Below, piece after piece: positions 1 through 64,000 of a stretch of 64,000 bases of DNA. How positions within the stretch are numbered: position 1 is the stretch's first letter; each line of letters begins with the position of its first letter. The notes beneath the pieces are model-generated. The model ran no database searches. It saw nothing but the letters and a program-made list of their open reading frames with translations, and was not told the origin of the DNA. Source of the stretch: Paucidesulfovibrio gracilis DSM 16080 (GTDB lineage: Bacteria > Desulfobacterota > Desulfovibrionia > Desulfovibrionales > Desulfovibrionaceae); NCBI RefSeq assembly GCF_900167125.1, contig NZ_FUYC01000002.1:310001-374000 (forward strand), read 5' to 3'. Both the position numbers and the translations under genes were made by a program.

Positions 1-3000
1 GAGTCCGAAGCCCGGACCATTCGCGACATCAAAGAGCAGGACATCTATTTCGGCACCATCCCGTTGATGACCGAGAAGGGAACCTTCATCATCAACGGCA
101 CCGAACGTGTCATCGTCAACCAGTTGCAGCGCTCGCCCGGCATCATTTTCGAACACGACTCCGGCAAGACCCATTCCAGCCGCACCGTGCTCTACTCCTG
201 TCGTGTGATCCCCATGCGCGGTTCCTGGCTGGATTTCGACTTTGATCACAAGGATATCCTGTACGTCCGCATCGACCGCCGTCGGAAAATGCCCGCCACC
301 ATCCTGCTCAAGGCTATGGGCATGACCCGGCAGGACATCCTCGACTACTTCTACGAGTCCGAACGGTACGTTATTGAGGACGGCAAGATGTTCCGGGAGA
401 TCGTACCCGACCACTTCCGCAAGGAAGAGGCGTTTGTGGATCTCGAGTTGCCGGACGGTAAGGTGGTTGCCAAGGCCAATTCCGCCGTCACCAAAGGTGC
501 CTGGCGACGTCTTGCACGCGCCGGGGTGGAGCGCATCGAGGTTTCCCCGGATTCCGTGGCCGGACTGTTCCTGGCTCGCGATCTGGTGGACGCCAACGGT
601 GAGGTGCTCGCCGAGGCTGCTGAAGAGGTTACCGGCGCTTTGCTGGAGCAGATTTTGGAAAGCGGCGACGTCAAGGAGCTGCCCATCCTCTGGACCAGCG
701 GTATGGATGTCTCTTCGTCCATGCGCGAGACCCTCATGTTGGACAAAACCACCGACATGGAGACCGCGCAGATCGAGATTTACCGCCGTCTGCGCCCCAG
801 TTCCCCTCCCACGGCCGAGATCGCGTCCACGTTCTTCGAGAACCTGTTCCGCAATCCCGACTACTACGACCTTTCCAGCGTGGGCCGATACAAGCTTAAT
901 GCCCGGCTTGGCCTGGATCAGGCCTTGGACAAGCGGACTCTCACCAACGAGGATATTCTGACCGCGGTGAAGGTGCTCTGCAAGCTCAAGGACTCCCATG
1001 GTCCCGCCGACGACATCGACCACTTGGGCAACCGTCGCGTACGCCCGGTGGGTGAGCTGGTGGAAAACCAGTACCGCATCGGACTGGTGCGCATGGAACG
1101 GGCCATCAAGGAGCGCATGAGCCTCCAGGAAGTGGCCACGCTCATGCCGCACGATCTGATCAACCCCAAGCCCGTGGCCGCGGTGCTCAAGGAGTTCTAC
1201 GGAACCTCCCAGCTTTCGCAGTTTATGGATCAGACCAACCCGCTCTCGGAAGTGACGCATAAGCGCCGCCTTTCCGCGCTCGGTCCTGGCGGTCTGACCC
1301 GTGAGCGCGCCGGGTTTGAAGTCCGCGACGTGCACACCTCGCATTATGGCCGGATTTGTCCCATTGAAACGCCGGAAGGACCAAACATCGGTCTGATCGT
1401 GTCGTTGACCACGTATGCCAAGGTCAACGATTACGGTTTCATCGAAACTCCGTTCCGCGTGGTTAAGGACAACCGGATCACGGACGACATCATGTATGTG
1501 GACGCCACGCAGGAAGCGGGCGAGGTGGTGGCTCAGGCCAACGCTCCCATGCAGGATGGTTCGTTCATCAATGATATGGTCACCTCCCGTATCCATGGAG
1601 ACGTTACCATGGTGCCGCGTGAGGAAGTGACCCTCATGGACATCAGCCCGAGCCAGATCGTTTCCATCTCGGCCGCGCTGATTCCGTTCCTGGAGCACGA
1701 TGACGCCAACCGCGCTCTCATGGGATCCAACATGCAGCGCCAGGCCGTACCGCTGCTCCGTGCGGAAAAGCCCCTGGTGGGTACGGGCATGGAGGCCGCT
1801 GTTGCGCAGGATTCCGGGGCGTGTCTGCTGGCCGAGGAAGACGGCATCGTCCACTATGTGGATGCCGAACGGATCGTCATGTCCTATGAGAATGGCATCT
1901 CTCCGCAGACCGGCGGCGTAAAAAGCTATGAATTGCTCAAGTGGCACAAGTCCAACCAGAACTCCTGCTTTGGCCAGCGCGCCCGCGTGAACGTGGGGCA
2001 ACGGGTCAAGAAGGGACATGTTCTTGCGGACGGTCCGGCCATTCGCGACGGCGAACTGGCTCTGGGCAAAAACCTGCTTGTGGCATTCATGCCCTGGTGC
2101 GGTTACAACTTTGAGGACTCCATCCTCATCTCCGAACGGATGGTCAAAGAGGATGTCTTTACCTCGGTCCATGTGGAGGAATTTGAGGTGGTGGCCCGGG
2201 ATACCAAGCTTGGACCCGAGGAAATCACCCGTGACATCTCCAACGTGTCCGAAGACATGCTCCGCAACCTGGACGAGTGCGGCATCATCCGCCTTGGCGC
2301 CCGGGTTCAGGCCGACGATATCCTGGTGGGTAAAATTACGCCCAAGGGCGAGACCCAGCTTACCCCGGAAGAAAAGTTGCTTCGGGCCATCTTTGGCGAC
2401 AAGGCCCGGGATGTGAAAAACACCTCTCTCAAGGTTCCGCCGGGAATCGAGGGAACGGTGGTGGATGTGAAGGTCTTCAATCGTCGTTCCGGCGAAAAGG
2501 ACGAGCGCACCCACAACATCGAACAGTTCGAGCTGAACAAGACCGATCTCAAAGAGATGAAGCACATTGCGGCCTTGACCGACGCCCTGCGGGAAAAAAT
2601 TGTCCCCTTGGTGGAAGGAAAGCCCGTGGCCAAGGATGTGCCGGGCAAGAAAAAGGGCAGCTTCTATGCCGAGAGCGGCAACGCTCTGGATGGCGAAGCC
2701 CTGGCCGAGATTCCGTTGAAGAAGCTCTCCGGTGTCTTTGAGGATGCCGAGTTGAATGCCCAGGTCAAGGAGATGCTGGCCGACTACGAACGCCAGATCA
2801 AGTTCATCAAGAACATCTATGACCTGAAGCGTGAAAAGGCCACTGAGGGCGATGATCTGCCTCCGGGCGTGATCAAGATGGTCAAGGTCTACGTCGCGGT
2901 GAAGCGTAAGCTCAGCGTGGGTGACAAGATGGCCGGTCGCCACGGTAACAAGGGTGTTGTTTCCTGCATCCTGCCGGAAGAGGATATGCCCTTCTTTGCC

Positions 3001-3792
3001 AACGGCACCCCCATGGATATCGTGCTCAACCCGCTCGGCGTGCCTTCGCGTATGAACATCGGGCAGATCATGGAGACCCACCTTGGCTGGGCGGCCAAGG
3101 AGATCGGCAACCGCCTCTACGCCATGTATGAGGAAAGTGTTCAGGATCTTCGCGCCCGCATCAAGGAGGCCTTCGGCGACGGGGTCAACGACCTCATCGA
3201 CGACCTGTCCGACGAGGAGCTGGTGGAGGCCATCAAGGCCAGCGAAAAAGGCATCATTACGAAAACGCCCGTGTTTGACGGCGCGCGCGAGGAACAAATC
3301 TGGACCATGCTGGAAAAGACCGGCTTGCCCGACGACGGCAAGGTGGTGCTCTACGACGGCCGGACCGGTGAACCGTTCCACAACCGTGTCACCGTGGGTG
3401 TCATGTATATTCTCAAACTGCACCATCTCGTCGACGAGAAGATCCACGCCCGTTCCACGGGACCGTACTCCCTGGTCACGCAGCAGCCGCTGGGTGGTAA
3501 GGCGCAGTTCGGTGGTCAGCGTCTGGGTGAGATGGAGGTCTGGGCTTTGGAGGCCTATGGCGCCGCGTACATGCTGCAGGAGTTCCTCACTGTCAAATCC
3601 GACGATGTGCAGGGCCGCGTGAAGATGTACGAGAAGATCGTCAAGGGTGATAACTTCCTTGAAGCGGGTCTGCCCGAGTCCTTCAACGTTTTGGTCAAGG
3701 AGCTGATGTCTCTGGGCCTGGACGTTCATCTGGACCAGGACGAGAGCGCTCGCAAGGCTCTGCCGCAACAACGCCCGGTGCCTCAGCAATAG
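1..3792 (+). CDS. rpoB: RNA polymerase beta subunit, 5' truncated by window edge
   Basis: This is the catalytic beta subunit of RNA polymerase. The frame is open from base 1, so the true start lies upstream; the visible 1263 residues suggest that roughly the first hundred of a full-length beta are missing. The rifampicin-pocket stretch is clear near bases 1205-1270 ([15 protein letters not shown], then [13 protein letters not shown]). The classic resistance positions (Asp516, His526 and Ser531 in E. coli numbering) carry the sensitive residues. The C-terminal part contains the conserved [20 protein letters not shown] segment that packs against beta'. rpoC follows after 78 bases, so the two are almost certainly co-transcribed. 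Confidence 0.99.
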
Positions 3793-3817
3793 CATCGGCG
3801 TGCCATTGACTGTTACC

Positions 3818-3839
3818 GGCCCGGCCGAAAGGCCGGGCC
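3818..3839 (+). promoter_or_regulatory. Perfect hairpin between rpoB and rpoC
   Basis: A 9-base-pair perfect stem (GGCCCGGCC / GGCCGGGCC) is closed by a GAAA tetraloop, with no T-run after it. It lies 26 bases after the rpoB stop and 31 bases before the rpoC start. Without a U-tract it does not look like an intrinsic terminator. An mRNA processing or stabilising element is more likely, as known for rpoB-rpoC and rplL-rpoB junctions in other bacteria. Confidence 0.6.
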
Positions 3840-3870
3840 TGGACAATAATCACAACCCCAAGAGGCAGCC

Positions 3871-8022
<4,152 letters not shown>

Positions 8023-8045
8023 GGCGGAAACCACCTTCGCATAAT

Positions 8046-8080
8046 AAAAAAAAGGGGGAGCCGATGCTCCTCCTTTTTTT
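8046..8080 (+). terminator. Intrinsic terminator after rpoC
   Basis: An A-run leads into GGGGGAGC, a CGAT loop, GCTCCTCC and a run of seven T. The stem extends through the A/T flanks and contains a single G-T wobble. It lies 24 bases beyond the rpoC stop and separates the rpoBC transcript from rpsL. Confidence 0.85.
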
Positions 8081-8131
8081 GAGTAAAGTCGGGCCGAGGT
8101 CGGCCACGCAGTATAAAGTGCGTGCGGAACC

Positions 8132-8161
8132 TTGACAAGAGCGGTCGGATTGACGTACATC
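8132..8161 (+). promoter_or_regulatory. Candidate sigma-70 promoter for rpsL-rpsG-fusA
   Basis: A perfect TTGACA -35 hexamer at 8132-8137 is followed after 18 bases by a weak TACATC -10. It lies between the rpoC terminator and the rpsL start, where the streptomycin operon needs its own promoter. The -10 match is poor, so the exact position is uncertain. Confidence 0.45.
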
Positions 8162-8207
8162 CCCGTCTCTTTGCCCTGGATTACGAAACACTCGTATTGG
8201 AGGAGAA

Positions 8208-8579
8208 ATGCCGACTATTAACCAGCTGATCCGCAACCGTCGCTCTGTGACGGGAAAGCGGAAAAAGACTCCGGCTCTCCAGGAATGCCCCCAGCGTCGT
8301 GGCGTATGCACCCGTGTGTACACCACCACGCCGAAAAAGCCGAACTCCGCCTTGCGTAAGGTCGCCCGTGTGCGCCTGACCAACGGCATCGAAGTGACGG
8401 CCTACATTCCCGGTGAGGGCCACAACCTGCAGGAACACTCCGTGGTGCTGATCCGCGGCGGTCGTGTGAAAGACCTTCCCGGTGTGCGTTATCACATCGT
8501 TCGTGGAAGCCTCGACACCGCCGGCGTTGCTGATCGCCGCCAGGGACGTTCCAAGTACGGCGCCAAGCGGCCCAAATAG
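8208..8579 (+). CDS. rpsL: 30S ribosomal protein S12
   Basis: S12 sits at the decoding centre and helps monitor codon-anticodon pairing. At 123 residues it has normal length. The conserved [19 protein letters not shown] stretch and the [14 protein letters not shown] stretch carry lysines at the two streptomycin-resistance positions (43 and 88 in E. coli), so a sensitive allele is expected. The start follows an excellent GGAGGAG site. It is the first gene after the rpoC terminator. Confidence 0.98.
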
Positions 8580-8692
8580 CCCTGCGCCCATATCGGCCCG
8601 ATTGCTGTAATGCCCGGGGAGTGATGCCCGAAGTAGGGTTTTATCGGCGTTCCTGAAATAACGTCCCCCCGGCCAGAACCAAGGAGAAAAAA

Positions 8693-9163
8693 ATGCCGCG
8701 TAAAGGACCAGCGCCCAAGAGGCAGGTCATTCCCGACCCGATTTACGGGAGTCGCTTGGCGTCCCGTTTTATCAACCGCCTGATGCTCGACGGAAAGAAG
8801 AGCACAGCGGAACGAATTTTTTACCAGTCCCTGGAGAATCTCGGCGGATCCACTTCCGAGGATCCTCTGAAGGCTTTTGAAAAGGCGCTGGAAAACGTCA
8901 AGCCCCACGTGGAGGTTAAATCCCGCCGCGTTGGTGGCGCCACGTACCAGGTGCCTATGGAGGTCCGGCCCGAGCGCCAATCCGCTTTGGCCATCCGCTG
9001 GCTCATCACCTACGCCCGCAATCGCGGGGAAAAAGGCATGGTCGCCCGCCTCTCCGGCGAGCTGCTCGACGCCTACAACAACCGTGGTGGTGCCGTTAAA
9101 AAGCGCGAAGACGTGCACAAAATGGCCGAAGCCAACAAGGCCTTCGCCCATTACCGCTGGTAG
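8693..9163 (+). CDS. rpsG: 30S ribosomal protein S7
   Basis: S7 is a primary 16S rRNA binder that nucleates the 30S head and contacts E-site tRNA. It has 156 residues, with the typical N-terminal [10 protein letters not shown]. An AAGGAG site precedes the ATG. The 113-base gap after rpsL is longer than most gaps in this region; in E. coli the equivalent spacer is where S7 binds its own mRNA. Confidence 0.98.
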
Positions 9164-9178
9164 CGGAGGAGAGAAAGC

Positions 9179-11254
<2,076 letters not shown>

Positions 11255-11273
11255 CCATCGGTCCGCCGCATAC

Positions 11274-11361
11274 TTGACAGAACTGTTATATAGAGAGTAA
11301 GCCTTCGAACCGTTTTTCGGATTCGAAGGATTCCGCGCCCGCATCGAAACGGGTGGGCGCG
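11274..11361 (+). promoter_or_regulatory. S10-operon leader: TTGACA box and two hairpins
   Basis: The 136-base gap between fusA and rpsJ begins with a consensus TTGACA at 11274-11279, though no convincing -10 lies at 17-18 bases. Two hairpins follow: CCTTCGAACCG paired with CGG-TTCGAAGG (one bulge) at 11302-11329, and CGCGCCC paired with GGGCGCG at 11334-11361. A GAAACGTTTC palindrome at 11369-11378 precedes the rpsJ ribosome binding site. Such a structured leader would suit feedback control of the operon, for example by L4 as in E. coli. Confidence 0.5.
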
Positions 11362-11390
11362 TTGCGACGAAACGTTTCAGGAGTACGCTT

Positions 11391-11708
11391 ATGGCGACCA
11401 TGACCAGTGATCGGATCAGGATCAAACTGAAAGCATATGATTATCGCATCCTGGACAAGGCGGTCACCGAGATCGTAGACACCGCCCGGAACACCGGGGC
11501 GGCCATCGCCGGGCCCGTTCCTTTGCCCACCGATATTCACCGGACCACGGTCCAGAAGTCCGTTCACGTGGACAAGAAGTCCCGCGAACAGTTCGAGCAG
11601 CGCGTACACAAGCGCCTTTTGGACATTCTGGAACCCACTCAGCAGACTGTGGACTCGCTCGGAAAGCTGTCCCTGCCCGCTGGTGTTGACGTGGAAATCA
11701 AGCTTTAA
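11391..11708 (+). CDS. rpsJ: 30S ribosomal protein S10
   Basis: S10 is part of the 30S head and, as NusE, partners NusB in transcription antitermination. It has 105 residues. The start at 11391 gives [22 protein letters not shown] after a CAGGAG site; the second methionine at 11400 is an alternative start. It is the first gene of the S10 block and is separated from fusA by the structured leader. Confidence 0.97.
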
Positions 11709-11721
11709 TTGAGAGGATACC

Positions 11722-12354
11722 ATGCCCAAAACGCTTGGATTGCTCGGAAAGAAGGTCGGGATGACCCGGATCTTCAGCGACGACGGCAGCGTGTGCCCTG
11801 TGACCGTTATTGCCGCCGGGCCGTGTCCGATCATGCAGATCAAGTCCGTTGACAAGGAAGGATATAACGCCTTGCAGTTGGCCTTCGAGGAAGTGCCGGA
11901 GCGCAAAGTCAATCGTCCGGAGCGCGGCCATCAGGCCAAGGCCGGAAAAGGCTTTTTCCGCCACACCCTTGAGTTCCGCGTTGATGAAACCGCGGAATAC
12001 GAAGTGGGTCAAGAACTGACTGTGGACATGTTCAAGGCCGGAGACACCGTCAAGGTGTCCGGAACCAGTAAGGGAAAAGGCTTCCAGGGCGTTATGAAGC
12101 GCTGGAACTTCGGTGGCCAGCGGGCCTCCCACGGTGCCGAAAAAGTGCACCGCGCCCCGGGTTCCGTCGGTAACGCCACCTTCCCGGGTCGTGTCTGGAA
12201 GAACAAGAAAATGCCCGGCCACATGGGCGCGCGTAATGTGACTCTTCCCACCGTGGAAGTGCTCGACGTTCGCCCCGACGAAAACATCATCGTGGTCAAG
12301 GGCCAGATTCCGGGTCCGAATAATGGCCTGGTGATGATCCGCAAGAAGAATTAG
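11722..12354 (+). CDS. rplC: 50S ribosomal protein L3
   Basis: L3 is an early-assembly 23S rRNA binder whose long loop reaches the peptidyl-transferase centre. It has 210 residues, with N-terminal [13 protein letters not shown] and the loop sequence [10 protein letters not shown] typical of the family. A GAGAGG site lies just upstream, 13 bases after rpsJ. Confidence 0.98.
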
Positions 12355-12365
12355 GGGAGTCCGAC

Positions 12366-12986
12366 ATGGCCAAATTGAACGTGTTCGACCAAAATAATAA
12401 GGAAGTGGGCAGCATTGAGCTGGCCCCTGAAGTCTTTGAGGTGGAAGTGAAACCCGAGATCATGCATCTTGTGGTTCGCTCCTACCGTGCCGCCGGCCGC
12501 GCCGGGACGCATGCGACTCGCAATCGTGTCCTCAAGCGTGGTGGCGGACGCAAACCCTGGCGCCAGAAGGGAACCGGCCGTGCCCGTGCGGGCAGCGTTC
12601 GTTCCCCCCTGTGGCGCGGCGGTGCCGTTGTCTTCGGACCGCAACCCCGTTCCTATGACTTTAAGGTCAATAAAAAGGTGCGGAGCTTGGCGCTGAAGAT
12701 GGCACTTTCTTCCAGGCTTTCCGAGGAAAGTCTCAAGGTCGTCAATTCCATTGACCTTCCTGAGATCAAAACCAAGGGTTTCGTTGATGTCGCGAAATCC
12801 CTGGGACTCGAAAAAGCCTTGATTGTTGCGAAGGATGCTGATACTAATCTCGTCCTTTCTGCCCGGAACTTGCCGGGAATTAAGGTGGTTGAGGCCGATA
12901 AGCTCAATGTTTACGATGTACTCCGGTACCCCTCTCTCATCATGCTTGAGAAGGCTGCCGAGTGCGTCCAGGAAAGGCTGAAATAA
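12366..12986 (+). CDS. rplD: 50S ribosomal protein L4
   Basis: L4 lines the nascent-peptide exit tunnel and in E. coli also represses its own operon. It has 206 residues. The extended tunnel loop is recognisable (KPWRQKGTGRARAGS, then SPLWRGGAVVFGP) around residues 60-100. The gene starts 11 bases after rplC and ends 2 bases before the rplW start. Confidence 0.98.
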   Translation: MAKLNVFDQNNKEVGSIELAPEVFEVEVKPEIMHLVVRSYRAAGRAGTHATRNRVLKRGGGRKPWRQKGTGRARAGSVRSPLWRGGAVVFGPQPRSYDFKVNKKVRSLALKMALSSRLSEESLKVVNSIDLPEIKTKGFVDVAKSLGLEKALIVAKDADTNLVLSARNLPGIKVVEADKLNVYDVLRYPSLIMLEKAAECVQERLK

Positions 12987-12988
12987 TC

Positions 12989-13279
12989 ATGGATTACACC
13001 CAGGTTTTGCTCAAGCCGCTGATCTCCGAAAAGGCCACTACGGCCAAGGAGGAATGCAACAGCGTAGCTTTCTACGTGCATCCCTCCGCAAATAAAATCG
13101 AGATCAAAAAAGCGGTCGAGAAGGTCTTCGACGTTTCCGTCGAGGCCGTCAACATCGTCAACCGGAAATCCCGGGATCGGAAGCGCTTCGGTCGTCTTGT
13201 GGGTCGCATCGCCGGCCACAAGAAGGCCTATGTGCGTTTGGCGCCCGGCAGCAAGATCGATCTGTTCGAAGGAGTGTAA
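12989..13279 (+). CDS. rplW: 50S ribosomal protein L23
   Basis: L23 sits at the tunnel exit, where trigger factor and SRP dock. I chose the ATG at 12989 (MDYTQVLLKPLISEKAT, 96 residues) over an in-frame ATG at 12962. The latter lies inside rplD and would add nine residues not found in the family. A purine-rich GGAAAGG site precedes the chosen start within the rplD end. Confidence 0.97.
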   Translation: MDYTQVLLKPLISEKATTAKEECNSVAFYVHPSANKIEIKKAVEKVFDVSVEAVNIVNRKSRDRKRFGRLVGRIAGHKKAYVRLAPGSKIDLFEGV

Positions 13280-13282
13280 AGA

Positions 13283-14113
13283 ATGGCTACCCGCTCTGTT
13301 AAACCAACTTCTCCGGGCCGCCGTTTCCAGACCATCTCCACCTTCGAGGAGATCACAACGAATCGGCCGGAAAAGTCCCTGACCAAGGGGCTGACAAAAA
13401 AAGCCGGGCGCAACAACAATGGCCGAGTGACCTCCCGCCGTCGCGGTGGTGGACACAAGCGGCTCTACCGGGTCATCGACTTCAAGCGCGACAAGCGGGA
13501 CATCCCTGCCAAGGTCGCCACGATTGAGTACGATCCGAACCGTTCCGCCCGCATCGCCCTGCTGCATTATGCCGACGGCGAAAAGCGTTACATTCTGGCT
13601 CCGGTGAATCTGAACCCCGGTGACACGGTGCTGTCCGGAGATACTGCCGACATTAAGCCCGGCAATGCTCTGAACATCAGCAGAATTCCCGTGGGCACCA
13701 TCCTCCACAACGTGGAGTTGCACCCCGGCAAGGGCGGCCAATTCTGCCGCGCTGCCGGAACCTACGCCCAGCTCGTTGCCAAGGAAGGCAAATACGCGCT
13801 CCTGCGCATGCCCTCCGGTGAAATCCGCAAGGTGCTCGTCACCTGCATGGCGACTGTGGGTCAGGTTGGCAACATCCAACATGAGAACATCTCCCTGGGC
13901 AAGGCGGGCCGCAATCGCTGGCTCGGTCGTCGTCCCCAGGTGCGCGGCGTGGCCATGAACCCCATCGACCACCCGCTCGGCGGCGGCGAAGGCCGCAGCT
14001 CGGGCGGACGCCATCCCTGCTCTCCGTGGGGCTGGCCCACCAAGGGGTATCGGACCAGAAACAAGAAGAAGGCTTCCAGCAAGCTTATCGTCAAGCGTCG
14101 CGGACAGAAGTAG
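13283..14113 (+). CDS. rplB: 50S ribosomal protein L2
   Basis: L2 is needed for subunit association and peptidyl-transferase activity. It has 276 residues. The C-terminal signature [20 protein letters not shown] contains the conserved histidine implicated in peptide-bond formation. It begins 3 bases after the rplW stop. Confidence 0.98.
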
Positions 14114-14122
14114 GAGACAGTC

Positions 14123-14398
14123 ATGCCCAGATCGCTTAAAAAAGGTCCGTTTGTTGACGGACACCTGCTCAATAAAGTCGAGCGGGCCAACGAGAACCAG
14201 GACCGTCGTGTCATTCAGACTTGGTCCCGCCGTTCTACCATCATTCCCGAGATGGTGGGCCTGACCTTCGCCGTGCATAACGGCAAGAAATTCATCCCGG
14301 TGTTCGTGACGGAGAATATGGTCGGTCATAAGCTGGGCGAGTTTTCGCCCACCCGTACCTTCTTTGGACACGCCGCCGATAAGAAAGGCAAGAAGTAG
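14123..14398 (+). CDS. rpsS: 30S ribosomal protein S19
   Basis: S19 is part of the 30S head near the A-site finger. It has 91 residues and opens with the universal [15 protein letters not shown]. The C-terminal tail [20 protein letters not shown] is normal. An AGGAGA site lies upstream. Confidence 0.98.
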
Positions 14399-14411
14399 GG
14401 GGTAGAGAAAC

Positions 14412-14744
14412 ATGGAAGCTAAAGCTGTCAGCAAGTTTCTCCGGGTGTCCCCTCGCAAGGTCCGCCTTGTTGCCAAAAATATCAACGGCAAGCCGGTCGA
14501 GGACGCGTTGAACCTGCTTCGGTTCACACCGAACAAGTCCGCGGCCATCCTGAGGAAAGTGCTCTACTCCGCGGTCGCGAACGCGGAGCAGAAGCCCGGT
14601 GTGGATGTGGATTCGCTCAAAGTCTCCCAGGTCATCGTCAATGAAGGACCGACCTGGAAGCGTATTCAGCCGCGGGCCATGGGCCGCGCCTACCGCATCC
14701 GTAAGCGCACCAGCCACATCACCGTCGTCGTGAAGGAAATGTAA
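14412..14744 (+). CDS. rplV: 50S ribosomal protein L22
   Basis: L22 spans the exit tunnel through a long beta-hairpin and is a site of macrolide-resistance mutations. It has 110 residues, with the family sequence VSPRKVRLVAKNINGKPV near the N-terminus and the hairpin GPTWKRIQPRAMGRAYRIRK near the C-terminus. Confidence 0.98.
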   Translation: MEAKAVSKFLRVSPRKVRLVAKNINGKPVEDALNLLRFTPNKSAAILRKVLYSAVANAEQKPGVDVDSLKVSQVIVNEGPTWKRIQPRAMGRAYRIRKRTSHITVVVKEM

Positions 14745-14753
14745 GGTACCGTC

Positions 14754-15395
14754 ATGGGTCAGAAAGTTCATCCGTACGGCTTCAGGCTGGGGTACAACAA
14801 GAACTGGCTTTCGCGCTGGTTCAGCAAGAAAGATTACCCCGCGTTCGTTTTTGAAGACGATCGCCTGCGCAAGTACGTCAAGAAAAAGCTGTACCAGGCC
14901 GGCATCTCACGCATCGAGATTGAGCGCGCCGGTGGTAAGGTTCGGTTGATCATCCACACTGCCCGCCCGGGCATCGTTATCGGGCGCAAGGGTGTCGAGA
15001 TCGAGAAACTGCGCGAAGATTTGAGGAAAAAGTTCCAGACCGAGTTCACCATTGAGGTGAACGAGATCCGTCGCCCTGAGACGGATGCCCAGCTCGTGGC
15101 TGAGAACATCGCGCTCCAATTGGAACGCCGCGTGGCCTTCCGCCGCGCCATGAAGCGCACAGTGGGTCTTGCCCGCCGCTTCGGCGCCGAGGGAATCAAG
15201 GTCTTTTGCGCTGGTCGTCTGGCCGGTGCGGAAATCGCCCGCTCCGAGTGGTATCGCGATGGTCGTGTGCCTCTGCACACCCTGCGTGCCGATATTGATT
15301 ACGGCTATGCTGTGGCTCGCACCACCTACGGCGTCATCGGCGTGAAGGTCTGGATTTTCAAAGGTGAAATTCTCGACCACGAGGTGGAACAATAA
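14754..15395 (+). CDS. rpsC: 30S ribosomal protein S3
   Basis: S3 lies at the mRNA entry channel and contributes to helicase activity. It has 213 residues. A KH RNA-binding fold with the GRKG loop ([14 protein letters not shown]) is near residue 78. Its TAA stop shares one base with the ATG of rplP, so the two are translationally coupled. Confidence 0.98.
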
Positions 15396-15811
15396 TGCTG
15401 GCTCCGAAAAAAGTTAAATACCGCAAGCGGCAAAAAGGTCGCGTGAGGGGCAAGGCCCAGCGCGGCAGCACGGTGTCCTTCGGCGATATCGCGCTGAAGA
15501 CCCTGGACCACGGCAAGCTGACGAGTCAGCAGATCGAGTCCGCCCGTGTCGCCATTATGCGTCACATCAAGCGTGGTGGTCAGGTGTGGATCCGCGTCTT
15601 TCCGGACGTGCCCGTCACCAAGAAGCCTGCTGAAGTCCGCATGGGTAAGGGTAAAGGCTCTCCCGAGGGCTGGTGCGCTCCGGTGAAGCCGGGCCGCATC
15701 CTGTATGAAGTGAAGGGCGTCAGCCTGGAACTGGCCAAGGAAGCCCTCAAGCGCGCTTCCTACAAGCTGCCCGTTCGTACCACCATCGTGGTCAAAGAGG
15801 GGGTGGAATAA
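15395..15811 (+). CDS. rplP: 50S ribosomal protein L16
   Basis: L16 helps organise the A-site region of the 50S subunit. It has 138 residues, opening [16 protein letters not shown] and containing the conserved [18 protein letters not shown] stretch. Both ends overlap the neighbouring genes by one base (rpsC upstream, rpmC downstream). Confidence 0.98.
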
Positions 15812-16008
15812 TGCAGAGTGTCAAGGAACTTCGCGAGATGGATGATAAGACCCTCGCCGAAACCCTGGCCGAAACGCGTAAGGAGCTGTTCTCCAAGCGG
15901 TTCCAGCATGCTACCGCGCAGCTGGAAGACACGCAGCAGCTTCCTGAATTGAAGAAAACCATCGCCCGCATTCTCACTATTCAGCGGGAACGCGCCGTGG
16001 GAGCGTAA
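15811..16008 (+). CDS. rpmC: 50S ribosomal protein L29
   Basis: L29 is a small helical-hairpin protein near the tunnel exit. It has 65 residues with the family pattern (KELREMDDKTLAETLAETRKE, then RIKT-like ARILTIQRER). It starts inside the rplP stop codon and ends 3 bases before rpsQ. Confidence 0.96.
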   Translation: MQSVKELREMDDKTLAETLAETRKELFSKRFQHATAQLEDTQQLPELKKTIARILTIQRERAVGA

Positions 16009-16011
16009 AAT

Positions 16012-16278
16012 ATGGCCGAGCTGAAATTCAAAGGCAACCGGCGTATGCTGACTGGACTGGTCGTCAGCGACAAGGCCGACAAGACCATTGTCGTCCGCGT
16101 TGAGACCCTGGTGAAGCACCCGTTGCTCAAAAAATATGTGCGTCGCCGCAACAAGTTCATGGCCCACGACCCGGCCAATGAATGCGGTGTCGGTGACAAG
16201 GTGCAGATCGTGGAATACCGCCCTCTCTCCAAGCAGAAGCGGTGGCATCTGGTCAAGATTCTTGAAAAGGCAGTGTAG
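16012..16278 (+). CDS. rpsQ: 30S ribosomal protein S17
   Basis: S17 is a primary 16S binder with an OB fold. It has 88 residues and contains the family signature [17 protein letters not shown] and the basic loop [14 protein letters not shown]. No strong Shine-Dalgarno site is seen in the 3-base gap, so coupling to rpmC is likely. Confidence 0.97.
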
Positions 16279-16286
16279 GTGTAGCC

Positions 16287-16655
16287 ATGATCCAGGTGGA
16301 ATCCAATCTCGACGTGGCTGACAACTCCGGCGCCAAGCGACTGTCGTGCATCAAGGTGCTCGGCGGATCCCGTCGTCGGTATGCCACGGTCGGTGACATC
16401 ATTAAGGTTTCGGTCAAAGAGGCCATGCCGCACTCCAAGGTGAAGAAGGGCGATGTCCTCAACGCCGTTATCGTGCGGACCAAGAAAGAGGTGGGCCGTC
16501 CGGACGGTTCCTACATAAAGTTCGACAACAATTCTGCCGTGCTGCTGAACAACACCATGGAGCCTGTCGGTACCCGTATCTTCGGTCCTGTGGCCCGTGA
16601 GTTGCGACAGAAGAACTTTATGAAGATCGTCTCTCTTGCCCCCGAGGTCCTGTAA
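16287..16655 (+). CDS. rplN: 50S ribosomal protein L14
   Basis: L14 forms an intersubunit bridge. It has 122 residues, with [19 protein letters not shown] at the start and the conserved [15 protein letters not shown] stretch. It ends 14 bases before rplX, which has a strong GGAGGG site. Confidence 0.98.
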
Positions 16656-16669
16656 GGAGGGCCTTAACT

Positions 16670-16990
16670 ATGAAGTGCAAGATCAAAAAAGACGACAAGG
16701 TGATGGTCATCGCCGGCAAGGATAAAGGCAAAATCGGAAAGGTGCTCCGCGTGCAACGCAAAAAGGACACCATCCTGGTCGAAAAGGTGAATATGGTCCA
16801 GCGCCACACCAAGGCCAATCCGTATGCCAACCAGCCGGGCGGTATCATCGAGAAAGAGGCCCCCATCCATGTCTCGAACGTGATGGTTGTTTGCGACGCC
16901 TGCGCTAAGGCTGCCCGCATCGGCTACACCGAGACCAAGGACGGGAAAAAGGTCCGCTATTGCAAAAAATGCAACGAACAGTTCGACTAG
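16670..16990 (+). CDS. rplX: 50S ribosomal protein L24 with C-terminal zinc ribbon
   Basis: L24 initiates 50S assembly. It has 106 residues: an N-terminal KOW domain ([20 protein letters not shown]), then a C-terminal pair of CxxC motifs (CDACAK and CKKCNE) that look able to hold zinc. Many L24 proteins, including that of E. coli, lack this ribbon. Confidence 0.97.
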
Positions 16991-17001
16991 GGGCTTGATA
17001 C

Positions 17002-17541
17002 ATGACTCGTCTTGAGAAAATCTACCGCGAGAAGGTGGTACCCGCCCTGCAGAAGGAGTTCGGGTACAAGAGCCCCATGGAGCTGCCTCGTCTGGAAAAG
17101 GTGTCGCTGAACATCGGTCTCGGCGAAGCCAGCCAGAACAACAAGCTCATTGAGGATGCGACGGAAGAGTTGACCCGTATCGCTGGCCAGCGCGCCGTGA
17201 TCACCCGGGCCAAAAAATCCATCGCACAGTTCAAGCTCCGTGAGGGGATGCCCATCGGTTGCCGCGTTACGCTTCGTGAGGAGCGGATGTGGGACTTCTT
17301 CGATAAACTGGTGAGCTTTGCGCTGCCCCGTGTTCGCGACTTCCGGGGTGTCCCGGATCGCGGGTTCGATGGCCGTGGCAACTTCACCATGGGCATCAAG
17401 GAACACACGATATTCCCCGAGATCGACATCGATCGCGTCGAACGGGTGAAGGGCATGAACATTACTGTCACCACGACTGCCAAAACGGACAAAGAAGGCA
17501 AGATGCTTCTGGACCTGCTTGGCATGCCCTTCAAAAAGTAG
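17002..17541 (+). CDS. rplE: 50S ribosomal protein L5
   Basis: L5 binds 5S rRNA and contacts P-site tRNA. It has 179 residues and carries the family motifs [20 protein letters not shown] and [18 protein letters not shown]. It lies between rplX and the zinc-type rpsN, the usual bacterial order. Confidence 0.98.
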
Positions 17542-17553
17542 GAGGATACCGGT

Positions 17554-17739
17554 TTGGCCAGGACATCTCTTCGGGTCAAGGCTCAACGCAAGCCGAAGTT
17601 CAAGGTTCGCGCCTATAATCGTTGCCCCATTTGTGGGCGTTCGCGTGCGTTTCTGCGCCGGTACGGCATCTGCCGCATCTGTTTCCGCAACAAGGCGCTT
17701 GCCGGTGAATTGCCCGGCGTTCGCAAAGCGAGCTGGTAA
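17554..17739 (+). CDS. rpsN: 30S ribosomal protein S14, short zinc-binding type
   Basis: S14 is part of the 30S head. It is the 61-residue C+ form, with four cysteines in two CxxC motifs (CPIC and CRIC). I chose a TTG start because it follows a good AGGAGG site by eight bases and opens into [15 protein letters not shown]. No ATG lies nearby in frame. Confidence 0.97.
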
Positions 17740-17751
17740 GGAGATCACGCA

Positions 17752-18135
17752 ATGAGCGTCATTGATCCCATTTCCGATATGCTGAGCCGTGTAAGGAATG
17801 CTTACGGCGCGTACCACAAGAATGTGGACATCCCTGCTTCGAAAATGAAGCAGGCCATCGCCGGCATCCTGAAGGATCAGGGATATGTCACCGATTATTC
17901 GGTTGAGGAACGGAACATCAACATCCAGTTGAAGTACTCTGACGGCAAACCGCTTGTCACTGGACTGCGCAAGGTGAGCAAACCCGGTCGTCGCGTCTAC
18001 GTCGGCGCCGGTGAGATTCCCTCCGTGCAGAACGGTATCGGCATCTGCATCCTTTCCACCTCCCGCGGGGTGATGGAGGGGGCGCAGGCCCGCGCCGAGA
18101 ACGTTGGCGGCGAGCTGCTGTGCGAGATCTGGTAG
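17752..18135 (+). CDS. rpsH: 30S ribosomal protein S8
   Basis: S8 is a primary 16S binder and, in E. coli, the translational repressor of the spc operon. It has 127 residues, with the conserved C-terminal GIGICILSTSRGVMEGAQAR. An AAGGAG site precedes the ATG, 12 bases after rpsN. Confidence 0.98.
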   Translation: MSVIDPISDMLSRVRNAYGAYHKNVDIPASKMKQAIAGILKDQGYVTDYSVEERNINIQLKYSDGKPLVTGLRKVSKPGRRVYVGAGEIPSVQNGIGICILSTSRGVMEGAQARAENVGGELLCEIW

Positions 18136-18148
18136 CGAGGATTGTGAA

Positions 18149-18682
18149 ATGTCCAGAATAGGAAAACAACCCATCGCCATCCCGTCCGGTGTGGAGGTCT
18201 CCCTTGGAGACGAAATCAAGGTGAAAGGCCCGAAAGGCTCCTTGACCACTCCCGCGGATGCCAGCGTCGATTACAAAATCGAGGACGGCCAGGTCATCAT
18301 CACCCGCAAGGACGAATCCCGCACGGCTCGTGCCCAGCACGGCCTTCGCCGCACGCTGCTGGCGAACTGCGTGGAAGGCGTCAGCAAGGGCTTTGAAAAG
18401 AGCCTCGAAGTCGTGGGCGTTGGGTACAAGGTGCAGGTTGCCGGTAAGAGCGTGGTGCTCACGGTTGGGTATTCCCACCCGGTTGAGTTTCCGCTTCCCG
18501 CCGGCATCGAAGCCAAGGTCGAGGGCAGCAAGCTGACCATCAGCGGCATTGACAAGCAGATGGTTGGCGAAGTTGCCGCGAAGATTCGCAAGGTGCGTCC
18601 GCCCGAGCCGTACAAGGGCAAGGGCATCAAGTACCTTGACGAACAGATCAGACGTAAGGCCGGCAAGTCCGGCAGTAAATAA
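18149..18682 (+). CDS. rplF: 50S ribosomal protein L6
   Basis: L6 lies near the factor-binding region of the 50S subunit. I chose the ATG at 18149 (MSRIGKQPIAIPSGV, 177 residues). A longer in-frame start at 18104 would run inside rpsH with an unrelated N-terminus. The C-terminal signature RPPEPYKGKGIKYLDE is intact. Confidence 0.98.
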   Translation: MSRIGKQPIAIPSGVEVSLGDEIKVKGPKGSLTTPADASVDYKIEDGQVIITRKDESRTARAQHGLRRTLLANCVEGVSKGFEKSLEVVGVGYKVQVAGKSVVLTVGYSHPVEFPLPAGIEAKVEGSKLTISGIDKQMVGEVAAKIRKVRPPEPYKGKGIKYLDEQIRRKAGKSGSK

Positions 18683-18694
18683 CGGGGGAAAGCT

Positions 18695-19054
18695 ATGAAG
18701 CTTACCAAGGAACAAGCCCGGCGGCGCAGAAAGGTTCGTATCCGGAAAAAGATCTCCGGCACGGCCGAGCGGCCCCGCATGGTGGTTTTCCGTTCCAACT
18801 CCCATCTTTATGTCCAGTTGGTGGATGACGTCATGGGTGTGACCCTGGCCAGTGCATCTACCCTCACCATGGGCAAGGACAAGGGAGCCATGAACCCGAA
18901 CCGTGAGTCCGCCGCTGAAGTCGGTAAGGACATTGCGGGGAAGGCCAAGGAGCGGAACATCGAGCAGGTGGTCTTCGACCGCAATGGGTATATCTACCAC
19001 GGACGAGTGAAAGCCCTTGCTGACGGCGCCCGAGAGGGCGGCCTGAAATTCTAG
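18695..19054 (+). CDS. rplR: 50S ribosomal protein L18
   Basis: L18 binds 5S rRNA together with L5 and L25. It has 119 residues, with the basic N-terminus [19 protein letters not shown] and the family sequence [19 protein letters not shown] near the C-terminus. Confidence 0.97.
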
Positions 19055-19076
19055 GGCCAATCGAAGGATACGGACG

Positions 19077-19568
19077 ATGGAACAGAACGAATCCGGGCTG
19101 ATTGAAAAGATCGTGTACCTGAACCGTGTGGCCAAAGTGGTCAAGGGCGGTAGAAGGTTCTCCTTCAGCTGCCTGGCGGTTGTCGGCGACGGCGAAGGGA
19201 GCGTGGGGTATGGTCTTGGCAAAGCCAATGAAGTCCCCGAGGCCATCCGCAAAGCCACTGAGCGTGCCAAGAAGGATATGATCAGGGTTCCCCTGCTGGA
19301 CGGTACGCTCCCGTATGAAACGCTGGGCCGTTACGGTGCCGGTCGCGTCATGCTCAAGCCCGCCAGCCGCGGTACCGGCATCATTGCCGGCGGTCCCGTG
19401 CGCGCCATCATGGAAGCGGTGGGAGTGCATGACATCCTGACCAAGGCCATCGGCACGAACAATCCGCATAATGTGCTCCGGGCGACCATGGCGGGTCTGG
19501 CTTCCCTGCGCAGTGCCGAGGAAGTTTCCGAACTGCGTGGTTTGAAGGTTGAGACCCCCCGGAAGTAA
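19077..19568 (+). CDS. rpsE: 30S ribosomal protein S5
   Basis: S5 affects translational accuracy and lies by the mRNA entry channel. It has 163 residues, with the double-stranded-RNA-binding-like domain [20 protein letters not shown] and the conserved [18 protein letters not shown]. An AAGGATA site lies upstream. Confidence 0.98.
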
Positions 19569-19602
19569 CTCGTCCGGATGTTAAGCAGGTAAGGAGACGG
19601 CC

Positions 19603-19782
19603 ATGGCACAGGTTACTGTAAGGCTTGTAAAAAGCAAAATTGGTTGCTCGCCCAAACAGCGTGCGACTCTTGAGGCTCTCGGGCTGCGGAAGATTCGGCA
19701 GGAAAACTCCTTCGAAGATTCCCCGGTCGTGCAGGGCATGATCAATAAAGTGAAGCACCTTGTGGAGGTTGTTGCATCATGA
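19603..19782 (+). CDS. rpmD: 50S ribosomal protein L30
   Basis: This is a 59-residue L30 ([19 protein letters not shown], then [19 protein letters not shown]), easily missed because of its size. It follows an AAGGAGA site, and its TGA stop overlaps the rplO ATG (ATGA), giving translational coupling. Its position between rpsE and rplO is the standard one. Confidence 0.96.
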
Positions 19783-20234
19783 AGCTCCACGAACTGTACC
19801 CTTTCCCGGAGCAAACCAAGGACCGCAAGCGTGTGGGCCGTGGTTCCGGCTCCGGCTGGGGCAAAACCAGCGGCAAAGGTCATAAGGGCCAAAAGAGCCG
19901 CTCGGGCGCTTCCATTCCGGCATGGTTCGAGGGCGGTCAAATGCCGCTCATGCGCCGCCTTCCCAAGCGCGGTTTCAAGAACCCTTTCCGTGTGGAATAC
20001 GCCGCCATCAACCTCGGGCAGCTGCTTGAGGCCTTTGAAGGCAAGAGCGAAATCACCCTTTTGGATATCTATGAACGCGGCCTGTGCAAGGTCGGCTCCC
20101 CGGTGAAGATCCTGGGCGGTGGCGAGGTCTCTACGGCCGTTACCATTGAAGCCCATCGGTTCAGCGCCTCTGCGGCTGACAAAATTGCCAAGGCTGGCGG
20201 CACCGCCAAGTCCATCGAAGTTCAGGAAGGATAG
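19779..20234 (+). CDS. rplO: 50S ribosomal protein L15
   Basis: L15 is a late-assembly 50S protein. It has 151 residues with the glycine-rich N-terminal extension (RVGRGSGSGWGKTSGKGHKG) that threads into rRNA. It overlaps rpmD by four bases and ends 3 bases before secY. Confidence 0.98.
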   Translation: MKLHELYPFPEQTKDRKRVGRGSGSGWGKTSGKGHKGQKSRSGASIPAWFEGGQMPLMRRLPKRGFKNPFRVEYAAINLGQLLEAFEGKSEITLLDIYERGLCKVGSPVKILGGGEVSTAVTIEAHRFSASAADKIAKAGGTAKSIEVQEG

Positions 20235-20237
20235 CAC

Positions 20238-21557
20238 GTGGCACTCTCTGGCGTTGAGAATCTTGCGCGACTGCCCGAATTGAAGAAGCGGCTCCTGTGG
20301 ACGCTGCTTCTTCTTTTCGTCTATCGCATCGGCATCCACATCCCTGTCCCGGGTGTGAACGGACCGGCTCTGGCTTCCATTTTTGAGGAGGCCGCCGGAA
20401 CCCTGTTGGGACTGTTCAACATGTTCTCGGGCGGCGGATTGCAGAATCTGTCCATCTTCGCGCTGGGCATCATGCCCTACATCTCGGCCTCTATCATTCT
20501 GCAGCTGCTCACCGTGGTCAGCCCTGAGCTGAAGCGGTTGCAAAAAGAGGAAGGGCAGGCCGGGCGCAAGAAGATCACCCAGTACACCCGTTACGGCACC
20601 GTGCTCATCTCCCTGGTGCAGGGCTTCGGCATCGCCGTTGGCCTGGAGAGCATGGTCAGCCCCATTGGCCCGGTGGTTTCGCCCGAAACCGCTGGTTGGG
20701 CCTTCCGGCTTGTTACCGTGATTACCATGGTCACCGGCACCGTCTTCCTGATGTGGCTCGGTGAAAAGCTCACGGAAAAAGGCATCGGCAACGGTATTTC
20801 GCTGATTATTTTCGGCGGTATTGTGGCCGGACTGCCAAGCGCCGTAGCACGGACGCTCTCGTTTATGAGCGAGGGTGTCATGAGTCCCCTGTTCGTGTTG
20901 GTCCTCGTGGCCGGCATGGTGGGCATTCTGGCTCTGATTGTCTTTGTGGAACGCGGCCAGCGTCGTATCCCCATTCATTATGCCAAGCGGCAGATGGGGC
21001 GACGCATGTATGGTGGTCAGACGACGCACCTGCCTCTCCGGGTGAATACGGCGGGAGTTATCCCTCCCATTTTTGCCTCGAGTTTGCTCCTGTTCCCAGG
21101 GACCATTGCCCAGTTCTCAGACATGGCTTGGTTGAACGCCATTTCCGACTACATGCAGCCGACATCCATTTTGTATAACCTGCTGTATGTGGCGGTAGTG
21201 ATTTTCTTCTGCTATTTTTACACCGCCATTGTCTTCGATCCCAAGGGGATCGCCGAGAACATCCAGAAGCAGGGCGGATTCATTCCGGGCATTCGTCCGG
21301 GGGTTAAAACTCGTGAATACATTGATCGGGTTTTGGCACGCATCACCCTCTGGGGATCGCTGTATGTCTCCGCTATCTGCGTCCTGCCCATGTTCCTCAT
21401 CGCCCAGTTCAACGTTCCGTTCTACTTTGGTGGAACATCGCTGTTGATTATTGTGGGCGTTGCCATGGACTTCATGGGCCAGGTTGAATCCTACATGATT
21501 TCTCGCCAGTACGAAGGCCTTATGGGCAAGTCCGGCCGAGTTAAAGGTAGGCGTTAG
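20238..21557 (+). CDS. secY: Protein translocase channel SecY
   Basis: SecY is the pore subunit of the Sec translocon in the inner membrane. It has 439 residues and ten predicted membrane segments. Family signatures include IMPYISASIILQLL near residue 77 and QGGFIPGIRPGVKTREYI, the large cytoplasmic loop. The start is GTG, 3 bases after rplO, following an AGGAAGG site. map follows after 3 bases, with no adk between them. Confidence 0.98.
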   Translation: MALSGVENLARLPELKKRLLWTLLLLFVYRIGIHIPVPGVNGPALASIFEEAAGTLLGLFNMFSGGGLQNLSIFALGIMPYISASIILQLLTVVSPELKRLQKEEGQAGRKKITQYTRYGTVLISLVQGFGIAVGLESMVSPIGPVVSPETAGWAFRLVTVITMVTGTVFLMWLGEKLTEKGIGNGISLIIFGGIVAGLPSAVARTLSFMSEGVMSPLFVLVLVAGMVGILALIVFVERGQRRIPIHYAKRQMGRRMYGGQTTHLPLRVNTAGVIPPIFASSLLLFPGTIAQFSDMAWLNAISDYMQPTSILYNLLYVAVVIFFCYFYTAIVFDPKGIAENIQKQGGFIPGIRPGVKTREYIDRVLARITLWGSLYVSAICVLPMFLIAQFNVPFYFGGTSLLIIVGVAMDFMGQVESYMISRQYEGLMGKSGRVKGRR

Positions 21558-21560
21558 ACG

Positions 21561-22331
21561 TTGAAGAAGTTCCGAGGCGTGTTCCTCAAGAACGATAGAG
21601 AGATTGGTCTCATGCGTGAGGCCAATCGTATGGTCTCGAAGATTTTGGATGAGTTGGGACGCGCGGTTGAGCCGGGTGTCCCGACCATGCTCTTCGAGGA
21701 GATTGCCCAGGCGCGGTGCAAGGACTTTGGTGTCCGGCCCGCTTTTCAAGGGTATGGCGGCTTTCCTTATGCGCTTTGCTGCTCGGTGAACGAAGAAATC
21801 GTGCATGGTTTCCCTTCGGACACTAGAGTGCTTAAGGAAGGAGACATTGTCAGTTTCGACATGGGCGTTATTTATGAAGGGTTCAACGGCGATTCCGCCA
21901 GAACCTTCGGTGTTGGTAACGTCAGCGACACAGCCCAGCGGCTGATGACTGTCACTCGCGAATCCTTGATGAAGGGTATTGCCATGGCCAAGCCCGGCCA
22001 CAACCTCTTTGAGGTCTCCCGGGCTGTGCAAGAGCATGCGGAAGCCGCTGGCTTTGGCGTTGTCCGGCGATTTGTCGGTCACGGAATCGGAACCAAGTTG
22101 CATGAAAAGCCTGAAATTCCGAATTTTGTGCCCAAAGGTTTGCCGGGTCTGGTGCTCAAGCCGGGGATGACCCTGGCCATTGAGCCGATGATCACCGAGG
22201 GAACCCACGATGTGGAAGTACTGTCGGATAAATGGACCGCGGTCACCAAGGACAGAAAACTGTCCGCTCATTTTGAGCATACCATCGCGGTCACATCGGA
22301 CGGCCCTGTTATTTTAAGCCGCTCCGATTAG
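21561..22331 (+). CDS. map: Type I methionine aminopeptidase
   Basis: It removes the N-terminal methionine from nascent proteins. It has 256 residues. The five metal ligands are visible: two aspartates (SFDMGV and GDSART), a histidine (GHGIGTKLHEKP) and two glutamates (AIEPMITEG and HFEHTIAV). The start is TTG and opens directly into KKFRGVFLKNDREIGLM. It is coupled to secY by a 3-base gap. Confidence 0.97.
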   Translation: MKKFRGVFLKNDREIGLMREANRMVSKILDELGRAVEPGVPTMLFEEIAQARCKDFGVRPAFQGYGGFPYALCCSVNEEIVHGFPSDTRVLKEGDIVSFDMGVIYEGFNGDSARTFGVGNVSDTAQRLMTVTRESLMKGIAMAKPGHNLFEVSRAVQEHAEAAGFGVVRRFVGHGIGTKLHEKPEIPNFVPKGLPGLVLKPGMTLAIEPMITEGTHDVEVLSDKWTAVTKDRKLSAHFEHTIAVTSDGPVILSRSD

Positions 22332-22395
22332 GGAAGGGTACCGGTTAACCCTTGCGGTTTGCTGGAAACTGCTGTAAAAGACACCTTCCCTTTTT
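22331..22395 (+). terminator. Terminator or attenuator-like structure after map
   Basis: GGGAAGG at the map stop codon can pair with CCTTCCC at 22384-22390, which is followed by five T. The loop of about 46 bases is long, so this is a weak or conditional terminator at best. It lies upstream of rpmJ in the 153-base gap that holds infA in many bacteria. No infA-like frame is present. Confidence 0.35.
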
Positions 22396-22425
22396 CCCGA
22401 CGGTGTCCGTTGGGTGCTGTAAAAG
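22370..22425 (+). repeat. Direct repeat pair TGCTGTAAAAG upstream of rpmJ
   Basis: The 11-base sequence TGCTGTAAAAG occurs at 22370-22380 and again at 22415-22425, a 45-base period in a gap otherwise without a gene. A TACAAT -10-like hexamer at 22453-22458 follows, but no good -35 is seen. The repeats could be a regulator binding pair or part of the leader structure; function is unknown. Confidence 0.4.
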
Positions 22426-22484
22426 GCATACGATTTTAAGGGGTTATTCCCGTACAATAGAGCTGCAAGGCATTGGAGACGGTC

Positions 22485-22598
22485 ATGAAAGTCAGACCCT
22501 CTGTCAAAAAAATGTGTTCGAAGTGCAAAATCATCAGACGCAAGGGCGTGCTGCGGGTCATCTGCGACAATCCGCGGCACAAGCAGCGTCAAGGATAA
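22485..22598 (+). CDS. rpmJ: 50S ribosomal protein L36, zinc type
   Basis: This is a 37-residue L36 ([20 protein letters not shown], then [13 protein letters not shown]), too short for ordinary gene finders. Zinc ligands are Cys11, Cys14, Cys27 and His32, the C+ form. It lies 15 bases before rpsM, in the usual secY/map-rpmJ-rpsM order. Confidence 0.96.
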
Positions 22599-22613
22599 GA
22601 AGGGGTATAGAAA

Positions 22614-22988
22614 GTGGCACGCATTGCTGGTGTTGATCTGCCCAAAAGCAAGCGGATGGATATCGCCCTGACCTATATCTATGGTATTGGTCAGACGACT
22701 GCTCGTGAAATTCTCGATAAGACCGGTGTCGATTGGATGAAAAGCTCCGATGAGCTGACTTCCGACGAAGTCAACACCATCCGTGTCGAGATCGAGCACA
22801 ACCATAAGGTGGAGGGTGACCTTCGCCGTGAACTGACCGCGAACATCAAGCGCTTGATGGACATTGGCTGCTACCGCGGCCTGCGGCATCGCAAAGGCCT
22901 TCCGGTCCGTGGGCAGAAGACCCACACCAATGCCCGTACCCGCAAGGGTCCGCGTCGTTCGGTTGTCGGCCGCAAGAAGAAGAAGTAG
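22614..22988 (+). CDS. rpsM: 30S ribosomal protein S13
   Basis: S13 contacts the 50S subunit and P-site tRNA. It has 124 residues, with [25 protein letters not shown] at the start and the C-terminal [17 protein letters not shown] typical of the family. The start is GTG; no ATG is available at this position. Confidence 0.97.
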
Positions 22989-23043
22989 CGGCACGTCCGT
23001 CTTTCTATATTCCCGTTAGATCATGCTCTGAGGAGATCAGGTT

Positions 23044-23430
23044 ATGGCGAAACCCAGGCGTTCCGCAAAGAAAAGAGAAAAGAAGAACGTACCTGTGGGC
23101 CTGGCCCACATTAAGGCTACGTTCAATAATACGATCATCACCTTCACCGACATGAAGGGCAACGTGGTCAGTTGGGCCAGTGCTGGAGCTTCCTTCAAGG
23201 GTTCCCGCAAAAGCACCCCCTTTGCCGCCCAGATTGCCGCTGAAAACGCCGCTAAGGTCGCTCGCGACAACGGCATGCGCACTGTGGGCGTGTTTGTGAA
23301 GGGTCCGGGGTCCGGCCGTGAAGCCGCCATGCGCGCCATCGGCGCCGCCGGTTTCAAGGTCAACTTCATCCGTGACATCACCCCGATCCCCCACAATGGC
23401 TGCCGGCCGCCCAAGCGCCGCCGCGTCTGA
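23044..23430 (+). CDS. rpsK: 30S ribosomal protein S11
   Basis: S11 forms the 30S platform near the E-site codon. It has 128 residues, with the family sequences [24 protein letters not shown] and the C-terminal [24 protein letters not shown] site precedes the ATG. Confidence 0.98.
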
Positions 23431-23444
23431 TTTAGGAGGTTACC

Positions 23445-24074
23445 TTGGCTCGCTACACTGAAGCTAAATGCCGCATTTGCCGCCGCGAGGGACAAAAACT
23501 GTTTCTCAAAGGCGATCGTTGCTATACGGACAAGTGCGCTTACGAGCGCCGTCCCTACGCTCCCGGTGCTGCCGGGCGCAATATGCGCCGCAAGATGAGC
23601 GACTACGCCATCCAGCTGCGTGAAAAACAAAAGGTCCGCCGGATGTACGGCATCCTCGAAGGCCAGTTCCATCGTTATTTCGAGCGCGCCGACGCCATGA
23701 AAGGCGTCACCGGCACCAACCTGTTGGTCATGCTGGAACGCCGTCTCGACAACGTGGTCTATCGCCTCGGATTTGCCAACTCCCGCACCCAGGCCCGTCA
23801 GCTGGTTCGCCACGGCGCTTTTGCCGTGAACGGCCGTCGTGTGGATGTGCCTTCCTTCCTGGTTCGCGCCGAAGATATTATCGAGGTTCGCGAAAAGTCC
23901 CGGAAGATCCCTGTGATCGCCGAGGCCCAGGATGTGATCGCCCGCCGCGGCTGCCCCGATTGGCTGGAAAGCGACGGAGCCGCCTTCAAGGGAACCGTGA
24001 AGGCCATGCCCAAGCGCGAGGACATTCAGTTCCCGATCAACGAGCAGCTCATTGTCGAGCTGTACTCCAAGTAA
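23445..24074 (+). CDS. rpsD: 30S ribosomal protein S4, zinc type
   Basis: S4 is a primary 16S binder and translational-fidelity protein. It has 209 residues. The N-terminal cysteines (CRICRRE and CYTDKCAYE) form the zinc-binding type of S4, and the S4 RNA-binding domain follows ([20 protein letters not shown]). The start is TTG, after a strong TAGGAGG site. Confidence 0.97.
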
Positions 24075-24086
24075 TACGGGTGATTC

Positions 24087-25127
24087 ATGCTTGTTCAAGA
24101 CGGTGACAGACTTATCAACACGCGGAACTGGTCCGAGCTGGTAAAGCCGGAACAGCTTGTGCGCGATCCCAAGTCCACCGAGACGTACGGCAAATTCGTC
24201 TGTGAGCCGTTGGAGCGTGGCTTTGCCACCACCATCGGCAATGCCCTCAGACGGGTGCTGCTCTCCTCTTTGCAGGGGGCAGGCATTGTCGCCGCTCGGA
24301 TCGAAGGGGTGCAGCACGAGTTCACCACCATCGAGGGCGTGATGGAGGATGTGACGGAAGTCGTCCTCAACCTCAAGTCCGTCCGTCTGGCCATGCGTAC
24401 CGACGAGCCGCAAATTCTGGTGCTTGAGGCCGACAAAAAAGGCCCGGTAACCGCATCCATGATCGCGGAAAACCAGAATGTGCAGGTTCTCAGCAAAGAT
24501 CAGCTCATTGCCACCCTCTCCGAGGACAAGTCCTTGAAGATGGAACTGGAAGTGCGCATGGGCAAAGGATATGTCCCGGCTGAACTGCACGAAGGACTCA
24601 CCGAGGACATCGGGCTGATCACCATGGACGCCAGCTACTCCCCCGTGCGTAAAGTCGCGTACACTGTGGAGCAGGCTCGCGTCGGCCAGATGACCAACTA
24701 CGATAAGCTCATTCTTGAGGTGTGGACGGATGGTTCCGTGTCCCCTGAGGATGCCGTGGCCTACAGCGCGAAGATCCTCAAGGACCAGCTTTCCGTTTTC
24801 ATCAACTTTGACGAAATGTCCTCGGCCCAGCAGCCTGACGACGAAGATACCGTCAACCTGAACCCCAACCTGTTCAAAAGCATCGACGAGCTGGAACTTT
24901 CGGTCCGGGCGACCAACTGCCTCAAGGCCGCCAATATCCAGCTGGTCGGCGAATTGGTGCAGCGCAGTGAGCAGCAGATGCTCAAGACCAAGAACTTTGG
25001 TCGCAAGTCGCTGGACGAAATTCGTCGCGTGCTCGACAGCATGGGACTCAAGTTCGGCATGGTCATCGAGGACTTCGATAAGAAACAGCAGGAATGGCTG
25101 AAGAGGAAAGAGAAAAATGAGGCATAA
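24087..25127 (+). CDS. rpoA: RNA polymerase alpha subunit
   Basis: The alpha subunit dimerises to nucleate RNA polymerase and its C-terminal domain binds UP elements and activators. It has 346 residues. The N-terminal assembly domain has [16 protein letters not shown]. The C-terminal domain carries [16 protein letters not shown], followed by the [16 protein letters not shown] helices that contact DNA. Its end overlaps rplQ by 11 bases. Confidence 0.98.
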
Positions 25128-25509
25128 AAAGTCCGGAAGAAAACTGAACCGCACCAATGCCCATCGTAAGGCCTTGATGCGGAACATGGCTCGGGCGCTG
25201 CTTACCCACGAGCGCATCCGTACCACTGAGGCCAAGGCCAAGGAACTGCGCAAGGTCGTGGATGGCCTTGTGACCCTGGCCCTCCGTGATGACCTCCATT
25301 CCCGTCGCCAGGCGTACAAGACCCTGAATAACCATCAGCTGGTCCAGCGTCTGTTTGACGAGATCGCCCCTCGCTTCAAAGAAGCCAAGGGCGGATATAC
25401 GCGTATCCTTAAGCTTGCCATGCCGCGTCGTGGCGATTGCGCGCCCATGTGCGTGATCGAACTCGCTCGCGAAGGCGAAGCTGTCGAGGAAAAGGCTGCC
25501 GAGGCCTAG
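25117..25509 (+). CDS. rplQ: 50S ribosomal protein L17
   Basis: L17 sits near the tunnel exit. It has 130 residues, with [25 protein letters not shown] at the start, though with an acidic, Glu/Ala-rich tail. Its start lies inside the rpoA end, preceded by an AGAGGAAAG site. It is the last gene of the ribosomal block. Confidence 0.97.
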
Positions 25510-25533
25510 CCCCGCTCCTTCTCGTACGCGAAT

Positions 25534-25566
25534 AAGGCGACTCCTTTGGGGGTCGCCTTTTTTTTT
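25534..25566 (+). terminator. Intrinsic terminator of the ribosomal super-operon
   Basis: AAGGCGAC pairs with GTCGCCTT around a 10-base loop, followed by at least seven T. It lies 25 bases after rplQ and just ahead of the lysR promoter region, ending the long + strand ribosomal transcript. Confidence 0.9.
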
Positions 25567-25607
25567 ATCTTGTTTTATTGAAGATTTCGATATACTGGAT
25601 CAAAATT

Positions 25608-26510
25608 ATGGATTTTAGAAAATTAGAAGCTTTTTGTCGGGTCTATGAAGCGCACAGCTTTTCCAAAGCAGGCGAACTGATGCACCTTTCGCAACCGACC
25701 ATCAGCGCGCACATTGCTGCCTTGGAGGAGTATCTTGGCCTCCCGCTTTTCGACAGGCTGGGGCGAAGCGTGTTGCCCACGCATGCTGGTGATGTGTTGT
25801 ACCGGGAGAGTGGCGGCGTTTTTTCTCTTCTGGAGCGGGCTGAGGCTGAATTAGCTCTGCTGCGCAACGAGGTAGCGGGTGCCTTGGCTATCGGTGGAAG
25901 CACCATTCCGGCCAACTATATTTTACCCGAGCTGGTGGCGCGTTTCTTAGCGAAACACGCGGCTGTTCGCCTGGAGCTGCGTACGGGGGATACGGACCAG
26001 ATTCTGGGACTTGTGCTTGATGGCACGCTTGATATGGCGGTGGTTGGTGACGCTCCTGGGCAGCGTGGGCTTATTGGGGAACCGTTGGTCTCGGATGACC
26101 TGGTTGTTGTCGCTTCCCCCGAGTTTTGCCTCCAGGGCGAAGACGTTCTCCAATGGCCGTGGATTTTGCGGGAGCAAGGTTCGGGAACACTGCGTGCCTT
26201 TGAACGCGCACTGGTACGCAATGGTCTTGACCCATCCTCTCTGTGTTCACGTTGCAGTGTCTACGGGACCGAAGCTGCCGTCCGTATGGCGGTTGCCGGA
26301 GCCGGTGTGACGGTTGTGTCGGCCCGTGCGTGCGCCCAAGAATTGGTCCAGGGCCAGTTGCGGATTGTCCCTACAACGTTGCAACACATGCGACGCCATT
26401 TTTATTTGGTCTGGCACGAGGCAAGGCGGGCGTTTCCGGCGGCCACGGCCATGAAACGCTTCCTGCGCGAGGCAGGCGGTGATGCTTCGGTGCCGGAGCC
26501 ACCCTGTTGA
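25608..26510 (+). CDS. LysR-family transcriptional regulator
   Basis: The protein has 300 residues from the ATG at 25608. An in-frame ATG at 25578 would add ten residues that do not belong to the family. The N-terminal winged helix (MDFRKLEAFCRVYEAHSFSKAG, then LSQPTISAHIAALEEYLG) is canonical, and a periplasmic-binding-like effector domain follows. The sequence recalls the LysR subgroup that NCBI labels selenium-metabolism-associated in sulfate reducers; that assignment is from memory and untested. A possible promoter is TTGTTT at 25570 with TATACT at 25591, though the spacing is short (15). It stands alone between the rplQ terminator and the convergent mqn operon, so its target is not evident. 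Confidence 0.9.
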   Translation: MDFRKLEAFCRVYEAHSFSKAGELMHLSQPTISAHIAALEEYLGLPLFDRLGRSVLPTHAGDVLYRESGGVFSLLERAEAELALLRNEVAGALAIGGSTIPANYILPELVARFLAKHAAVRLELRTGDTDQILGLVLDGTLDMAVVGDAPGQRGLIGEPLVSDDLVVVASPEFCLQGEDVLQWPWILREQGSGTLRAFERALVRNGLDPSSLCSRCSVYGTEAAVRMAVAGAGVTVVSARACAQELVQGQLRIVPTTLQHMRRHFYLVWHEARRAFPAATAMKRFLREAGGDASVPEPPC

Positions 26511-26515
26511 GTGAA

Positions 26516-26568
26516 CGCATGCATGGTTTGTTGCGGCATATCATGCATGCGCATTGCGTCTTTTTTTT
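26516..26568. terminator. Hairpin with T-run between lysR and mqnA
   Basis: CGCATGCATG and CATGCATGCG pair across a 16-base loop, and eight T follow after nine bases. It lies between two convergent genes (lysR + and mqnA -). The T-run serves the + strand; the separation from the stem makes it a less than ideal terminator. Confidence 0.55.
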
Positions 26569-26573
26569 GTTCG

Positions 26574-27419
26574 TCAATTCAGGGAAGCGAAATTGAGGTC
26601 CGGAACCTTTTGGATCTGGCCGGAATGCTCCAGCATGCCGAAGAATCGGTGCAATCCCTGGAGTTCCCGTTCCCGGAGATTATAGGAGAGTCCGTTGAAA
26701 TAGGAGCACATTTCCAGGGTGTCCAAGCTGGAATCCTGGGCTGCCAGTCCACAAAGATCCGAAAGATGCTCCTGCCCCCACTGCTTTGCGGAGAGGAGTT
26801 GCCGCATGGCCCGCTGCAAGGAGACGCGGTGTTCCTGCCAGGCGCTTCGCAGCACGATCCACACACCGAAAATAAACGGAAGCCCGGTCCATTCCAACCA
26901 TTCCTGCCCCAGGTCGTAGACATGGGGATACGCCTGATGGCGGCGTAATTCCAATGCTTCATCTCCGATGGCAAGGATGCCGGGAGGCCGGATGCCTTGG
27001 GAGAGTTGGAGGGTCGCGTCACCCGTCTGAAACCGGGCGTCCACTTTGTATCGTTGGTCCAGAAGGATGCGTAACAGGGCGGCCGAGGTGTGCGTCTGTG
27101 CGCTGACCAGCACCTTTTGCCCATCAAGGGTTGTGACCGGCTCACGCGTGAGCAGCAGCACGCTCTGCACCGGGCCATGGCAGCCGATGGCCAGGTCCGG
27201 CACCAGAAGGTAGCGTTCCGGCCTACGGGCATATTCAATGCTGGAATTGGCGGAAAGGTGCAGTTCGCCCTGGCGCATCATCTCATTGAGTTCTGCCGGG
27301 ACACCGGAAACGATTTCCAGGTCGTGTTTTACCATGCCCTGTTCCAGGGGGTGGTAGATGGGCAACACGTTGCGATACCCGATTTTGCCAAGTCGGAGCA
27401 GGGAGCGGGCAGCGCTCAT
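26574..27419 (-). CDS. mqnA: Chorismate dehydratase (futalosine pathway)
   Basis: MqnA converts chorismate to 3-[(1-carboxyvinyl)oxy]benzoate, the first committed step of futalosine-dependent menaquinone synthesis. It has 281 residues and a periplasmic-binding-like fold. It opens with LGKIGYRNVLPIYHPLE and has the family stretches LSANSSIEYAR and DLAIGCHGPVQSVLLLT. The start overlaps the mqnC stop (ATGA), so translation is coupled. It is the last gene of the minus-strand operon tetR-mqnE-mqnC-mqnA. The identity rests on sequence pattern and on its neighbours, and is strong on both counts. Confidence 0.93.
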   Translation of the reverse strand: MSAARSLLRLGKIGYRNVLPIYHPLEQGMVKHDLEIVSGVPAELNEMMRQGELHLSANSSIEYARRPERYLLVPDLAIGCHGPVQSVLLLTREPVTTLDGQKVLVSAQTHTSAALLRILLDQRYKVDARFQTGDATLQLSQGIRPPGILAIGDEALELRRHQAYPHVYDLGQEWLEWTGLPFIFGVWIVLRSAWQEHRVSLQRAMRQLLSAKQWGQEHLSDLCGLAAQDSSLDTLEMCSYFNGLSYNLRERELQGLHRFFGMLEHSGQIQKVPDLNFASLN

Positions 27420-28480
27420 GCGGGTTGCTCCACAGGTTGGTAGACCATGTTTCGTTGCACAGGGCGGAATCCGGCCCGTTTAATGAGCCGGTTGATTTCC
27501 TGCCGAGTAAGCCGGAAAGACACGCCTGCGGCTTTGACCACGTTTTCTTCGATCATGAGTGACCCAAAGTCGTTTCCACCGAAATACAGGGCAAGCTGGG
27601 CGATTTTTGGCCCCATGGTGACCCAGGAGACCTGGAGGTTCTCCACATTGTCCAACACGATGCGGGACAGAGCCAGCAAGCGCAGGTATTCTGGAGCCGT
27701 AGCCGGACGTGCGGCAATGTTCGTGTTTTCGGGTTGGAACGTCCAGGGGATAAAGGCGGTGAATCCTCGGGTCCGGTCCTGCAGGTCGCGAATGGCCAAG
27801 AGGTGGTCGATACGGTCCTCCACGGACTCCTCATGCCCGAACATCATGGTTGCCGTGGTCCGGAGTCCTTGATTGTGCGCCTCCTCCATGACGGCCAGCC
27901 ATTCATCGGCAGTGCATTTGTTGGGGGAGACCTGTTCCCGCACCGAGTTGACCAGGATTTCCGCTCCGCCACCGGGAATGGAGTGGAGTCCGGCACGACG
28001 GAGCCGTTCAATGATCGTGGCAACGTTCATGTTGTATAGTTTGGAAAAGTAGAATATTTCCGGCGGGGAAAAGGCATGCACATGAATGGACGGATAGTTT
28101 GATCCAATGAATTGGAGCAGCTCCTCATAAAAGGAAAAGGGCAGCTCGGGATGGTGGCCACCCTGCATCAGAATTTGCGTTCCGCCCAATGCCAGGGTTT
28201 CTTCTATTTTTTCTGCAAGTTCGTCATGTTCAATAACATAGCCGCCCGCTTGTCCCGGGGCTTTGAAAAATGCGCAAAAGCGGCAGCCGCAGGAACAAAT
28301 GTTGGAATAGTTGATGTTTCTGTCGGCCACATACGTGACCACCGGTTCGGGGTGCTTGGCCAGCCGAATGTCATGGGCCAGTTCTCCCAGGTCGTGCAAG
28401 TCGGCATGGCGATAGAGGTGCAGCGCTTGATCCCGGTCAAGCCGTTTACCCTCGCGGATGGTGTTCAAAAGTGTCTGCAT
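27416..28480 (-). CDS. mqnC: Cyclic dehypoxanthinyl futalosine synthase (radical SAM)
   Basis: MqnC cyclises dehypoxanthine futalosine in menaquinone synthesis, using a 4Fe-4S cluster and S-adenosylmethionine. It has 354 residues. The cluster motif CxxxCxxC is Cys62, Cys66 and Cys69 in NYSNICSCGCRFCAFFK. Conserved stretches QGGHHPELPF, GGGAEILV and WTFQPENT match the MqnC family rather than MqnE. It lies 14 bases after mqnE and overlaps mqnA by four bases. Confidence 0.94.
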   Translation of the reverse strand: MQTLLNTIREGKRLDRDQALHLYRHADLHDLGELAHDIRLAKHPEPVVTYVADRNINYSNICSCGCRFCAFFKAPGQAGGYVIEHDELAEKIEETLALGGTQILMQGGHHPELPFSFYEELLQFIGSNYPSIHVHAFSPPEIFYFSKLYNMNVATIIERLRRAGLHSIPGGGAEILVNSVREQVSPNKCTADEWLAVMEEAHNQGLRTTATMMFGHEESVEDRIDHLLAIRDLQDRTRGFTAFIPWTFQPENTNIAARPATAPEYLRLLALSRIVLDNVENLQVSWVTMGPKIAQLALYFGGNDFGSLMIEENVVKAAGVSFRLTRQEINRLIKRAGFRPVQRNMVYQPVEQPA

Positions 28481-28494
28481 GATGTGGCTCCCGG

Positions 28495-29598
28495 TTAGTC
28501 GCGTGGGGCTACGGGGTTGAAAAAGGAGTCGCGTTCGAGCGGCGAAAGGCCACAGCCGCGCAACATGGCGTTCAATTCGGACCGGGTCAGCCCCTGTTGG
28601 GAGGTGGCACCGGCTTCGTGACCTATCTTTTCTTCCACCACGGTTCCGTCGAAGTCGTCCGCTCCCCAGAACAACGCGGTTTGCGCCTGCTTCACCGTAA
28701 GCATTACCCAGTAGGCCTTGATGTGGGGGATGTTGTCCAGCATCAGCCTGCTGACGGCAATGGTTCGCAATTCATCCAGCCCGGTGAGCGGTTGAGGCAC
28801 ATGGAGTTTGCTGTTTTCGGTGAGGAAGGGCAGTGGGATGAAACAGACGAATCCGCCGGTGCGGTCCTGAAGTTGTCGGAGTTGATCAAGATGGTCCAGC
28901 CGGTGAGCAATGGACTCGATGTGGCCGAAGAGCATGGTGCAATTGGTCTTGATGCCCAGGTCGTGCGCTTCTCCGTGAATGCGCAGCCATTCTTCCGCAT
29001 CACTTTTGCGCGGGCAGATTTGTTCCCGGATCTCGGGTGCGAAGATTTCCGCTCCGCCGCCAGGGAGCATGTTCAACCCGACCCCCTTGAGTCGGGCCAG
29101 AGTCTCGCGAGTGGAAATACCTTCCAGTTTGGCGAAGTGCGCTATTTCCACGGCCGTGAAGCACTTGAGCACGGCTTCGGGCCACCGTGCCTGCAGTGCC
29201 GCCAGGAGCGATTCGAAATATGTCAGGGACAGGGTCGGATGGCATCCGCCAACCACATGGATTTCCCTGGGAGCGGAAGGCGCGGCGTCCAGCTTGTCGA
29301 GTACATCCTGAATGCTCAAGCGGAATGCGCCCTGTTGCCCTTCGGTTTCCCGTTGATAAGCGCAAAAAGTACAGCCGTTAACACACACATTGGTGTGGTT
29401 CACATGGCGGTTGGCCACGTAAAAGGCCGTGTCCCCATGCATGCGGGTGCGGACGTGATGCGCCAGCTTGCCCACGGCCAAAGGGTCGGGGCAGGCGAAT
29501 AGCATTTCTCCGTCTTCCCGGCTCAGCCGTTCTCCGGCCATGACTTTGTCGCGGATGGTCGCGAGGCCCAGATTTTGAAATCGTTTACAGTCAGGCAT
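28495..29598 (-). CDS. mqnE: Aminofutalosine synthase (radical SAM)
   Basis: MqnE joins the MqnA product with S-adenosylmethionine to give 6-amino-6-deoxyfutalosine. I take the ATG at 29598 (MPDCKRFQNLGLATIRDKV, 367 residues). An upstream in-frame ATG at 29670 would run deep into the regulator gene. The cluster cysteines are Cys72, Cys76 and Cys79 (HTNVCVNGCTFCAY). Other family stretches are GGCHPTLSLTYF and LPGGGAEIFA. It overlaps the end of the tetR gene by 8 bases, so regulator and enzyme are translated from one mRNA. The hydrolase MqnB is not in the window. Confidence 0.93.
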   Translation of the reverse strand: MPDCKRFQNLGLATIRDKVMAGERLSREDGEMLFACPDPLAVGKLAHHVRTRMHGDTAFYVANRHVNHTNVCVNGCTFCAYQRETEGQQGAFRLSIQDVLDKLDAAPSAPREIHVVGGCHPTLSLTYFESLLAALQARWPEAVLKCFTAVEIAHFAKLEGISTRETLARLKGVGLNMLPGGGAEIFAPEIREQICPRKSDAEEWLRIHGEAHDLGIKTNCTMLFGHIESIAHRLDHLDQLRQLQDRTGGFVCFIPLPFLTENSKLHVPQPLTGLDELRTIAVSRLMLDNIPHIKAYWVMLTVKQAQTALFWGADDFDGTVVEEKIGHEAGATSQQGLTRSELNAMLRGCGLSPLERDSFFNPVAPRD

Positions 29599-30238
29599 TG
29601 GTGTCTCCAGTGTGGGCCGCGAGTGCACGGCGGATGAAATCCATGAGTTGATCCATGCGCTGTTGTGCATTCTGGTCGGGAATATCGTACAGCGTCGGAT
29701 GCATTTCGGGTACGGTCAGGGATTGCAGGAGGCGGTCAAAAAGACCGTCAATGAGGAAGATGGCCATGTCCAGATCCAGGTCCGCCCGCAATTCGCCCTT
29801 GGCAACGCCGTCTTCCAGCAGGGGGCGCAGAAATTTGGCGGAATAGCCGCGAACCTGGCGAAGAAACGGTTCGCGAAAGGGAATATTTTCCTGAAAGAGC
29901 ACTTTCAGGTAGATTCGATACAATCGGGGGTGGGCGCGAACAAAATCCAGTCCGGCCGCAAGACTGAGGCGAAGCCGGTCAAAGGTATCCCCTTCGGCAC
30001 TTCGTGCGGTCTTAAGCGGGCCTTTGAGCATGTTGACGGCGTGTTCAAACACCTGCTGAAACAAGCCTTCCTTGGAGCCGAAGTATTTAAAGAGAGAGCC
30101 TTTGGCGATGCCGAGCCTGCCGACCATACGGTTTACGCTGGCTTGGTGGAAGCCGTGATTGGCGAATTCATCCACGGCGGCATCCAGGATGCGGTCCTGC
30201 TTATCGGGAGCGAGATTGTCGAAGGTTTTGCTGCGCAT
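29591..30238 (-). CDS. TetR-family repressor, first gene of the mqnECA operon
   Basis: The protein has 215 residues. The N-terminal helix-turn-helix is clear (ILDAAVDEFANHGFHQASVNRMV, then IAKGSLFKYFGSKEGLFQQVFEHA). The rest is the usual all-helical ligand domain with no recognisable effector. The first in-frame ATG at 30238 follows a GGAAAGG site. It overlaps mqnE by 8 bases and diverges from mqnD across a 90-base gap holding a perfect inverted repeat. I infer that it controls its own operon and mqnD, setting menaquinone synthesis in response to an unknown signal. Confidence 0.92.
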   Translation of the reverse strand: MRSKTFDNLAPDKQDRILDAAVDEFANHGFHQASVNRMVGRLGIAKGSLFKYFGSKEGLFQQVFEHAVNMLKGPLKTARSAEGDTFDRLRLSLAAGLDFVRAHPRLYRIYLKVLFQENIPFREPFLRQVRGYSAKFLRPLLEDGVAKGELRADLDLDMAIFLIDGLFDRLLQSLTVPEMHPTLYDIPDQNAQQRMDQLMDFIRRALAAHTGDTNA

Positions 30239-30269
30239 GCGCTTGCCTTTCCCTGAAGCGTTTTTTAGA

Positions 30270-30285
30270 GTGACCAGGTGGTCAC
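30270..30285. promoter_or_regulatory. Perfect 16-base inverted repeat, likely TetR operator
   Basis: GTGACCAGGTGGTCAC has two perfect 7-base arms around GG. It lies in the 90 bases between the divergent tetR-mqnECA operon and mqnD, 31 bases from the tetR start and 43 from mqnD. Length, symmetry and position all suit a TetR dimer site acting on both promoters. Confidence 0.6.
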
Positions 30286-30328
30286 CTTAGGAGCGGCCGG
30301 ATTTCTTGTCAACGAAAAGGACGTATTC

Positions 30329-31177
30329 ATGCAACGCAGGCTTGATTTTGGTATTTCTCCCTGCCCCAATGACACATTTATCTTCGGCGGATTGGCTTTG
30401 GAGCGGGTTCCGTGTGCCGCCGGAGAGCCGGTTTTCCACCTGGCCGACGTGGAAGAGTTGAACCGGTGGGCTGCGACTGGTGAGCCTGCGGTGTGCAAGG
30501 TTTCCGTGGCAGCGGCCGCGGATTTGCTGGACCGGTACGTTATTTTACGGGCCGGAGGGGCGTTGGGCTGGGGTGTTGGGCCGCTCTTGGTGGCGTCCAA
30601 GCCGGCGCAGGCTTCACTGAACAAGCTGTGCGGCTCCGTGGCCGTGCCGGGGATGCGGACAACGGCTACCTTGCTGTTTTGCATGCTTGCACGGGAAAAA
30701 GCGCTGGATGTGACGCTGCAGGAGATGATTTATCATCAGGTCATGCCCGTGGTGGCCTCGGGGGAATGCTCGGCCGGACTCGTTATTCACGAAGGCCGGT
30801 TCGTACTACAGCAGCACGGATTGGTGGCCCTTCAGGATATGGGGGAATGGTGGGAGCAGCGCACCGGGCTGCCACTGCCGCTGGGTTGTATCGTGGCCCG
30901 GCGTGACTTGGGGAACGAGCGGCTGCATGCACTGAACACGGCCATTCAGCGCAGTCTCGCCTATGCCGATGGGGCGGAAGATGTTTGGTCGTATATCCGC
31001 GAACATGCACAGGAAATGGACGAAAGCGTGATCAAGCAGCACGTCCGGACGTTTGTGACGGATTATTCGCGGGACTTGGGCACTGAGGGCGAAGAGGCTT
31101 TGGGGACGCTGCTGCGGGAAGCCGTCCGTCTTCGCGGATGTTCCCTGCACACGCTTCCGTGGATATTACCTGCGTAG
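30329..31177 (+). CDS. mqnD: 1,4-dihydroxy-6-naphthoate synthase (futalosine pathway)
   Basis: MqnD converts cyclic dehypoxanthinyl futalosine to 1,4-dihydroxy-6-naphthoate. I take the ATG at 30329 (MQRRLDFGISPCPNDTFIF, 282 residues) after an AAAAGGA site; upstream in-frame codons give an unrelated N-terminus and overlap the operator. The opening FGISPCPNDTFIFGGLA and the SAGLVIHEGRF stretch are family hallmarks. It is divergent from tetR-mqnECA, so four mqn genes are at this locus. The end nearly touches the convergent eamA gene. Confidence 0.94.
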   Translation: MQRRLDFGISPCPNDTFIFGGLALERVPCAAGEPVFHLADVEELNRWAATGEPAVCKVSVAAAADLLDRYVILRAGGALGWGVGPLLVASKPAQASLNKLCGSVAVPGMRTTATLLFCMLAREKALDVTLQEMIYHQVMPVVASGECSAGLVIHEGRFVLQQHGLVALQDMGEWWEQRTGLPLPLGCIVARRDLGNERLHALNTAIQRSLAYADGAEDVWSYIREHAQEMDESVIKQHVRTFVTDYSRDLGTEGEEALGTLLREAVRLRGCSLHTLPWILPA

Positions 31178-31190
31178 CATGAGGTGCTAC
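31174..31190. terminator. Small hairpin spanning the mqnD and eamA stops
   Basis: GTAGCA and TGCTAC form a perfect 6-base stem with a TGAGG loop, spanning the stop codons of the convergent mqnD and eamA genes. No T-run follows on either strand, so it is at most a weak or bidirectional pause site. Confidence 0.3.
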
Positions 31191-32101
31191 GGGGCTTCCA
31201 CCGTAAGCTCGGTGCGTATTTTTTTGCCCTTCCCTTGACTGAGAACCACGCCGCAAAGCACCAGCACCGAAGCCAGATATTGATCTGTGGTCAAGGTTTC
31301 CCCAAGGATCAGCCAGGCCATGAACAGGGTCAGCACGGGAATGGTGTTGGTGAAGGCCGATGCCTGGTGTGCCGGGATTTTACTGGCACCGTAGTTATAG
31401 AGTCCGTATGCCCCCAGGGTGATGAATGCGCCGAGGTACACAATGGCCAGTACGCCTTCCAGGGAAAAGCTGGCAGGTGGTGCCGTGCTGGGCAGAAAGA
31501 GCAGCGGGAAGTAGAATACAGTGGCCAAAACCGCCTGCACCGCCGTAAGGAACAAGGGCGGGTAGCGAACGCACATGCGTTTAAGCATGATCATGTAGAT
31601 GGCGGCGCAAACCATGGCCAGGAATTCCAATGTGTTGCCTAAGACAGGGTCGGGCGCGGAGACATCGGCTTCCGCCCCGGCCGAGAGCCATACCGTTCCC
31701 AGCACGGCGAGAACAAAGCCAGCCAGAGTGCGTCTGGTGATGTGTTCCTTGAGCACGAAATGGGCGCCTACGGCCACGATCAACGGCAGCAGGGATACGA
31801 TCATGCCCGCCTGGGAAGCATGGGTGTATTGCAGGGCCAGTGCTTCGAAAATGAAGTAGAGGCAGGGTTCGCACAGGGCCATGAAGACCAGCGGCTTCCA
31901 GTCGCCTTTTTGGTATTTGATGGAGCGGAAGTTTTTCCACAATGCCAAAAAGCAGATCGTGGCCACGAGCATACGGCCAAAAATCACGACCATTGGATCA
32001 TAGTGACGAAACGCCACCTTGAGCGCGATAAAGGAGCTGGCCCAGAGCACCGAGGCGATGAGCAGGGCCGACACGGACAGCGTCCGCGAAGAGAGGTGCA
32101 T
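31187..32101 (-). CDS. EamA/DMT-family transporter
   Basis: This is a 304-residue integral membrane protein with about ten hydrophobic segments in two EamA repeats (ASVLWASSFIALKVAF in the first; GAFITLGAYGLYNYGASKI in the second). Such drug/metabolite transporters often export amino acids or metabolites. It begins 4 bases after the stop of an Lrp/AsnC regulator and is surely co-transcribed with it, which favours amino-acid export. The substrate cannot be read from the sequence. Confidence 0.9.
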   Translation of the reverse strand: MHLSSRTLSVSALLIASVLWASSFIALKVAFRHYDPMVVIFGRMLVATICFLALWKNFRSIKYQKGDWKPLVFMALCEPCLYFIFEALALQYTHASQAGMIVSLLPLIVAVGAHFVLKEHITRRTLAGFVLAVLGTVWLSAGAEADVSAPDPVLGNTLEFLAMVCAAIYMIMLKRMCVRYPPLFLTAVQAVLATVFYFPLLFLPSTAPPASFSLEGVLAIVYLGAFITLGAYGLYNYGASKIPAHQASAFTNTIPVLTLFMAWLILGETLTTDQYLASVLVLCGVVLSQGKGKKIRTELTVEAP

Positions 32102-32105
32102 GGTG

Positions 32106-32597
32106 CTACTCCTGAGCGGCGTCGGCAGGCAGGGTCGGTATCTGGTTGACGTACAGCGGGGGATTGATCTGCTGTTTGCCGGAGCGGAGCACGATGATGG
32201 TCTGGGTGGCGCGTACTGGTGGAATATCGTTGATATTCGTCAGGACGTGTTCCAGGCTGGCCGTGTCCGGGCAGCGGAGCTTGAGCAGGAAACAGGCTTC
32301 CCCCACGGTATAGTGGACTTCCACCACTTCCGGGATGCGGGCAAACGCGGCGGCCGCCTCTTCGGAACGGCGCATTTCCTGGAGAAACACCTGCGCAAAG
32401 GCGAGAACCTGCATGTGCAGGGCGTCCGGATCCAGCTCCACAGTGAATCGGCGGATTATCCCCCGTTTTTCCAGACGCTTGATGCGTCCGTGGACAGCTG
32501 CTGCGGAAAGGCCCACGGCTTCGCCGATGGCGGCGTTGGTGGCGCGGGTGTCCTTTTGAAGGATGTTCAGAATTCTTTTATCAAGATCGTCCAGCAT
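32106..32597 (-). CDS. Lrp/AsnC-family transcriptional regulator
   Basis: The protein has 163 residues. The N-terminal helix-turn-helix (LDDLDKRILNILQKDTRATN, then GLSAAAVHGRIKRLEKRGIIRRF) is followed by the RAM effector domain (HMQVLAFAQVFLQEM, then VVEVHYTVGEACFLLKL). It is a true Lrp-type regulator, unlike the AsnC-like siroheme decarboxylase subunit at 35 kb. The ATG follows a GGAGGAG site. It precedes the EamA transporter by 4 bases and probably controls it. Confidence 0.92.
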   Translation of the reverse strand: MLDDLDKRILNILQKDTRATNAAIGEAVGLSAAAVHGRIKRLEKRGIIRRFTVELDPDALHMQVLAFAQVFLQEMRRSEEAAAAFARIPEVVEVHYTVGEACFLLKLRCPDTASLEHVLTNINDIPPVRATQTIIVLRSGKQQINPPLYVNQIPTLPADAAQE

Positions 32598-32661
32598 TCA
32601 TTGCTCCTCCGGTACGGCAGGAGATAAATCAGTTTGACCCGGAAGGCAATGATGCTCAATC

Positions 32662-32686
32662 AAAAAAAAGCGGCCTTTCGGCCGCT
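32662..32686 (-). terminator. Intrinsic terminator after the zinc-ribbon gene
   Basis: Read on the minus strand, AGCGGCC pairs with GGCCGCT around a GAAA loop and is followed by eight T. It lies 24 bases beyond the stop of the small zinc-ribbon gene and ahead of lrp, so it separates the two transcripts. Confidence 0.88.
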
Positions 32687-32709
32687 CGGGTAGGTCGTTG
32701 GAGGCCTGG

Positions 32710-32973
32710 TTAAAAACACATGGCCACAAGGTTGAAGGGTTTATACCCATTGTCCGGGTTAAGGGCGTAACGGCACCCCAGGGTGCAGTCGTCACGCTTG
32801 TTGACAATGTCCTTGTCCGAGTCTTTGTAATGGGGGCACTCGTTGTTGTAGCAGACGAGAACCACCCCCCAACCGCTGTCCGGCGGTGCCAGCCAGGCTT
32901 CCATGGGTTTGCCGCAATGGGGGCAATCGTGGTCCTCGAGTTCGGTTTCGATTCCCGCGTATTTGAAGATCAT
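32710..32973 (-). CDS. Small cysteine-rich zinc-ribbon protein
   Basis: This is an 87-residue protein from the ATG at 32973 (MIFKYAGIETELEDHD) after a strong AAGGAG site. The same frame stays open far upstream, but those residues overlap darP and are a shadow. It has seven cysteines: Cys17-Cys20, Cys41-Cys46, Cys63-Cys67 and Cys86. This suggests one or two zinc or iron sites. The composition is acidic and soluble, with no signal peptide. I do not recognise a named family. It has its own terminator and lies downstream of darP, possibly as a separate unit. Confidence 0.8.
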   Translation of the reverse strand: MIFKYAGIETELEDHDCPHCGKPMEAWLAPPDSGWGVVLVCYNNECPHYKDSDKDIVNKRDDCTLGCRYALNPDNGYKPFNLVAMCF

Positions 32974-33070
32974 TCCACTCTCCTTGTTGTTGTGAGCTGT
33001 TATTGCAAAGCTAAGGTCTCGAGGCGAAACGTCAACCCATGAGCGCGGAATGGTGCCGTTTGGGCCGTGA

Positions 33071-33568
33071 TCAATCTTGGTTTTGCATGGTCTCGCGCAG
33101 GGCGCGAAACAGGGCGCGGCTGTTTTTGGGCGGTTTGCCCTTGGCAAGCTCCAGGCGTGCGTTGCGAACCAGTTGGCGCAGATGTTGCCGATCAGCTTGG
33201 GGATGGGCATCGAAAAAAGCATCCAATGGGGCGTCTTCGCCTTGCAGCAGTTTCTCCCGCAGTCGTTCCACCTCATGAAATGCGCTGTCCGCTTCAGCCT
33301 TGGCCTGGCCACGGCTGCTCAGAAAATCGCGGATCGGTTCCGGATCAATTCCGCGCATGAGTTTGCCCACGAATTGGGCTTGCCGCCGTTTGGCCTCATG
33401 TTTTGAAAGCGTCCGCAGCTCGTCCAGGGCAGTGAGTAGGTCGACCGGAAGATCCAAAGGGCGCAATTCTTCACGCGTCAGGGCGGCCAGCTGTTCGCCC
33501 ATGGCTTGCAGTTCCTTGGAGTCCCGTTTTTTTTGGGATCGACTTTTGGAAAAGAGGGTATCGTCCAT
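33071..33568 (-). CDS. darP: Ribosome-associated protein DarP/YjgA (DUF615)
   Basis: The protein has 165 residues from the ATG at 33568 (MDDTLFSKSRSQKKRDSKELQ). The longer upstream frame lacks family character. The basic N-terminal KSRSQKKRDSKELQAMGEQLAAL and the segment LRTLSKHEAKRRQAQFVGKLMR are the DUF615 signatures. YjgA/DarP associates with late 50S assembly intermediates in E. coli; the same role here is inferred from family membership. Confidence 0.88.
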   Translation of the reverse strand: MDDTLFSKSRSQKKRDSKELQAMGEQLAALTREELRPLDLPVDLLTALDELRTLSKHEAKRRQAQFVGKLMRGIDPEPIRDFLSSRGQAKAEADSAFHEVERLREKLLQGEDAPLDAFFDAHPQADRQHLRQLVRNARLELAKGKPPKNSRALFRALRETMQNQD

Positions 33569-33638
33569 AGCCGCATGTCTAGCCGAGGAGGGCGGGTCTG
33601 TCCAGCTTGGAAAACGGGGAACATATCGGGGCGTGCGC

Positions 33639-34064
33639 TCACCAGCAGCGCGTGCCTCCCTGGTATGTTTTGCCCAGGCCGTTTTGGATGAGCATTCCGG
33701 CAAGGCTTTGCCCGTTAACGTAGACTTCGGCCACCAAGCGGAAGTATTTGCCACGCCGGATATTGCGCAATTCTACCGTGGCATTGTTCCCCAGTGTGCG
33801 ACACACATGCTCTTTGGCCAATCGGGCCAGGCGGCGTATTTCGGGCCGTTTGTCCCGCAATTCCGGGGTATCGCACCCGGCGAGGCGGACGGGGATGTCC
33901 TGCCCCACAATGGCGGGATAGTCCGGAATATTCACCACGATGGTATCGCCATCCACCACACGCCGGACCTGGGCGCGGAGGTGTCCGTATGTTTTGTCTT
34001 TTGACAACGCTTCCGGGGCCACGACGCAAAGCGAAGCAACCAGGAAGAGGCAGATCAGCCGCAT
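33639..34064 (-). CDS. Secreted thermonuclease-like (SNase) protein
   Basis: The protein has 141 residues with an N-terminal signal peptide (MRLICLFLVASLCVVAPEALS), followed by a staphylococcal-nuclease-type domain. Visible motifs are VRRVVDGDTIVV, IPVRLAGCDTPELRDK and the C-terminal YVNGQSLAGMLIQNGLG. It should be an exported Ca-dependent nucleic-acid phosphodiesterase, but the active-site arginines and glutamate are only partly obvious and activity is not certain. It stands apart from darP (70-base gap) and has a palindrome-rich AT region upstream. Confidence 0.88.
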   Translation of the reverse strand: MRLICLFLVASLCVVAPEALSKDKTYGHLRAQVRRVVDGDTIVVNIPDYPAIVGQDIPVRLAGCDTPELRDKRPEIRRLARLAKEHVCRTLGNNATVELRNIRRGKYFRLVAEVYVNGQSLAGMLIQNGLGKTYQGGTRCW

Positions 34065-34126
34065 TTGTGGACCTCCATCCGGCCAAAATGTGTCAATAGT
34101 GCCGAACGGAGAGAATCGAATGATAA

Positions 34127-34182
34127 TTGTCGTTCGACAAAAAGTATCTACGTAGCGTGACAGTATTTTGTCAAGTGGACAA
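34127..34182. promoter_or_regulatory. Paired inverted repeats in AT-rich thermonuclease promoter region
   Basis: TTGTCGTTCGACAA at 34127-34140 is a perfect palindrome with a TT centre. TTGTC-N5-GACAA at 34168-34182 repeats the same half-sites with a wider spacer. On the minus strand a TTGACA hexamer overlaps the second repeat. The 197 bases between the nuclease start and the rpe terminator are far richer in A and T than their neighbours. The shared TTGTC/GACAA half-site suggests one regulator binding twice. Confidence 0.45.
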
Positions 34183-34203
34183 TTATTATAATACGTATTT
34201 TAT

Positions 34204-34237
34204 ATAGAAAAAGTAAAGCCCCGGCAGGCCGGGGCTT
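34204..34237 (-). terminator. Intrinsic terminator after rpe
   Basis: AAGCCCCGGC and GCCGGGGCTT form a 10-base stem with only AG between the arms, so the effective loop is a few bases larger. On the minus strand it is followed by a T-rich tract. It lies 24 bases beyond the rpe stop and closes the hemB-ahbD-siroheme decarboxylase-rpe transcript. Confidence 0.85.
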
Positions 34238-34261
34238 GGGTCGTTGAAAGTGAGTGAGCGC

Positions 34262-34924
34262 CTATTGCCAGGCTTGTTGAAACGCCTGCAATCGTTCGGC
34301 GTACGGTGGGAATTTGAAGAATGCGGAACCGGAAACCAGCACGTCGGCCCCGGCCTGCACCAGCTCCCGGCAATTTTCCAGGGTCACGCCCCCGTCAACC
34401 TGAATCAGGGTGTCGGTCCCGGCCTGATCAATCATTCCGCGCAGTTCACGGATTTTCTCCAGACAGAAGGGAATAAATTTCTGTCCGCCGAAGCCTGGGT
34501 TCACGCTCATGAGCAGCACCATATCCAACTGGGGCAGCAGGTATTTCACTGCTTCGCAGGGGGTTGCCGGATTCAGGGACACGGCACATTGCACGCCCTG
34601 ATCCGCAATGGCGGCCACGGCGCGTTCCAGGTGGTTGGTGGCCTCGGCGTGGACGCAAATCAGGTCGCAACCGGCATCCACGAATTCATTTACATAGCGT
34701 TCCGGCCGTTCAATCATCAGGTGCGTATCGAAGAACAGATCCGAGTGCTTGCGCATGGCCTTGATCACGGGCGGCCCGAACGTAATGTTCGGCACGAACA
34801 GTCCGTCCATGACGTCCAGATGCGCCCATTGCAGGCCCGCGTCCTTAAGAGCCCCGAGTTCGTCCGCCAGTCGCGCAAAGTCGCACGAGAGCAGGGACGG
34901 GGAAAGAATGACTTCCTTGCTCAT
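34262..34924 (-). CDS. rpe: Ribulose-phosphate 3-epimerase
   Basis: It interconverts ribulose-5-phosphate and xylulose-5-phosphate in the pentose phosphate pathway. It has 220 residues from the ATG at 34924 (MSKEVILSPSLLSCDFARL). The TIM-barrel signatures are SPSLLSCDFARL, HLDVMDGLFVPNITFGP, LMSVNPGFGGQKFIP and QVDGGVTLEN, which hold the metal-binding His and Asp residues. It lies 53 bases after the siroheme decarboxylase gene and before a terminator. A link to heme synthesis is positional only. Confidence 0.96.
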   Translation of the reverse strand: MSKEVILSPSLLSCDFARLADELGALKDAGLQWAHLDVMDGLFVPNITFGPPVIKAMRKHSDLFFDTHLMIERPERYVNEFVDAGCDLICVHAEATNHLERAVAAIADQGVQCAVSLNPATPCEAVKYLLPQLDMVLLMSVNPGFGGQKFIPFCLEKIRELRGMIDQAGTDTLIQVDGGVTLENCRELVQAGADVLVSGSAFFKFPPYAERLQAFQQAWQ

Positions 34925-34977
34925 GCCTTTAGATCCTCTGACAGGCTGGTTACGTATCCAGCCTGGGGTTGTGTTGT

Positions 34978-35439
34978 TCAGCGTGCCGTGATGTTGAAGT
35001 CCACTTTGATCTTGAACATCTTGTCCGCTGGAAGATTGAGCACCTTGATTCCGGTGCGCTCCGTGATTTCCGCGAGGGTGGACTCCACGTCCTCCCAGTT
35101 CGGACCGATGTATGTGAACCATACATTGAATTCGTTTTCACGCAAATAATTGTGCGTCACCCCTTCATGCCGGTTGACCTCGGCCACGAATGCGTCCAGC
35201 TGGTCTTCCGGTACCTTGGCGGCGCACAGGGTGGACCGCCACCCCAGCTGCCGCGAGCCGAAGTTGGCGCCGATGCGCCGGATGACGCCGCTGTCCCGCA
35301 GGCGGTTGATGCGTTCCAGGACTTCTTCCTCGGTCAGGCCCACCTGTTCGCCCACCACGGCGTAGGGTCGCGAGGCAATGGGATAGTCCGACTGAATGAT
35401 GTTCAAGATGTTGCGATCAAAGTCGTCCATTTCATGCAT
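34978..35439 (-). CDS. Siroheme decarboxylase subunit (AhbA/AhbB family)
   Basis: It decarboxylates siroheme to 12,18-didecarboxysiroheme in the alternative heme pathway. The protein has 153 residues from the ATG at 35439, chosen because GGAG lies six bases upstream; an in-frame TTG at 35454 is less likely. It looks like an AsnC regulator (MDDFDRNILNIIQSDYPI, then GLTEEEVLERINRLRDSGVIRRI). However, the stretches GANFGSRQLGWRSTLCAAKVPE and GVTHNYLRENEFNVWFTYIGP are diagnostic of AhbA/AhbB/NirDLGH proteins. The active enzyme is an AhbA-AhbB heterodimer. I cannot tell which subunit this is, and the partner is not in the window. ahbD lies 61 bases upstream. Confidence 0.9.
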   Translation of the reverse strand: MHEMDDFDRNILNIIQSDYPIASRPYAVVGEQVGLTEEEVLERINRLRDSGVIRRIGANFGSRQLGWRSTLCAAKVPEDQLDAFVAEVNRHEGVTHNYLRENEFNVWFTYIGPNWEDVESTLAEITERTGIKVLNLPADKMFKIKVDFNITAR

Positions 35440-35500
35440 GGGTGTCTCCGGCAATGGAAAGGCGTTGTTCGGCCTGGTCCCGTGGTAACGAAACCGGCGT

Positions 35501-36670
35501 TTACGCCTTGGCCTTCTTTTTCGGTTCGTAGGAGCAGAGCGGCTCCTCTTCCAGGTAGTGGCCGTTCATGGTTTGGGCGCGGGCACGGCATCCGCCGCAA
35601 ACGCGTTCATACTCGCAGTGTCCGCATTTACCCCGGTAGACCTCGGGATTGCGCAGATTGAGGAATTGCTTGGAAGTACGCCAGATCTCCGGGAAAGGGG
35701 TGTCGCGCACGTTGCCGCAGTCCAGCTCCAGGTAGCCGCATGGCTGCACCTGCCCGGTGTGGGAGATGAAGCAAAAGCCAACCCCGCCCAGGCAGCCGCG
35801 GGAAACCGCGTCCAGCCCGAAGTTTTCAAAGGTGACGGGGATGCCGTCCTCCTTGGCGCGCTGCCGCAGGATGCGGTGGTAATGGGGGGCGCAGGTGGCC
35901 TTGAGCTGCATGTCCGTGGTCTTTTGGAAGTCGTAGAACCAGTTGAGCACGTTTTCGTATTCCTGATCCGTAATCACCTCGGTACCCAGCTCCACGGCCC
36001 GGCCTGTGGGTACGAGCAGGAAAATGTGCCACGCGGCCGCGCCGATGTCTTGACAGAGGTGGAAGATTTCCTTGAAGAACGGCAGGTTATTCTTTGTCAC
36101 CGTGGTGTTGATCTGGAATTCGATGCCCGCCTTTTTCAGCCGTTCAATTCCTTCCATACTGGTCTTAAAGGCACCGGGAACGCCGCGGAACTCATCGTGT
36201 TGTTCCGGGTTGGCTGCGTCGATGGAGATGGAACACCGCTCAATGCCCACCTCCTTGATGCGCGCCACGTTCTCCTCGGATAGCAGTGTGCCGTTGGGAG
36301 CCATGACGCAACGCAGTCCTTTGGCCTTGGCGTAGGGAACCAGCTCAAAAATGTCTTCGCGCAGCAGGGGTTCGCCCCCGGTGAAGATGATGATGGGGTT
36401 GCCCACGTCCGGGAAGGTGTCGATAAGCGCCTTGGCTTCCTCGGTGCTCAGTTCGCCCTCGTAGGGTTCGGGGTGGGCCTCGGCCCGGCAGTGCTTGCAG
36501 GCCAGATTGCAGGATCGGGTCACTTCCCAGGCGATGAGTCGGCAGGCCGGGGTTCCGTCCTCCAGCGTCATGGTGGGCTTATGGCCGGGATGTTCGTGGG
36601 CTTCGCCCGGATGTTTGCCGGGGTGGCCGCCCGGATGTCCGGCGGCATGGGGATGATTGGATTCGCTCAT
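35501..36670 (-). CDS. ahbD: AdoMet-dependent heme synthase AhbD (radical SAM/SPASM)
   Basis: AhbD oxidatively decarboxylates the two propionates of Fe-coproporphyrin III to the vinyls of heme b. It has 389 residues. The first 32 residues are His/Pro/Gly-rich (8 His; HPGGHPGKHPGE repeats). The radical SAM cluster cysteines are Cys54, Cys58 and Cys61 (CNLACKHC). The C-terminal cysteines (CGYLELDCG, then CGHCEYERVCGGCRA) form a SPASM-type second cluster site. The assignment as AhbD rather than AhbC rests on resemblance to remembered Desulfovibrio AhbD sequence, including the His-rich start. It lies 18 bases after hemB. Confidence 0.93.
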   Translation of the reverse strand: MSESNHPHAAGHPGGHPGKHPGEAHEHPGHKPTMTLEDGTPACRLIAWEVTRSCNLACKHCRAEAHPEPYEGELSTEEAKALIDTFPDVGNPIIIFTGGEPLLREDIFELVPYAKAKGLRCVMAPNGTLLSEENVARIKEVGIERCSISIDAANPEQHDEFRGVPGAFKTSMEGIERLKKAGIEFQINTTVTKNNLPFFKEIFHLCQDIGAAAWHIFLLVPTGRAVELGTEVITDQEYENVLNWFYDFQKTTDMQLKATCAPHYHRILRQRAKEDGIPVTFENFGLDAVSRGCLGGVGFCFISHTGQVQPCGYLELDCGNVRDTPFPEIWRTSKQFLNLRNPEVYRGKCGHCEYERVCGGCRARAQTMNGHYLEEEPLCSYEPKKKAKA

Positions 36671-36688
36671 GGGGTTCGCCTCCCGGGG

Positions 36689-37660
36689 TTACAACGTCTT
36701 GAGCAGATCTTCGGTGAAATAGGTCAAAATCAGGTCGGCTCCGGCCCGCTTGATGGCGGTGAGCGATTCCAGCACGACGGCTTGCTCGTCAATCCAGCCG
36801 TTTTGGGCTGCGGCCTTGATCATGCTGTATTCTCCCGAGACTTGATAAGCGGCCACTGGCGCGTCGAAGCTGTCGCGCACCTGGCGCACGATGTCCAGAT
36901 AGGGCAATGCGGGCTTGACCATGAGGATGTCCGCGCCTTCAAAAACGTCGGCCGCGGCCTCGCGCAGAGCTTCCCGGCTGTTGGCCGGATCCATCTGATA
37001 GGTCTTGCGGTCGCCGAACTGGGGGGCGCTTTCCGCTGCTTCGCGGAAGGGACCATAAAACGCGGAGGCGTATTTCACGGCGTAGGACATGATGGGCAGG
37101 TTTGGGAATCCCGCATTGTCCAGCGCATCTCGGATGGCCAGCACCCGGCCGTCCATCATGTCGGACGGCGCCACCATGTCGGCCCCTGCCTCGGCATAGG
37201 AAACGGCCGTGCGTGCCAGCAGCTCCAGCGTGGGATCGTTGAGCACGTCGCCGTCCTGCACGATGCCGCAATGCCCGTGGGAAGTGTATTCACAGAGGCA
37301 GACATCCGGGCAGACCAGCAGGTCGGGCCAGTTCGCTTTGATCATGCGGATGGCGCGCTGGACAATGCCGTTGTCGTCATATGCGCCGCTGGCATGTTCG
37401 TCTTTTTGCGCGGGAATGCCGAAGAGCATGAGACTGCGCAAGCCGTTGTCCACAGCCTGGGCCACACGCTGTTCCAGTTTTTGGAGGCTGAGTTGGTGCT
37501 GTCCGGGCATGGACGAGATGGGCTTTTCAAAATTTTCGTCGTCGGTTTCCACGACGAAGTAGAGCATCATCAAGTCTTGGGGTCTGAGTTCGGTTTCGCG
37601 GACCATGTCGCGCATGGTGCGACTGCGACGCAGGCGACGTCCACGGTGAAATTCGGGCAT
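36689..37660 (-). CDS. hemB: Porphobilinogen synthase (delta-aminolevulinate dehydratase)
   Basis: It condenses two 5-aminolevulinates to porphobilinogen, the first common tetrapyrrole step. It has 323 residues from the ATG at 37660 ([20 protein letters not shown]), after an AAGGAG site. A longer frame upstream has no family match. The active-site lysine regions are [16 protein letters not shown] and [12 protein letters not shown]. The metal site [14 protein letters not shown] has three cysteines, pointing to the zinc-dependent class. It heads the hemB-ahbD-siroheme decarboxylase-rpe operon. Confidence 0.96.
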
Positions 37661-37862
37661 GTCGGCTCCTTTTTTCCTGGCGATGGGAAGCCTCCGCAAT
37701 GGAAAGGTGTCCCACGCCCCTCTCTGATATGTTCGGCGTTGATCCGCAGCGTTCCGTGCCGGGATTGGGTAAGGCGCGGAACGTGTGATTGTATCCTTGT
37801 TCCCCTTGGGGAGTGTGCGACAAACCCCGGGTGGGCGCAAGCTGTGAACCGGAGTGGTAGAG

Positions 37863-37905
37863 GAAAAAACCGGGGAAGCGGCGCTGTGGCGCCGGACATC
37901 CCCGG
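37863..37905 (-). terminator. Intrinsic terminator after ahbC
   Basis: On the minus strand CCGGGGA pairs with TCCCCGG around an inner GGCGC/GCGCC hairpin, followed by six T. It lies 32 bases beyond the ahbC stop and upstream of hemB. ahbC therefore has its own transcript, and hemB needs a separate promoter in the remaining 200 bases. Confidence 0.82.
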
Positions 37906-37936
37906 TGTTGATTCCCGTTGGTTCGTGAACCGCCTG

Positions 37937-39142
37937 TTATTCCTTGACGCCCACAGGCTCCCCGGTGATTTCCTCGTCCGTGAGGTAGCAGGCCGGGTCT
38001 TCGGCCCAGAAATCCCCGTGGTAGGCTTCGGCGCGGGCGCGGAAGTTGCCGCCGCAGATATGCAGGAACCGACAGTCGGCGCAGCGTCCCTTCACGTAGG
38101 GGCGCTTGTCCTTCATTTTATGCAGCAGTTCAATTTTCGGGTCGTCCCAGATCTCGGAGAAGGGGCGCTCCAGAACATTGCCGAAGGTGTGGTGGCGCAT
38201 GAACTGGTCCGCATGGACCGAGCCGTCCCAGGAGATGCAGCCGATGCCGCGTCCCGTGGAGTTGCCTTCGTTCCACTTCAGCAGTTCCAGCACCTCGGCG
38301 GCGCGTTTGGGATCTTCCCGCAACATGCGGTAGTAGAGGTACGGACCGTCGGCGTGGTTGTCCACGGTGAGCACTTCTTTGGGCAGTCCTTTGTCGAACA
38401 GCGCCTTGGTGCGGTCCATGATCAAATCCACGACCTGGCGGGTTTCCTCGTGGTCCAGGTCTTCCTTGATCAATTCGGAGCCGCGGCCCGAGTAGACCAG
38501 GTGATAAAAACAGATGCGCGGAATGTCCCGCTGCTCGATGAGATCGAACAGATGGGGAATTTCCGAGGCGTTGCGCTTGTTGATGGTGAAGCGGAGTCCG
38601 ACCTTGAGTCCTTCGGCCTGACAGTTGGCCACGCCTTCCAGCGCTTTTTTGTAGGATCCGGTCACGCCGCGGAACTGGTCGTGGATCGTTTCGGCCCCGT
38701 CCAGGGAAATGCCCACGTAGGAAAGTCCTACCTCGCGCAGTTCCTTGGCTTTTTTCTTGGTGATCAGGGTTCCGTTGGTGGAGATCACCGCACGCATTCC
38801 CTTGCTGGTGGCGTAGCTGGCCAGTTCGGTCAGGTCTTCGCGCACCAGGGGTTCTCCGCCGGAAAAGAGGATCACGGGCGCGCCGTAGGCGGCGAGGTCG
38901 TCGATCATCTCCTTGGCCTTCTCCGTGGAGATGGGATCCTTATGCCCGCTGGGATCGATGGCTTGGGCATAACAATGCACACACTTGAGGTTGCACCGCT
39001 GGGTCATGTTCCAGACCACCACGGGTTTTTTGTCCTTGGAGAACTGCAGGAGGTGAGAGGGAAGCTGACCCGATTCCCGTCCGTAGCGCAGCGCGTCCGA
39101 GGGTTCCACCGAGCCGCAGTAGAGTTTTGAAATACCGATCAT
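37937..39142 (-). CDS. ahbC: Fe-coproporphyrin III synthase AhbC (radical SAM/SPASM)
   Basis: AhbC removes the two acetate side chains of 12,18-didecarboxysiroheme to give Fe-coproporphyrin III. It has 401 residues. The start MIGISKLYCGSVEPSDALRYGR and the stretch LLQFSKDKKPVVVWNMTQRC are highly characteristic of AhbC from sulfate reducers and methanogens. Cluster cysteines are Cys50, Cys54 and Cys57 (CNLKCVHC). A C-terminal Cys-rich SPASM region follows (GRCADCRFLHICGGNFRARAEAYHGD). It lies upstream of hemB on the same strand, separated by a terminator. Together with AhbD and the decarboxylase it completes most of the siroheme-to-heme route. Confidence 0.94.
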   Translation of the reverse strand: MIGISKLYCGSVEPSDALRYGRESGQLPSHLLQFSKDKKPVVVWNMTQRCNLKCVHCYAQAIDPSGHKDPISTEKAKEMIDDLAAYGAPVILFSGGEPLVREDLTELASYATSKGMRAVISTNGTLITKKKAKELREVGLSYVGISLDGAETIHDQFRGVTGSYKKALEGVANCQAEGLKVGLRFTINKRNASEIPHLFDLIEQRDIPRICFYHLVYSGRGSELIKEDLDHEETRQVVDLIMDRTKALFDKGLPKEVLTVDNHADGPYLYYRMLREDPKRAAEVLELLKWNEGNSTGRGIGCISWDGSVHADQFMRHHTFGNVLERPFSEIWDDPKIELLHKMKDKRPYVKGRCADCRFLHICGGNFRARAEAYHGDFWAEDPACYLTDEEITGEPVGVKE

Positions 39143-39442
39143 TACCTAAACCTCGCTTTGAAGTGGGACCATTGCGGTATCATAAAAGGCGTGGCCCGAA
39201 AAGTCGAAATACGGGCATGCCGAAGGCGGAGGACTTTCGTCCCCCCGGCTTGCCGGACTGAAACAGAGCACGTTTCGCGTTTTTTCCTGGCCGTTCGTTT
39301 ACAGCCCCGCGCCTTGCGTGACACAAAGGCTCCGAAGGGTTCGTGCGCCGTGTTGTACACGTAGGGAGCGGCCCGCATCAAGGGATCGACCTTCCCTATC
39401 AACGTATCGTCCTTCCTTCAGCTAAGACGTGGGGCCGAGCTG
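39143..39442. other. 300-base gene-free interval upstream of ahbC
   Basis: No convincing gene is seen on either strand. The minus-strand promoter of ahbC should lie here. A TATGAT -10-like hexamer occurs about 45 bases before the ATG, with a poor -35. I see no clear operator, terminator or riboswitch fold. Confidence 0.5.
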
Positions 39443-40603
39443 TCAACCTCGGTCCGGATCAAGCCGTACTTCCACCCGGCGATTGAGTTGTTTGTTCGCG
39501 GGGGAGGTATTGGGGACCAGGGGATCGGATTCGCCCCGGCCGTCCGTACGCAACAGGTTCGGGTCCAGTCCGTGGTTTTGGACCAGATAGGTACGCACGG
39601 CCATGGCACGCCGCCGGGAAAGGTCCAGGTTGTAGGCTTCGGAGGCGTCGGAGTCGGTGTGGCCGATGAGCAGCACTTCCCGGCCACGCAGTTGGGGCGA
39701 TTGCAGCGCCTGGGCCAGTTCATCGAGGTTATCATAGTATTCCGGACGGATGGTGTCCTTGTCCACGTCGAATTCAACCCGGATATACACACTGCCTGCC
39801 GAAGGCGCGGCCAGTTCTTCAGCCAGATCCATGCCCTGGATGGTGGCTTCCATGTCTGTTTCTGCGCCGGGGGAGGCCTCGTCCTCCTCGGTGAGCCCAT
39901 CTACGATTTCCCTGCTGGTAAAGGCGTAGCCCAGGGAGCGGGGATCCACGGGCGGCAGCCAGGAGCGAAGCGGCACGGCCATATCCTCGGCAATGGCCCT
40001 GGTGATGGCGTAGAGCGGGGAATCGGGCAGGCGGGTGGTGGTGACCCAGAGGATCCAGTCTTTGTTGCGCTGGAATGCAATGCGTCCGGATTGTTCCATG
40101 GAGTGCAGGAGCATTCCGGTTTGGGTTTCGTAGATGTCGCAGCGGATGGTCATGGCGGAATCGTCCACCGTACCGCCTGCATAGAGGTAGGGTACGGTGA
40201 GAAGAACAAGCATGTCGGCGCCGCGTTGCCCGGCATCGCGCAGGGCGGATTCCCGTCCCCGGTAGGTCTGTTTTTCAGCCAGAACCAGGGTGGGAAAGAC
40301 CGGACGTTCGGTCCAGGCGTCAAAAAAAATACGGGACATCTGGCGGCCCAGTTCCAGGCGCGTGGGCAGGGATTCGCGAATCCACATGGGATACATGAGT
40401 GCCTTGATGGGCGTATGGAGGCGGTCCACCGGGCGGACGTAGATGCGCAGATTGGAGCGGTCCACGGCGGCGTCTGTGGCGATTTCGGTCTGCTGGGTGA
40501 TGGAGGGCCGCACATAATTGCAGGCGGCCAGCGTACCGAGCAGCAGGGTCGCGGTCAGGAGAAACGCCGGAATCCGGATGCGGGACGGCGGTGTTTGGTG
40601 CAT
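39443..40603 (-). CDS. OmpA-family outer-membrane lipoprotein
   Basis: The protein has 386 residues from the ATG at 40603. The frame runs further upstream, but a GAGGG site and the signal peptide support this start. The lipoprotein signal (FLLTATLLLGTLAAC) gives Cys28 as the lipidated residue. The middle part, about 200 residues, has a lipoprotein-like alpha/beta character (GADMLVLLTVPYLYAGGTVDD) I cannot assign to a family. The C-terminal OmpA domain (VEFDVDKDTIRPEYYDNLDEL, LIGHTDSDASEAYNLDLSRRRA, LNRRVEVRL) should bind peptidoglycan. Acidic residues (TEEDEASPGAETDME) form a linker between the two parts. Confidence 0.88.
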   Translation of the reverse strand: MHQTPPSRIRIPAFLLTATLLLGTLAACNYVRPSITQQTEIATDAAVDRSNLRIYVRPVDRLHTPIKALMYPMWIRESLPTRLELGRQMSRIFFDAWTERPVFPTLVLAEKQTYRGRESALRDAGQRGADMLVLLTVPYLYAGGTVDDSAMTIRCDIYETQTGMLLHSMEQSGRIAFQRNKDWILWVTTTRLPDSPLYAITRAIAEDMAVPLRSWLPPVDPRSLGYAFTSREIVDGLTEEDEASPGAETDMEATIQGMDLAEELAAPSAGSVYIRVEFDVDKDTIRPEYYDNLDELAQALQSPQLRGREVLLIGHTDSDASEAYNLDLSRRRAMAVRTYLVQNHGLDPNLLRTDGRGESDPLVPNTSPANKQLNRRVEVRLDPDRG

Positions 40604-40708
40604 GGTCGTTCCCTCGTTGTGCGGATGCGTTACCGATGATGCCAAGGAGCTGACGCTTCCGGCATGATCTCGGTTATGCAGCAATATGCATACCAGCGAA
40701 CCGGGTGG

Positions 40709-41047
40709 CTACTGCAACAAGCGGGTGGGCGAGGGCGCGGACTGGATGGATTCGATGAGCCGTCGGCGGGATTGCAACAAGCCCTGACGCAGCATCTGGC
40801 GTTCCCGAACAGTGAGGCGGCGGAAATCCTTGCTGCCTGCTTGATGCACCAGGCTTTCCGCTTCGTCGCGGATGTCACGGATGGCATTCTGCAGCTCCGG
40901 CTGTCCCGGGCAGGCGCGGGCCGCATCCTGGGCCAGGGCACGCAGTTCCTCGGCCATATTTTGCACGGCGCGTGGTTCCAACTGCCGTTGGCGTCGGCGT
41001 CGGGCGGCCAGAGCGTGCAGCGCTTCGCGCATCCGGCGAAAGATCAT
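40709..41047 (-). CDS. Small basic helical protein coupled to the Yip1-like gene
   Basis: The protein has 112 residues from the ATG at 41047 (MIFRRMREALHALAARRRRQRQ). It is highly charged with heptad-like helices and a basic N-terminus; no signal peptide or membrane segment is seen. The start overlaps the stop of the upstream Yip1-like gene (ATGA), and a GGAGGG site lies inside that gene. I recognise no family. Translational coupling suggests that the two act together at the membrane. Confidence 0.7.
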   Translation of the reverse strand: MIFRRMREALHALAARRRRQRQLEPRAVQNMAEELRALAQDAARACPGQPELQNAIRDIRDEAESLVHQAGSKDFRRLTVRERQMLRQGLLQSRRRLIESIQSAPSPTRLLQ

Positions 41048-41970
41048 TGCTGCGGCCCTCCGGCCATGTCCGGCATGGGAACCTGCATGGCAGAGAAAAA
41101 GAGCGTGGCAATGACCACGACCATGAGTCCCAGCCCCAGGGCCGCACGCCAGACCGGGACACGGTGGATGGCGGCGCAGCCCACCACGGTGAGTCCCAGG
41201 CTCCACAACCAGCCCACCAGATATCCATAGGGCAGAAAGCAGAGCACTAACGGCGCGTAGGAATAGGCTACGGCGCGGAAAGTGGCTTCAAAGCCTCGCG
41301 GGGCGGCCTTGAGCAGCATCAGCACGCCATGAAGCATGCCGGTGTTGAGAAACAGATTGATGATGAACAGAATGGGCAGGGTCACGAACAGGGTCACCGG
41401 ATCCAACCCCGTGGCCGGTCCGCTGCTTTCCAGCATGGTGGCTTCGGCACCGGTCCCCAGTCCCATGCCGGGAACGGGCGGCAGGCCGACCATGTCCCAA
41501 AACAGGCTCAGAATCATGTAGAATTCAAACAACAATAGTCCGAATACCAGGGGCCGCGCCATACCCGCCAGAGGCATGACACGGAAGAACAGCCGTGGCT
41601 GGAGCAAGGCCCGACGGATGGTCTGCCCGAGTCCAGGGAAGAACCCATAATTTTCCAAATCCTCGAAGGGAGGCGGTAGAGTCGATTCACCCTGCTCGTC
41701 CTGTGCGGGGACCGGACCCGGCGACGGACGCGAATGGAGTCGCCCGTCCGGGCCGTAAAAGCCGGAGTCCTGCCGCGCGGAGGAGGCTTGCTCGGATGGA
41801 GAGGGAGATTCCGTGGTATGCTGGTCGTCAAAAGCAAACTCTTCGGCCGGGATCGCCCGGAAGCGAAATTTGACGCCACACCGGGGGCAGGTGGCCATTT
41901 CACTTTTCTTTGGGATTTTATCCTCGGGAACATCCCTGGTAAAGTCACACTGGGGGCATTTGATTTGCAT
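41044..41970 (-). CDS. Zinc-ribbon and Yip1-like membrane protein
   Basis: The protein has 308 residues. The N-terminal MJ0042-type zinc ribbon has Cys5, Cys8, Cys28 and Cys31 (MQIKCPQCDF, then ATCPRCGVKFRF). A Ser/Pro-rich linker spans residues 50-100. Five or so membrane helices follow, with a Yip1-like pattern (LFFRVMPLAGMARPLVFGLLLFEFY, then APLVLCFLPYGYLVGWLWSLGL). The ATG at 41970 was chosen because it opens the zinc ribbon; the Shine-Dalgarno site is weak. Function is unknown; the fold suggests a membrane-organising or sensing role. Confidence 0.8.
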   Translation of the reverse strand: MQIKCPQCDFTRDVPEDKIPKKSEMATCPRCGVKFRFRAIPAEEFAFDDQHTTESPSPSEQASSARQDSGFYGPDGRLHSRPSPGPVPAQDEQGESTLPPPFEDLENYGFFPGLGQTIRRALLQPRLFFRVMPLAGMARPLVFGLLLFEFYMILSLFWDMVGLPPVPGMGLGTGAEATMLESSGPATGLDPVTLFVTLPILFIINLFLNTGMLHGVLMLLKAAPRGFEATFRAVAYSYAPLVLCFLPYGYLVGWLWSLGLTVVGCAAIHRVPVWRAALGLGLMVVVIATLFFSAMQVPMPDMAGGPQQ

Positions 41971-42065
41971 ATTGTTCGATGCGCCGGACCGGGCGGGGCT
42001 GGATGTTTTTATCTCAAATATCGAAATCTCACATACGTGAGAACCGGGGACGACGCAACCCGCGT

Positions 42066-43295
42066 TCAACGGACCGGAGCCTGCGGCAGCAACAGGAGCC
42101 GCAGTTCGTTGCAGAGCGGATTGGCTCGCAAAAATCGCCGTAGCGGTAAATGGGGATATTCCGGGCTGAGCCGGTGGTGAAGTGATCCGCCCGAGGCTTT
42201 GTCGAATTTTTGGAGCTTTTGTGCCAGGGCTTCCGGACGCTTGCGTGTGTGGGCATAGTGCAGGATGGGCGCATCCAGGATCAGCCCTGTTCGTCCGGAA
42301 ACGCCGGTAAGCCGTTCGTGGACCGGTTGTTCGAAACGCAGGTCCGCGTGGTTGCGAAAGAGCCGAAGTTGCAGATCCGGCCAGAGACCGTAGCCCACGC
42401 GGCAATGGTCTTCGTCTGGCAAGAAGGTCAGACGGGGGAAAAAGTAGGCCTGCACGCCCCGCACGGGGAACAGACCCGGCATCAGGGTCCAGTGGTCGTC
42501 GGAAAGGCGCTCGTCACCGTCCAGGTACAGCACCCATTCCGCACTGCATTGCTCCAGCATGTGGTTGCGCTGGGCCGCGAAGTCATTGTTCAGGGGGCGG
42601 GCGAATTGGTGAACCGGGCAGGCGGCGGAGATTTCCCGGGGAGGCACCTCCTCGGCGTCCCAGAGCACAATCAGTTCCTCCACCCAGTCCGGGAACTGTG
42701 CAAAAAAATTGTCCAGATCAGGTTCATCCGGGTGCAGAACGCAGCCCACGGACAGGGACGGAGCCTGCACCGCGAAGTGGCCGAAAGGCGTTCCGTTGAT
42801 GGCCGCGTGGGGGCGGGCCAGGGTCAGGGTGCGTTGGAGGGATTGGTAGTCGCTCTTTTCCTTGGCCGCCAGCTCCGGATTGAGTTGTATCATGGCTTGG
42901 TCAGGCAGGGCGTTGTCCTGGGCCAGCAAATAAACCAACGCCCAGGGCGAGGTGTCCACCAGCCATTGCAGGGAGCCGTCGGGAGTGCCGCGCAGCTCCG
43001 GAAATGCTTCGCGGACCGCTCTGGCCCGGGCGGGGTTGCTTTCGCAAACCGTCAGCCGCGTGGCCGCAGGCAGCTGTTCACGCAAGAGAGAGAGCAAGCG
43101 TCCCGAGCCGATTCCCAGGAGCACCAGCCGGTCCTTGCGGCTTTTCTCCAACAAACGCACAAGGCGTTCCGCGTGTTCCGCCAGTTCGGTTTCCGGGCAT
43201 TCCTTGGGTACCGCGTCCCGGGAGGGGGTGTCTTTCCATTCGAAGGCGAGGATTTCTTCAGTATAGGCGTGGAACAGATGCGGTTCAGTGGGCAT
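42066..43295 (-). CDS. Glycosyltransferase (GT2-like) with N-terminal Rossmann domain
   Basis: The protein has 409 residues. The N-terminal part (about 1-150) looks like a nucleotide- or SAM-binding Rossmann fold (LVLLGIGSGRLLSLL, then RLTVCESNPARARAV). The C-terminal part is a GT-A glycosyltransferase (LSVGCVLHPDEPDLDNFF, then AEWVLYLDGDERLSDDHW); DGDE is the usual divalent-metal motif. It overlaps the upstream GT1 gene by 11 bases. With that gene it lies just downstream of fliC-fliD-fliS, so flagellin or pilin glycosylation is the likely role; the substrate is inferred. Confidence 0.82.
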   Translation of the reverse strand: MPTEPHLFHAYTEEILAFEWKDTPSRDAVPKECPETELAEHAERLVRLLEKSRKDRLVLLGIGSGRLLSLLREQLPAATRLTVCESNPARARAVREAFPELRGTPDGSLQWLVDTSPWALVYLLAQDNALPDQAMIQLNPELAAKEKSDYQSLQRTLTLARPHAAINGTPFGHFAVQAPSLSVGCVLHPDEPDLDNFFAQFPDWVEELIVLWDAEEVPPREISAACPVHQFARPLNNDFAAQRNHMLEQCSAEWVLYLDGDERLSDDHWTLMPGLFPVRGVQAYFFPRLTFLPDEDHCRVGYGLWPDLQLRLFRNHADLRFEQPVHERLTGVSGRTGLILDAPILHYAHTRKRPEALAQKLQKFDKASGGSLHHRLSPEYPHLPLRRFLRANPLCNELRLLLLPQAPVR

Positions 43296-44361
43296 GGACG
43301 GTTACTCCGTGTTCGGCGAGCACGCTGGTGTAAATGGCTTCGAGTCGACGTACAAGTGTCTGGACCCGGAAGAGACGCTGGGCTTTTTGCTGTCCGGCCC
43401 GACCCAGTTTTTGGGCCAGTTCCGGATGGGTGAGCAGGTGGGATACGGCCCGGCCGTACTCTTCGGCGTTGCGGACTACGATGCCGGTTACGCCGTTTTC
43501 CACCAATTCCACCTGGGCGTTGTCCCGGGGGGGCGGGCTGGGGTGCGTGACCACGGGCAGACCGCAGGCCATGGCCTCGGCAATGACGAGGCCGAAGGAT
43601 TCCCCCCGGTCGTTGGCGTGGGCCAGTACGCTGCAACTTTTGTAAAATTCGGCCAGTTCCGCATCGGTGCGAACGCCCGGCAGGAATTCGACACAGTGTG
43701 CCACGCCGTGCTGTTCCGCCAGGGTACGGGCTTTGGGTGTGGCTCCGATGACGCGGTAGCGCATTTCGGGTACCCGCTCAAGGGCGTAGGGAAGGAAGTC
43801 CAGGGCCATGGAGGACCACTTTCCTGGATCCTGGCGGGAGATACGGCCCACAACAGGGTTGGAGAAATCAAGGGAGCTGGAATGCGCCTTGGCGAAGAAA
43901 TCCGTATCGACGGGGTTGTAGAGTACGTCGTAGAGGGGCGGCGTGGATGGAATTCCGTACTGCACGGAATATCGTTTGGCGCAAAAATGGGAGACAAAGA
44001 GGTGTCTGGCGACGATGCGCCCCGACGGACTGGGGTCATGGTGTCCGAAGACGTTGGTCTCCACCACGGGGATGTTGCAAAGCCGCAAGGGCCGCATCAA
44101 GGCCGGTTCGGGCCAGCCAGCCCGGTGAACATGGACCAGGGTGGGGCGCACGGTTTTGAGGATGTGCAGCAGGTCGTCATGGATGTATGTGGTCAGCCCC
44201 ATGGCCCGAAGCATCTGGCCGCGTTCACCGTCGCGGGGGGAATACACCACGCACTCCCATTGGCGCGGATTCAGGTGGCTCGCAAAGAGCTGGAGCACCT
44301 TTTCCGTGCCGCCGAGCCCCAGGGAGTTGGCGATATGCAGAATGCGGACTGGTTCAGACAT
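43285..44361 (-). CDS. Glycosyltransferase family 1 (GT-B)
   Basis: The protein has 358 residues from the ATG at 44361 (MSEPVRILHIANSLGLGGTEKVL); the frame runs on upstream through the intergenic sequence without family match. The N-terminal donor/acceptor half has GLGGTEKVLQLFASHL. The C-terminal nucleotide-sugar site is ANDRGESFGLVIAEAMACGLPVV, with the two conserved glutamates. It is translationally coupled to the following GT2-like gene (11-base overlap), and the pair lies 187 bases after fliS. A role in glycan assembly on flagellin is the best inference. Confidence 0.85.
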   Translation of the reverse strand: MSEPVRILHIANSLGLGGTEKVLQLFASHLNPRQWECVVYSPRDGERGQMLRAMGLTTYIHDDLLHILKTVRPTLVHVHRAGWPEPALMRPLRLCNIPVVETNVFGHHDPSPSGRIVARHLFVSHFCAKRYSVQYGIPSTPPLYDVLYNPVDTDFFAKAHSSSLDFSNPVVGRISRQDPGKWSSMALDFLPYALERVPEMRYRVIGATPKARTLAEQHGVAHCVEFLPGVRTDAELAEFYKSCSVLAHANDRGESFGLVIAEAMACGLPVVTHPSPPPRDNAQVELVENGVTGIVVRNAEEYGRAVSHLLTHPELAQKLGRAGQQKAQRLFRVQTLVRRLEAIYTSVLAEHGVTVHAH

Positions 44362-44548
44362 GGCTCGAAAATCTGTTTGGCCCATTTTCCTGAACTTGGC
44401 AAGGGGAACGCCATCAGCGGCGGACTGTCTTTCCGGTCGATGAAGGGCAGAATCAGAGTACCGTTTCATCGGACCATCGGTCCCGGGCGTTTGTCCTCCC
44501 CTGCGTCCGGCCCGGCGCATCGTGCCATGCCGGACCGGATCGAACCGC

Positions 44549-45331
44549 TCAGAGAGAGTTGGAATAGGCGGACGCGGCCCGTTGGCGGAGCAGGTTTACG
44601 GATTTGGACAAGGACGGCTTGGGCGGTTGCTTGGGCTGTTCCTCGTCGGCCGTTTGCTGCTGCGGGGCTGCAGGTTGTTGCTTTGCTGCCGGGGCAGGTT
44701 GTTGTGCTGCGGCGGAAGCGTGCTGTTCCTGCGGCTGTTTTGATGCCTGAGGTTGCGTGGGAGGCGTTGGGCTTGGCTGTGCGGGGGCCGAAGAAGGCGT
44801 CGCGGATTGTGAGGCTGGGACGGCTTTCGCGCCCTGTGCGGCCGTAGGGGGCGTGGGGTTCGATTCCGTAGCTGTAGTGGTTTCCTGGCCCTTCTTCGCG
44901 GCGGCGGCCCCCAGAGCGGCGGCCCGGTTTAGCCCGGTGCGGGCCTGGCCGGAGAGCTGTTTTTCGGTTTCCGGTACGATCTGGGCATAGGCAGAGCGAA
45001 TGTTTTCCAGAATATTCAACACTTCGTCGATCATCCTGGTGTCCATTTTCAGATTGGCCTTGGCCAGCCGGATGTTGCAAAACATATACAGCGAATCCAG
45101 GTTGTTGGCGAGCTTTCCGCCTTTGTCGCGGTTCAGGCTGTTGGCCAGTTCGCTGATGATGTCCATGGCCCTGGAAATCAGGATGCCCTTTTTGGCGTAG
45201 TCCTTGGCCTCGATCCGCTCTTTGGCCTGCTTGAGGAACTTGATGGCCGCGTCGTAGAGCATGATCAAGAGCTGTCCCTGGGTGGTGGTGGTCACCTGGG
45301 TGGCAAGGTAGGCGTGTGCGGCCTTGCTCAT
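44549..45331 (-). CDS. fliS: Flagellin chaperone FliS with long Pro/Gln/Ala-rich tail
   Basis: FliS binds the C-terminus of flagellin in the cytosol and delivers it for export. The N-terminal 130 residues are a normal FliS (AHAYLATQVTTTTQGQLLIMLYDAAIKFL, then FCNIRLAKANLKMDTRMIDEV). Residues 135-260 are an extra low-complexity tail rich in Pro, Gln, Ala and Thr, ending in a short helical segment (LSKSVNLLRQRAASAYSNSL). Usual FliS proteins have about 125-150 residues. It lies 57 bases after fliD, in the same operon. Confidence 0.92.
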   Translation of the reverse strand: MSKAAHAYLATQVTTTTQGQLLIMLYDAAIKFLKQAKERIEAKDYAKKGILISRAMDIISELANSLNRDKGGKLANNLDSLYMFCNIRLAKANLKMDTRMIDEVLNILENIRSAYAQIVPETEKQLSGQARTGLNRAAALGAAAAKKGQETTTATESNPTPPTAAQGAKAVPASQSATPSSAPAQPSPTPPTQPQASKQPQEQHASAAAQQPAPAAKQQPAAPQQQTADEEQPKQPPKPSLSKSVNLLRQRAASAYSNSL

Positions 45332-45388
45332 GGTTATGGTCCTCCTGGATGCTTGGTGCCCTGGGCGGGCATTCCATGGTTCCGGTGT

Positions 45389-47146
45389 TTAGCCTTGAGA
45401 CATTTGGCTGATCTGGCTCGTGAGCTGCGCGGACTGTCCTTCGTATTGTCCGAGCAGCGCGTCGAGCCTGGCAAATTTTTCTTTGAGGGTCCGCTCCATC
45501 TTGGTGATGCGTTTTTCCTCATAGGCGATTTTATCGTCGATCATATCCATGATGTCTTCGTAGTTTTCTTCAAGGATATGAAGCGGACCGGTGTTTTCGT
45601 TGGTCAACTCTTTCAATTCATTGATAAACTGGCCGGTCTTCCCCTGTTTGAGCACGCCGAGAGGATAATCCTCATCGCTGGTGCCGCTCGGCGGATAGGT
45701 GCCGGGCGCCCTGTTCAGCACATCGAGCACAAGACCGGCGGAGGGGTTTTGTTCCACCAGGGTATCGCCCACGGCCACCTTGTTGGACGGCGAAGTGATC
45801 CGGTGGTTGACGTTGTCGATGCTGGCCTTGAATCCGTTGATCCAGGCTTCGGTGATTTCGCCGGAGCCGTCCACCGTGTATTTGACCTTATAGGAGCCTG
45901 CCTGGGTAATGCTGTCGATGTGAGAGTAATAGGCCAGGTCGTTGGTGTTGTAGACGCCGCCTTCATGGTCCGCGCTGAAGAGTTTGGCCACGGCGTCGGT
46001 GTCTTCGGCCAGGGCTTCGTCCAGGCGCTCTTCGTCCACTTGGAGCAGTCCGGCCGTGGGGGAGTTTTCATCCGCGTCCGTGAGGATGCCCACCTGGGAA
46101 AGCGAAGAGAAGACATCTCCCTGGGGCGCGGCCCCGCTGTCATCATAATAGAAGAATCCCAAGCCCTTTTCCGAAGCGATATTTTTCAGGTTTTGGGAAA
46201 TCATTTCCACGCCGTAGTTACCGGTGAGCAGGGAGCCTTCCTCTTCCACGGTGTCGAAGTTGGTGATTTCCAGGATGTACTTGCGAACTTCGTTGATCTG
46301 ATCCACGAAGGTGCGCACATTTTCCTTTACGGCTTCCTTGTCCGTATTCACGGTCAGGGAGATGTCCGTTCCCAGGGATGAACCCTTCAGATTGAGCGTC
46401 AGGCCGTCCACAATGCCGGTGACGGTGTTGGACGGTACGGATATCCAGTCCGAGGTGGGCCAGCCGTTAACTCGTAATTCGGCATTCTGGTTGGATTGGG
46501 TTACGTCGAAATCTGCAGCGGTGAAGCCCGAAAGCGTGGTTCCGGCTCCGATTTCCAGGGTGGCGTCCTCGCCCAGATCCATGCCGCGAAATTGCAGGTA
46601 GACCTCGGAGCCGTCGGATATGAGGCTGGCCTTCACACCGGGGTTGTCCGGATCGTTGTTGATCAGGTTTTGCAGTCCTTGCAGGGTGGTGCCGCCTGGC
46701 ACGTTCAGGGAATGGCTCACACCCTGGTAGGAGTATTCAAACGTGGCACCGGCGCCGGATGCCGTGACTTCCGCATCCGTGGCAAGATAACCGTTTTGGT
46801 TCGTCAGGATGGCGTTTTGCGCCAGTTGGTTGATGCGCACCGTGTGGGAGGCTACTTCCGCGGAGCTGTCCGCCGTGGCGGAAACCACGTCAGAATACGT
46901 ACTGGTTACGGACTTGGTCAGAAATTCATTGACCGTGTTCATGCCTTCCATTGTGGACTTGAGGGAGAGCATGCGGGTGTTCAGCTCATTAAAGGCCTCG
47001 ACCTTGGCTTCCCATTCGGATTTCCAGGATTCAAGACGCACCACACGGTTGCGCTCGATCTTGATCATTCCGTCGATGAGCTGGTTGAAGTCGGTGCCGT
47101 TGCCGAGCCCGGCGAAATTTATTTGTCCTGACGTGTAATCACTCAT
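45389..47146 (-). CDS. fliD: Flagellar filament cap protein FliD
   Basis: FliD (HAP2) caps the filament tip and guides flagellin polymerisation. It has 585 residues. The N-terminal helical part (GLGNGTDFNQLIDGMIKIERNR) and the FliD-N domain are normal. A C-terminal coiled-coil region (MIDDKIAYEEKRITKMERTLKEKF, then LDALLGQYEGQSAQLTSQI) ends the protein. A sigma-54-type promoter lies 54 bases upstream of the start. fliS follows at 57 bases. Confidence 0.95.
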   Translation of the reverse strand: MSDYTSGQINFAGLGNGTDFNQLIDGMIKIERNRVVRLESWKSEWEAKVEAFNELNTRMLSLKSTMEGMNTVNEFLTKSVTSTYSDVVSATADSSAEVASHTVRINQLAQNAILTNQNGYLATDAEVTASGAGATFEYSYQGVSHSLNVPGGTTLQGLQNLINNDPDNPGVKASLISDGSEVYLQFRGMDLGEDATLEIGAGTTLSGFTAADFDVTQSNQNAELRVNGWPTSDWISVPSNTVTGIVDGLTLNLKGSSLGTDISLTVNTDKEAVKENVRTFVDQINEVRKYILEITNFDTVEEEGSLLTGNYGVEMISQNLKNIASEKGLGFFYYDDSGAAPQGDVFSSLSQVGILTDADENSPTAGLLQVDEERLDEALAEDTDAVAKLFSADHEGGVYNTNDLAYYSHIDSITQAGSYKVKYTVDGSGEITEAWINGFKASIDNVNHRITSPSNKVAVGDTLVEQNPSAGLVLDVLNRAPGTYPPSGTSDEDYPLGVLKQGKTGQFINELKELTNENTGPLHILEENYEDIMDMIDDKIAYEEKRITKMERTLKEKFARLDALLGQYEGQSAQLTSQISQMSQG

Positions 47147-47199
47147 GGCTTTCCTGCCTGGGAAAAATTTTCCTTGTCTGGTTCTCCGCTACGCAAGGT

Positions 47200-47215
47200 T
47201 GCAATTGAGGTGCCA
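47200..47215 (-). promoter_or_regulatory. Sigma-54 promoter of fliD-fliS
   Basis: On the minus strand the sequence TGGCACCTCAATTGCA matches the sigma-54 -24/-12 pattern (TGGCAC, five bases, TTGCA) exactly, with correct GG-GC spacing. Transcription should begin about 12 bases further on, leaving a short leader before the fliD ATG at 47146. Class II/III flagellar genes under RpoN control are known in many bacteria. Confidence 0.75.
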
Positions 47216-47221
47216 TGAATG

Positions 47222-47258
47222 AAAAAGGCCGGACCACCCGAATGGGGGCGATCCGGCC
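47222..47258 (-). terminator. Intrinsic terminator after flagellin gene
   Basis: On the minus strand GGCCGGA pairs with TCCGGCC around an 18-base loop, followed by five T. It lies about 46 bases beyond the fliC stop and directly upstream of the fliD sigma-54 site, so the flagellin transcript ends before fliD. Confidence 0.82.
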
Positions 47259-47303
47259 GTTTGGCTCGCCCTGGATTGGGTCGAGCTGTGATGCCTCTTA
47301 CCA

Positions 47304-48200
47304 TTAACCGCCGATGAGCTGCAGGGCCATACGCGGCAGCGAGTTGGCCTGGGACAGCATGGCCACGGCGGACTGGGTCAGAATCTGCGACCGGACGAAT
47401 TCGGTCATTTCGCTGGCCACGTCCACATCGGAGATGCGGGATTCAGCGGCCTGCAGGTTCTCGGCCTGGGTATTCAGCGTGGTGATGGTGTTCTCCAGGC
47501 GGTTCTGCAAGGCACCGAGGTTGGCGCGGATCTTATCCTTGGAGGTGATGGCGTTCTTCAGCGCCACCAGGGATTCCTGGGCCAGAGCCTGGGTGGAGAT
47601 GGCACGGCCGCTGGACGTGGTGGCGGACAAGCCGACACCCAGAGCAGAGGACGTGGAAGTGCCGATGGAGATGTAGTAGTAGTCCTCGGCGCTGTCGTTC
47701 TCGGTGCCGAAGTGGACCTTCAGCGGGCCGGTGGCCACAAGCCCGGTTCCGTCGTGGGCGCTGTTGTCACCGGAGAGGTTGCCGTTGAGCAGGTAAATGC
47801 CGTTGAAGTCCGTGGAGTTGGCGATACGGGTGATTTCCGAGGCCATGGCCTGATATTCGGAGTCGATGATCAGACGCTGGTCCGAGGTGTACGTACCGGT
47901 GGCCGCCTGTTCGGCCAGTTCCTTCATGCGGATGAGCTTTTCGTCGATGACGCCGAGGGCGCCGTCCGCCGTCTGGATCAGGGAAATAGCATCGTTGGCG
48001 TTACGAACGCCCTGCTGCAGGGCGCTAATGTCGGCGCGCATCAACTCGCGAATGGCGAGACCCGCGGCGTCATCCGCGGCGGTGGTGATGCGCAGACCCG
48101 AGGACAGGCGCGCCGTGGACTTGCTGAGTGCGCCATAAGACTGACTCAGGTTGCGCGCCGCATTCATGGCCATCAAGTTGTGGTTAACGACGAGGGACAT
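47304..48200 (-). CDS. fliC: Flagellin
   Basis: This is the filament subunit, 298 residues from the ATG at 48200 (MSLVVNHNLMAMNAARNLSQSY), with an AGGAAAG site upstream. The upstream extension of the frame is not translated. The conserved N-terminal D0/D1 (LSSGLRITTAADDAAGLAIRE) and C-terminal D0 (ISDVDVASEMTEFVRSQILTQ, then MALQLIGG) are intact. The variable centre is short (about 60 residues), so the filament surface is small. A clean sigma-28 promoter lies upstream. Confidence 0.97.
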   Translation of the reverse strand: MSLVVNHNLMAMNAARNLSQSYGALSKSTARLSSGLRITTAADDAAGLAIRELMRADISALQQGVRNANDAISLIQTADGALGVIDEKLIRMKELAEQAATGTYTSDQRLIIDSEYQAMASEITRIANSTDFNGIYLLNGNLSGDNSAHDGTGLVATGPLKVHFGTENDSAEDYYYISIGTSTSSALGVGLSATTSSGRAISTQALAQESLVALKNAITSKDKIRANLGALQNRLENTITTLNTQAENLQAAESRISDVDVASEMTEFVRSQILTQSAVAMLSQANSLPRMALQLIGG

Positions 48201-48288
48201 ACTTTCCTCCTTGAAACGGTTGCGGCTTCCTTGCCTAAATGGATACGGGCACGGCTCCGGTGCCCTTTTCCTTCTTGAGTTGCCCGTT

Positions 48289-48315
48289 TTATCGACCCCC
48301 ACGGAAAAAACTTTA
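48289..48315 (-). promoter_or_regulatory. Sigma-28 promoter of flagellin gene
   Basis: On the minus strand TAAAGTTT, 11 bases and GTCGATAA match the FliA consensus (TAAAGTTT-N11-GCCGATAA) with one mismatch. It lies about 90 bases ahead of the fliC start codon at 48200, on the correct strand. The flagellin gene is therefore a late (class III) gene. Confidence 0.88.
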
Positions 48316-48399
48316 GAGGCCGAAACATTTTTTTTGTGCGGTTTCGTCACGACGTTTCAGCGGGATGCGGAGGACGTTTGGAAAATGATGCGCATGGCT

Positions 48400-48415
48400 T
48401 GGCATGATAGCTGCT
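48400..48415 (+). promoter_or_regulatory. Sigma-54-like promoter of the HDOD gene
   Basis: TGGCATGATAGCTGCT has the -24 GG and -12 GC at the standard 10-base separation, with CTGC in place of TTGC. It lies 58 bases before the HDOD start codon, on the same strand. A short CGTCG/CGACG hairpin (48431-48446) sits near the expected transcript start. Confidence 0.5.
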
Positions 48416-48472
48416 TAGTTGGAGGGGGAGCGTCGATTTGCCGACGTTCAGCTATATTGCAAGGAGAACCCC

Positions 48473-49627
48473 ATGCCGCAGCCCCGCCGAGAGTCGTTGT
48501 TTCCTCCGCATGGTTCCTGCCCGAGCGGGCGGGAGGCCGCCGCCACTTCGGAACGTCTGGATGTTTTGTTCCGCGAAATGGATCGGATGATCTGTGAAGA
48601 ACCGGATACGTCGAATTCCTTTTCTGTATTGCGGGAACGGGAAATCGCGTCACGGGCGTTTGCCCTTTGGGAACGGGCTATGTGTCGCAACGATGCCGCC
48701 CACCCCCTGATGCGGGCTGTACGGCGTCCGGCGTTGGGGCAGGCTGTTCGAGACCTGCTGGGAACATGGCCGGAACCGTCAGCCGGGAGTTGTGCCGAAA
48801 CCGCTCCGCTGGTCCGACTGCTTGACGCCCTGGAAGAAACTCCGCTGTCGGAGGAATTTTGTCGGGTGGAAAAGGCCATGCAAGGCAGGATGAGTAACGC
48901 AAATCGGGTGGCCGAGGCCGTTCGCAGCGATCCTGTGTTGGCGGCCTTGTTGCTCCGTCTGGTCAACAGCCCGTTTTACGGCGTGGGACGGCGTGTGGAC
49001 TCCCTGCAACGGGCCGTGGCCTTTGCCGGGTTTGATGAATTGTCGGCTCTGGCGTTGGTTGTTGCCGTGGTGCGTGCCTTTGGTGGATCGTCCGGTTTTT
49101 GGCGACGTTCTGTTTTGTGCGGTGTACTTTCCAAGGCGTTGGCACGCCGGGCCGGATTGAGCGGACAATGGTTTTTTGCCGCTGGGCTGTTGCATGATGT
49201 GGGTGGTTTGCTGGCCCGTATGGTGGTTCCCGGCACCTACGGCGCGTTCGTGCGCTCCCTGGCCGATGGCGCAACGCCCTGGGAACGGCTGGAGAAAAAG
49301 TATCTCGGTATCACGACTCCGGAACTCGGTGTCAGGCTTTTGTCCCGGAAGGGTATGCCCGAGTCCGTGGCCGAACTGGTGGGGCGTCGGCGAGGGACCG
49401 GCTCTTCAGAGGATCCGGGTACAGCGGCACTGCATGTGGCCGAGGTCTTGGCCGCTTCCATGACCGTGGGACGAAGCAGCGGGGATGTGGTCATACCGGA
49501 GTTGCATGTAGCTTGCTGGGAGATGCTGGGGCTCGGCGTTCGCGACGTGGAAACGCTGCTGCCCGAAGCGTTGGCCCAGGCCGTGCGGATTGCCGGGGGC
49601 ATGCCCGGTTTGCCTGGGAAAAAATAA
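48473..49627 (+). CDS. HDOD-domain signalling protein
   Basis: The protein has 384 residues from the ATG at 48473, chosen for its AAGGAG site six bases upstream; a TTG further up is less likely. After about 120 residues of unassigned helical sequence, the HDOD domain begins (ANRVAEAVRSDPVLAALLLRLVNSPFYG). Its core is FFAAGLLHDVGGLLARMVVPGTYGAFV. HDOD proteins are HD-like regulators that usually lack phosphohydrolase activity and often act in motility and signalling. It diverges from fliC and has a sigma-54-like site, so a flagellar link is plausible. No enzyme function is claimed. Confidence 0.85.
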   Translation: MPQPRRESLFPPHGSCPSGREAAATSERLDVLFREMDRMICEEPDTSNSFSVLREREIASRAFALWERAMCRNDAAHPLMRAVRRPALGQAVRDLLGTWPEPSAGSCAETAPLVRLLDALEETPLSEEFCRVEKAMQGRMSNANRVAEAVRSDPVLAALLLRLVNSPFYGVGRRVDSLQRAVAFAGFDELSALALVVAVVRAFGGSSGFWRRSVLCGVLSKALARRAGLSGQWFFAAGLLHDVGGLLARMVVPGTYGAFVRSLADGATPWERLEKKYLGITTPELGVRLLSRKGMPESVAELVGRRRGTGSSEDPGTAALHVAEVLAASMTVGRSSGDVVIPELHVACWEMLGLGVRDVETLLPEALAQAVRIAGGMPGLPGKK

Positions 49628-49706
49628 CGTTCCCCTGCCTGGGATTCGTTGCTCGCCGTGTGAGGCAACGGTCTTTTCTATGAGAATTTTCCGGTGATAA
49701 CGGACC

Positions 49707-49743
49707 CAAAAAAACGCCGCCTCCACTATGGAAGCGGCGTTTT
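49707..49743. terminator. Bidirectional terminator between HDOD gene and AsmA-like gene
   Basis: AAAACGCCGC pairs with GCGGCGTTTT around a 13-base loop, with A- and T-runs on both flanks. It can stop transcription from the HDOD gene (+) and from the AsmA-like gene (-), which converge here. Confidence 0.85.
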
Positions 49744-49782
49744 GGTTTGTATGCGGATGCAACGCAGAGTGTGTCTGCGCGG

Positions 49783-50580
49783 CTAGAACAGGCCTTTCAG
49801 TTCATCCACCGCGCCTTCCACTTCTTCCTGGGCGCCCTGGGTGGCCCCGCCGGCCTGGTCCATGAGCCATTCCCCACCCTGCATGACGATATCGCCGGAA
49901 TCCTTGAAGGCCTGCTGCAGACCGTCGTACAGGCCGTCCACGAGTTTGGCTGCGGCCTTTGCCGGGGTGGTGCCGCCGCTTTCCTTGCCGATGTCCGCGA
50001 TATGGATTTCCGGCAGATCAAGGCTCAGTCCTTCGCCGGGAAGACCGGTGATGTCGGCGGTGACCTGTCCGTTGCGGACGTATACGTTTTCAATGATCAA
50101 TTTTTTGGATGGCTTGCTTTCCGCGGGTTGCTCCCCGGCGGGTTCGCTTTCGCCGCTAGCCTCGGCCTTGCTGCCGCCCGTGGATTCCTGGATATTTTTG
50201 AGCAGTGCTTCGAAGTTATCCATTTTGCCCTGGGTCTCGTACACGATGGCCGGGGCATCAATGACGATTTCGTGAATAATGATGGTGTCCGAGAGCAGCG
50301 AGTCGCGGTCCAGCTGCACGCTGATGGTACCCACGGCCAGGAGGTCGCGAGGCTTGAATCCCCGGTTCACGGGGTTGCCCACGCGCAAGCCGTTGAGTGC
50401 GCCCGAGCCTGAGAACAGTCCGATGTCCGCGTTGTCCAGATGCACTTCGGTCTGGGTGACTTTCGGGCCGAATTCATTCACGCCCATTTCCACGATGGAG
50501 TCCACGTTCAGCAGTACGTAGACCAGAATGCCCACCACGAGCACTACGGCGGCCGCGCCGATGAGAAGTAATTTTTTCAA
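49783..50580 (-). CDS. Membrane-anchored AsmA-like protein
   Basis: The protein has 265 residues from a TTG start at 50580 (LKKLLLIGAAAVVLVVGILVYV), chosen because GGGAGG lies just upstream; no ATG fits. A single N-terminal membrane segment (residues 3-24) anchors a periplasmic part. That part has AsmA-type beta features (VTQTEVHLDNADIGLFSG and TIIIHEIVIDAPAIVYETQGKMDNFEALL). A Ser/Glu/Pro-rich linker occurs near residue 150. AsmA-like proteins are linked to lipid transport across the envelope; the same role is only inferred. Confidence 0.75.
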   Translation of the reverse strand: MKKLLLIGAAAVVLVVGILVYVLLNVDSIVEMGVNEFGPKVTQTEVHLDNADIGLFSGSGALNGLRVGNPVNRGFKPRDLLAVGTISVQLDRDSLLSDTIIIHEIVIDAPAIVYETQGKMDNFEALLKNIQESTGGSKAEASGESEPAGEQPAESKPSKKLIIENVYVRNGQVTADITGLPGEGLSLDLPEIHIADIGKESGGTTPAKAAAKLVDGLYDGLQQAFKDSGDIVMQGGEWLMDQAGGATQGAQEEVEGAVDELKGLF

Positions 50581-50744
50581 GATGCTTCCTCCCTGATTTT
50601 TTAATAATTTTGCTTGTATCCTACCAGGCTCGGTACCGCAACCCGGAAGCGGGGAATGGGTTGTCGGTCCAGGCATGCGTTTCTTTCTTAGGACATGTTG
50701 CCGCAAAAAGGTGCGGTGTGTAGGATAAGGGCAAACCATGTTGA

Positions 50745-50764
50745 TCAGGGGGGGCATCCCCTGA
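50745..50764 (+). promoter_or_regulatory. Hairpin just upstream of the rhodanese-YceI ribosome binding site
   Basis: TCAGGGG and CCCCTGA form a 7-base perfect stem with a 6-base loop, immediately followed by the AAGGAG site at 765-770 of this region and the ATG at 50778. A fold this close to the ribosome site could modulate translation. There is no T-run, so it is not a terminator. Confidence 0.45.
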
Positions 50765-50777
50765 AAGGAGTGTGTCC

Positions 50778-51689
50778 ATGGCGGTTATTACCGTGCGGGA
50801 GCTTCGCGCCATTCTGGATCGTGGCGATCGTCCCCTGCTGGTGGATGTGTTGTTTGAGGAGCGATTTGCCAGGCAGCACGTCAGCGGAGCGGTATCGGCC
50901 TGCGTCTACAACGTGACGTTTTTGGACCAGATGGCGGAACTTGTGGAAGACCGGGATAAGCCGGTGGTTGTTTACGGCGTGGATGACGAGGATCATTCGG
51001 CCATGGTGGCGGAAGAAAAGCTTCTTCAGGCGGGATGGATTTCGGTCTTCCGGCTGGGCGGCGGTATCCGTGCCTGGATTCGGGAGGGAGGATCCGTGGA
51101 GGGGGAAGCCCCGGCCTCGGATCTGGACGAGGAGGCTGTTTTTCAAGCCCCGTCGGGCGTGGTTACGGTGCTTCCCGCGGAAAGTACCATTGGTTGGGAG
51201 GGGCGCAACACTTCCGGTTCGCATCGGGGCAGTCTGGACGTGGAGTCCGGTTCGTTTCGTTTTTCGTCGGACCAGGCATCGGGAGAAGTTGTTCTGGATA
51301 TGCGCAGCATCCGCAATCATGACGTGGAAGAGGAGTCGTTGCGCAGTGTGCTGGTGGCCCATTTGCTGTCCGAGGACTTTTTTCATACCGACGCGTTTCC
51401 CCGGGCGCGGCTGGCGATTGAAACCATGCGTCCACTGCACCGGGAACCGAGGCAGCCGAATCACGCGGTACAGGGAACATTGGAGCTGCGCGGCGTTCGC
51501 GCCCCGTTCGAGTGCGAGGCGACGCTGGAAAATCTGGAGGCGGGCCGCATGACGCTGGAAGCGCATTTTGATCTGGACCGCACGCTTTGGGGCGTCAACT
51601 ACGGGTCTGCCAAGCTCTTTCGTTATCTTGGCTATCATCTGGTGTTCGATCCGATCAGCGTGAACGTACGTCTGGTCTTGGAAGCCTGA
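50778..51689 (+). CDS. Rhodanese-like and YceI-like fusion protein
   Basis: The protein has 303 residues from the ATG at 50778, seven bases after AAGGAG; the GTG six bases earlier is too close to that site. Residues 1-105 resemble a rhodanese domain (VRELRAILDRGDRPLLVDVLFEERFARQH, then VFRLGGGIRAW). At the position of the catalytic cysteine there is Gly67 (VVYGVDDEDHSA), so sulfurtransferase activity is not expected. Residues 125-303 resemble YceI/lipocalin-like (SHRGSLDVESGSFRF, then LELRGVRAPFECEATLENL). No signal peptide is present, unusual for YceI. It stands alone; the role is unknown. Confidence 0.75.
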   Translation: MAVITVRELRAILDRGDRPLLVDVLFEERFARQHVSGAVSACVYNVTFLDQMAELVEDRDKPVVVYGVDDEDHSAMVAEEKLLQAGWISVFRLGGGIRAWIREGGSVEGEAPASDLDEEAVFQAPSGVVTVLPAESTIGWEGRNTSGSHRGSLDVESGSFRFSSDQASGEVVLDMRSIRNHDVEEESLRSVLVAHLLSEDFFHTDAFPRARLAIETMRPLHREPRQPNHAVQGTLELRGVRAPFECEATLENLEAGRMTLEAHFDLDRTLWGVNYGSAKLFRYLGYHLVFDPISVNVRLVLEA

Positions 51690-51693
51690 CGCG

Positions 51694-52665
51694 TTACACT
51701 GCGGGAAAGCGCGGCTGGGCGAAGTGGACGGCGTGCTGCATATCCAGGCCGGGTAATCCGCTGTCCAGTCCTGGACCGGGACCAACGAGGGAATCCGGGG
51801 CGGCTTCTCCAAAGGCCAGGGGTTCCAGCTGGTGCCAGAGATGCAGGGTGTTTTGCCGGGCTTGGGCCTGCAATGCGTGGAATGTGACGGTTTCCGGTGT
51901 GCCGGTCACCGGGTGGGCGTAGCGGAGCGGGCCGGAGAGCGTTGCTGTTTCCTGGAGCACCATGGACCGGGGCGGGATCGCCAGAGCCAGGATATCCCGC
52001 AGGACTTGTAGTTTTCGGGGGAGCCTGGGGCGTAACTGTGCGGCCAGACTCCCGGCGCGGGACAGGGAGAATGAATTCATTCGGCGGAAAATGGTCCAGG
52101 CACGTTGCAGGGCATTACATACGTCCGCTTCTCGGCAGCGAATCAGATCGGCCAGTCCTTTTGTCGCGCAATGGGTCAGGGGGTCGGTCTGCCGTAGCAG
52201 TCCGGCCAGGGCATAGCGGCCAAGTTCGGTCCGGCTGCCGGCCATGGACAAATCCAGGCAGGATTCCAGAAACCGGTGTCGTTCCACGGCCAGTGGCTCC
52301 GCGTAATAGTTGCCGCAGAGGTAATGGATAAGAGGGTGCATGGCCGTGTCCGCGCCGATGTGGGAAGCCATGCCCGCGAGCAAGGCCCGGGCCTGGGGGG
52401 CGCGGGTTTCCGTGGCGTGGGCGGCCTGGATACGAAGCAGGTCGTATGGGTCGTGGCCCCCACCGCCATGGAGCCGGTGAGGCAAACGGAGAATGGGTTT
52501 TGGTTCCCCGGCCCATGGACGCTCCAGGTAAAACAGGACATCGTGAAATACCGCCCCCAGGAGCAGATAGGGAACGTGATTGCGGGCGTCCGCGCCCAGA
52601 CGACCGTTTTGCGGCAGATGGGCCGATTGCAGGGCGATTTGAAAATGTACGTATTCCTTGGGCAT
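51694..52665 (-). CDS. Zinc-dependent phospholipase C-like protein
   Basis: The protein has 323 residues. Stretches such as MPKEYVHFQIALQSAHLP, GADARNHVPYLLLGAVFHDVLFYL and LLAGMASHIGADTAMHPLIHYL match the zinc-dependent phospholipase C fold (PF00882). In that fold several His and Asp residues bind metal. No signal peptide is seen, so it would act in the cytosol; similar proteins are common but mostly uncharacterised. It converges with the rhodanese-YceI gene, 4 bases apart. Confidence 0.75.
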   Translation of the reverse strand: MPKEYVHFQIALQSAHLPQNGRLGADARNHVPYLLLGAVFHDVLFYLERPWAGEPKPILRLPHRLHGGGGHDPYDLLRIQAAHATETRAPQARALLAGMASHIGADTAMHPLIHYLCGNYYAEPLAVERHRFLESCLDLSMAGSRTELGRYALAGLLRQTDPLTHCATKGLADLIRCREADVCNALQRAWTIFRRMNSFSLSRAGSLAAQLRPRLPRKLQVLRDILALAIPPRSMVLQETATLSGPLRYAHPVTGTPETVTFHALQAQARQNTLHLWHQLEPLAFGEAAPDSLVGPGPGLDSGLPGLDMQHAVHFAQPRFPAV

Positions 52666-52794
52666 GCAAAGATCCTACCTGTAAATTGCGGCACTGCCCA
52701 CCCCCGGGCGCGGCGGGGCGGGCGTTCTCTCCGGCTTTGCATTATGTGAAGCCTTGGGTATGCTGGAGAAAAATTATCAGCGGAGGAAACGCTC

Positions 52795-53319
52795 ATGCGA
52801 CGGACGAATATTGATGCGGATCAGGTCAAGAAGGTTGAGGTGGAGGAACCGGATCAAACACGCGTGTATAACGGCGGTCCGGGGGAACCTGCGGTACGCT
52901 CCGCCGGAAAAAGCGTATTTTTCATCGGCCCGGAGGGATCGGGACGCCGGGAAGTGGGGCGCATTCTGGCTGCACGGCTCAAGCTGGGCTTTGTCGAAAT
53001 TGCGGATGCCGCCGCGCTCCAGTCCGCCTTGGATGGCGACCGGGTGGTGGCTTCCGTGGATAAAGAGCTGTTGCAGGATGAAGCATTGGCATCAACGCTG
53101 AACGCCGGTGGGGTGGTATTTTACACCATGGCCGGGGTGCAGGCGGTGGCCGAGGCCCGCGGTCTGGTGGTGGATGAGGAGTGCAAGCGCCGTATCTTTG
53201 CGGAAATAGATGAATGGGAACCGGTGTTCATGCGCATGCTGCACTTTTTGTTGCCCGGCGGCCTGAGCGCCGAGGCCACGGCTGCAAGCGCAGCAGACAA
53301 ATTGTATATGGTACGATAA
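52795..53319 (+). CDS. Shikimate-kinase-like protein with degenerate P-loop
   Basis: The protein has 174 residues and resembles the AroK fold (KSVFFIGPEGSGRREVGRILAARLKLGFVEI). The Walker A motif is degenerate: GPEGSGRRE at residues 45-53 has Arg51 in place of the catalytic Lys and Arg52 in place of Ser/Thr. The segment LNAGGVVFYTMAGVQAVAE resembles the mid-domain of shikimate kinases. ATP binding, and so kinase activity, is doubtful. It follows a GCGGAGG site and lies 52 bases before the HAD gene, in one + strand run. It may have a regulatory or a non-kinase role. Confidence 0.7.
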   Translation: MRRTNIDADQVKKVEVEEPDQTRVYNGGPGEPAVRSAGKSVFFIGPEGSGRREVGRILAARLKLGFVEIADAAALQSALDGDRVVASVDKELLQDEALASTLNAGGVVFYTMAGVQAVAEARGLVVDEECKRRIFAEIDEWEPVFMRMLHFLLPGGLSAEATAASAADKLYMVR

Positions 53320-53371
53320 CGGGAATCAATGGTCCGGAGCGAACAACGCCACCGGCAGGGATGGAGGAATC

Positions 53372-54589
53372 ATGGGCCAGGGCATGGAACCAACGCCGAT
53401 TGTGGACTTGAAAGGGTTTTACGAGCGCATGCACCAGACCCGGGAAGTGCGCGTCCGGGCCGTGGCGGATATTGCCGCAGGCCGGGTGCCGGATTCCGCG
53501 CTGGTACGGGTGTTGGAAACAACGCTTGAGGACTTGCGAAACATCTTGCGTCCTGACGGAAAGGCGGAATTGGAGGTCACGCCCGGCCGATCCATGGAGC
53601 TGGATCTCGGGTACGAGATTGGCGAACTGGAAAAGGACGTGCTTTATCTTCGACAGGGCGAGGACGCTCTGTTGACCTTTCTGGCGCAATTGCATCCCGA
53701 TTTTTCCCAGGAAGTCAGCACGGCACTGAATGTCTTGCAGGGGCGTTCCTTCAAAGCCTGGATTACGGACCGGGACGGCACCACCAACAACTATTGCGGG
53801 CGTTACAACTCGTCCATCCAATCCGCATACAATGCGGTCTTTCTTTCCCGCTATGCGCGGGTCCATGTGGGGCGCTCAGTGTTCATCACCTCTGCGCCCC
53901 TGCGCGACCCCGGCATCGTCAACGTCAGTGTGAATCCTGACGGGTCCTTCATCTATGCCGCGTCCAAGGGACGGGAGTGTCTGGACCTGGAAGGAGCGCG
54001 GCGGGTGTTTCCCATTGAGCCGGAAAAGCAGGCGCTGCTCGATGCCTTCAACGCGCGGATGGAGACCCTGCTTTGCGAGCCAGCGTATGGTACGTTTACG
54101 CTCATCGGTTCCGGGTATCAGCGGAAATTCGGGCAGACCACCATTGCCCGCCAGGACATCACCGGTACGATTCCCGAGGATGAGTCCAAGGCGTTTTTGG
54201 CCGTGATCGGCCAGGTGGTCGCGGAGGTGGACCCGGAAGGTCGTCATTTCTACATCGAGGACACAGGTCTGGATGTGGAGGTGATTCTTACGGTGGATGA
54301 CGAGCAGGGCGGCAAAGATTTTAGCAAGGCCGAGGGCGTGGCGTTTTTGGACCAGACCTTTGCCTTGGACCTGCAAAAGGGGCCGAATCTGGTCAGTGGG
54401 GACACCCGCTCGGATCTGCCGCTGGCCCAGGCCGTGTTGGAACGGTGTCCGGAGACCTGGGTGGTCTTTGTGACCCGGGATGAGGAACTGGCGGCCGATG
54501 TGCGGCGGCTCACGCCCTCTTCTCTCGTGGTGTCGCGGCCGGATGTGCTGGTGACGGCATTGGGCATGCTGGCCCGTTCCGACGTATAA
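53372..54589 (+). CDS. HAD phosphatase, trehalose-6-phosphate phosphatase-like
   Basis: The protein has 405 residues. After an N-terminal helical region (about 1-125) comes a complete HAD core. Motif I is D133-R-D135-G-T-T, motif II FITSAP (Thr173/Ser174), motif III has lysine near 252 (YQRKFGQTT), and motif IV is GDTRSD (343-348). The pattern fits a capped HAD phosphatase such as OtsB. The product sugar is uncertain. It is followed after 76 bases by the beta-phosphoglucomutase/GH65 fusion; the two plausibly handle one disaccharide pathway. Confidence 0.78.
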   Translation: MGQGMEPTPIVDLKGFYERMHQTREVRVRAVADIAAGRVPDSALVRVLETTLEDLRNILRPDGKAELEVTPGRSMELDLGYEIGELEKDVLYLRQGEDALLTFLAQLHPDFSQEVSTALNVLQGRSFKAWITDRDGTTNNYCGRYNSSIQSAYNAVFLSRYARVHVGRSVFITSAPLRDPGIVNVSVNPDGSFIYAASKGRECLDLEGARRVFPIEPEKQALLDAFNARMETLLCEPAYGTFTLIGSGYQRKFGQTTIARQDITGTIPEDESKAFLAVIGQVVAEVDPEGRHFYIEDTGLDVEVILTVDDEQGGKDFSKAEGVAFLDQTFALDLQKGPNLVSGDTRSDLPLAQAVLERCPETWVVFVTRDEELAADVRRLTPSSLVVSRPDVLVTALGMLARSDV

Positions 54590-54665
54590 GGCGTCGCAGG
54601 GATATCTTCGAACCGGGATGTGACGCGGCTTATTGCCGCACAAGAAGGTTTTGCAAGGAGCGAAT

Positions 54666-57600
54666 ATGTCGACCAGCGGACCGCAAGGTGTGATTTTCGA
54701 TCTGGATGGCGTGATTACCGGAACGGCCAGGGTTCATTCCATGGCCTGGGAAAGCATGTTCAACCGATATCTGCAACAGGTGGCCGAGCGGGACGGCAAA
54801 CCCTTCCAGCCCTTCACCGCGGAGGACTATCTTGCGTATGTAGACGGGAAGCCGCGCATGCAGGGGGTTCGGAGCTTTTTGGAGTCGCGGGGCATTGACC
54901 TGCCTTTCGGCGACCATGACGACAGCCCGGACGTGGAAACCGTTTGCGGCCTGGGCAATCGCAAGAATCTTGATTTTCAGAAGGTGCTCAAGGAGGAGGG
55001 ACCGGACGTGTTTGCCTCCTCGGTGGAACTTGTGCGCGAATTGAAGCGGCGCGGCATCCGCGTGGGCGTGGCCTCGTCCAGCCGCAACTGCCGGTTGATT
55101 CTGGAATTGGCGGGATTGGATGATCTTTTCGAGACCCGGGTGGATGGAGACGTTTCCCTGGAATTGGGGCTGAAGGGCAAGCCGGATCCGGACATTTTTA
55201 CCACTGCGGCGGCCAACCTCGACCTACGGCCCGGGCAGTGCGTGGTGGTGGAGGATGCTATCTCCGGCGTGCAGGCCGGATGCGCGGGAAATTTTGGCCT
55301 GACATTGGGGGTGGCCCGAGAGACGCCCGGGGATGTGCTTTTGGCCAATGGCGCGGATTTGGCCGTGCGTGATCTGGGTGAAATCAGTGTGGACGATCTG
55401 GAGGACTGGTTCCGCAACGGCCTGGAACGGGATGGCTGGACCTTTGCCTACCAGGGGCTGGATCCGGAAAACGAGAAGTTGCGAGAAGCCCTGACCACGG
55501 TGGGCAACGGATACCTCGGTGTCCGGGGGGCGTTGGAAACGGAGCGTGCTTCCGAGCACCACTACCCGGGGACATATCTGGCTGGTGTGTTCAACAAAAT
55601 TCCCACTCCGCTGCATGGACGTGATATTTATAATAATGATTTTGTGAACTGCCCCAACTGGCTGCTCATGGAATTTCGGGTGGACCAGGGCGAATATATC
55701 AGCCCCATGGACATGGAGGTGCTTTCCTATTCCCATGCGCTGCACCTGCGTGAAGCCGTGCTTGAACGGCGTATGGTGGTCAAGGACAATCTTGGCCGCA
55801 TAACGCGGTTGGTGTCGCGGCGGTTGGCCAGCATGGCGGATCCGCATCTGTTGGCCCAGCGGTTGGAATTGACCCCGGTGAACTGGTCCGGCCGGGTGAC
55901 GGTGCGTTCGGGTATTGACGGCAACATCATCAATGACGGCGTGGCCCGGTACCGTCAACTCAACCAGCAGCACCTTGAGTTTGTGAAAAGCGGGAAGGCC
56001 GCGGGCGGCGTGTTTTTGGAAACGCGCACCACGGCTTCGGGCTATCACGTGGCCATGAGCGCCAAACACGTTCTGTTTGACGAGGGGCGGCGTATTCACG
56101 GCACGCGGGAAGTCTGCCCCGACCGTGCATTCATTGGTGAGGAGTTGTCCTTCCCGGCTGGAGAAGGCCGCTGTTACGCCGTGGACAAGCTGGTCAGCGT
56201 GTATACCTCGCTGGATGCGGAGGAACCGCGCCGGGCGTCCGTGGCCCGACTGGATCGGGCGCGTAGTTTCCGGCAGCTTCATGCCGGACACGCCAAAGCC
56301 TGGGAACGCCTGTGGGACAAGGCGGACATCAAGGTGGGCGGCGATCGGCTGGTGCAGCGCACCTTGCGGCTGCACGCCTATCACCTTTTGGTGACGGCCT
56401 CGCCGCATAACCGGAATTTGGATGCGGGCATGCCTGCGCGCGGACTTTCGGGCGAGGCCTACCGTGGTCATATTTTTTGGGATGAACTGTACATCCTGCC
56501 CTTCTATGATCTGCGTTTCCCGGAAATATCCAAGGCGCTGCTTTCCTATCGCTACAACCGGTTGGAGGGGGCGCGGCAGTATGCCCGCGAGCACGGATAC
56601 GAAGGCGCTATGTTTCCCTGGCAGACCGCGGACGGTGGGGAGGAGGAGACCCAGGAGGTTCATTTCAACCCCAAAAGCGGGGATTGGGGACCGGACCTGT
56701 CGCGTCGCCAGCGTCATGTTTCCATCGCCGTATTCTTCAATACCTGGCGGTATGTGCACTGCACCGGAGACTGGAACTTCATGCGCCGTCAGGGGGCCGA
56801 GTTGATGCTCTCCATCGCCCGGTTTTGGGGGTCCATTGCCCAAAAGGACGAAGCCACGGGACAATGGCACATTGACGGCGTCATGGGACCGGATGAATTT
56901 CATGAATCCCTGCCTGGTTCCAATCGGGAGGGGCTGCGAGACAACGCCTACACCAATGTGATGAGTTCCTGGTTGTTGGAACGGGCTGTGGATCTTCTGG
57001 AGCGGCTTTCTCCGGCGGACCGCAAGCGGGTGGCGAAGCGGTCGGGTCTGCGTGACGAAGAACCCGAGCGCTGGCAGGAAATCGCCCGAGGACTGCACGT
57101 CAGCCTGAACGAGCAGGGCGTTATAGAACAGTTTGCCGGGTATTTCGGATTGGATGAGCTGGATTGGGACGCCTATCGCGCCAAATACGGGGACATCCAC
57201 CGTCTGGACCGCATTCTCAAGGCCGAGGGGGATTCGCCGGACCATTATAAGCTGGCCAAACAGGCGGATACGTTGATGATGTTTTATGCTCTCCCCCCCG
57301 AAACCATTGTGGACATTCTTGGCCGACTCGGGCATGACGTGGGCGACCCGGCCACATTGTTGCGCCGGAACTATGACTATTACGAGGGGCGCACCAGCCA
57401 CGGGTCTACGCTCTCCAAGGTGGTTCATGCGCTTATCTCCAGTTATTTCGGGGATGACGCCACTGCCTGGCAATGGTTCCTTGAGGCTCTGGTCAGCGAC
57501 ATCCACGATAGTCAGGGCGGCACCACGCTGGAAGGGATTCATACCGGCGTCATGGCCGGAACCCTGGACATCGTAACCCGCTATTTTGCCGGGGTGGACG

Positions 57601-57824
57601 TCACAGGGGAGCGTCTTACGATCCAGCCGCATCTTCCCGCGCATTGGTCCGAATTGGAGCTGAAACTCCGTTTTCGGGGTGATTGGTACGGCCTGCGGCT
57701 GAAGCCGGGCAAGTTGCGCGTCACCCTGTTGGAGTCGTCCAAGGACGCGGTACACCTTGTGGTGCAAGGGCGGTCCGTGGAGTTGACCCCGGGCCGGGCG
57801 CGTACCGTGACGCTGGACAGGTAG
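54666..57824 (+). CDS. Beta-phosphoglucomutase / GH65 glycoside phosphorylase fusion
   Basis: The protein has 1052 residues from the ATG at 54666, after AAGGAG; an upstream in-frame ATG at 54633 adds unrelated residues. Residues 1-235 are a HAD beta-phosphoglucomutase (GVIFDLDGVITGT, nucleophile Asp12 and Asp14). Residues 250-1040 are a GH65 (alpha/alpha)6-barrel enzyme, with FNPKSGDWGPDLSRRQRH and the acid motif GPDEFHES (Glu744) in place. The loop QGGTTLEGIHTGVMAG suits a phosphate-binding phosphorylase rather than a hydrolase. Such a fusion could split an alpha-glucoside with phosphate and turn beta-glucose-1-phosphate into glucose-6-phosphate. Substrate (trehalose, kojibiose, maltose or a phosphorylated form) is not determined. 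Confidence 0.88.
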   Translation: MSTSGPQGVIFDLDGVITGTARVHSMAWESMFNRYLQQVAERDGKPFQPFTAEDYLAYVDGKPRMQGVRSFLESRGIDLPFGDHDDSPDVETVCGLGNRKNLDFQKVLKEEGPDVFASSVELVRELKRRGIRVGVASSSRNCRLILELAGLDDLFETRVDGDVSLELGLKGKPDPDIFTTAAANLDLRPGQCVVVEDAISGVQAGCAGNFGLTLGVARETPGDVLLANGADLAVRDLGEISVDDLEDWFRNGLERDGWTFAYQGLDPENEKLREALTTVGNGYLGVRGALETERASEHHYPGTYLAGVFNKIPTPLHGRDIYNNDFVNCPNWLLMEFRVDQGEYISPMDMEVLSYSHALHLREAVLERRMVVKDNLGRITRLVSRRLASMADPHLLAQRLELTPVNWSGRVTVRSGIDGNIINDGVARYRQLNQQHLEFVKSGKAAGGVFLETRTTASGYHVAMSAKHVLFDEGRRIHGTREVCPDRAFIGEELSFPAGEGRCYAVDKLVSVYTSLDAEEPRRASVARLDRARSFRQLHAGHAKAWERLWDKADIKVGGDRLVQRTLRLHAYHLLVTASPHNRNLDAGMPARGLSGEAYRGHIFWDELYILPFYDLRFPEISKALLSYRYNRLEGARQYAREHGYEGAMFPWQTADGGEEETQEVHFNPKSGDWGPDLSRRQRHVSIAVFFNTWRYVHCTGDWNFMRRQGAELMLSIARFWGSIAQKDEATGQWHIDGVMGPDEFHESLPGSNREGLRDNAYTNVMSSWLLERAVDLLERLSPADRKRVAKRSGLRDEEPERWQEIARGLHVSLNEQGVIEQFAGYFGLDELDWDAYRAKYGDIHRLDRILKAEGDSPDHYKLAKQADTLMMFYALPPETIVDILGRLGHDVGDPATLLRRNYDYYEGRTSHGSTLSKVVHALISSYFGDDATAWQWFLEALVSDIHDSQGGTTLEGIHTGVMAGTLDIVTRYFAGVDVTGERLTIQPHLPAHWSELELKLRFRGDWYGLRLKPGKLRVTLLESSKDAVHLVVQGRSVELTPGRARTVTLDR

Positions 57825-57870
57825 ACCGCTTGCCGGGCGCCATGCCCCAACGAGATCATCGGAGTGCTTC

Positions 57871-58605
57871 ATGGCCGAAAAAAAATTGCGTGTCGAGCTG
57901 TTGAGCATGACGCCCAACGCGCTTGAATTGTTGTATGCCGCCTTTCGGCAATGCTATCATGCCGGGTTTGTGGCCGACATGTGGCCCCGCCTGCTGAACG
58001 GGGAGATCCCCCCGGAAAAGCAGGCGGGACTGGTCAGCCGCGTTTTGGAATCCGGCCACGACAGCCCTGTGGAGCATGTGAGCTTTAGCTTTGCGGTGGA
58101 AGGCATTTCCCGAGCCTGCTCGCACCAGCTGGTGCGCCACAGGCTGGCTTCCTACTCGCAGCAAAGTCAGCGGTATGTCACGGAGTCGGACATGGAGTAC
58201 ATCCTGCCTCCGGCCATTGCCCGAATTCCGGAGGCGCGTGAACGGTTTGAGGCCTTTATGCAGGAGGTGGGGAGCGCGTATGCGGATCTGCGTGACATCC
58301 TGGTGGCGCACGGGCGTGCATCCAAGGCCAATGAGGATGCCCGGTTTGTCCTGCCGCAGGCAGCGGAAACCAAAATCGTGCTGACGATGAACTGCCGGGC
58401 CTTGCGGCATTTTTTCCATTTGCGCTGCTGTGCTCGGGCGCAGTGGGAGATTCGAGCCTTGGCCGATGCCATGCTCGTCATTTGTCGAGAGAAGTTGCCC
58501 GCGATTTTTGCCACGGCTGGAGCCAGGTGCGTGGAGTTGGGCTACTGCCCGGAATCGGAGCGGTTTACCTGCGGAAAATACCCACTGCGTAAGGATATGG
58601 CGTAA
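57871..58605 (+). CDS. thyX: Flavin-dependent thymidylate synthase
   Basis: ThyX makes dTMP from dUMP with methylenetetrahydrofolate, FAD and NADPH. It has 244 residues. The diagnostic motif RHRLASYSQQSQRY covers residues 89-102 (RHR-x2-S-x4-S-x-RY), where dUMP and FAD bind. The start follows a CGGAG site. It ends the + strand run after the GH65 fusion, 46 bases away, and precedes the AT-rich region ahead of dnaA. Confidence 0.97.
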   Translation: MAEKKLRVELLSMTPNALELLYAAFRQCYHAGFVADMWPRLLNGEIPPEKQAGLVSRVLESGHDSPVEHVSFSFAVEGISRACSHQLVRHRLASYSQQSQRYVTESDMEYILPPAIARIPEARERFEAFMQEVGSAYADLRDILVAHGRASKANEDARFVLPQAAETKIVLTMNCRALRHFFHLRCCARAQWEIRALADAMLVICREKLPAIFATAGARCVELGYCPESERFTCGKYPLRKDMA

Positions 58606-58656
58606 GTCGAAGATCCTATCGGCCTGGGGGTATCCCCCAGGCGACAACTCTTCGAC
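58606..58656. repeat. Nested double hairpin after thyX
   Basis: An outer 8-base inverted repeat (GTCGAAGA at 58606-58613, TCTTCGAC at 58649-58656) encloses an inner 9-base repeat (GCCTGGGGG at 58622-58630, CCCCCAGGC at 58634-58642) with a TAT loop. It begins at the base after the thyX stop codon. No T-run follows, so it is a structural element rather than a simple terminator. Confidence 0.6.
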
Positions 58657-58678
58657 ATTTCAATGCCTTTTTATCAAT

Positions 58679-58701
58679 GTCCCCGAGGGGACCGTTTTTT
58701 T
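58679..58701 (+). terminator. Intrinsic terminator after thyX
   Basis: GTCCCC and GGGGAC form a tight stem (6 bp, effectively 5 with a CGAG loop), followed by CG and seven T. It lies about 75 bases beyond the thyX stop and should end the transcript of the sugar-phosphorylase/thyX run. Confidence 0.75.
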
Positions 58702-58799
58702 GAACGAAATCGTTGTTACTAAAGCGAGACAATGGTTACCAACCCTTGGCGCTTCTGGATTTCCTGATGACGCCTGGGGAACTGCCATTGGTTGAAGAG

Positions 58800-59120
58800 G
58801 AAGATCGGAAATTTTATCTGATCTTTTTTTGTCCAAAAAAAACATAGTGTTAATGTTATACGTGTAGGAAAGAGACGAATGAATGTCTAGAAAAGTCGGT
58901 TATAACTTTTTATCTATGAGAAAAAAATTAAAGTAATTGTAAGGAAAATGACGAAATCAAGAATCATCCCTGTGGAAAACTTTTTTCACACTTGTTGATT
59001 CATGGTGAAGAAAAGTCAAAAGTCCTTGCACGGTCCGCTGTTGTGCCGCAAAGACAGAAACGGCTCTAACGCGTGTTGTGCACCTTTTTCAACTTTTACA
59101 AAGAGATGAGCTGTAGATAA
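58800..59120. other. AT-rich, DnaA-box-bearing intergenic region, possible oriC
   Basis: The 590 bases between thyX and dnaA hold no gene. Bases 58800-58960 are strongly AT-rich with T- and A-runs. Two sequences fit the relaxed DnaA-box pattern TTWTNCACA: TGTGGAAAA at 58971-58979 (reverse) and TTTTTCACA at 58982-58990. TGTAGATAA at 59112-59120 is one base from the reverse box. The combination of an AT-rich stretch, boxes and an adjacent dnaA is the usual layout of oriC or of an autoregulated dnaA promoter. Confidence 0.5.
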
Positions 59121-59195
59121 GAGTTCGGCGCTTCCACGGGGCTTCCGTGGTCAGCCTCTTTGAGCAGATTCCATCCATACGGTAGTGACTCCTTC

Positions 59196-60614
59196 ATGAT
59201 CAAAGACGTCTGGAACGACATCCTCAAAACACTCGAAAAGAGCCTCAACCCAGGGCTTTTTACTATATGGATCCGCCCGCTGTCCGCCCGTTACGAAAAT
59301 GGCGTACTCACCCTGCTGGCCCCCAATGATTTTGTGGCTGGCTGGGTGCGTGATCGACTCCTGAACGTGATCGCCGACGCCGCATTGCAGACCATCGGCT
59401 CCTCCCCGCGCGTGGAGGTGAAGGTGGACGCCGCACAAACCGCCAAAACACAGGCTGCCGCAGCTGAGGCGCCAACGTCCCCTGGAGTCTCTTCCGGCAT
59501 GGCCCGAGGAGGGGGGCGGGCGAACGTTGCGCCGCCGGTCGTCTCCTCGCCGCAGCAACAAATGGGCCTGCCCATCGTGCAGACTCCGGAAGTGTGCCGC
59601 AATGTCCGCTGGCGGTTCCGCTTCGAGGATTTTGTGACCGGTCCCAGCAATGAACTGGCGCTGGCCGCGAGCAAGAGCATGTGTCACAATACCCTGCTTT
59701 CGGATCATCTTTTTTTGTGCTCCAGCCCGGGGCTGGGTAAAACCCATCTGCTGCATTCCATCGGCCGAGGGCTTTCCGCCGCGTCCAATCGAGCCAATCC
59801 CCGTGTGGCATGTTTGAACTCCGAACAATTCGCGTCCCGGTTCGTCATGGCCATGCGGGCCAACGAACTGACCCGGTTCAAGGCGGAATTTCGCGAAGCC
59901 GTGGATGTGTTGCTGCTGGAGGATGTGCATTTCTTCCAGGGCAAGGAAAAAATGCAGGACGAATTGCTCGGCACGCTGAAGGCTCTGCAGGAACGCGGTT
60001 GCAAGGTCGTGCTGACCAGCTCCTTCCGTCCCAAGGAGCTGTCCAACGTGGATTCCCAGCTGGTTTCCCGCATTTGTTCCGGGTTTATGGCGGTGATCGG
60101 CACGCCGGATTTCGAAACCCGTCGCCGCATTGTTCTGCGCAAGGCCGAGGCAATGGGCGCCCAGGTCTCGGACGACGTGTCCAATCTGCTGGCTGAACGC
60201 ATCACCAAAGACATCCGCCAGCTGGAAGGCTGTTTGAATAACCTGGTGCTCAAGGCGCGGCTGCTTAGACAAAACCTTTCCATGGAACTGGCCTGGGACA
60301 TGCTGGACAACTACACCCAGACCAATCCCCGGCCGGATTATGATCAGATCATCAACTTTGTCTGCCGCACGTATGGACTGACTCAGGATCAACTGCGCTC
60401 CAAGAGCCGAAAGCAGCAGGTGGTGCTCGCCCGCGACACCGCGTTTTTCCTGGCCCGCAACCATACGGATCTTTCTCTGGCCGCCATTGGAGAACGTCTC
60501 GGCCGTCGTCATTCCACCGTGATCAAGGGGATTACCAAAGTGGAGCGGGAAATTTCCAGCCTCACACCGTTGGGCCGTCAGCTGAAGCAAACAGTGGAGC
60601 GCATGACGCCGTAG
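59196..60614 (+). CDS. dnaA: Chromosomal replication initiator DnaA, divergent form
   Basis: DnaA opens the origin and recruits the helicase. The protein has 472 residues from the ATG at 59196 (MIKDVWNDILKTLEKSLNPGLF). Domain I (1-80) is normal, then an Ala/Pro/Gln-rich linker to about residue 135. The AAA+ core has a Walker A (SSPGLGKTH, K182) and Walker B (DVLLLEDVHFF). Domain IV has a divergent DNA-recognition stretch, GRRHSTV, where E. coli has GGRDHTTV: one residue is missing and the base-contacting Asp is Arg. dnaN does not follow, so this may be a second dnaA paralog or a relocated one. Confidence 0.92.
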   Translation: MIKDVWNDILKTLEKSLNPGLFTIWIRPLSARYENGVLTLLAPNDFVAGWVRDRLLNVIADAALQTIGSSPRVEVKVDAAQTAKTQAAAAEAPTSPGVSSGMARGGGRANVAPPVVSSPQQQMGLPIVQTPEVCRNVRWRFRFEDFVTGPSNELALAASKSMCHNTLLSDHLFLCSSPGLGKTHLLHSIGRGLSAASNRANPRVACLNSEQFASRFVMAMRANELTRFKAEFREAVDVLLLEDVHFFQGKEKMQDELLGTLKALQERGCKVVLTSSFRPKELSNVDSQLVSRICSGFMAVIGTPDFETRRRIVLRKAEAMGAQVSDDVSNLLAERITKDIRQLEGCLNNLVLKARLLRQNLSMELAWDMLDNYTQTNPRPDYDQIINFVCRTYGLTQDQLRSKSRKQQVVLARDTAFFLARNHTDLSLAAIGERLGRRHSTVIKGITKVEREISSLTPLGRQLKQTVERMTP

Positions 60615-60635
60615 CCGTTTGCGTTTTGCTTACCG

Positions 60636-60673
60636 AAAAAAACGTGCGTTCCATGTGGGACGCACGTTTTTTT
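60636..60673. terminator. Bidirectional terminator between dnaA and tsaB
   Basis: AAAAACGTGCGTTCC and GGGACGCACGTTTTT form a stem of about 15 base pairs with an ATGT loop, flanked by A- and T-runs on both sides. It lies between the convergent dnaA (+) and tsaB (-) genes. Confidence 0.9.
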
Positions 60674-60694
60674 ATGAGCGGGGTTCTTTGGGAG

Positions 60695-61498
60695 TCAGTC
60701 CGTATCCCGGGAACGGCGGAGCATCTCCCGGGCCTGCTCCGGGTCCATGCCCCGCTGCCGGGCGATGGTATCCAGATTTTCTTCAGCGTCGGACGGGCGC
60801 ATGTATAACGGCGCAACAGCCTCATGCGAGTAGCGGATTTGTGGTGCGCAGGCCGCATCCAGAAGATCCTGGGCGGACGATGCATCCCATGCCGGACCAA
60901 GGTCACGAAACGCGATTTCTTGACGCAGGTCGGTGAAAAAAGCGGCGTTGCGGCGCAGTCCGCTTCCCAATACAGAAAGGGGCGCATCCGAGCGGTGAAG
61001 CGTTTCCAAATGGCGGGCTGCGTCCTCAATGGTTCCGGACCGTGGCGGTCCCAGTGGTTTGGCCTGTTGATCGAATCCCTGCACATAGACTTGGCGACGC
61101 CGGGAGTGGGTAACAACGGCCAGGGGACCGGCGAGCAGTGGTGCGGCGCGGCGGGCCAGGAGCGGCAGGTGGTCGATGCCTGCCTGGGGAAGGTCGTGTA
61201 CCTCGGCAATGGCCGAGGCCAGCGCCAGGGACAGGCGGAGTCCGGTGAAGCTGCCGGGACCGCGGACGCAGGCGATGCGTTGAATGTGCTTGGTGGTCAG
61301 TCCCAAGGCGTCGAGCATGGACCGCAGGGATGGCGCGAGAAAGCGCACGGATTGCCCCGGTACGGTCCATTCCTGGGCCGCCAACAGGGTGGACCCTCCT
61401 TGAGGGGCGGGATGCCCCAGGACCAGTTGCAGACGTTCCTCAGCCCCGTTGAGGGCCAGTGTCAGTCCGTCAGGAGAAGAGGATGCGATGGATGTCAT
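60695..61498 (-). CDS. tsaB: tRNA threonylcarbamoyladenosine biosynthesis protein TsaB
   Basis: TsaB pairs with TsaD and TsaE to make t6A37 on ANN-decoding tRNAs. It has 267 residues. The ASKHA-type signature VRGPGSFTGLRLSLALASAIAEV is intact, and the family AVVTHSRRRQVYVQGF stretch is present. Its 28 first bases overlap the end of rseP, so the two are co-transcribed and coupled. Confidence 0.92.
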   Translation of the reverse strand: MTSIASSSPDGLTLALNGAEERLQLVLGHPAPQGGSTLLAAQEWTVPGQSVRFLAPSLRSMLDALGLTTKHIQRIACVRGPGSFTGLRLSLALASAIAEVHDLPQAGIDHLPLLARRAAPLLAGPLAVVTHSRRRQVYVQGFDQQAKPLGPPRSGTIEDAARHLETLHRSDAPLSVLGSGLRRNAAFFTDLRQEIAFRDLGPAWDASSAQDLLDAACAPQIRYSHEAVAPLYMRPSDAEENLDTIARQRGMDPEQAREMLRRSRDTD

Positions 61499-62543
61499 TA
61501 TAGAACGTCAGAGCCATGAGGCCCAGGAGAAAGGTGAGTCCCACATACGTGGCGAACTGCCGGACCATGTCGTTTACGGGGCGTCCCGTAACGGCTTCGA
61601 ATCCGAAAAAGAGAATATGGCCTCCGTCCAGCACCGGAATGGGCAACAGGTTGAGGATGCCCAGGTTGATGCTGATGAACGCGGCCAGCAACAGCACATC
61701 CACAAGACCGGCCCGGGCGTGTTTGCCCACGGCCTGAGCGATCATGATGGGACCGCCCACGCCCTTGAGTGACGCACGGCCTTCCACGATCATGAGAAAG
61801 CTTTTGGCCGTCATCTCAATGGAACTGATGGTTTTGCCCAGGGCCGCCCCGGTGCCGAGATCCCAGCCCAAGGAGCGTTCCAGCGGTTCCACGCCAAAGC
61901 TGACGCCGATTTTGGGGCGGGGTAAGATCTCGTCGTTCTTATCTTCTTCGTTAAGGAAGGTGGGTAGAACCAGAAATTCATGGTTCACACCGCCGCGCAC
62001 GACGCTCAGGCGGACGGGGTTCTCACGGCTGAACAGAATGGTGGTAAGCAGGTCATTGGGCGAGTAAATCGCCTCGCCATCGATCCCTATGATGCGGTCG
62101 CCGGGTTCCATGCCTGCCATTTGGGCCGGGCTGTCGTCGAAGACCTCCTGAACCGGGAATTGGTAGAGGGTTACCTGACCCTGGGAGAGAAACAGCCCCC
62201 AATAGATAAACCAGCCGAGTACAAAGTTGAATACCGGGCCGGCCAACACCACCAAGAGGCGCTGCCAAGCCGGGCGCAACATGAACCGTTGATCTTCGGG
62301 GAAGTCGGTGTCTTCATCTACTGTTTCCTGGCTTTCTCCGGCCAGGCTGACGTATCCACCCAGCGGCAGGGCGGAAAGCCGATATTCGGTTTGCCCCATG
62401 GTGCGTTTGAACAGCACGGGACCGAACCCTAAGGAAAAGGACTTGACGCCCATGCCCAGGACACGGGCCATGAGGAAGTGTCCGAGTTCATGAAAAAATA
62501 TCAATCCGCCCAGGACGAGGATCACTGCGATGGTACTGGTCAT
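61470..62543 (-). CDS. rseP: Site-2 protease RseP
   Basis: RseP is an intramembrane zinc metalloprotease that cleaves anti-sigma factors and signal-peptide remnants. It has 357 residues. The active-site motif HELGH is at residues 18-22, with the distal metal ligand in NLLPIPVLDGGHI. There is a PDZ domain between the first and second halves (AQMAGMEPGDRIIGIDGEAI). The C-terminal membrane helices follow. It lies in the cdsA-dxr-rseP-tsaB run, 113 bases after dxr. Confidence 0.96.
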   Translation of the reverse strand: MTSTIAVILVLGGLIFFHELGHFLMARVLGMGVKSFSLGFGPVLFKRTMGQTEYRLSALPLGGYVSLAGESQETVDEDTDFPEDQRFMLRPAWQRLLVVLAGPVFNFVLGWFIYWGLFLSQGQVTLYQFPVQEVFDDSPAQMAGMEPGDRIIGIDGEAIYSPNDLLTTILFSRENPVRLSVVRGGVNHEFLVLPTFLNEEDKNDEILPRPKIGVSFGVEPLERSLGWDLGTGAALGKTISSIEMTAKSFLMIVEGRASLKGVGGPIMIAQAVGKHARAGLVDVLLLAAFISINLGILNLLPIPVLDGGHILFFGFEAVTGRPVNDMVRQFATYVGLTFLLGLMALTFYNDIHRILFS

Positions 62544-62656
62544 GATGCTTGCCCCTTTTTCGGGCTTTCTCCTTGCTGCTTTCCGGTCTTGCTCCCAGGG
62601 GAGGAATACCGTTTCGTTCGCGCTTGTGCTTCTGGAATACGGTGAGGAAACGACCG

Positions 62657-63859
62657 TCAGGATTGAATGAGTGCCTGCCGTGTTTCCTTGTCCAGCTGCA
62701 GGATGGCTTCCGGGGTATCGACAGTGGTGCCGGAATGGGCCGCAAGGGCGTTTTCGATCATTTCCGGGATAGCAAGATAGCGGATTTTTCCGTTGAGGAA
62801 CAGGTCTACGGCCACTTCATTGGCGGCGTTGAGTACCACCGGGTGGCTCGGCCCGGCCGCAAAAGCTTCCTTGGCCAGTCGCAGGCAGGGAAAAGCCGTG
62901 AGGTCGGGCGCTTCAAACGTCAGCTTTGCGCATTCCGCCAGGTTCAGGCGCTTAAGACCCAGGGTAACCCGTCGGGGGTAGCAAAGGCAATGCGCGATAG
63001 GCACCTGCATGTCCGGCAAGCCCAGATGGGCCAGTTGCGATCCGTCGTCGTATTCCACCAGGGAATGGACAATGGATTGGGGATGCACCACCACGTCCAC
63101 CTGCTCCGCGGGTACGCCGTAGAGTTGGCATGCCTCGATGACCTCCAGTCCTTTGTTCATGAGTGTGGAGGAATCAATGCTGATCTTGGCACCCATGGAC
63201 CAGTTGGGATGGTTGAGGGCTTGTTCCCGCGTAACCTGGTGCAGATCTTCCCGGGAGCGACCACGGAAGGGACCGCCCGAGGCCGTAAGAATGAGCCGAT
63301 AGGGTTGGCTGTGTTCGCCGCCATGTCCGGCCAGAGCCTGAAACAGGGCGTTGTGTTCCGAATCCACGGGCAGAATCAGGGCGCCCGTACGGTGGCAGGC
63401 CTCCCGGATGAGGTGGCCGCCGAGAACCAAGGATTCCTTGTTGGCAAGGGCAATGGCCTTGCCTGCCCGCGCCGCGGCCAAGGTCGGCGCGAAGCCTGCT
63501 GCTCCCACGATGGCCGAAAGGACCATCTGCGCCTCTTCCAGGCGTGCCAATGCAACATATGCCGGGGAGCCGGTCAGTATTTCCGGGGTATAGTCGGCAG
63601 GAAGCCGGTCCTGAAGCCGGGGCGCATCCTCCGCATTCAGCAACGCCAGCAACGGGGGACGAAATTGGATGGCCTGCTCGGCCAGGCGTTTTACGTTGCG
63701 CCCACCTGCCAGGGCCAGGATGGAAAAGAGTTCCGGATGTTGCTCCACCACCCGCAGAGCGCTTTGGCCGATGGAGCCGGTGGATCCGAGCAAAACGAGT
63801 TTGCGCGGAAAATCAGGGGTGGCGGACTCTTCCGGCCAGGGAGAAATATAGGTTTGCAC
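62657..63859 (-). CDS. dxr: 1-deoxy-D-xylulose 5-phosphate reductoisomerase
   Basis: Dxr is the second enzyme of the MEP isoprenoid pathway and the fosmidomycin target. It has 400 residues. The NADPH-binding site is LVLLGSTGSIGQSALRVV, and the active-site stretches ALANKESLVLGG and PVDSEHNALFQAL are intact. The start is GTG (VQTYISPWPEESATP), following a GGAGAGG site, because no ATG is available. It follows the end of cdsA by 24 bases. Confidence 0.96.
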   Translation of the reverse strand: MQTYISPWPEESATPDFPRKLVLLGSTGSIGQSALRVVEQHPELFSILALAGGRNVKRLAEQAIQFRPPLLALLNAEDAPRLQDRLPADYTPEILTGSPAYVALARLEEAQMVLSAIVGAAGFAPTLAAARAGKAIALANKESLVLGGHLIREACHRTGALILPVDSEHNALFQALAGHGGEHSQPYRLILTASGGPFRGRSREDLHQVTREQALNHPNWSMGAKISIDSSTLMNKGLEVIEACQLYGVPAEQVDVVVHPQSIVHSLVEYDDGSQLAHLGLPDMQVPIAHCLCYPRRVTLGLKRLNLAECAKLTFEAPDLTAFPCLRLAKEAFAAGPSHPVVLNAANEVAVDLFLNGKIRYLAIPEMIENALAAHSGTTVDTPEAILQLDKETRQALIQS

Positions 63860-63883
63860 GGTGCCTCTCCGTTTGGCGTAGGG

Positions 63884-64000
63884 TCAGGAACCCGTCACTG
63901 GGGACAGCAGCGGGGTGAAATGATTGCCGAGGATCAGCAAAGGCGCGCATTCCCGGGCCAGGGCGTAGACTGGAATAATGAAAAGCAGGCTGTCCACTCG
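63884..64000 (-). CDS. cdsA: Phosphatidate cytidylyltransferase, C-terminal end only
   Basis: Only the last 38 residues are in the window (RVDSLLFIIPVYALARE to the stop at 63884). The stretch RVDSLLFIIPV is the typical C-terminal end of CdsA, where a membrane helix carries the substrate-binding signature. Position before dxr and rseP is the classic order. The rest of the gene lies beyond the window edge, so the call rests on this short tail and context. Confidence 0.8.
   Translation of the reverse strand, partial: RVDSLLFIIPVYALARECAPLLILGNHFTPLLSPVTGS

Follow-up and report, generated by a model that had tools for sequence, protein, structure and literature searches.

The phosphatase-fusion locus

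The window analysed here (64,000 nucleotides of Paucidesulfovibrio gracilis DSM 16080) contains a run of three open reading frames on the + strand, each preceded by a ribosome-binding site, and a thymidylate synthase gene behind them:

52782-52786, + strand: ribosome-binding site GGAGG of the leader gene, before ATG 52795
52795..53319, + strand: first gene of the run, 174-aa degenerate P-loop (shikimate-kinase-like) protein, from a sub-threshold kinase match
53363..53367, + strand: ribosome-binding site GGAGG of the phosphatase gene, before ATG 53372 (read directly)
53372..54589, + strand: trehalose-6-phosphate (T6P) phosphatase (T6PP), nematode type, 405 aa, T6PP_N and T6PP_C (PF21141)
54655..54660, + strand: ribosome-binding site AAGGAG of the fusion gene, 5 nt before ATG 54666
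54666..57824, + strand: predicted beta-phosphoglucomutase/GH65 T6P phosphorylase fusion, 1052 aa (Pfam, TIGR02009, motif, structure comparison)
54666..55415, + strand: beta-phosphoglucomutase (beta-PGM) domain, residues 1-250 (TIGR02009, structure comparison)
55422..57821, + strand: GH65 phosphorylase domain, residues 253-1052, with N, catalytic and C domains present
57871..58605, + strand: thyX, flavin-dependent thymidylate synthase, 46 nt 3' of the fusion gene

Because AAGGAG lies ahead of ATG 54666, the fusion gene is taken to start there and not at TTG 54633. The thyX gene was not found beside the phosphatase-fusion pair at the other related loci compared and is probably a passenger unrelated to it.

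The leader gene probably lies outside the conserved phosphatase-fusion system. Its shikimate-kinase match is sub-threshold and confined to residues 39-71, the Walker A lysine is replaced by arginine (GPEGSGRRE), and its predicted structure has low confidence (pLDDT 49). Among the related loci compared, a homologue (77%) occurs only in the closest relative, a sister genome (L011). Other related loci encode a PRK-like kinase downstream, to which the leader shows no similarity. A role as a pathway enzyme was dropped in view of the single homologue, the poor model and the dissimilarity to that kinase, and the membership in the system that a preliminary description had given the leader is thus not borne out.

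Domain families and predicted specificities

In Pfam, the phosphatase (405 aa) scores above cut-off for both T6PP_C (8.1e-81) and T6PP_N (4.5e-11), and its catalytic residues are intact (nucleophile and acid D133/D135, Y141, Q250, K252, D344 and D348). The HAD family, an N-terminal helical domain and the catalytic residues are common to it and nematode T6PP (GOB-1; Brugia malayi 4ofz), although the nematode enzyme is partnered by TPS in animals and differs in its cap. When compared with Brugia T6PP (PMC4081830), the equivalents of Y221, Q332 and K334 are kept, while the cap residues D336 and R337, which are important for turnover in Brugia, are replaced by Gly and Gln, a pair that is invariant across the bacterial clade. 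In 50 of 53 genomes, no recognised T6P phosphatase other than T6PP was found.

Pfam matches of the fusion protein cover Glyco_hydro_65m (6.9e-121), 65N (2e-67), 65C (2.4e-11) and HAD (1.5e-21), and together with TIGR02009 and the T6PP matches they confirm the earlier reading of a trehalose-phosphatase-type HAD gene ahead of a beta-PGM/GH65 fusion. The mutase domain reaches 165.4 bits against the beta-PGM subfamily TIGR02009 (cut-off 153.35) and stays below the cut-off of the bPGM equivalog TIGR01990. Its predicted model resembles beta-PGM structures (VIA Z 24-27), and the residues D12/D14, R64, K100, S139, N141, K172 and E196/D197 are intact, so that the domain would be expected to interconvert glucose-6-phosphate (G6P) and beta-glucose-1-phosphate. 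In a genome paper on sulfate reducers, otsB was described as 'difficult to detect' and a phosphatase-hydrolase fusion of more than 1095 aa was labelled OtsAB/TreH (PMC6491731); this is very likely the beta-PGM/GH65 fusion protein.

In the predicted model the GH65 domain aligns with 9lb6 (VIA Z 42.1, rmsd 3.2, 752 aligned), with low confidence in the active-site loops (pLDDT under 50). Phosphorylases can be told by a phosphate-binding Lys, His and Ser pair and by the lack of the general-base Glu of hydrolases (PMC8626586). The acid E744 and the phosphate site K865/S914/T915/H959 are intact, with the Ser-Thr pair as in 9lb6, and Gln instead of the hydrolase Glu was read by eye at the general-base position in the DSQGGTTLEGIH segment. 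The same Lys-Ser-Thr-His site and acid Glu are found in 68 of 77 aligned sequences. The preliminary description had made its proposal of a phosphorylase-type GH65 depend on phosphate-binding residues, and these are present.

The six positions that De Beul et al. (PMC8537180) relate to specificity (CsKP 64, 392, 394, 402, 416 and 585) are occupied in the domain by D325, Q653, A655, Q663, D677 and E854. The resulting DQAQDE is identical to the reference DQGQDE at five of six positions; most of the clade has Ala in place of Gly at 394, and both forms occur across T6PP genomes. The Caldithrix abyssi enzyme CaGP (GH65 subgroup 22), which has DQGQDE and belongs to the same DQ[G/A]QDE motif class, forms T6P from beta-Glc1P and G6P in vitro (PMC8537180), in assays of specificity only. 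In addition, five basic residues of the T6P type (R428, H666, R683, R846 and R849) all match 9lb6; they are common to 68-70 of 70 T6P-type enzymes and missing from kojibiose- and glucosylglycerol-type enzymes; from fusions on Rhodococcus, Corynebacterium and Nitrobacter plasmids, three of the five are absent. The domain is probably of T6P-phosphorylase type, which is more specific than first proposed; a TreP, KojP or MalP identity was rejected on the specificity motif and the basic residues. Its substrates would likely be T6P and G6P.

Distribution of the pair and of other trehalose genes

Of 80 related loci, 67 have the phosphatase and fusion genes side by side, in Desulfobacterota, Chlorobiota, Acidobacteria and further groups; four of the 13 exceptions stop at a contig edge. 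Outside Chlorobi, pairwise distances between the phosphatases are correlated with those between the fusions (r = 0.93). The co-conservation looked for in the gene trio is therefore real for T6PP and the fusion and does not extend to the kinase-like leader. In Chlorobia, T6PP is present in 82 of 98 genomes, all 82 of which have GH65. An OtsB-type alternative, in which a beta-PGM-OtsB protein accompanies a T6P-type GH65, is encoded on alphaproteobacterial plasmids of Indioceanicola and Croceicoccus; judged by their sequences, the same enzymes recur with two unrelated phosphatase families, PF21141 and OtsB. A three-domain protein on actinobacterial plasmids was considered and rejected, as the Streptomyces and Nonomuraea loci have no OtsB domain.

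A search for OtsA as GT20 T6P synthase (PF00982) found none in the own genome (99.85% complete), in 34 of 52 T6PP genomes or, above the cut-off, in any of 98 Chlorobia genomes. At least 13 genomes with T6PP and the fusion also carry OtsA, among them Desulfovibrionaceae and some others, and in two genomes (G409 and G410) the T6PP gene sits within the OtsA locus; T6P breakdown is thus possible in some relatives. OtsA is present in the T6PP genomes without any GH65 (G391 and G213), and the five OtsA-less T6PP genomes without an adjacent fusion have a T6P-type GH65 elsewhere. Neither full TreS nor TreY was found in the own genome or in most Desulfobacterota, while full-length TreS in Chlorobia is another possible source of trehalose. 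The glucose-type PTS EIIC (PF02378) was found neither in the own genome nor in any of 35 OtsA-less genomes, and T6P import by this system was rejected on the latter absence.

A candidate route from glucose-6-phosphate to trehalose

We propose, with a probability of roughly 0.64, that the pair at 53372-57824 makes trehalose without drawing on a nucleotide sugar. The beta-PGM domain would convert G6P to beta-glucose-1-phosphate, which the GH65 domain, working in the synthetic direction, would join to a second G6P to give T6P and phosphate. Irreversible hydrolysis of T6P by T6PP would then yield trehalose and pull the chain forward, the net reaction being 2 G6P + water to trehalose + 2 phosphate. 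In an in vitro cascade a T6P phosphorylase gave T6P yields of up to 93% (PMC13121652), which favours this direction, and Chlorobia argue for it: they hold two T6P consumers, T6PP and the phosphorylase, and no recognised T6P source, so that a phosphorylase running synthetically is the best reading. The Ala at 394, the Gly and Gln in the T6PP cap, TreS in Chlorobia and OtsA in some relatives speak against it, as do the poorly modelled active-site loops and the purely degradative role that a 2025 review gives to T6P phosphorylase (PMC12125463). The earlier suggestion of a path linking G6P to a trehalose-type sugar, possibly for a compatible solute, is supported; the product may serve as compatible solute or as carbon reserve.

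Alternatively, T6P could be made by an unrecognised synthase (e.g. of GT4 type), with T6PP releasing some trehalose and the fusion converting the remainder back to two G6P, as happens in Lactococcus. The L. lactis enzyme is catabolic (Andersson 2001, as cited in PMC8537180 and PMC12125463), a novel non-GT20 T6P synthase has been reported from Sulfolobus (PMC7688234), and such turnover would fit the Desulfovibrionaceae and some other genomes that carry OtsA alongside the pair, including those with T6PP inside the OtsA locus. We nevertheless regard it as unlikely, since OtsA is missing from the own genome, from most of the others and from Chlorobia, 35 OtsA-less genomes have no glucose-type PTS importer, no recurrent glycosyltransferase appears among the annotated neighbour genes of related loci, and the retention of both T6P consumers in OtsA-less genomes would be left unexplained.

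Perhaps the acceptor of the phosphorylase is a phosphorylated compound other than G6P, and a different non-reducing glucoside is freed by the phosphatase, as the Ala at 394 and the altered cap pair (PMC4081830) might indicate. This appears distinctly improbable given the agreement with 9lb6 of five of the six specificity positions and of all five basic residues, the occurrence of both 394 forms across T6PP genomes, and the conserved catalytic and Brugia-equivalent residues of T6PP. The last alternative, an incidental pairing of T6PP with a GH65 that acts as phosphorylase or hydrolase on trehalose, kojibiose or maltose in unphosphorylated form, draws on the common GH65 family and on further GH65 enzymes with the kojibiose motif EEAP in some T6PP genomes. 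The motif, phosphate site and basic residues of the GH65 domain are unlike those classes and the pairing recurs with two unrelated T6P phosphatase families, which makes this explanation very hard to sustain.

The proposed synthesis shares the T6P intermediate, a T6P phosphatase and the end product with the OtsA-OtsB pathway. It differs in that T6P would come from beta-glucose-1-phosphate by a GH65 phosphorylase and be cleaved by a PF21141 phosphatase, whereas the known pathway uses the GT20 enzyme OtsA with UDP- or ADP-glucose and a PF02358 phosphatase (classical OtsB), neither of which was found in the own genome. With the T6P phosphorylase and beta-PGM of Lactococcus lactis (EC 2.4.1.216) it has in common the GH65 specificity class, the mutase partner and the chemistry in reverse. 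That system is catabolic after T6P uptake, with a separate mutase and no T6P phosphatase partner, whereas here the mutase is fused, T6PP is paired, no sugar PTS EIIC was found and the direction is probably synthetic. All enzyme classes are already known, and novelty would lie in their combination and direction; no prior account of the pathway was found in the open-access literature, and a 2025 review enters T6P phosphorylase as a degradation route only (PMC12125463).

The locus had also been likened to a split form of OtsB1. The likeness is loose: the phosphatase is indeed separate from beta-PGM/GH65, but it is PF21141 of the nematode GOB-1 type in a genome without PF02358. Mycobacterial OtsB1 (Rv2006), to judge by its size, probably joins beta-PGM, phosphatase and GH65 activities in one protein. 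No single chain of the run combines beta-PGM, a PF02358 phosphatase and GH65. The mycobacterial protein has 1327 aa and a function reported as unknown (PMC11046441). The alphaproteobacterial pair of beta-PGM-OtsB and GH65 is closer to a split OtsB1 than the window locus is.

More broadly, and at somewhat less than even odds, a nucleotide-sugar-free route may be at work in green sulfur bacteria, in many sulfate reducers and in other bacteria. It would have been put together repeatedly, with T6P phosphatases unrelated to one another, would supply most of the trehalose in the absence of OtsA, and would have mycobacterial OtsB1 as its fully fused form. If true, the pathway would explain trehalose in bacteria without the usual enzyme OtsA. 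Trehalose accumulation is reported for green sulfur bacteria (PMC7824335, citing Welsh and Herbert 1993) and for halophilic sulfate reducers, yet no OtsA was found in 98 Chlorobia genomes, and the pair offers a testable answer. A phosphorylase-driven route would then join the known trehalose pathways and save the UTP spent by OtsA chemistry, and this reading would provide a testable idea on the function of OtsB1.

The gene run and its T6P phosphatase

Three consecutive + strand genes occupy 52795-57824, with one ribosome-binding site apiece.

Features of the run and its flanks
Upstream of the run, divergent: gene for a zinc-dependent phospholipase C-like protein
52795-53319, +: leader, 174 aa, degenerate P-loop protein, weak shikimate-kinase match
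53372-54589, +: trehalose-6-phosphate (T6P) phosphatase, nematode GOB-1 type (T6PP), 405 aa; PF21141 8.1e-81, PF18572 4.5e-11
54666-57824, +: beta-phosphoglucomutase (beta-PGM) joined to a complete GH65 enzyme, 1052 aa
46 nt downstream of the fusion: thyX

The fusion starts at ATG 54666; the ORF finder lists the TTG at 54633, which lacks a ribosome-binding site of similar quality. The phosphatase and fusion genes proposed in the preliminary description are both present. Nearby, 50772-51689 encodes one 305-aa protein in which a rhodanese domain is fused to a YceI-like domain.

In a residue comparison with Brugia T6PP (based on PMC4081830), five bacterial sequences all keep the catalytic Asp pair and the counterparts of Y221, Q332 and K334, and carry Gly and Gln in place of D336 and R337. 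The window phosphatase also has the N-terminal helical domain that PMC4081830 calls unique to nematodes and mycobacteria. A PF02358 phosphatase (OtsB) was found neither in the organism's own genome nor in 49 others of the 53 searched.

Specificity of the GH65 domain

Among solved structures, 9lb6 is the best sequence match to the GH65 domain (1.1e-155), with kojibiose phosphorylase (3wiq, 1.1e-112) and maltose phosphorylase (1h54, 9.5e-58) well behind. It also ranks first against the predicted structure (Z 42.1, rmsd 3.2, 752 aligned), with a small margin over kojibiose phosphorylase (Z 40.7). The PDB names 9lb6 inconsistently: the molecule is given as "Trehalose-6-phosphate hydrolase", the title as "trehalose 6-phosphate phosphatase", and the source as Weissella ceti. 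The protein is of the GH65 phosphorylase type and bears the motif DQGQDE, and we assume that this is the T6P phosphorylase of Feng et al. 2025 (cited in PMC13121652). De Beul et al. (PMC8537180) give a specificity motif of six positions, which reads DQGQDE in T6P phosphorylase, EEAPxx in kojibiose phosphorylase and DQAQDE in the window fusion; at the sequence level this is an argument for a putative T6P-type enzyme independent of 9lb6.

In an alignment of 77 GH65 sequences, three of them references, DQ[A/G]QDE occurs in 61. The phosphate-binding residues, singled out earlier for checking, are retained: K-S-T-H plus the catalytic Glu is found in 68/77, and the kojibiose- and glucosylglycerol-type enzymes carry K-S-S-H. 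Five basic residues of the fusion (R428, H666, R683, R846, R849) are common to 9lb6, conserved across the clade (68-70 of 70) and different in kojibiose- and glucosylglycerol-type enzymes, making them candidates for holding the 6-phosphate. Three of these five are missing from plasmid beta-PGM-GH65 fusions (loci L132, L133, L130) of Rhodococcus and Corynebacterium, which adjoin phosphoketolase, and of Nitrobacter, which adjoins glucokinase. These fusions sit in metal-resistance or central-carbon islands and possibly use a different acceptor in a catabolic role.

Conservation of the pair and a probable independent assembly with OtsB

A phosphatase-based genome scan gave 80 loci, and the next gene encodes beta-PGM or the fusion in 67; of the other 13, four stop at a contig edge and one (L043) holds a broken remnant. 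Phosphatase and fusion distances correlate at r = 0.93 across 33 non-Chlorobi loci (0/999 permutations as high), to which shared ancestry contributes. A leader homologue occurs at L011 only, so that the co-conservation anticipated for the gene trio holds for the phosphatase and its neighbor, not for the leader.

Several loci vary in layout. Candidatus Desulfaltia bathyphila (L007:7447-7934, L043:9391-9878) has an intact T6PP and a fusion cut to the first ~46 beta-PGM residues and ~116 GH65 residues, joined out of frame, which reflects either gene decay or misassembly. A small P-loop kinase resembling phosphoribulokinase/uridine kinase (PF00485) lies 3' of the fusion at ten Desulfobacterota loci, among them L013:6038-6700; it may supply the route as a sugar kinase. 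A DUF4139/DUF4140 protein is directly 5' of T6PP at five Pseudodesulfovibrio-like loci (L083:6564-7973, L038, L044, L045, L049), and L036:9206-13347 carries T6PP, a stand-alone beta-PGM gene and then a complete fusion.

Plasmids of Indioceanicola and Croceicoccus carry beta-PGM fused to OtsB (PF02358), in a gene that overlaps one for a GH65 enzyme bearing the complete T6P signature. Omnitrophota genome G440, with a 547-aa PF02358 frame just 5' of a T6P-type GH65, apparently has the same layout. The same mutase-phosphorylase module has therefore been joined to two unrelated T6P phosphatases. Mycobacterial OtsB1 (Rv2006), to which the run had been likened, may fit as a fully fused form.

Direction of the pathway

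The GT20 T6P synthase OtsA, the synthase type covered by our search, was not found in the organism's own genome (99.85% complete) nor in 34/52 phosphatase-bearing genomes, many of them incomplete metagenome assemblies. Among 98 Chlorobia genomes, none has OtsA over the cut-off and 82 have the phosphatase, all 82 with GH65; these genomes are relatives, and the Fisher value for this co-occurrence overstates independence. Two genomes with the phosphatase and no GH65 (G391, G213) have OtsA. Where OtsA and an adjacent fusion are both missing (five genomes), an unfused GH65 lies elsewhere, T6P-type wherever the motif is readable. A search of 35 genomes lacking OtsA turned up no glucose-type PTS EIIC.

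The pair and OtsA coexist in at least 13 sampled genomes, where the pair may therefore serve T6P breakdown or flexible control. Since full-length TreS is also present in Chlorobia, the pair need not be their sole trehalose source; TreY exceeds the cut-off in only 2/35 genomes. Most Chlorobia genomes (e.g. G427:C12:176000-177118) also have a second, unfused GH65 of ~800 aa, along with a TreS-containing protein of ~1110-1130 aa, the size of TreS-maltokinase fusions. Trehalose accumulation is documented in other organisms, namely some green sulfur bacteria and Desulfovibrio halophilus (PMC7824335, PMC3035252).

The synthetic direction is chemically allowed: in a maltose cascade, one T6P phosphorylase reached a molar T6P yield of 93% (PMC13121652), and the Caldithrix assay was run that way (PMC8537180). 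Because the phosphatase step is effectively irreversible, the phosphorylase must run synthetically if there is no other T6P source, such as a GT4-type synthase, and we infer a synthetic flux. By estimate, the equilibrium from glucose-6-phosphate via beta-PGM is probably less favourable, and the phosphatase would supply the pull on the chain from glucose-6-phosphate through beta-PGM to the phosphorylase.
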